From a virus: a stretch of 20,081 bases of DNA. Position numbers and translations under genes: made by a program. Positions 1 to 20,081 of this stretch are shown here, in pieces (positions within the stretch are counted from its first letter, which is position 1; each line of letters opens with the position of its first letter). Below the pieces are notes generated by a model. That model was not told the DNA's origin, did not search any database, and worked only from the letters and a program-made list of their open reading frames with translations. The DNA lies in the IMG/VR virus record IMGVR_UViG_3300010885_033898, positions 1-20,081 of that record. One strand, given 5' to 3'.

Positions 1-1
1 A

Positions 2-97
2 CCTTATCCGTCCTTCAAGAAAAAGAAGCCTGCATCAAAAGAAGTTGCCAAGGACACGAAGCCAGCTGAAAAAGATGATCGTTTAAAAAACGCTTGA
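2..97 (+). CDS. C-terminal end of an unidentified protein (5' end outside window)
   Basis: An open frame enters the window and stops at TGA 95-97. The 31 visible residues form a lysine-rich, charged tail with alternating K, E, D, P and A, as in a disordered C-terminus. No domain can be recognised. It lies directly before a strong terminator and before the terminase gene. In T4 the small terminase precedes the large one, but nothing in this tail supports that identity. The reading frame is inferred from the lack of stops and the residue composition; the other plus-strand frames also run for some distance, so the frame itself is only moderately sure. Confidence 0.5.
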   Translation, partial: PYPSFKKKKPASKEVAKDTKPAEKDDRLKNA

Positions 98-111
98 TTA
101 AAATGCTTACC

Positions 112-139
112 AAATAGCCCCTTCGGGGGCTATTTTTTT
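112..139 (+). terminator. Rho-independent terminator with UUCG tetraloop
   Basis: A perfect 10-bp stem (112-121 with 126-135) closes a C(UUCG)G tetraloop and is followed by a run of T (133-139). It ends the transcript of the upstream gene. A late promoter motif begins three bases after the T-run, so the terminator insulates the terminase transcription unit. Confidence 0.93.
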
Positions 140-140
140 C

Positions 141-148
141 TGTAAATA
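141..148 (+). promoter_or_regulatory. T4-late-like promoter for terminase (TGTAAATA, 5 nt before ATG)
   Basis: TGTAAATA differs from the T4 late consensus TATAAATA at one position. In T4 this octamer occupies -13 to -6. Placing +1 accordingly puts the transcript start on the A of the terminase ATG at 154. The 14-base stretch from TAAATA to ATG is nearly identical to that of the next gene (spacers AAGAT and ACGAT). The promoter identity is inferred from the motif and its repeated position before starts. Confidence 0.7.
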
Positions 149-153
149 AAGAT

Positions 154-1746
154 ATGGGATCCAAAACATTAGACGGCACACTAGTTAAACGTGCTTATGC
201 AACACAACGATTTACAGAAAAAGATATTGAAGATCTTTTAAAATGTCAAGATCCTATCAACGGCCCTCATTATTTTCTAGATAACTTTTTCTATATACAA
301 CACCCAACAAAAGGTAAACTAAGATACGAAGCATTTGAATATCAACGTAGATTAATTGATAGCTATCATCAAAATCGTTTTAATGTAAATTTACTTCCAC
401 GTCAAACAGGTAAAACTACAACTGCCGCAGGATATCTATTATGGTATGCTATGTTTGTTCCTGATAGTACTATTCTAATTGCCGCACACAAATATACTGG
501 CGCTCAAGAGATTATGGCACGTATACGGTATGCCTACGAATTGTGTAAAAACCATATACGCTGTGGAGTTAAAAGTTACAATAAACAAAGTATTGATTTT
601 GATAACGGTTCACGTATAATTGCACAAACAACTACTGAAACAACCGGTCGTGGTCTATCTTTATCATTACTATACGCTGACGAGTTTGCCTTCGTTGCAC
701 CTAACATCGCTAGCGAATTCTGGACTTCAATATCACCCACACTGGCCACTGGTGGTAAAGCTATTATTACATCAACCCCCAATAGTGATGAAGATCAATT
801 TGCACAAATATGGAAAGAAGCCAATAAACGGTTAGACGAATTTGGTAACGAAACAGCAGTTGGAAGGAACGGGTTTTTTCCTTTTAGAGCATATTGGAAG
901 GAACATCCTGAACGTGATGACGAATGGGCTAATACTGAACGAAGTCGAATTGGGGACGAACGTTTTCGTCGTGAACACGATTGCGAATTCTTAGTTTTTG
1001 ATGAAACATTAATTGATAGTATCTGTTTAGCTGGATTAGAAGGGACAGAACCTTTAATTAAAATGGGTCAAGTTCGATGGTATAAAAAAATTGACCCTAG
1101 CGCAACTTATATTGTTGCACACGACCCTAGTATGGGTACCGGCGGTGATTATGCCGCAATTGAAGTATTTGAAGTACCAAGTTTAATACAAATAGGTGAA
1201 TGGCAACACAATACTACTCCTATACAATCACAGGTTAAAATTCTCCGTGAAATTTGCAAATATATAGAAACTGAATCTCTATTACAAGGCACAACTCCTA
1301 GTATATATTATAGCGTAGAAAATAATACATTAGGCGAAGCGGCATTAGTTGCTATTAATGAAATGGGTGAAGAAAGTATACCTGGAATGTTTTTAAGTGA
1401 ACCGCTTAAAAAAGGTCATGTACGAAGATTTCGTAGAGGATTTAACACTACACATCAAACTAAATTAAATGCCTGTGCTAAACTTAAACAATTAATTGAG
1501 CAAAAAAGGCTAACAATTAACAGTAGAAGCCTTATTAGCGAACTAAAATCTTACGTTGCTACGGGTATAACTTTTAAAGCAAAATTAAACGAGCACGATG
1601 ATTTAGTAGCAGGAGCACTATTAGCCATACGTATGATAATGATGCTTGGAGACTGGGATCCCGTAGTTTATAGCAAAATGATTGAAGATCAAGCAATGGA
1701 AGACTATCAATTACCGATGCCCATCTACATAAGCAATTACACATAA
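154..1746 (+). CDS. terL: Terminase large subunit (gp17-like DNA packaging ATPase/nuclease)
   Basis: This is the motor that pumps DNA into the prohead and cuts concatemers. The N-terminal ATPase has a Walker A-type LPRQTGKTT at residues 81-89, a Walker B with catalytic acid LLYADEF at 172-178 (D176, E177), and the coupling motif ITSTPN at 205-210. The C-terminal RNase H-like nuclease begins near residue 320 with AHDPSMGTGGD and ends with an acidic HDDLVAGALLA helix. At 530 residues it is close to the size I expect for marine T4-like terminases and shorter than T4 gp17 (610). The ATG sits 5 nt after a late promoter motif with no Shine-Dalgarno, so the mRNA is probably leaderless. The small terminase is not adjacent downstream; the next gene is of unknown function. 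Confidence 0.96.
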   Translation: MGSKTLDGTLVKRAYATQRFTEKDIEDLLKCQDPINGPHYFLDNFFYIQHPTKGKLRYEAFEYQRRLIDSYHQNRFNVNLLPRQTGKTTTAAGYLLWYAMFVPDSTILIAAHKYTGAQEIMARIRYAYELCKNHIRCGVKSYNKQSIDFDNGSRIIAQTTTETTGRGLSLSLLYADEFAFVAPNIASEFWTSISPTLATGGKAIITSTPNSDEDQFAQIWKEANKRLDEFGNETAVGRNGFFPFRAYWKEHPERDDEWANTERSRIGDERFRREHDCEFLVFDETLIDSICLAGLEGTEPLIKMGQVRWYKKIDPSATYIVAHDPSMGTGGDYAAIEVFEVPSLIQIGEWQHNTTPIQSQVKILREICKYIETESLLQGTTPSIYYSVENNTLGEAALVAINEMGEESIPGMFLSEPLKKGHVRRFRRGFNTTHQTKLNACAKLKQLIEQKRLTINSRSLISELKSYVATGITFKAKLNEHDDLVAGALLAIRMIMMLGDWDPVVYSKMIEDQAMEDYQLPMPIYISNYT

Positions 1747-1749
1747 ATA
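1742..1749 (+). promoter_or_regulatory. T4-late-like promoter for the 744-residue gene (CATAAATA, 5 nt before ATG)
   Basis: CATAAATA overlaps the stop codon of the terminase and precedes the ATG at 1755 by five bases (ACGAT). With T4 geometry, +1 falls on the A of the ATG. Motif and spacing closely match the promoter in front of terL. Confidence 0.65.
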
Positions 1750-1754
1750 ACGAT

Positions 1755-3989
1755 ATGAAAACAATTGAGATTATCAGCCAGGACGTTTTTGACAAAATTC
1801 GAAGCAGATTTAGTAACCTGCAAATGGGCGACGAAGATGGTGGGGTAACCACTGATCCTAGACAAGCTAGATTCTTTGATTTTGACTTTGTAATTGCAGA
1901 ACATAACTTAGGTAGAGTTAGTATCAGCATTAACGAATTAGGAACACTTAAAGTATTTTACGGAAAAACAATCCTAGAAGACACTAACCCGGATGCTCAA
2001 CATCTGTGGTACGATTTTTTAAGAGAAATGAGAAATTTTGCCAAGCGCAGACTACTAAGATTTGATACAAGAGATATCACTAAGAGTAATCTTAACAAAG
2101 ACGATTTTCAATATCTTGCTGCCAACAGCACTAAGGAAGAAGACATGAACATGAACGAATCTATTAAATTTGCAGGTAGTACAAAAACTAGCTATCGTGT
2201 ATTAGAAAGAACTAAATTAATTGCTAAACATCATCAAGCTATTCATGATGAAAGTTTTGGTGCCCGCAGTAGACCAAATAATATTAAAGCACTTTATATC
2301 GAAAATCAAGAAGGTGAAAGATTTAAATATCCATTCATCCATGTTGCAGGTGCTAAAGCTATGCAACGCCACGTGGCCAACGGTGGACGACCATATGATG
2401 ATAAAGGTAATGCTATAATTGCAATGAGCGAACAAATTGCTCAATTAGGTGCATTTAAGAAACATGTGGCCAATCATGACGGAATGAATCAATCAGTTAA
2501 TGAGATTGTAGGTAGAGCGAATCACAAATTAGATGCACTAAAACATCAAGTTGAAAATTTAAGTAAGCAACCTCATTATGAAAGTTGGTGCGAATCGTTT
2601 GTTCCTAATCAAGAATCTACAGAAAATATGGATCAAGCTACATTAGAAGATTATAGAAATAAATTTACGGTCAGTAGTTTTAAAGAAGACCTAGCACAAT
2701 ACTTCCCATTAATACATCAAATTATGCAAGAAGCAGGTATTATTGATTTAGAAGATTATGTTAGCGAAGGTGATGATAATGAAGAATGTTGTTGTGATGA
2801 GTTAGGACAAAAAGAATGTCCTGTACATTGTGATGATGAACCAAAAAATGAAGATGCATTTAGCCGATTTGAAAATTGGGCTGATAGAGTTGTTGAAGGA
2901 TACTTAGAACCTGACACCATTTATTCTCTTAAAGAATTATTAGACAATGGTCTAACATTAGGAGTTGATGGTACTAGTGCAATTGAAGCATTAGAAGGTA
3001 TTGGAATTCATGATGAAAATTTAGAAAGCGCATTATCAGAATTATCTAAAGTTAACCCCGAAGCAGATCCTAAAGAAACTATTTTAGCATGGTTAGCTAA
3101 AGATGATCCAGAAGCCGCACAAGAATTAGGACATCAAGCACCTGCACCCGCAGAGACTCCACCCGAACCAGAACAAGGTGTGGGAGAAGGGTCTGCTGAC
3201 GAACCAGTACATCCAGATGATGATTCCGATTATGATCGAGTTGATGATTTAGATGAAGCACCAGAAGATCGTACTAGTTATAAAGTAGCTCGTTATTTGT
3301 TTGATAAAGGGCTAAGGTATCAACCTGAGAACGAAAAAGATATTATTAAAATGATCGGTGGCGCAATGATGAAAATGGGTATGGATCATAAACAAGTCCG
3401 CTATTTAATGAGCTACAACGAAGACTTTTTATCAGATACACTTAGCGAACTGCGTCACATGGAACAGGCTATTGATGAAGTTGGTATGGCAGAAGGTATA
3501 GCTGACGCAGTTAAAAAGACTGTTAAGAAAGTTGCAGGCGGCATTAACAAAGTAATTGGCCACGGCAGTGACGAAGAAATGCGCAAAGATCTACAACGTA
3601 AAGTTGGTGTTCCACAAACAGGAAAAAAACCTGAATCTAATAAAGAAGATCAAGTTATAAACAAAGAAAAAGATAGTCCTGCTAATACAAATATTAGAGA
3701 AATTGCCGAAATGGTTAAAAGTTTCTATGATAGAGAAACGGGTAAATTCCCAAAAGGTGAAACTGGTGTTATTATCCATATTAAAAAAGAACTTGGAGAT
3801 GAGGCTGGTGCTTTAGCAGAAAAGTTTGTACAAAAACTTTCTTCTAGGTTTGAAGATCCAAATACACCTGGAGGGGCAACACATAGTCCATTTAGTAATG
3901 TACAAAATCCCCATATGCCCATGGGTCCAGAATATCAAGAAAATAAAGCATTTGAAGATATTTTACGTTTAGCTGGTTTGGCAAAATAA
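1755..3989 (+). CDS. Large acidic protein of unknown function, probably late/structural
   Basis: I do not recognise a characterised family for this 744-residue protein. Residues 1-130 look like a compact alpha/beta domain. Residues 140-290 form a charged helical region with basic stretches (SYRVLERTKLIAKHHQ and AKAMQRHVANGGRPYD). A cysteine cluster follows: C345, C346, C347, C355 and C359 with H358, which could bind a metal. Residues 460-515 are a proline- and acid-rich linker. The C-terminal part alternates helical segments and linkers and ends in EDILRLAGLAK. This modular build with disordered linkers would suit a capsid-internal, scaffold or ejected protein. A late promoter and the position after terL support late expression. 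It is followed by a terminator, so it ends the packaging unit. Confidence 0.85.
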   Translation: MKTIEIISQDVFDKIRSRFSNLQMGDEDGGVTTDPRQARFFDFDFVIAEHNLGRVSISINELGTLKVFYGKTILEDTNPDAQHLWYDFLREMRNFAKRRLLRFDTRDITKSNLNKDDFQYLAANSTKEEDMNMNESIKFAGSTKTSYRVLERTKLIAKHHQAIHDESFGARSRPNNIKALYIENQEGERFKYPFIHVAGAKAMQRHVANGGRPYDDKGNAIIAMSEQIAQLGAFKKHVANHDGMNQSVNEIVGRANHKLDALKHQVENLSKQPHYESWCESFVPNQESTENMDQATLEDYRNKFTVSSFKEDLAQYFPLIHQIMQEAGIIDLEDYVSEGDDNEECCCDELGQKECPVHCDDEPKNEDAFSRFENWADRVVEGYLEPDTIYSLKELLDNGLTLGVDGTSAIEALEGIGIHDENLESALSELSKVNPEADPKETILAWLAKDDPEAAQELGHQAPAPAETPPEPEQGVGEGSADEPVHPDDDSDYDRVDDLDEAPEDRTSYKVARYLFDKGLRYQPENEKDIIKMIGGAMMKMGMDHKQVRYLMSYNEDFLSDTLSELRHMEQAIDEVGMAEGIADAVKKTVKKVAGGINKVIGHGSDEEMRKDLQRKVGVPQTGKKPESNKEDQVINKEKDSPANTNIREIAEMVKSFYDRETGKFPKGETGVIIHIKKELGDEAGALAEKFVQKLSSRFEDPNTPGGATHSPFSNVQNPHMPMGPEYQENKAFEDILRLAGLAK

Positions 3990-4028
3990 TCTTAAATTAG
4001 TAGCCTTTTAGGTTGCAATGATAAATAT

Positions 4029-4066
4029 AACTGTGTATAGTTAACTCTATGCACAGTTTTTCTTTT
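4029..4066 (+). terminator. Rho-independent terminator after the 744-residue gene
   Basis: A 12-bp stem pairs 4029-4040 with 4047-4058 (one G-U pair) around a six-base loop, followed by TTTTCTTTT. It separates the late packaging genes from the recombination operon. An exact ATAAATA lies immediately upstream at 4021-4027. Confidence 0.88.
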
Positions 4067-4121
4067 AGTCAGTTGGCTTTAAGAAAGCGGCATATTAAAT
4101 TAACATTAAGGAAAAATTATT

Positions 4122-5096
4122 ATGGCAACTTTATCAGAAATCAGAGCAAAACTTCAAGCATCATCTCAACAAAACACCAGTAGCTCAAGTGGTGGAGACA
4201 ACGCAATTTACCCCCATTGGAATATCGCAGAAGGAACAAACGCAACAGTTCGTTTCTTGCCTGACGCTGATCCAAATAACACCTTCTTCTGGATTGAACG
4301 TGCAATGATCAAATTGCCATTTGCAGGAGTCAAGGGCGAAACAAATTCTAAACCTACACAGGTACAAGTTCCTTGTATGGAAATGTGGGGGGAGACTTGT
4401 CCAATTCTTACTGAGGTACGTCCTTGGTTTAAGGACAAGAGTTTAGAAGAGATGGGTCGTAAATATTGGAAAAAGAAATCTTATCTGTTTCAAGGATTTG
4501 TTGTTGAAAGCAAATACCAAGAAGAAGGTAAAACTCCTGAGAATCCAATCCGTAGATTTATTATCGGTGCTCAGATTTTTAACATTGTTAAAAACGCATT
4601 GATGGATAGTGAGATTGAAGAATTACCAACAGACTATGTACGTGGTTTAGATTTCAAAATCACAAAAACTAGCAAAGGCGGCTATGCTGATTACTCTACT
4701 AGTAATTGGGCTCGTCGTGAACGTGCGTTAAGTGAAGACGAATTGTCTGCTATTAAACAATATAATTTGTTTGATCTTAAGAGCTTCCTACCTAAGAAGC
4801 CCGGCGAAGTTGAACTCAAGGTCATGAAAGAAATGTTTGAAGCATCAGTTGACGGTGAAGCATTTGATATGGATCGTTGGGGTCAATATTTCAAACCATA
4901 CGGTTATAGCGCACCTGCAGGTTCAACTGCTAGTCCTACTATCAGTGCTAAACCAGCCCCTGCCGGAGTTGACGAAGATGAAGTTCCGTTTGATCCAACA
5001 CCTGCTAAAAGTGTTGAAAAAACAGGAGATACTGACAGCGCAAGCTCACGTGCTCAAGACATCTTGTCAATGATTCGTAGCCGTAACAAACAATAA
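4122..5096 (+). CDS. 32: Single-stranded DNA-binding protein (gp32-like)
   Basis: This is the helix-destabilising protein that coats ssDNA during replication and recombination and that UvsY and UvsX must displace. Its order before uvsX and uvsY and the core pattern support the call: the N-terminal LRAKLQAS-like segment, the aromatic-rich OB-fold region around residues 28-230, and an acidic stretch DEDEVPFD before a short basic C-terminus. T4 gp32 holds zinc with one His and three Cys. Here C85 and C93 (in ETCPILTE) remain, but the final Cys of the CPxC pair is replaced, so the zinc site looks incomplete. An AGGA sequence lies 9 nt before the ATG. At 324 residues it is slightly longer than T4 gp32 (301). 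Confidence 0.88.
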   Translation: MATLSEIRAKLQASSQQNTSSSSGGDNAIYPHWNIAEGTNATVRFLPDADPNNTFFWIERAMIKLPFAGVKGETNSKPTQVQVPCMEMWGETCPILTEVRPWFKDKSLEEMGRKYWKKKSYLFQGFVVESKYQEEGKTPENPIRRFIIGAQIFNIVKNALMDSEIEELPTDYVRGLDFKITKTSKGGYADYSTSNWARRERALSEDELSAIKQYNLFDLKSFLPKKPGEVELKVMKEMFEASVDGEAFDMDRWGQYFKPYGYSAPAGSTASPTISAKPAPAGVDEDEVPFDPTPAKSVEKTGDTDSASSRAQDILSMIRSRNKQ

Positions 5097-5109
5097 TAGG
5101 AGATAGATT

Positions 5110-6168
5110 ATGGGAAAAGCCTTCGACATTTCGAAGTTCCGTAAATCTATCACTAAGTCTATTGATGGATTAGGAATCGGGTTTAACGACCCAACCGATT
5201 GGATTTCAACCGGTAACTACGCCCTGAACTATCTTATATCAGGGGACTTCTTTAAGGGAGTTCCCCTTGGTAAGGTTACAGTTTTTGCGGGCGAATCAGG
5301 TGCAGGTAAATCATATATTTGCTCTGGCAATATTATACGTCACGCACAAGAACAAGGTGTATATGTGGTCTTAATTGACTCAGAAAATGCCCTAGATAAA
5401 GCATGGCTAGAAGCATTAGGTGTTGATATTTCAGAAGATAAACTCCTAAAACTTAATATGGCAATGATTGACAATGTGGCTAAAACTATTAATGAGTTCA
5501 TGACAGAATATAAATCCATGGATGTCAACGACCGTCCAAAAGTATTGTTTGTTATCGACTCATTAGGTATGTTGCTTACTCCAACTGATGTAAATCAATT
5601 TGAAGCAGGCGATTTAAAAGGTGATATGGGCCGTAAACCCAAAGCACTTACCGCTTTGGTTCGTAATTGTGTAAACATGTTTGGTAACTACAATGTTGGG
5701 TTAGTCTGTACTAACCATACATACGCAAGTCAGGACATGTTTGATCCAGATGACAAAATTTCAGGTGGACAAGGCTTTGTTTATGCAAGTTCTATCGTGG
5801 TTGCCATGAAAAAACTGAAATTAAAAGAAGATGAGGACGGTAACAAGGTTGCAGATGTGTTAGGTATTCGTTCAGCCTGTAAAATTATGAAAACACGATA
5901 TGCTAAACCATTTGAAAGTGTACAGGTTAAGATTCCTTACTCAACGGGTATGAGTCCTACAAGCGGTTTGGTTGATATGTTTGAGAAAATGGGTGTATTA
6001 TCCAAGGTTGGGAATAAATTAGCATATACTAGTAAAGAAACTGGTGAGATTGTTGCAGAATTCCGCAAAAATTGGACCGAAGATAAACTTCATGTTATTA
6101 TGAAAGAATGGGATAGTACTAAAGCGGCAACTACAACTACAATTCAATCTGAAGAAGAGGAAGAATAA
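5110..6168 (+). CDS. uvsX: UvsX RecA-like recombinase
   Basis: This ATP-dependent strand-exchange protein drives recombination-dependent replication and repair. A RecA core is plain: Walker A GESGAGKS at residues 61-68, SENALDKAWLEALG near 91-104 (comparable to the post-Walker A helix region of RecA), Walker B VLFVIDS at 145-151, and the loop region with NQFEAGDLKGDMGRKPKAL. At 352 residues it is shorter than T4 UvsX (about 390), and the C-terminus is acidic (EEEEE), as in many RecA proteins. A strong Shine-Dalgarno (AGGAG) is 7-8 nt before the ATG. It lies 13 nt downstream of gp32, and its stop overlaps the next gene's start, so these genes form one operon. Confidence 0.96.
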   Translation: MGKAFDISKFRKSITKSIDGLGIGFNDPTDWISTGNYALNYLISGDFFKGVPLGKVTVFAGESGAGKSYICSGNIIRHAQEQGVYVVLIDSENALDKAWLEALGVDISEDKLLKLNMAMIDNVAKTINEFMTEYKSMDVNDRPKVLFVIDSLGMLLTPTDVNQFEAGDLKGDMGRKPKALTALVRNCVNMFGNYNVGLVCTNHTYASQDMFDPDDKISGGQGFVYASSIVVAMKKLKLKEDEDGNKVADVLGIRSACKIMKTRYAKPFESVQVKIPYSTGMSPTSGLVDMFEKMGVLSKVGNKLAYTSKETGEIVAEFRKNWTEDKLHVIMKEWDSTKAATTTTIQSEEEEE

Positions 6169-6413
6169 TGGAAGAAGCACTTATTATTGAAATATGGGAT
6201 ACATTTCGTGAATATATCCCTGATAAAAATAAAGAAATGGCAGCAAATCAATATCTTGATTGGCTCTTAGGTAAAGATATTGATTCTAGTGTCATTGAAG
6301 GTCTGTCAGGTTACGACCCTCATCTGGACGAAGCAATTAAAAATGTTGTCGCTGATGAAGAAAACGAAACCGAAGACGATAATGAATACTACGAGGATGA
6401 CGAGGACTATTAA
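6168..6413 (+). CDS. Small acidic conserved protein between uvsX and uvsY
   Basis: The 81-residue product has an N-terminal helical region (EALIIEIWDTFREYIPDKNKEMAANQYLDWLL) and an extremely acidic C-terminus made mostly of E, D, N and Y. The first base of its ATG is the last base of the uvsX stop (TAATG), and its own stop overlaps the uvsY start in the same way, so translation is coupled. I recall similar small proteins between uvsX and uvsY in marine T4-like phages but know no function. The acidic tail could contact UvsX, UvsY or gp32; that is inference from position and charge. Confidence 0.85.
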   Translation: MEEALIIEIWDTFREYIPDKNKEMAANQYLDWLLGKDIDSSVIEGLSGYDPHLDEAIKNVVADEENETEDDNEYYEDDEDY

Positions 6414-6871
6414 TGGCTCAATGGTATGCCAAAGTTAGTAAAGATATATCCCATCTTCCGAGTTGTATTGATTATTTTTATCAAGAATTAGACCAGGCCA
6501 GAAAAGAAGTCAAAATTTACGGTCACGTAGAAAAGGCTTCTTCTGGATTACCTGGTATAGTAGAACATCGATTTAATCAGCTTCAAGAAATTGAGGCTGT
6601 ATTAGAATATCTTAACATCGAACTCAGAAGAGTTCGATCGAAATCATTTAAAAAATACTTAGAAAACTATCAACGAGCCCTAAGCTCACGTGATGTTGAA
6701 AAATATGTTGATGGTGAGGCAGATGTGGTTGATATGGAAAAAATCATCAACGAATTTGCATTATTGCGTAATCAATGGTTGGGCATTATTAAAGGTCTCG
6801 ACATCAAACAATGGCAATTGAGTAATATTATTAAACTAAGAACCGCAGGTATGGAAGATATCACAGTTTAA
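6413..6871 (+). CDS. uvsY: UvsY recombination mediator
   Basis: UvsY loads UvsX onto ssDNA covered by gp32. The 152-residue protein is helical and ends with the segment I associate with the family: YQRALSSRDVEKYVDG, INEFALLRNQWLGIIKGLDIKQW, and an ending like KLRTAGMEDI. T4 UvsY is 137 residues. Its place as the last gene of gp32-uvsX-small acidic protein-uvsY supports the identity. It has a GAGGA sequence upstream, and its ATG overlaps the previous stop by one base. No clear terminator follows; the next promoter starts 13 nt after its stop. Confidence 0.92.
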   Translation: MAQWYAKVSKDISHLPSCIDYFYQELDQARKEVKIYGHVEKASSGLPGIVEHRFNQLQEIEAVLEYLNIELRRVRSKSFKKYLENYQRALSSRDVEKYVDGEADVVDMEKIINEFALLRNQWLGIIKGLDIKQWQLSNIIKLRTAGMEDITV

Positions 6872-6883
6872 TCATTAAATTAA

Positions 6884-6912
6884 TTGACTTTCCTTATTTT
6901 TTATAGTATAAT
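6884..6912 (+). promoter_or_regulatory. Sigma70-type promoter, 6 nt before ATG (leaderless geometry)
   Basis: TTGACT at 6884-6889, a 17-bp spacer and a perfect TATAAT at 6907-6912 form a near-consensus host-type promoter. The ATG of the next gene begins at 6919, where transcription would be expected to start. The same layout recurs before the nucleotidase gene at 17813. It probably drives early expression of the 417-residue gene and uvsW. Confidence 0.85.
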
Positions 6913-6918
6913 ACTAAT

Positions 6919-8172
6919 ATGTATATTGAAGAAATCATTGATAGGTTAGTAGGAATGGGGAGTTGGGGTCACGGTGGTCTTCAACCCGGCTCTTATAGTT
7001 TTATAGGATCATACGATTCTAATATACTACATAGCTTTGATTCACAAATTTGTAAAAATTTAGGCCTAACGGAAAAACAAGCAGTACTGGCTGAAAAAAT
7101 ATTGAAAAAATATTCAACACAAATATCTAATTATTTTGGAAAATCAATACAACCATATCTAGATACCCCTCAATATAAATTTCCTAAACGAATAGTGCCT
7201 CAGAGTAAAACTATTAAGATTACCGAAGGTGGGAAATTCAAAAAAATAATATCAGTTAAATTTCCATACGACGAAGTATTAATTAACAAAATTAAAGACT
7301 ATAAAAAAGAACACCAAACATTATTTTGGCCATTCCCAATGTTTTCCATAGATACCATTTTTTGGGATATTGATAACAAAGTATGGAATTTTTACTTTTT
7401 AGAGGAACACATCGATTGGATTGGAAATAATCTTGAAAATTTAGGATTTGATATTGACGAAGAATTTACTAGAATCTTTGAAGAAATACAAAAAATTAAA
7501 AACAATATAGAAGATTATATACCTATGGTGATTTTTAAAGATAATAAATTTTCTTACCTAAATTCTCATAAAAATATACCACAACCAACTAGCACTGATC
7601 TGATAACTGTGTTGTTCGAGGCAAAAAAATACGGCATCACTACTTGGGATGAAAATATCGATCAGGCTGTTGATAGTATTAATCCAAGTAATATAACTAA
7701 ACAAATTTTAACCGAAAATAATACCACACAATTTATACTAGACTACAAAAAGTATGATTTTACCGACATTAACGAAATAATACATCAATCAACACATTGT
7801 TTATTTGTCATACCCGGTGGTAGTGAATTAGAAACTTTGAAATTTAGCTACAAATTTTTAACCAATCAGGGATATACCCCTGAACAAATAAGTGTACTGT
7901 TTAGATTGGATAGCTCAGCCGGTAAAATGTGCAATGACTTTGTTAAAGATCAAAATATTAACAATCCTATCTCAAAAAATATTAAGATATTTTTTGTCAG
8001 TGGTAAGATGCCTAAACCATTAATTAGTGCAAATATTAAATTTGATGTTATAATAAATTTAGGTTCAAACTCTGTACATTATACTTTGAAAAATTTCATA
8101 AAAACTCATAATTTAGTGATTAATTACACAATCGAAAAACAAAAAAAGGAACAATATCTTGGCGACCTGTAA
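6919..8172 (+). CDS. Unrecognised protein with faint helicase-like features, partner of uvsW
   Basis: No family can be named with certainty for this 417-residue protein. Residues about 108-175 contain ISVKFPYDEVLINKIKDYK and, later, WDIDNKVWNFYF, a pattern that recalls the HARP domain of annealing helicases (SMARCAL1 type). Residues about 290-405 look like a Rossmann-like domain (CLFVIPGGSELETLKF, ISVLFRLDSS, KIFFVSGKMPKPLI, FDVIINLGSNSVHYTLKNF), comparable in outline to a helicase second domain. I see no Walker A and no DEAD/DEVH motif, so it is unlikely to hydrolyse ATP by itself. It has its own sigma70-type promoter, is visibly more AT-rich than its neighbours, and overlaps the uvsW start by 14 nt. 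A replication-fork accessory role is inference only. Confidence 0.8.
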   Translation: MYIEEIIDRLVGMGSWGHGGLQPGSYSFIGSYDSNILHSFDSQICKNLGLTEKQAVLAEKILKKYSTQISNYFGKSIQPYLDTPQYKFPKRIVPQSKTIKITEGGKFKKIISVKFPYDEVLINKIKDYKKEHQTLFWPFPMFSIDTIFWDIDNKVWNFYFLEEHIDWIGNNLENLGFDIDEEFTRIFEEIQKIKNNIEDYIPMVIFKDNKFSYLNSHKNIPQPTSTDLITVLFEAKKYGITTWDENIDQAVDSINPSNITKQILTENNTTQFILDYKKYDFTDINEIIHQSTHCLFVIPGGSELETLKFSYKFLTNQGYTPEQISVLFRLDSSAGKMCNDFVKDQNINNPISKNIKIFFVSGKMPKPLISANIKFDVIINLGSNSVHYTLKNFIKTHNLVINYTIEKQKKEQYLGDL

Positions 8173-9610
8173 GGTGATTATCAAAGACGAAGTTAATGTC
8201 AAGATAGAAAATTTAGACCTTGACACACGAAAAGCATTGGTGAAAAAATTCAAATACGAAGATCCTACAGCACGGTTTAGACCGGCCTATAAATTAGGTC
8301 GTTGGGATGGCACTGTGACTTTTTTCGGTCTCGGTGGTACTACCTATCTTAGTATGCTTGAACAGGTATTGGAACATCTAGAACAAAAAAACTACTACAT
8401 CGAAGTTGAAGATCAACGTCAAAGCCCTTCACTAGAATTTCCTGAAATTTCTGAGGATTTTTGGGGTAATACTTGTTGGCCAACTGGTCATAGGTTTGAA
8501 GGTCAACTGATAAGATTGAGAAATGATCAGGTGGAGGTTGTGAATAATTTTTTAAAGAATCCACAATGTCTGCAAGAAGTTGCCACTGGTGCAGGCAAAA
8601 CTATAATGACCGCAACTTTGTCAAAAATCTGTGAAAAATATGGCCGGACAATAATCATTGTTCCTAACAAATCATTAGTAGAACAAACCGAAGAAGACTT
8701 TATTAATTGCGGGTTAGACGTTGGTGTATACTACGGTGATAGAAAAAATTTAGACAAAACACATACTGTATGTACTTGGCAAAGTTTGAATATACTAGAT
8801 AAAAAATCACAAAATGATGCCGAACTTTTAAGCCTTGCTGATTTTTTAGAAGGTGTGCAAACAATTATTGTTGATGAAGTTCACATGGCCAAAGCAGATG
8901 TACTAAAAAAATTACTGACATATAACCTTGCTAACGCACCTATACGTTGGGGACTTACTGGCACTATTCCAAAGATGGAAATGGAATACCAAAGTCTACG
9001 ATGTAGTTTAGGTGATGTCATACATCGTGTATCTGCACATGATCTACAACAAAAGGGAATACTAAGCCAATGTCATGTTAATATTATTCAAACTGCTGAA
9101 CATAAAGAATTTGGTAGCTATGCAGAAGAATTAAAATATTTGGTCACTGATTCAAGTAGAATGACATACATTAGTAATTTGATTAAAGTAATAGCAGAAG
9201 GCGGAAACACACTGGTATTGGTAGATAGAATTGAATCTGGCAAATTTATAGTGAATGAAATACCGGACAGTGTATTCATATCAGGTGAAGTTAAAACAAA
9301 GGATCGTAAAGAAGAATATGATGAAATTAAAACAAGTACTAACAAGATTATTGTGGCGACTTACGGTGTGGCCGCTGTTGGTATTAATATCCCTAGGATT
9401 TTTAATCTGGTTCTTTTGGAATCCGGAAAGAGCTTTACAAGGGTTATACAATCAATTGGGCGAGGTATTCGAAAAGCAGAAGACAAAGACTTTGTTCAAA
9501 TCTGGGATATAACAGGCGCTACAAAATACGCCAAAAAACACTTAACCGAAAGGAAAAAATTCTATAAGGAAGCAAAATATCCCTTCACTATAGAAAAAGT
9601 AAAATACTAA
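8159..9610 (+). CDS. uvsW: UvsW superfamily 2 DNA helicase (TTG start)
   Basis: UvsW unwinds D-loops and R-loops, regresses stalled forks and shifts T4 from origin-dependent to recombination-dependent replication. Visible motifs: an N-terminal domain with RPAYKLGRWDG (41-51), a Q-motif-like RNDQVEVVNNF, Walker A ATGAGKT at 142-148, DEVH at 239-242, GLTGT at 265-269, and domain 2 ending with GVAAVGINIP and QSIGRGIRKA near 431-440. At 483 residues it is close to T4 UvsW (about 500). The TTG at 8159 is chosen because AAGGA lies 8 nt upstream and MATCKVIIKDEV gives a sensible N-terminus. It starts inside the end of the preceding gene, so the two are probably coupled. Confidence 0.95.
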   Translation: MATCKVIIKDEVNVKIENLDLDTRKALVKKFKYEDPTARFRPAYKLGRWDGTVTFFGLGGTTYLSMLEQVLEHLEQKNYYIEVEDQRQSPSLEFPEISEDFWGNTCWPTGHRFEGQLIRLRNDQVEVVNNFLKNPQCLQEVATGAGKTIMTATLSKICEKYGRTIIIVPNKSLVEQTEEDFINCGLDVGVYYGDRKNLDKTHTVCTWQSLNILDKKSQNDAELLSLADFLEGVQTIIVDEVHMAKADVLKKLLTYNLANAPIRWGLTGTIPKMEMEYQSLRCSLGDVIHRVSAHDLQQKGILSQCHVNIIQTAEHKEFGSYAEELKYLVTDSSRMTYISNLIKVIAEGGNTLVLVDRIESGKFIVNEIPDSVFISGEVKTKDRKEEYDEIKTSTNKIIVATYGVAAVGINIPRIFNLVLLESGKSFTRVIQSIGRGIRKAEDKDFVQIWDITGATKYAKKHLTERKKFYKEAKYPFTIEKVKY

Positions 9611-10114
9611 ATGCAAATATTAACATTAGAAAACAAAACATTCTATCTCAATGACCTACCTGAAGAGATAGATGAAGACGTTAGATTCGCTGTACTCGAT
9701 AACAGCGACCATCAGGCACCAGACTATTTTTATATTCCATTAATATTCCTAGAGAGCTTTACAGGTCCAGCAGTGGTGCTAAAAATAGGAGATCACGAAC
9801 TTACTATGCCGTTAGATTGGTGTACTATAGTTGGAGACCCTGAAGGTCCTGATATGGAAGTTTTACCAATTACTAGTTTAAATGATCGAGGATTTAGAAC
9901 ATTTTGTTTTAATCCACTAAGCAGTTTTAGACCAGAATTCCACGATATTGATATTATAAATGTATATCAAGATGTTAAATGGTACTTCCCTAAAATGCGT
10001 CCTGGACAACTGCTATGTACACCACTACATGCCGGAGAAAAACCTCTCTGTGCTTATTTTGTTAAAGAAGTATCAAGACAAAGTGAAATAGTAGATTATA
10101 CAAGGTGTTGGTAA
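9611..10114 (+). CDS. Conserved T4-like phage protein of unknown function
   Basis: The 167-residue product begins immediately after the uvsW stop. It reads as a folded beta-rich protein without signal peptide or membrane segment. Segments such as FAVLDNSDHQAPDYFYIPLIFLESF, LDWCTIVGD, ITSLNDRGF, FNPLSSFRPEFHDIDI and YQDVKWYFPKMRPGQLL look strongly constrained. I recall similar proteins next to uvsW in marine T4-like phages, without a function. There is no good Shine-Dalgarno, so it is probably translated by coupling to uvsW. Confidence 0.88.
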   Translation: MQILTLENKTFYLNDLPEEIDEDVRFAVLDNSDHQAPDYFYIPLIFLESFTGPAVVLKIGDHELTMPLDWCTIVGDPEGPDMEVLPITSLNDRGFRTFCFNPLSSFRPEFHDIDIINVYQDVKWYFPKMRPGQLLCTPLHAGEKPLCAYFVKEVSRQSEIVDYTRCW

Positions 10115-10117
10115 AAA

Positions 10118-10411
10118 ATGGGAACTTTGACACCTGGCGCAACTTACATTTACGAGCGGGTAAACGATGAAGTATATGCCCGTGAAGAAGGCGCTGCCCC
10201 TAGTACTAGAAAGTTAATAGGACATGGATACGATCCGAGAACTTCAGATGGTAGACCTTTATTCGATAGCATAATGGAAGATAAATTGTGGGGTGATATT
10301 CGTCGAGAGGCTAAATCCAATCTCACTTTACAAGAAGCATTGGAACGTGTTAAAATAACATACTACTTAACTAAAGACTACGAAACAAGATATGGCAACC
10401 GCAAAACTTGA
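10118..10411 (+). CDS. Small conserved protein of unknown function
   Basis: The 97-residue product starts with MGTLTPGATYIYERVNDEVYAREEGA, a short beta-type segment, followed by a helical C-terminal half (LWGDIRREAKSNLTLQEALERVKITYYLTKDY). I recall proteins beginning this way in marine T4-like phages but know no function. An AAGGTG sequence about 11 nt upstream may serve as ribosome binding site. Its 3' end overlaps the next gene by 20 nt. Confidence 0.82.
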   Translation: MGTLTPGATYIYERVNDEVYAREEGAAPSTRKLIGHGYDPRTSDGRPLFDSIMEDKLWGDIRREAKSNLTLQEALERVKITYYLTKDYETRYGNRKT

Positions 10412-10856
10412 TATTAAACGAGAACTGAACGCAGTAGATTTAAAGAACTACAACTTCTACGATAATCTCACAGACGAAGAAAAAAAAGCATTTAGTCCGT
10501 ATATCCTGATGAGATATACAGCCAATGTCCAGGGTGATAGAGATACACAAGAATGGTTTTTAGAAATGACCAACGAAATGGTTAATAAGAATCATTGGAC
10601 ATTGAGTAAAAATCATAAACCCCTGTTATGGAAATTGTTTGCCGGAGTCGGCACAGGTGCTACTGCGTTTCATCCATACTTGGCCGCAGGTAAAAAAGAA
10701 AAAGCAGTTAAAATAGAAAAACTATTGGCTGAACTATACCCTGCTATGAAGATGGACGAGATTAAATTATTAGTCAGCTTGATGGATAAACAAGATAAAG
10801 AAGAACTGTTTGACAAAATGGGATTTGATAAAAAGCAAAGAAAGGAATACGAATGA
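10392..10856 (+). CDS. 62: Probable clamp-loader small subunit (gp62-like)
   Basis: T4 gp62 joins gp44 to load the gp45 sliding clamp. This 154-residue protein has the outline I associate with short marine gp62 proteins: a helical N-terminus, SPYILMRYTANVQ (compare YPPFIxNxCLS), EMTNEMVNKNHWTL, AFHPYLAAGKKEKAVKIEKLL, an EIKLLVSLMDKQDKEEL helix and a lysine-rich end. All matches are from memory and weak in sequence, so the call is tentative. It overlaps both neighbours (20 nt upstream; the ATGA-type overlap downstream), so it is part of the tight run of small genes. No gp44 or gp45 gene is in the window. Confidence 0.55.
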   Translation: MATAKLDIKRELNAVDLKNYNFYDNLTDEEKKAFSPYILMRYTANVQGDRDTQEWFLEMTNEMVNKNHWTLSKNHKPLLWKLFAGVGTGATAFHPYLAAGKKEKAVKIEKLLAELYPAMKMDEIKLLVSLMDKQDKEELFDKMGFDKKQRKEYE

Positions 10857-11140
10857 AGTTTAGAAAAAAACCAGTAGTAATCGACGCTATCCAATTTGAA
10901 TATAGCGAACGTGGCATTTATGAACTTCAGACGTTCTGCGGAACCGCCCTAGGCAACTTCCGTAAAGAACGTCATCCATCCGCCAAAGGCGAAGCAGAGA
11001 TTGGCACATTAGAAGATGGCATCCATCTAACTGTTAAACATATTGCCACAGAAGGCGATTGGATTATTAAAGGTGTGCAAGGCGAGTTCTATGCTTGCAA
11101 ACCGGATATCTTTGAAGCTACCTACGAAAAAATTGAATGA
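10853..11140 (+). CDS. Small widespread phage protein of unknown function
   Basis: The 95-residue product matches a small protein found in many unrelated phages, typified by an MKYRKKPVVIEA-like start and a [25 protein letters not shown]-like end. Here these read [15 protein letters not shown] and [20 protein letters not shown]. The function of that group is unknown to me. It has AAGGA 7 nt before the ATG and overlaps the preceding stop by four bases (ATGA). Its base composition is somewhat more GC-rich than the flanking genes, which would fit acquisition from elsewhere. Confidence 0.88.
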   Translation: [95 protein letters not shown]

Positions 11141-11832
11141 TGGAACTAGTGGAACAACCTTTTGATTGTGTACATTGCGGTAAGAGTTTTATGAAGGAAA
11201 AAACTCTGTTTGCCCATATGTGCGAGCAAAAAAGGCGTGCCATGCAACAAACTGAGAAACGTGTTCAAACTGGTTTTATGGCGTTTAATAGATGGTATCA
11301 ATTAACACAGAACGCTAAAAAAAATAAGACCTACGAAGAATTTTGTAAGAGCAGTTACTACAACGCTTTTGTAAAATTTGGAAGTTTTATTAATAACGTA
11401 GGACCACTATATCCGGATAGGTTTATAGACCATGTGATTAAAAGCGGTGTTAAACTTGACCACTGGGCTAGAGACGAATTGTACGAAACATATCTATACG
11501 ATATGATTAAAATAGAACCAGTTGAATCTGCGGTACAGAGAACATTACAAACTATGATGGAATGGGGCGATAATAGTCAGGCACAATTTAATCATTATTT
11601 TAATTACATTAATTTGAATAGAGCAGTACACGATATGCGTAATGCAAAAATATCACCATGGGTTATATTGAATTGTAAATCAGGCAAAGATATGTTGAAT
11701 AAGTTCAGCGACGAACAACTAGATATGATTGCACCTGCGTTTGATCTACCATTTTGGTTAAAAAACTTTAAACAAAATCCCGCAGATGTTGCCCTAGTAC
11801 AGGAAATATGTAAAGAGGCCGGCATAGAATGA
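11137..11832 (+). CDS. C2HC zinc-finger protein of unknown function
   Basis: Residues 11-29 carry a single C2HC finger (C11, C14, H27, C29; CVHCGKSFMKEKTLFAHMC), likely a DNA- or protein-binding module. The remaining 200 residues are helical, with aromatic-rich segments (YEEFCKSSYYNAFVKFGSFI, GVKLDHWARDELYETYLYDM) and a C-terminal GKDMLNKFSDEQLDMIAPAFDLPFWLKNF. I recall no named family. It overlaps both the preceding and following genes by four bases (ATGA), so it is translated together with the 125-residue gene and the mini-DnaE gene. A role in replication or late transcription is a guess from position and the finger. Confidence 0.86.
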   Translation: MMELVEQPFDCVHCGKSFMKEKTLFAHMCEQKRRAMQQTEKRVQTGFMAFNRWYQLTQNAKKNKTYEEFCKSSYYNAFVKFGSFINNVGPLYPDRFIDHVIKSGVKLDHWARDELYETYLYDMIKIEPVESAVQRTLQTMMEWGDNSQAQFNHYFNYINLNRAVHDMRNAKISPWVILNCKSGKDMLNKFSDEQLDMIAPAFDLPFWLKNFKQNPADVALVQEICKEAGIE

Positions 11833-12206
11833 GAGAGTTTTGTCAAAAACATAATATCACTGTTGTTAATACTAGTAAAAGATTTGCAAGATATAAACCC
11901 GTCAACTATCAGTATTTTAGTGATCCTAAAGATTATAATGTAATTAACGACTCTCATATTATACATGAAACCGAACCATTATACACGATAGAGATACCGC
12001 TAAGTGAGTTAGAACGTATTAAAGAATTTGAAGAGCAGGTCTTTAATAATATGAAACAAAATGGAGCACACCATTATCAAATGTTTGAAGTTATGATGGA
12101 GCAAAAACATAAAGAAAAAAGCCTACGAGACAAACATCCAGCGGTGAAAAAAGCATACGAACATTATAGCCTTATATTGAAATTAGCAGAAAGCGGAGAA
12201 TTGTAA
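11829..12206 (+). CDS. Small hypothetical protein coupled to the mini-DnaE gene
   Basis: The 125-residue product is not recognised. The first half is beta-like (NITVVNTSKRFARYKPVNYQYF, HETEPLYTIEIPLSELERI); the second half is helical and charged (EEQVFNNMKQNGAHHYQMFEVMMEQKHKEK ending in a YEHYSLILKLAESGEL helix). The ATG overlaps the previous stop by four bases with GAGG upstream, and its stop overlaps the next ATG (TAATG). Strict coupling on both sides suggests its product acts with the zinc-finger protein and the polymerase-like protein; this is inference. Confidence 0.83.
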   Translation: MREFCQKHNITVVNTSKRFARYKPVNYQYFSDPKDYNVINDSHIIHETEPLYTIEIPLSELERIKEFEEQVFNNMKQNGAHHYQMFEVMMEQKHKEKSLRDKHPAVKKAYEHYSLILKLAESGEL

Positions 12207-12787
12207 TGCCAGATATTGACATCGATTTCTTAGACAGAACAAAAATACTTGATGTTATTAAACATGTACCTGCGACAATCAAAGATGCAAATGGCACTTT
12301 TAAAAAGCACAATACCGGAGTTTATTGTCACACTATTCCAATTAATCCATTAACTGGTATGTCAAGCATTGACTACAAAGAAGCAGATAGCAGAGGATAT
12401 TTTAAAATTGATTTTTTAAATGCAGGGGTATATAAAAATGTTCGTGACGAAAACCATTTAATTTATTTGATGAATAACGAACCATTGTGGGATCTGTTAG
12501 AACAAGATGATTTTAGTAGTATGCTATTCCATGTAGGGGAACATGGCACAGTATTAAAACAAATGAAACCAAAATCAGTGCTTGAACTTGCGGCAGTATT
12601 GGCAATGATACGCCCAGCTAAACGTTATCTAATTGGGCAAGATTGGACTACTGTTAATAAAGAAGTTTGGATAAAACCTGAGAACGATGATTACTATTTT
12701 AAGAAGGCACATGCTGTGGCCTACGCTATGGCCATTGTGGTTCAAATGAATCTTATCTGTGAACAGATTAGTTACGGATTTTCTTGA
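12206..12787 (+). CDS. Miniature DnaE-like (DNA polymerase III alpha, family C) catalytic-core protein
   Basis: This 193-residue protein contains, in the right order, the hallmark segments of the bacterial replicative polymerase DnaE. MPDIDIDF (D3, D5) matches PDFDVDF with catalytic D401 and D403 of E. coli. KHNTGV (34-39) matches [15 protein letters not shown] (64-72, D69) matches LVKFDFLGL with catalytic D555. [28 protein letters not shown] (108-137) matches [39 protein letters not shown] (165-175) matches FNKSHSAAYAL. E. coli DnaE is 1160 residues; here the PHP, most of the fingers and thumb, the clamp-binding and OB parts are missing, and the spacing between catalytic aspartates is shortened. 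Both ends are normal (GGAG before the ATG; TAATG coupling), so it is not a truncated fragment. Activity is unknown; T4-like phages normally use the family B polymerase gp43. Confidence 0.82.
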   Translation: [193 protein letters not shown]

Positions 12788-13151
12788 CCGTACGTACTAA
12801 TTGTATACTTTTACGTTTGATGCGCTTTTCGGCAATTTCACTGAGGTTGACTGTGGGACCAAACATAATCTCAATATCCTTACTATTGAATGTCTTTATA
12901 TAACCCCTAAAAACTATCATATCTTGTTTTAAAAAAATATTAATTGGTATTTTGCGATTACTTTCCCACCACCAACATTCTCCCAGATTTAAAAAAGATT
13001 GCTTATGTTGCTCTAGCTTGATACTGCTTAAATCATACATACTAGTGACATGATCATCGAAATTAATGATGATCCCGACGTATTCTATATCGTTTGACTT
13101 AATACATGTAATAAATGGAAATGATTGTTGAAAGTTGTTTTTGCTAAACAT
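12768..13151 (-). CDS. Conserved T4-like phage protein of unknown function
   Basis: The 127-residue product starts MFSKNNFQQSFPFITCI, continues with a beta-rich EYVGIIINFDDHVTSMYDLSSI, then the constrained GECWWWESNRKIPINIFLKQDM, FKTFNSKD-type and GPTVNLSEI segments, and ends in a very basic tail (KRIKRKSIQLVRTVKKIRN). I recall similar proteins in marine T4-like phages without known function. The basic tail suggests nucleic-acid contact. It converges on the mini-DnaE gene with a 20-nt overlap of coding ends and diverges from the structural gene with 21 nt between starts. No Shine-Dalgarno is visible. A TATAAATA on its strand lies about 40 nt upstream of the ATG. Confidence 0.85.
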   Translation of the reverse strand: MFSKNNFQQSFPFITCIKSNDIEYVGIIINFDDHVTSMYDLSSIKLEQHKQSFLNLGECWWWESNRKIPINIFLKQDMIVFRGYIKTFNSKDIEIMFGPTVNLSEIAEKRIKRKSIQLVRTVKKIRN

Positions 13152-13159
13152 TGGTTTAA

Positions 13160-13167
13160 AATAAATA
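13160..13167 (+). promoter_or_regulatory. T4-late-like promoter for the structural gene (AATAAATA, 5 nt before ATG)
   Basis: AATAAATA ends at 13167, the spacer is CTCTT and the ATG is at 13173. With T4 geometry, +1 is the A of the ATG. The motif falls in the 21-nt gap between two divergent genes. Confidence 0.65.
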
Positions 13168-13172
13168 CTCTT

Positions 13173-14057
13173 ATGCTAAAATGCCCAGTTTATTTATACA
13201 CCAATTTGTTCGACGTCATATTGGATTTGGATCAAAATACAAGGACTTATAATATTATGTATCAACGTGACCTCAAAATTCAAAAAGGACTGCAAAATAA
13301 GATACAGTTCCAATTCAAAAATAGCGATCAGAAACGATTGACAGTTAACAACGATACTTATGTCTTTAGTATGTTTAACATAATTGATCGACGCTTATTA
13401 ATAGAAAAAGAAATAGAAATACTTGACGACGGGACAACTACTAGTACACGTGGGTTGGGACTGTTAACCTTACGTGAAAGCGATACATTGAATTTGGATA
13501 ACGGCTATTATAAGTTTAGTGTTAAAAAATATAACAGCGACGGTACATACGACCCTGCATATTCCAATACCTATTACGGTATTAACGGTACATTGGAAAT
13601 ACTAGAAGATGTATTCCCGGTACTACAGCCCAGTCAAACATCTACTATCTTACAACCGCTTTATAATGTTGATCTAGATGCACAACGATTTGAATTTTAT
13701 AGCGGAAACTTTAGAGCACATCCGGAATTCCAATCAAATGCCGCTCTACATACTATGTCATTATATCTTAATAACTTTAAAGGTATTATAAAAATACAGG
13801 GCAGTCAGGAAAATAGCGTCGATACATTTGGTAACTTTTCTACAATTGACACATTAACTTATAATACCAATACCACAAGATTAATATATAGAAATTTTGT
13901 TGGCGTTTGGAGTTTTGTAAGAGCAATCTTTATTCCAGACAATTCTGGACAATACAACAACCAAAACTTTCTGAGCCCAAGTATGCCCGGCAATCCTACT
14001 CCAGGTATGGCATTCTATCCTAACGGAAAAGTTGACAAAATCATTTATAGATATTAA
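13173..14057 (+). CDS. Probable virion structural protein (baseplate/tail-fibre type)
   Basis: The product is 294 residues from the chosen ATG and is beta-rich throughout (VYLYTNLFDVILDLDQ, DLKIQKGLQNKIQFQFKNSDQK, VFSMFNIIDRRLLIEKEIEIL, GYYKFSVKKYNSDGTYDPAYSNTYYGINGTLEI, TRLIYRNFVGVWSFVRAIF). Such segments are usual in phage structural proteins with sandwich domains that bind fibres; an N-terminal domain like those of baseplate upper proteins (BppU type) is possible. An upstream in-frame ATG at 13125 is rejected because it would overlap the divergent gene and the promoter; an internal ATG at 13257 would discard a well-formed N-terminus. The late promoter 5 nt upstream fits a virion component. 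It stands alone, away from other recognisable structural genes. Confidence 0.82.
   Translation: MLKCPVYLYTNLFDVILDLDQNTRTYNIMYQRDLKIQKGLQNKIQFQFKNSDQKRLTVNNDTYVFSMFNIIDRRLLIEKEIEILDDGTTTSTRGLGLLTLRESDTLNLDNGYYKFSVKKYNSDGTYDPAYSNTYYGINGTLEILEDVFPVLQPSQTSTILQPLYNVDLDAQRFEFYSGNFRAHPEFQSNAALHTMSLYLNNFKGIIKIQGSQENSVDTFGNFSTIDTLTYNTNTTRLIYRNFVGVWSFVRAIFIPDNSGQYNNQNFLSPSMPGNPTPGMAFYPNGKVDKIIYRY
13191..13198 (-). promoter_or_regulatory. Possible late promoter TATAAATA for the minus-strand 127-residue gene
   Basis: On the minus strand this is an exact copy of the T4 late consensus TATAAATA. It would start transcription near 13185, giving a 34-nt leader before the ATG at 13151. It lies inside the plus-strand coding sequence, so it may be chance, and the leader has no Shine-Dalgarno. 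Confidence 0.35.
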
Positions 14058-14061
14058 AATA
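14055..14061 (+). promoter_or_regulatory. Weak late-like motif before the primase gene (TAAAATA, 5 nt before ATG)
   Basis: TAAAATA followed by GCTGT and the ATG at 14067 keeps the 5-nt spacing of the other motif-start pairs but departs from RTAAATA at two positions. No Shine-Dalgarno precedes the primase. It may be a degenerate member of the set or chance. Confidence 0.3.
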
Positions 14062-14066
14062 GCTGT

Positions 14067-15053
14067 ATGAGTCTCATACAGAACACACTATTAGCAGTCT
14101 TGCCTCCAAATCGCAAGAAGACTCCTAGTGGTTGGGATAGCTTTAATGCACCCTGTTGTCATCATAGAGGTAATAGACAAGACGATCGCAAACGTGGCGG
14201 TATAATGATTACTGGAGATTCATTCAGCTATCACTGCTTTAATTGTGGATTCAAAGCAGGTTGGAGCCCGGGTAAACTCCTTAGCACTAATACACGTAAA
14301 TTATTTAATTGGATGGGCATACCCGATATCGAAGTACAACGTATGGCCCTAGAAGCATTGAAAGATCAACAATCATTACCTGTTTATAAAAAACAATTTA
14401 GTTTTGATTTGGAAGATGTGGCACTACCAAACGAGTGCAAAACTATCGAACAATGGGTTAACGAAGGATCTAACGACCCCGATCTTGTTGCAGTTATTAA
14501 TTACATATTAGATCGTGGTATGAACTACGATTGGTATCCGTGGATGTGGAGTGCGGCTAATGGATATAGAGATCGTGTGATATTACCATTCTATCAAGAC
14601 GATAGAATTGTTGGCTATACAGGACGTAAAATTGTAGACGGGAAACCAAAATATCTAACCCATAGCCAACCTAGCTATGTGTTTAATCTAACAAGACAAC
14701 AAAATTCAAGAAAATATGTTATAGTAGTAGAAGGACAATTTGATGCAGTGGCAGTGGATGGTGTTGCTATAATGAGTAACGAAGCCAATGATGCACAAAT
14801 ATCAAGAATAAATTCATTGACCCGAGAAGTTATAGTGGTACCAGATAGAGATCGTGCTGGTGCTAAGATGTTAAAAACTGCATTAGATAACGGATGGTCA
14901 GTGAGCTTACCACCATGGAACAACGGCGTTAAAGATGTTGCCGATGCTGTTAAACAATACGGACGATTATATACATTAGCCACTATTTTACATTACAAAG
15001 AATCTAATCAGATAAAAATACAACTACTAAAGAAAAAACTAGAAAATGAATAA
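14067..15053 (+). CDS. 61: DNA primase (gp61-like, zinc and TOPRIM domains)
   Basis: The primase makes RNA primers for lagging-strand synthesis and works with the gp41 helicase as the primosome. The N-terminal zinc-binding domain shows C30, C31, H32, H33 and the C57-x2-C60 pair (YHCFNCGFKAGW). The catalytic TOPRIM domain shows VVEGQFDAVA with E222 and VPDRDRAG with D260 and D262. In between, YRDRVILPFYQDDRIVGYTGRKI resembles the N-terminal part of primase catalytic cores. At 328 residues it is close to T4 gp61 (342). The gene begins 10 nt after the structural gene, and its last 8 nt overlap the helicase start, so primase and helicase are coupled. Confidence 0.95.
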   Translation: MSLIQNTLLAVLPPNRKKTPSGWDSFNAPCCHHRGNRQDDRKRGGIMITGDSFSYHCFNCGFKAGWSPGKLLSTNTRKLFNWMGIPDIEVQRMALEALKDQQSLPVYKKQFSFDLEDVALPNECKTIEQWVNEGSNDPDLVAVINYILDRGMNYDWYPWMWSAANGYRDRVILPFYQDDRIVGYTGRKIVDGKPKYLTHSQPSYVFNLTRQQNSRKYVIVVEGQFDAVAVDGVAIMSNEANDAQISRINSLTREVIVVPDRDRAGAKMLKTALDNGWSVSLPPWNNGVKDVADAVKQYGRLYTLATILHYKESNQIKIQLLKKKLENE

Positions 15054-16485
15054 ACCAAACTATAACTACGATGTACAGGTATTATATATCGAAATGTTCC
15101 TGTCAGATGCAGAAACATTTGCTCGCTGTCAAAATATATTTGACCCGCAAAACTTTGATCAACGATTACATGATACTGCGGAATTTATTAATAACTACGT
15201 AGAAAAATATATGGTCCTGCCTTCTGTGGAAATTGTTAATGCAGAATGTAGTAGAGAACTAAAACCTATTACATTGCCACAGGAAAACTACGAATGGCTC
15301 ATGGACGAATTTGAACGCTTTAGTAGACATAAAGCATTGGAACGTGCCATTATACAGAGTGCCGATCTTCTTGAAAAAGGAGACTACGGCCCAGTGGAAA
15401 AATTGGTTAAAGATGCTATACAAATATCATTGAACAAAGATATGGGCACAGATTATTTTGAAGACCCTAGAGCACGATTAGAAGCATTGAAAAACTCAAA
15501 TGGACAAATATCTACAGGTTGGCCCAGCATTGATAAGAAATTGTACGGTGGCTTTAATCGAGGTGAACTTAATATATTCTGTGCAGGGTCAGGCGGTGGT
15601 AAATCATTATTCCTCGCTAACTTGGGTGTGAACTGGGCATTGCAAGGTTTGAACGTATTATATCTAACTTTTGAATTGGCAGAGAATTTGGTGTCAATGA
15701 GATTGGATTCTATGATGACTGGAATTGGTACTAGAGAGATATTTAAAAATATTGACGATGTTGAACTTAGAGTTAAACTTTTGGAAAAAAAGGCGGGAAG
15801 TATACAGATCAAGTATATGCCCAGCGGTAAAAATTGTAACGATATTCGAGCCTATTTGAAGGAATATCAGGTCAAAAAAGGCCTAAAACCAGACGTAATT
15901 TTAATAGATTACTTGGATTTAATGATGCCACTAAGTGTGAAGGTGTCGCCCAGCGATCTGTTTGTTAAAGACAAATATGTGAGTGAAGAGATCCGTAATT
16001 TGGCCATGGAAACAAAAGCAATTTGTGTAACAGCTAGTCAATTAAATCGTTCAGCAGTTGAGGAAATTGAATTTGATCACAGCCATATTTCAGGAGGATT
16101 GAGTAAGATTATGACAGCAGATAACGTCATAGGTATCTTTACTAGTCGTGCTATGAAGGAACGTGGTAGATATCAAATTCAATTTATGAAAACACGTTCA
16201 AGTAGTGGTGTGGGTCAAAAATTAGATTTAGAATTTAACTTAGATACACTTAGAATTACAGATCTAGGCGAAGAAGAATCACAATCATTGGGACAAACTA
16301 CTGGCAATGGAAATAGTGTATACGCTAATTTAAAGAAAACTAGTACAGTTACACCCACAAATACAGATCCCGAAACCGGCGAAATAGATATTAGAAATGG
16401 AACTAATGCACCTAAAGTCCGAGCAGATGTTGGAGGTGCTAGAATTAAAGCACTATTGGCTGGATTGAATTCTGAAAAAGATTAA
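15046..16485 (+). CDS. 41: Replicative DNA helicase (gp41-like, DnaB type)
   Basis: This hexameric helicase opens the fork for the polymerase and binds the primase. Motifs of the DnaB/RecA-like core are clear: STGWPSIDKKLYGGFNRGEL before Walker A AGSGGGKS at residues 180-187, the FELAE segment (209-213), Walker B VILIDYLDLM at 284-293, the TASQLNRS motif, SGGLSKIMTADNVIGI, and the FMKTRSSSGVG segment with an arginine finger candidate. Residues 1-140 form the helical N-terminal domain. At 479 residues it is near T4 gp41 (475). The stop overlaps by 2-3 nt the stop of the converging YqgE-family gene. Confidence 0.96.
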   Translation: MNKPNYNYDVQVLYIEMFLSDAETFARCQNIFDPQNFDQRLHDTAEFINNYVEKYMVLPSVEIVNAECSRELKPITLPQENYEWLMDEFERFSRHKALERAIIQSADLLEKGDYGPVEKLVKDAIQISLNKDMGTDYFEDPRARLEALKNSNGQISTGWPSIDKKLYGGFNRGELNIFCAGSGGGKSLFLANLGVNWALQGLNVLYLTFELAENLVSMRLDSMMTGIGTREIFKNIDDVELRVKLLEKKAGSIQIKYMPSGKNCNDIRAYLKEYQVKKGLKPDVILIDYLDLMMPLSVKVSPSDLFVKDKYVSEEIRNLAMETKAICVTASQLNRSAVEEIEFDHSHISGGLSKIMTADNVIGIFTSRAMKERGRYQIQFMKTRSSSGVGQKLDLEFNLDTLRITDLGEEESQSLGQTTGNGNSVYANLKKTSTVTPTNTDPETGEIDIRNGTNAPKVRADVGGARIKALLAGLNSEKD

Positions 16486-16501
16486 AACCACTCTTTAGTG
16501 G
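16481..16501 (-). terminator. Weak terminator-like hairpin at the end of the minus-strand YqgE-family gene
   Basis: On the minus strand CCACT-AAAG-AGTGG (16501-16488) is followed by TTTTAATCTTTTT. The stem is only 5 bp and lies inside the last codons, so termination would be modest. No comparable signal is seen for the plus-strand gp41 transcript. Confidence 0.4.
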
Positions 16502-17066
16502 CATCACTGGCAGCTTCTGAAATAGCATTCTGCCATTGAAAACTTTCTTCAAACTCAAAAACATTTTCTATTGTTGCAGGTACACTTAACCAACGATGTT
16601 CGGGCAACCACGGCGGTATCCCCGCCATTTCCCCCTCTAATTGCCCGGGACCCCACGCACACATACCTATGGCTACACGATAATGCTCGGGGCCTTGATT
16701 GTTAGCTATGGCAGCTAAAATACTGAGATCACTGGTCACTCCTATTCCACAGAGATAATCCCCTCGAACAATCTGTGTACCTGAACTAAACCAATCCATG
16801 CTATGTATTACATGAATCTTATTGGTTTCTACAGGACCACCTACATATAATGGTTCGGGTTGATCTGCTGAATATTCTATACCCGCTTGATTCATTATTA
16901 CTTCTAATCCGCTTTCTAATTTGTTGAACACTCGATTGGTAATTACTCCCCATGCACCTTGATTTGTATGGGCTATTACTAATATCGTGCTACGGGCAAA
17001 GAAATTAGTAACACATTTGGGCTGTGCTATTAATATCTGTCCTTGATATGTGGTTCTTCCTGTCAT
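16482..17066 (-). CDS. yqgE: YqgE/AlgH family protein (UPF0301), phage-encoded
   Basis: The 194-residue product has the full family signature. GQILIAQPKCVTNFFARSTILVIAH matches the GxLLIAxPxxxDxxFxRSVVLLxxH start. GAWGVITNR (38-45) matches GAxGLVINR. YVGGPVE (74-80), HVIHSMDW (85-92), GVTSDLSILAAI (109-120) and AIGMCAWGPGQLEGEM (132-147) with WL also match. Length is normal for the family, which in bacteria is a conserved cytoplasmic protein with no settled biochemical role. A phage-borne copy is unusual in my experience. It is alone on the minus strand between gp41 and a nucleotidyltransferase, with a late-like promoter 5 nt before its ATG and no Shine-Dalgarno. C18, C106 and C136 are present, but no pattern points to a cofactor. 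Confidence 0.92.
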   Translation of the reverse strand: MTGRTTYQGQILIAQPKCVTNFFARSTILVIAHTNQGAWGVITNRVFNKLESGLEVIMNQAGIEYSADQPEPLYVGGPVETNKIHVIHSMDWFSSGTQIVRGDYLCGIGVTSDLSILAAIANNQGPEHYRVAIGMCAWGPGQLEGEMAGIPPWLPEHRWLSVPATIENVFEFEESFQWQNAISEAASDATKEWF

Positions 17067-17071
17067 GCTAG

Positions 17072-17079
17072 TATTTACT
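17072..17079 (-). promoter_or_regulatory. T4-late-like promoter for the YqgE-family gene (AGTAAATA, 5 nt before ATG)
   Basis: On the minus strand AGTAAATA is followed by CTAGC and the ATG at 17066-17064. With T4 geometry, +1 is the A of the ATG. It lies back to back with the plus-strand motif at 17081-17088 in a 29-nt intergenic gap, with a single base (17080) between the two octamers. Confidence 0.68.
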
Positions 17080-17080
17080 C

Positions 17081-17088
17081 GATAAATA
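17081..17088 (+). promoter_or_regulatory. T4-late-like promoter for the nucleotidyltransferase gene (GATAAATA, 7 nt before ATG)
   Basis: GATAAATA ends at 17088, and the ATG is at 17096 after a 7-nt spacer (ACTGATC). The predicted +1 is 2 nt upstream of the start codon. There is no space for a Shine-Dalgarno sequence. Confidence 0.62.
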
Positions 17089-17095
17089 ACTGATC

Positions 17096-17785
17096 ATGCG
17101 AGCCTCTGAACTAGTACCAGGTGTGATCCTGCACACCGAATTAAACCCTAAACTTTGGACTTTAACTAATAAATTAACGCCCAAGGTCCGTGCGGCATTA
17201 TTGAAAATCGCTATTAAATTCCACAAGTTTCTTGAGGTTCCTGTACAGGTCAAAGATGTGATCATCACCGGTAGTCAGGCTAATTACAGCTATACAGATA
17301 AAAGCGACTTGGATCTACATCTGATCATAGACTATAACCGGGTGCAATGCGATCAACCTGTTGACGAATTGTTCGATACTAAACGTAGCTTATGGAAACT
17401 TAAACATAATATTAATATCCACGATATACCTGTGGAACTATATGTAGAAGATCTTAATAAACCAGTTACAGGTAGCAGTTATAGCATAATCTTAGATCAA
17501 TGGATTAATCATCCCCAACGGCATGCAGAACATCTGCCCGGAGGCGTTGACGGCGTTACTAATGCTTGGATTAGTGTGATTAATAACGCTATTGCACAGG
17601 ACAAAATTAAAGAACTCTATATGGTTAGAGATCTAATTAAAAATTATCGAAGATTGGGCCTTAAACAACAAGGTGAATTTGGTAGAGCTAATATTGTGTT
17701 TAAAACTTTGAGAAATAATGGCAAAATTAATCAACTGATGAAAGCTATTACAGATGCTGAAGATCAAAGTTTGAGTCTTGACTAA
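17096..17785 (+). CDS. Nucleotidyltransferase-fold protein (polymerase beta superfamily)
   Basis: Residues 55-78 carry the nucleotidyltransferase signature: VIITGSQANYSYTDKSDLDLHLI, with G59-S60 and the metal-binding pair D71 and D73. A third acidic position is plausible in VELYVED near residue 112. The N-terminal ELNPKLWTLTNKLTPKVRAALLKIAIKFHKFL helix and the C-terminal helical region are characteristic of a protein common in marine T4-like phages as I remember them. The substrate is unknown; nucleotide addition to RNA or protein are both possible. At 229 residues it is complete. It is preceded by a late-like promoter, and the nucleotidase gene follows after 27 nt with a promoter of its own that begins inside this gene's last codons. 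Confidence 0.88.
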   Translation: MRASELVPGVILHTELNPKLWTLTNKLTPKVRAALLKIAIKFHKFLEVPVQVKDVIITGSQANYSYTDKSDLDLHLIIDYNRVQCDQPVDELFDTKRSLWKLKHNINIHDIPVELYVEDLNKPVTGSSYSIILDQWINHPQRHAEHLPGGVDGVTNAWISVINNAIAQDKIKELYMVRDLIKNYRRLGLKQQGEFGRANIVFKTLRNNGKINQLMKAITDAEDQSLSLD

Positions 17786-17806
17786 TTAACTACTTTACTA
17801 TATACT
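17778..17806 (+). promoter_or_regulatory. Sigma70-type promoter, 6 nt before ATG of the nucleotidase gene
   Basis: TTGACT (17778-17783), a 17-bp spacer and TATACT (17801-17806) are followed after six bases by the ATG at 17813. Hexamers, spacer and distance to the ATG match those of the promoter at 6884-6912, with one base different in the -10 box. The -35 box overlaps the stop codon region of the nucleotidyltransferase gene. Confidence 0.75.
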
Positions 17807-17812
17807 GATAGT

Positions 17813-18310
17813 ATGACAACAATTTATTTAGATATGGACGACGTGGTTGCAGATTGGCATGCAGCCGCTGAACAATTCCTTAAAATGCGCTGGAGTAAAG
17901 ATAACGAACGTATCCCACAACAAGATTGGGATCGTATTAAAAAGGATAGTAGGTTTTATAGAAACTTACCACTTAAACCCGGAGCTAACGAACTAGTTGA
18001 ATACTGTCGCAATACAGTGACCGCTGGTCGGGCTGATGGCCTGTTTTTCTTGACTGCTCTACCACACGACTATTCCATGCCTTGGGCCGCACAGGACAAA
18101 GTATGGTGGGCTAACGACTACTTCCCGAATATACCAGTTTTCTTTGGCCCATTTAGTCACGATAAACAAAGACATTGCCAACCCGGAGATATACTTATAG
18201 ACGATAGAACTAGTAATTGTACAGAATGGCAGATTAAAGGTGGCTTGGCACATATCTATCGTAATTGGCCAGATTGTCAACTATGGTTGAACACTATTAT
18301 CCCCACTTGA
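17813..18310 (+). CDS. 5'(3')-deoxyribonucleotidase-like HAD phosphatase
   Basis: The 165-residue product has the NT5C-type HAD pattern: motif I YLDMDDVVADW with nucleophile D7 and acid D9, motif II threonine in FFLTALP near residue 80, K100-type region AQDKVWWANDYF, and motif IV GDILIDDRTSNCTEW with the two metal-binding aspartates. This family removes the phosphate from dNMPs and would adjust nucleotide pools during infection; a host-style early promoter fits that. The last 14 nt overlap the end of the converging 83-residue gene. Confidence 0.92.
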   Translation: MTTIYLDMDDVVADWHAAAEQFLKMRWSKDNERIPQQDWDRIKKDSRFYRNLPLKPGANELVEYCRNTVTAGRADGLFFLTALPHDYSMPWAAQDKVWWANDYFPNIPVFFGPFSHDKQRHCQPGDILIDDRTSNCTEWQIKGGLAHIYRNWPDCQLWLNTIIPT

Positions 18311-18548
18311 GTAAGAACAACGTGGTGTCACGCTCACGAAGAAAACTTACACTACAATAACTACTTTGATGTAAGGTCCACATACTCCAGGTCCACGCTA
18401 CATAATGCGGACCTATACTACTGGCTAACCAGGACTCCACTAGATCTACACTGGCGACCCAATCCGCTTGCCCATTGTATTCTATTACTGGCCACGGTGC
18501 TATTGCCCTATACGGCAATTCTGGATATTTGTCCCATAACATGCGCAT
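18297..18548 (-). CDS. Small tryptophan-rich hypothetical protein
   Basis: The 83-residue product is not recognised. It is rich in Trp and Tyr (MLWDKYPELPYRAIAPWPVIEYNGQ at the start, HYVAWTWSMWTLHQ in the middle) and ends in FLLKWG. There is no clear membrane segment or metal motif. It is called a gene because GTAAATA lies 6 nt before its ATG, the same arrangement as six other genes here, and because it fills the space up to the nucleotidase end with only a 14-nt convergent overlap. A second ATG two codons in is equally close. Confidence 0.72.
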   Translation of the reverse strand: MRMLWDKYPELPYRAIAPWPVIEYNGQADWVASVDLVESWLASSIGPHYVAWTWSMWTLHQSSYCSVSFLRERDTTLFLLKWG

Positions 18549-18554
18549 GACAGA

Positions 18555-18562
18555 TATTTACC
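18555..18562 (-). promoter_or_regulatory. T4-late-like promoter for the 83-residue gene (GGTAAATA, 6 nt before ATG)
   Basis: On the minus strand GGTAAATA is followed by TCTGTC and the ATG at 18548-18546. The predicted +1 is one base before the start codon. Confidence 0.6.
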
Positions 18563-18736
18563 ACTGCTAGATCAGCACTAGAGAGCCAAACCCCAGAGGG
18601 GCAGCGCAAAAATTTTTTTCAAAACATATTAACTGCTAACTTAATTTGACTCTGTCTACTATCCCGGCAATTAATTGATTACTCTGCATATTGGCTGTAT
18701 GACTGTTTCTAAAATCTCTATGCATTGACACTGTTG
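18563..18736. other. Intergenic stretch between divergent genes; no gene seen
   Basis: No convincing open frame or tRNA was found here. A short CCCC-AGA-GGGG hairpin (around 18592-18602) is followed a few bases on by AAAAATTTTTTT, which could act as a weak terminator on either strand. A TTGACT at 18646-18651 and a TTGACA at 18725-18730 have no matching -10 box at the proper distance. Confidence 0.5.
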
Positions 18737-18744
18737 AATAAATA
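18737..18744 (+). promoter_or_regulatory. T4-late-like promoter for the HNH gene (AATAAATA, 6 nt before ATG)
   Basis: AATAAATA ends at 18744; the ATG follows at 18751 after TTTTCC. The predicted +1 is one base before the start codon, and no Shine-Dalgarno is present. Confidence 0.62.
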
Positions 18745-18750
18745 TTTTCC

Positions 18751-19017
18751 ATGCTGAAACAACGTATACCCACTAACTTACGTCGAAGAGTGATAGATAG
18801 AGATGGCCTACATTGTGTCTACTGTGACGAAGATCTGACCAACAGCGAAATACATATGGATCACGTTATTCCGGAATCCCGGGGTGGAGAAACAACTTTT
18901 AAAAATCTACAGGTCACTTGCCGTAAATGTAATTTGGCTAAAGGGGTGCTTAGTGAAGAAGAATTTACAGAACAACTACGTATTAGAGCTCGTAATATTT
19001 TAGCTAGATTGGGGTAA
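18751..19017 (+). CDS. Small HNH endonuclease
   Basis: The 88-residue product is a compact HNH nuclease: a basic N-terminus, a zinc knuckle C22-x2-C25, the catalytic DHVIP (D37, H38), SRGGETTFKNLQ with N52, the second knuckle C57-x2-C60, N61, and K64 in NLAKG. Such minimal HNH proteins act in DNA packaging next to terminases or as free-standing homing enzymes. Here the gene is far from terL within the window (in coordinates) and borders a structured non-coding region, so a homing-type or host-DNA-cutting role is at least as likely as a packaging role. It is probably expressed late. Confidence 0.93.
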   Translation: MLKQRIPTNLRRRVIDRDGLHCVYCDEDLTNSEIHMDHVIPESRGGETTFKNLQVTCRKCNLAKGVLSEEEFTEQLRIRARNILARLG

Positions 19018-19303
19018 GAACGCAAACAGGTGTAGGTGGGGAATTGGGCTGTTGACCTGCACTATGAGAAACAGCGAAAACCATAGTGATTAGCATCCTT
19101 CCCGGCACTGTTGACTCACCTACTGAATATTTAAGTGAGGGACCGGCCTATATACAACCCTAAAAAATTGCTACGCAAAATTTTAAGGCCACGGAGATCT
19201 CGGGTGGTGGTGATCTAGTCTAACAGGTGGTTGGTTTTGCTTGCTGTTGCTGTGTTTGCGCTTTGCGGTTTGTAAGAGCACCTCCTGGTGCACCGCCACC
19301 ACC
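19018..19303. other. Structured non-coding stretch between convergent genes
   Basis: No supported gene lies here. Visible structure: an outer 9-bp inverted repeat (19032-19040 with 19115-19123, one G-U pair; core GTAGGTG/CACCTAC), an inner perfect 7-bp repeat CACTATG/CATAGTG (19060-19066 with 19082-19088), an 8-bp direct repeat CTGTTGAC (19049-19056 and 19108-19115), a small TTGC-TAC-GCAA hairpin flanked by A/T runs (19061-19084 region offset to 19161-19184), a GCACC-TCCT-GGTGC hairpin (19278-19291), and GGTGGTGG (19204-19211) complementary to CCACCACC (19295-19302). It could hold terminators for both converging transcripts, a small RNA, or a relic of a mobile intron beside the HNH gene. Confidence 0.5.
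19161..19184. terminator. Weak bidirectional terminator-like hairpin between converging genes
   Basis: TTGC-TAC-GCAA (19068-19078 counted as 19168-19178) is flanked by A-runs and T-runs: on the minus strand the short stem is followed by TTTTTT, on the plus strand by AATTTT. The stem is only 4 bp, so strength is doubtful, but the position between the HNH gene and the converging minus-strand operon suits a shared terminator. Confidence 0.35.
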
Positions 19304-19561
19304 TCAGGCCTCCTCGACCTCTCCATCGGCAATAAGTTCAGCATAAACATCATTCAAGTCAGATACGATCTCTGAGATTGAGTGCGCTCTACGGATATCT
19401 TTGCGCCTACGTGCCAAACTGCTACCTTGTTGATAGACAATCCAAACATGTTCTTCGCAATAGCTCTTGTTAGCTATGCTAGTGTTACAGCATATGGGTT
19501 GTAGTCTGTTGTAGTCTGTGCCTATGTATGTACATGTAGGGCTATACTCTGTGTTAGTCAT
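19304..19561 (-). CDS. Small zinc-binding protein with GcrA-like cysteine motif
   Basis: The 85-residue product has C10, then C24-C25, and SYCEEH with C35 and H38, followed by VYQQGSSLARRRKD. The pattern C...(F/I)C(C/G)...YCxxH followed by an Arg-rich stretch resembles the C-terminal zinc motif of GcrA, the alphaproteobacterial cell-cycle transcription regulator, and small marine phage proteins of the same type. The rest is a helical acidic C-terminus (ISEIVSDLNDVYAELIADGEVEEA). Its ATG overlaps the stop of the small membrane protein gene by four bases, making it the last gene of the minus-strand operon. A transcription-modulating role is inference from the GcrA resemblance. Confidence 0.82.
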   Translation of the reverse strand: MTNTEYSPTCTYIGTDYNRLQPICCNTSIANKSYCEEHVWIVYQQGSSLARRRKDIRRAHSISEIVSDLNDVYAELIADGEVEEA

Positions 19562-19800
19562 TGTGTGTTATCCATGTTCTTATCATTAAGTCGTTGTGCT
19601 TCTTCTAGTGCTGCCTTACTGGACTGCCATACAGCCTGTGCTAGGTCAGTAGCATTGCTGTATCCTTCAGCATGAGCCATATGTTCTGCTGTCCAAACTA
19701 GGGCCAGCACACACCAGTAGAGTGGGTCTGTCCAGTGTGTGCCCTGTGCAACGAGCACTAGGCCTAATGTACCGTAGAGCGCCAAGCGTTCTAAGATCAT
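19558..19800 (-). CDS. Small membrane protein with two predicted hydrophobic segments
   Basis: The 80-residue product has hydrophobic stretches at about 5-20 (RLALYGTLGLVLVAQG) and 26-40 (PLYWCVLALVWTAEH), separated by a short THWTD turn, then a soluble helical tail (ATDLAQAVWQSSKAALEEAQRL). This is a helical hairpin in the inner membrane with a cytoplasmic or periplasmic tail. I do not recognise the family. A holin-like role cannot be excluded from topology but nothing else supports it. It is coupled by ATGA overlaps to the genes on both sides. Confidence 0.78.
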   Translation of the reverse strand: MILERLALYGTLGLVLVAQGTHWTDPLYWCVLALVWTAEHMAHAEGYSNATDLAQAVWQSSKAALEEAQRLNDKNMDNTQ

Positions 19801-20081
19801 GTACGCTTCATACAGGTAGTCTTGGCATGACTCTTCCAGTTAGCTGGGAAAGCCTTGCGTAGATCGGCCAACTTGAGTACCATGCGCAGGCTCAGCTCAC
19901 GCAACTTCTCTTGGTTCTCTACTACGAACTCAATCAGCTCGTCCTGTACACAGGGCTCAAACTCGTAGTCAGCCAGCATCTCGTTCTCTTTGACCACCTG
20001 TTGTATGCGCAACATCTTTTCACGTTCTGTGTCCATTTGGAGATCAATATAATGGCAACGTGACTCTAATGCATCCAAGTG
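19797..20081 (-). CDS. C-terminal part of an AAA+ ATPase (N-terminus outside window)
   Basis: The frame is open to the window edge, so only the last 94 residues are seen. They begin HLDALESRCHYIDLQM, which resembles the AAA+ segment with the arginine finger at the subunit interface (SRC motif, as in SRCRVITF of T4 gp44), and continue into a helical lid with a possible sensor-2 arginine in RELSLRMVLKLADL. The ATP-binding half must lie upstream of this gene's visible part, beyond 20081. It could be a gp44-type clamp loader, but the lid sequence does not look like gp44 to me, and a MoxR- or other phage AAA+ protein is as likely. It heads a coupled operon with a membrane protein and a zinc protein. 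Confidence 0.72.
   Translation of the reverse strand, partial: HLDALESRCHYIDLQMDTEREKMLRIQQVVKENEMLADYEFEPCVQDELIEFVVENQEKLRELSLRMVLKLADLRKAFPANWKSHAKTTCMKRT

Follow-up and report, generated by a model that had tools for sequence, protein, structure and literature searches.

A phage branch of the UPF0301/AlgH/YqgE family with a fixed genomic place and a late-class promoter element in T4-related phages

The presence of a yqgE-like gene in viral DNA raises the question of what a member of the UPF0301/AlgH/YqgE family does in a phage, whether it was acquired from a host and at which stage of infection it is made. The window, i.e., the whole stretch of DNA analyzed, corresponds to a 20,081-base IMG/VR record, for which the original prediction had described a functional-looking UPF0301 gene under a late-type promoter, serving to supply or override a host function such as redox control, surface polysaccharide regulation or lysis timing. 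The genes surrounding it form a T4-related phage set comprising a T4-type terminase, UvsX, UvsW, a DnaB/gp41-like helicase and a primase. The gene and the neighbors referred to below are located as follows.

13173 to 14057, plus strand: virion-type gene, used as late-class reference; the open reading frame opens at 13125 and relatives indicate the ATG at 13173.
15046 to 16485, plus strand: DnaB/gp41-like replicative helicase gene, convergent with the yqgE-like gene and overlapping its stop.
16482 to 17066, minus strand: yqgE-like gene, 194 aa, phage branch of UPF0301/AlgH (PF02622).
17096 to 17785, plus strand: divergent nucleotidyltransferase-type (NTase) gene (phrog_36119), 229 aa, a conserved neighbor.

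The yqgE-like reading frame runs from an ATG at 17066 to a TAA stop and is intact, its 194 aa representing the normal length expected for the family. The Pfam-A profile PF02622 (DUF179, AlgH-like) was the sole Pfam match, scoring 99.7 bits where 27 is the gathering score (E 2.1e-28), with protein residues 20-184 aligned to positions 5-155 of the 157 in the profile. Likewise, a fold search with the AlphaFold model (pLDDT 92.1) retrieved 2ew0 with a Z score of 24.7 (rmsd 2.6, 175 residues aligned) and AlgH of Pseudomonas aeruginosa (2mui) with a Z score of 18.1; after eight AlgH-fold chains the next row dropped to Z 3.3, and the 8 matches of a PDB sequence search were these same chains. The predicted membership in UPF0301 was thereby confirmed. 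The NCBIfam equivalog cut-offs (NF001266-NF001272) were not reached (best 109.9 vs 216 bits), and the protein is thus to be seen as a family member with no assigned equivalence to bacterial YqgE. No matching family was found in PHROGs. The base composition near the gene is unremarkable, and a terminator-like stem at 16502-16487 was discarded, as 1 such stem was found against 1.2 expected.

The distribution of the gene was followed in IMG/VR, as the original prediction had suggested. A search with the window protein alone yielded 5 loci, from which a five-row profile was built; this revealed 75 confirmed yqgE loci among 104 pattern matches (near-copies included). The gene is full-length in 68 of the 75, giving 46 representatives at 90% identity, the other seven being five cuts at contig ends and two loci (L069 and L083) excluded for poorly aligned ends. 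A convergent helicase gene follows downstream on the opposite strand in all 75 loci, no more than 40 nt away in 72 of them, which, together with the other adjoining T4-related genes, supports a phage-encoded gene. When loci were selected by helicase, independently of yqgE, the best 80 comprised 68 with yqgE, 5 without and 7 whose contigs stop directly after the helicase. The five lacking it are L117, L127, L128, L132 (with just 301 bases left) and L165; in L127 the helicase is directly followed by the NTase gene with its promoter, with no yqgE between. On all eight contigs of 107-355 kb, yqgE is present as a single copy. Exceptions in place are contig G021, in which other DNA separates yqgE from the helicase, and contig G027, whose yqgE-like gene has a more bacterial-looking N-terminus and no helicase in the 5.5 kb read. 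Purifying selection on the phage gene is strong, with a median dN/dS of 0.054 and a maximum of 0.106 in close pairs (36 usable of 38 non-independent pairs), and pseudogene-like decay is thus not seen.

By helicase, the nearest named phages, at about 50% identity, are the group of large Pseudomonas phages around PA5oct, Agrobacterium phage Atu_ph07 and Sinorhizobium phage Phosso. A YqgE is not annotated at the corresponding place in these three, and a profile search gave nothing in PA5oct or Atu_ph07 and, in Phosso, just one stretch at the level of chance (E 0.04). In INPHARED, four records matched YqgE. Two are contigs named 'Acinetobacter phage MD-2021a', the first of which carries a bacterial recN-yqgE-yqgF arrangement and the second the same annotation; a Salmonella contig in which yqgE neighbors a RuvX-like gene is bacterial DNA, and the fourth, a faecal fragment of 4.1 kb, bears no annotation. 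Among the matches listed in literature searches, mostly of open-access papers, none dealt with phage-encoded YqgE; the 'DUF179' mentioned in PMC9658991 is DUF1799. Nevertheless, that phages carry the family is in itself no novelty, since a protein of an uncultured Caudovirales phage in BFVD (A0A6J7WKK4) is already named 'COG1678 Putative transcriptional regulator' in a public database. This protein, known by its database name only, has the same fold (TM 0.87 over the query) at 26% identity. What is new here is the spread, the fixed place, the late class and the divergence of phage yqgE.

This divergence bears on the question of origin. In a tree of 33 of the 46 phage representatives with 34 bacterial proteins (25 of 80 bacterial genome loci and 9 others), built by a quick method, unrooted and without bootstrap, all phage proteins fall on one branch of 0.96 changes per site with an SH-aLRT support of 99; the rows of Parabacteroides and Tsukamurella are long branches that meet. 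A branch of this length and support indicates an old phage lineage and not a recent host gene, and the hope that phylogeny would disclose a donor lineage, and with it the host, was disappointed, as one deep phage branch leaves no donor or host readable from the phage proteins. The best 80 matches of a family-wide pattern in bacterial genomes, mostly from Alphaproteobacteria, are only 28-38% identical to the window protein, and a phage-type pattern gave 5 stretches in bacterial genomes with no relative among them. The genomic context differs as well. Linkage of yqgE to ruvX/yqgF was seen in gamma-proteobacterial loci, and algH of P. aeruginosa is described in an operon with gshB and yqgF (PMC7950407), whereas the neighbors in the window are the helicase and NTase genes and a profile search found RuvX in none of the eight yqgE-carrying contigs. 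No paper was found by a literature search on yqgE in an operon with yqgF.

At the residue level, 46 phage and 89 bacterial proteins were aligned jointly, with the bias that 80 of the 89 bacterial rows had been picked by similarity to the window protein and are mostly alphaproteobacterial, which inflates bacterial conservation. The phage proteins share the fold over the whole length and the core residues with bacterial UPF0301/AlgH/YqgE (PF02622, COG1678): P16, H33, N44, G76, G77, H88, G125, P126, G134, W138, W159 and F170 are near-invariant in both groups. The bacterial rows additionally conserve F23 and Q142, as well as a cysteine at the position of Ile31 in the window protein. Both F23 and Q142 are gone from many phage proteins (Q142 is found in only 37%), yet kept in the window protein, as is the GQLxxE stretch, unlike in many phage relatives. 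The claim that the whole family signature is present thus holds in the window protein for H33, N44, G76-G77, H88, G134, W138, W159, F23 and GQLxxE and fails for the cysteine and for the C-terminus, which reads EWF in place of the bacterial GHA type. Two residues before H33, a cysteine occurs in 78 of 89 bacterial proteins and in 0 of 46 phage proteins, this column being a candidate redox site chosen in the present analysis and not a published definition; 15 of the 46 phage proteins are free of cysteine altogether. Instead, the phage proteins carry extra residues before W159 and near-invariant residues of their own (G9, G62, W92, T97, I108, G109, D113, and S115), all of which are present in the window protein. 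Since the bacterial cysteine is missing throughout, redox sensing through it appears unlikely for the phage proteins. More generally, a kept core with part of the conserved set retuned argues against simple mimicry of host YqgE as well as against cysteine redox chemistry.

The timing of expression was approached through the promoter, for which two opposed elements between the divergent genes are relevant.

17072 to 17077, minus strand: putative TAAATA late-promoter element 5 nt upstream of the ATG of the yqgE-like gene.
17083 to 17088, plus strand: opposed putative TAAATA late-promoter element 7 nt upstream of the ATG of the divergent NTase gene.

The late-type promoter of the original prediction is present as TAAATA at a fixed position, in line with the late class, and not as a match to the longer consensus. 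Sites matching TATAAATA with at most one mismatch number 62 in the window against 64.2 expected, so that they are not enriched and were rejected as promoter evidence; an exact TATAAATA is absent at the yqgE gene, which shows AGTAAATA-N5-ATG instead. Across the clade loci (near-copies included), TAAATA has its sole peak 4-9 nt before the ATG, with a mode of 5 and few occurrences elsewhere, and the element is present in 69 of the 71 yqgE loci with enough upstream DNA. In the fetched regions of PA5oct, Atu_ph07 and Phosso, 2, 0, and 0 sites, respectively, lie at this distance. A count by gene family was made in 48 loci, rows being dropped if the match began after query residue 40 or had no start codon, and any in-frame start near the N-terminus being accepted alike for all families. 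TAAATA was found 4-9 nt before the start in 48/48 rows of yqgE, 45/45 of the NTase gene, 39/39 of the virion-type gene, 1/1 each of the terminase and the structural gene at 1755 and 7/9 of the small gene at 18548. It was found in none of the rows of helicase (0/46), primase (0/45), the gene at 12768 (0/45), DnaE-like (0/43), NT5C (0/25), the genes at 11137 and 19561 (0/17 each), RFC-like (0/16), the genes at 10392 (0/9), 19800 (0/8) and 10118 (0/3), and UvsX, UvsW and the genes at 4122 and 9611 (0/1 each). The 14 other letter orders of TAAATA, used as control, averaged at most 4.9. It follows from the positional peak and these counts that the conserved feature of the element is its position and not its sequence alone.

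The late character of the reference gene is indicated by its gene order, which is that of a PA5oct gene annotated 'structural protein, ESI-MS/MS', and by its counterpart on contig G006 (L266:6735-7637), which matches the virion structural family phrog_14467 (E 1.1e-9). On the same contig (331,570 bases, of which 160 kb were examined), 21 of 181 ORFs bear the element. A scan of 17 of these yielded virion or packaging families (terminase, tail tube, head-tail adaptor, tape measure or virion proteins) for 8, in one case as third-best match only. Since the motif class further includes a radical SAM protein as well as a methyltransferase and a 2OG oxygenase, late class does not mean virion protein. 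At the level of sequence, the assignment of yqgE to the late class by its promoter is well supported, with the core standing before late genes and not before replication genes. A TAAATA core before late genes is shared with the late promoters of T4 (TATAAATA, gp55), and the T4-like phage Aeh1 is described as using CTAAATA (PMC1524935); unlike in T4, the full TATAAATA is not kept in the clade and the distance of 4-9 nt to the start codon offers little or no room for a leader. In T4, the late element occupies positions -13 to -6 relative to the start of transcription (PMC1524935). With this geometry and a spacer of 5, transcription would begin on the A of the ATG, and just 9 of the 69 element-bearing yqgE loci have GGA, GAG, AGG or GGG within 15 nt before the ATG. 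Both points lead to the prediction of leaderless late mRNAs in the clade, and phage transcripts are mentioned in passing as often leaderless (PMC5312081). Taken together, we consider it very probable that the gene represents a phage-specific, vertically kept branch of UPF0301/AlgH/YqgE in a clade of large T4-related phages, belonging by its promoter to the late class.

With regard to function, the protein consists of one compact domain and gave no match to an enzyme family in any library searched, from which we infer that it would act late in infection by binding another protein. The target may be a Clp unfoldase-protease of the ClpA/ClpC type, either the phage's own or that of the host, and the phage protein could serve as adaptor or anti-adaptor, shifting what is degraded while virions are built. 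Such a late regulator of Clp is the tentatively preferred explanation, possible though short of probable, as Clp is the only physical partner of the family reported in the literature consulted and the clade has Clp machinery of its own. In Arabidopsis, DUF179-3 was enriched in a ClpC1 trap, whereas DUF179-1 was enriched only 1.3-fold and DUF179-2 was not found; for the trapped set, a regulatory function or one as adaptor or anti-adaptor is suggested by the authors, and DUF179-3 may also be just a Clp substrate (PMC8889267). Within the eight yqgE-carrying contigs, a ClpA-type ATPase (PF07724, about 760 aa) occurs in four; in the three scanned (G005, G007 and G008), the best match was TIGR02639 ClpA, with E values of 1e-264 to 1e-267 but a score below its curated cut-off. 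ClpP (PF00574) occurs in three, with the two scanned (G005 and G006) both above an NCBIfam ClpP cut-off, and a ClpX-type ATPase in G005 and G009, the latter above the ClpX cut-off. No clp gene was seen among the ORFs of the 20 kb window scanned with Pfam and PHROGs, and in G006 about 185 kb separate clpP from yqgE. Moreover, PA5oct, Atu_ph07 and Phosso possess ClpP together with ClpA- and ClpX-type genes and no yqgE, so that the presence of Clp does not single out the yqgE phages.

The usual adaptor of ClpA is ClpS (PF02617), a different family to which YqgE would be alike in the proposed role only. ClpS was found in 3/3 cultured relatives without yqgE against 0/8 yqgE-carrying contigs, which prompted the idea of a replacement. 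In 14 control genomes, PF02622 occurs in five and ClpS in five, both being present in four of the six holding either (Fisher p 0.023, post hoc and confounded by descent), a co-occurrence that counts in favor of the Clp reading. The replacement was tested on the 16 contigs of at least 99 kb among the best 80 ClpA-selected loci: six carry ClpS only, two both, one YqgE only and seven neither, with absences in this table being weak because contigs may be fragments. A strict replacement is ruled out by G019 and G027, which carry both genes. ClpS is present in 6 of the 13 ClpA-selected contigs without yqgE, and among ClpA-carrying records in 2/7 with yqgE vs 9/16 without (Fisher p 0.37, not significant); for contigs of at least 200 kb, a cut chosen afterwards, the figures are 2/6 vs 7/8 (p 0.09). 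That phage YqgE is a late adaptor of phage ClpAP, replacing ClpS in part of the lineage, is compatible with these counts but regarded as improbable.

Other functions have to be weighed against a regulation of Clp. A late-made envelope or lysis-timing factor, keeping the envelope sound until virions are complete in the manner of extra host YqgE, agrees with the late class and with multicopy suppressor screens of L-like lysis proteins (MS2, KU1, Hgal1, and PRR1), in which E. coli yqgE was among ten high-fitness genes (PMC10229422). However, this suppression was seen with host YqgE, whose conserved residues differ from those of the phage protein; the authors of the screens describe some matches as hard to rationalize (PMC10229422), and the window proteins searched against Pfam and PHROGs gave no holin or endolysin match, so the role seems rather unlikely. 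Rather low, too, is the likelihood that the protein is part of the virion or a helper in its assembly. The element does mark the terminase and virion genes of the window and the virion and packaging matches on G006, but its class also holds the three enzyme-like proteins named above, and a gene not found in three cultured relatives and missing at five of the 80 helicase loci is unlike an essential structural part.

The divergent NTase gene suggests a two-gene late module, in which YqgE would be target, inhibitor or activator of nucleotidyl transfer. In 66 of the 75 yqgE loci, the NTase gene is situated upstream and runs on the strand opposite to yqgE, at most 110 nt away in 65, and its product keeps G59 and the invariant D71, D73 and E118 in all 26 aligned rows. 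Its model (pLDDT 93.1) found nucleotidyltransferases as best PDB matches, though weak ones (top 2rff, 103 residues, at a Z score of 7.3 that is below the level trusted alone). Of the nine loci without it, five are cut contigs starting inside or just before yqgE, but at L015, L021, L069 and L083 tblastn found no NTase despite sufficient room, and L127 conversely has the NTase without yqgE. Furthermore, 45 phage records, among them those of Synechococcus, Prevotella and Maribacter phages, encode NTase relatives, against the four YqgE matches, two of which proved to be bacterial DNA when opened while a third shares name and annotation with one of them. Such a module is therefore judged improbable. 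Still less credit is given to the view that the gene was captured from a host and that its product would supply or override the YqgE of the host in the control of redox or polysaccharide. An algH mutant of P. aeruginosa shows sensitivity to HOCl, with a redox-sensor function proposed for AlgH (PMC7950407), and a yqgE frameshift is reported from heat-adapted E. coli (PMC12075407); the former speaks for such a role, yet the missing cysteine, the low identity to bacterial matches and the old, separate branch without donor signal make it very unlikely in the phage. The supply or override assumed in the original prediction is weakened by the phage's own invariant residues and by the loss of bacterially kept ones in many members, and the redox role finds no support; on surface polysaccharide regulation, no evidence turned up on either side. 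Finally, a neutral passenger without function, to which the five helicase loci lacking yqgE might point, can practically be dismissed, being contradicted by the low dN/dS and by a place and promoter fixed over deep divergence.

UPF0301 is widespread in bacteria and reaches plant plastids. The phage lineage, with a version of its own maintained under strong selection, represents an independent natural experiment on the job of the family, in which the common core is revealed by residues conserved on either side and the retuned part by those changed in the phage. The expectation that the gene could help to uncover what the family does is supported by its being intact, phage-encoded and of the late class by its promoter, and the protein is practical for pull-downs and structures because it is small, single-domain and confidently modeled. 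The same loci show a late promoter near start codons, with leaderless late mRNAs as the predicted consequence. If phage YqgE did act as a late adaptor of phage ClpAP, UPF0301 would gain a biochemical definition, namely that of a Clp adaptor or anti-adaptor, valid from phages to chloroplasts.

Next to the yqgE-like gene, the window carries a divergent, conserved gene of nucleotidyltransferase type (17096-17785, + strand) in which D71, D73 and E118 are invariant. Relatives of this gene occur in cyanophages, Maribacter phages and Prevotella phages. In one of the loci compared (L127, 4434-5060), it lies with its own TAAATA element directly after the helicase gene, yqgE being absent. Of the 35 loci in which the NT5C gene was detected near yqgE, 18 have it on one strand and 17 on the other, which indicates that this flank of yqgE has been rearranged, whereas the helicase-yqgE junction is stable. 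Elsewhere in the window, a protein of 193 aa (12206-12787) matches the phage DNA polymerase family phrog_11778, its length being far below that of a polymerase.

Three records of the INPHARED phage collection, CAKLQH020000005, CAKLQF020000005 and AGRM01000002, resemble bacterial DNA. The first features the gene order recN-yqgE-yqgF, the second has an identical yqgE annotation (the annotation alone was compared), and the third is labeled as a Salmonella contig. A bacterial yqgE-ruvX pair is located on the conjugative plasmid AP025670.1 (137304-145810; locus L178), where it adjoins blaMOX-1 and an ISCR1-type transposase and was apparently brought along from a chromosome.

Genes for ClpP, a ClpA-type ATPase and ClpX-type ATPases are found on large yqgE-positive phage contigs, and an IGF/LGF-like loop is present in the ClpA-type proteins of G005 and G008. 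In G005, a peptide deformylase gene is situated immediately 5' of clpA. ClpS, the usual adaptor of ClpA, is encoded by all three cultured relatives and, among the matches listed, by 8 of the 16 ClpA-selected contigs (G013-G015, G017, G019, G020, G022 and G027), with two matches in G013.

Positions of Clp genes in yqgE-positive contigs and of ClpS in cultured relatives
G005: 22500-25500 and 63500-67500, Clp genes
G006: 24632-25207, Clp gene
G007: 41405 and 66354, Clp genes
G008: 172495, Clp gene
G009: 142025, Clp gene
PA5oct: 172650, ClpS
Atu_ph07: 486307, ClpS
Phosso: 398087, ClpS

The examined clpA and clpP genes are preceded by purine-rich leaders, in contrast to the late genes with TAAATA, which in the window start at the following positions.

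154, 1755, 13173, 17066, 17096, 18548 and 18751: TAAATA-bearing late genes

In the window and the related loci, TAAATA occurs in late genes of the clade only 4-9 nt 5' of the start codon (mode 5), and this short distance leads to the prediction that the late mRNAs of the clade would be leaderless.
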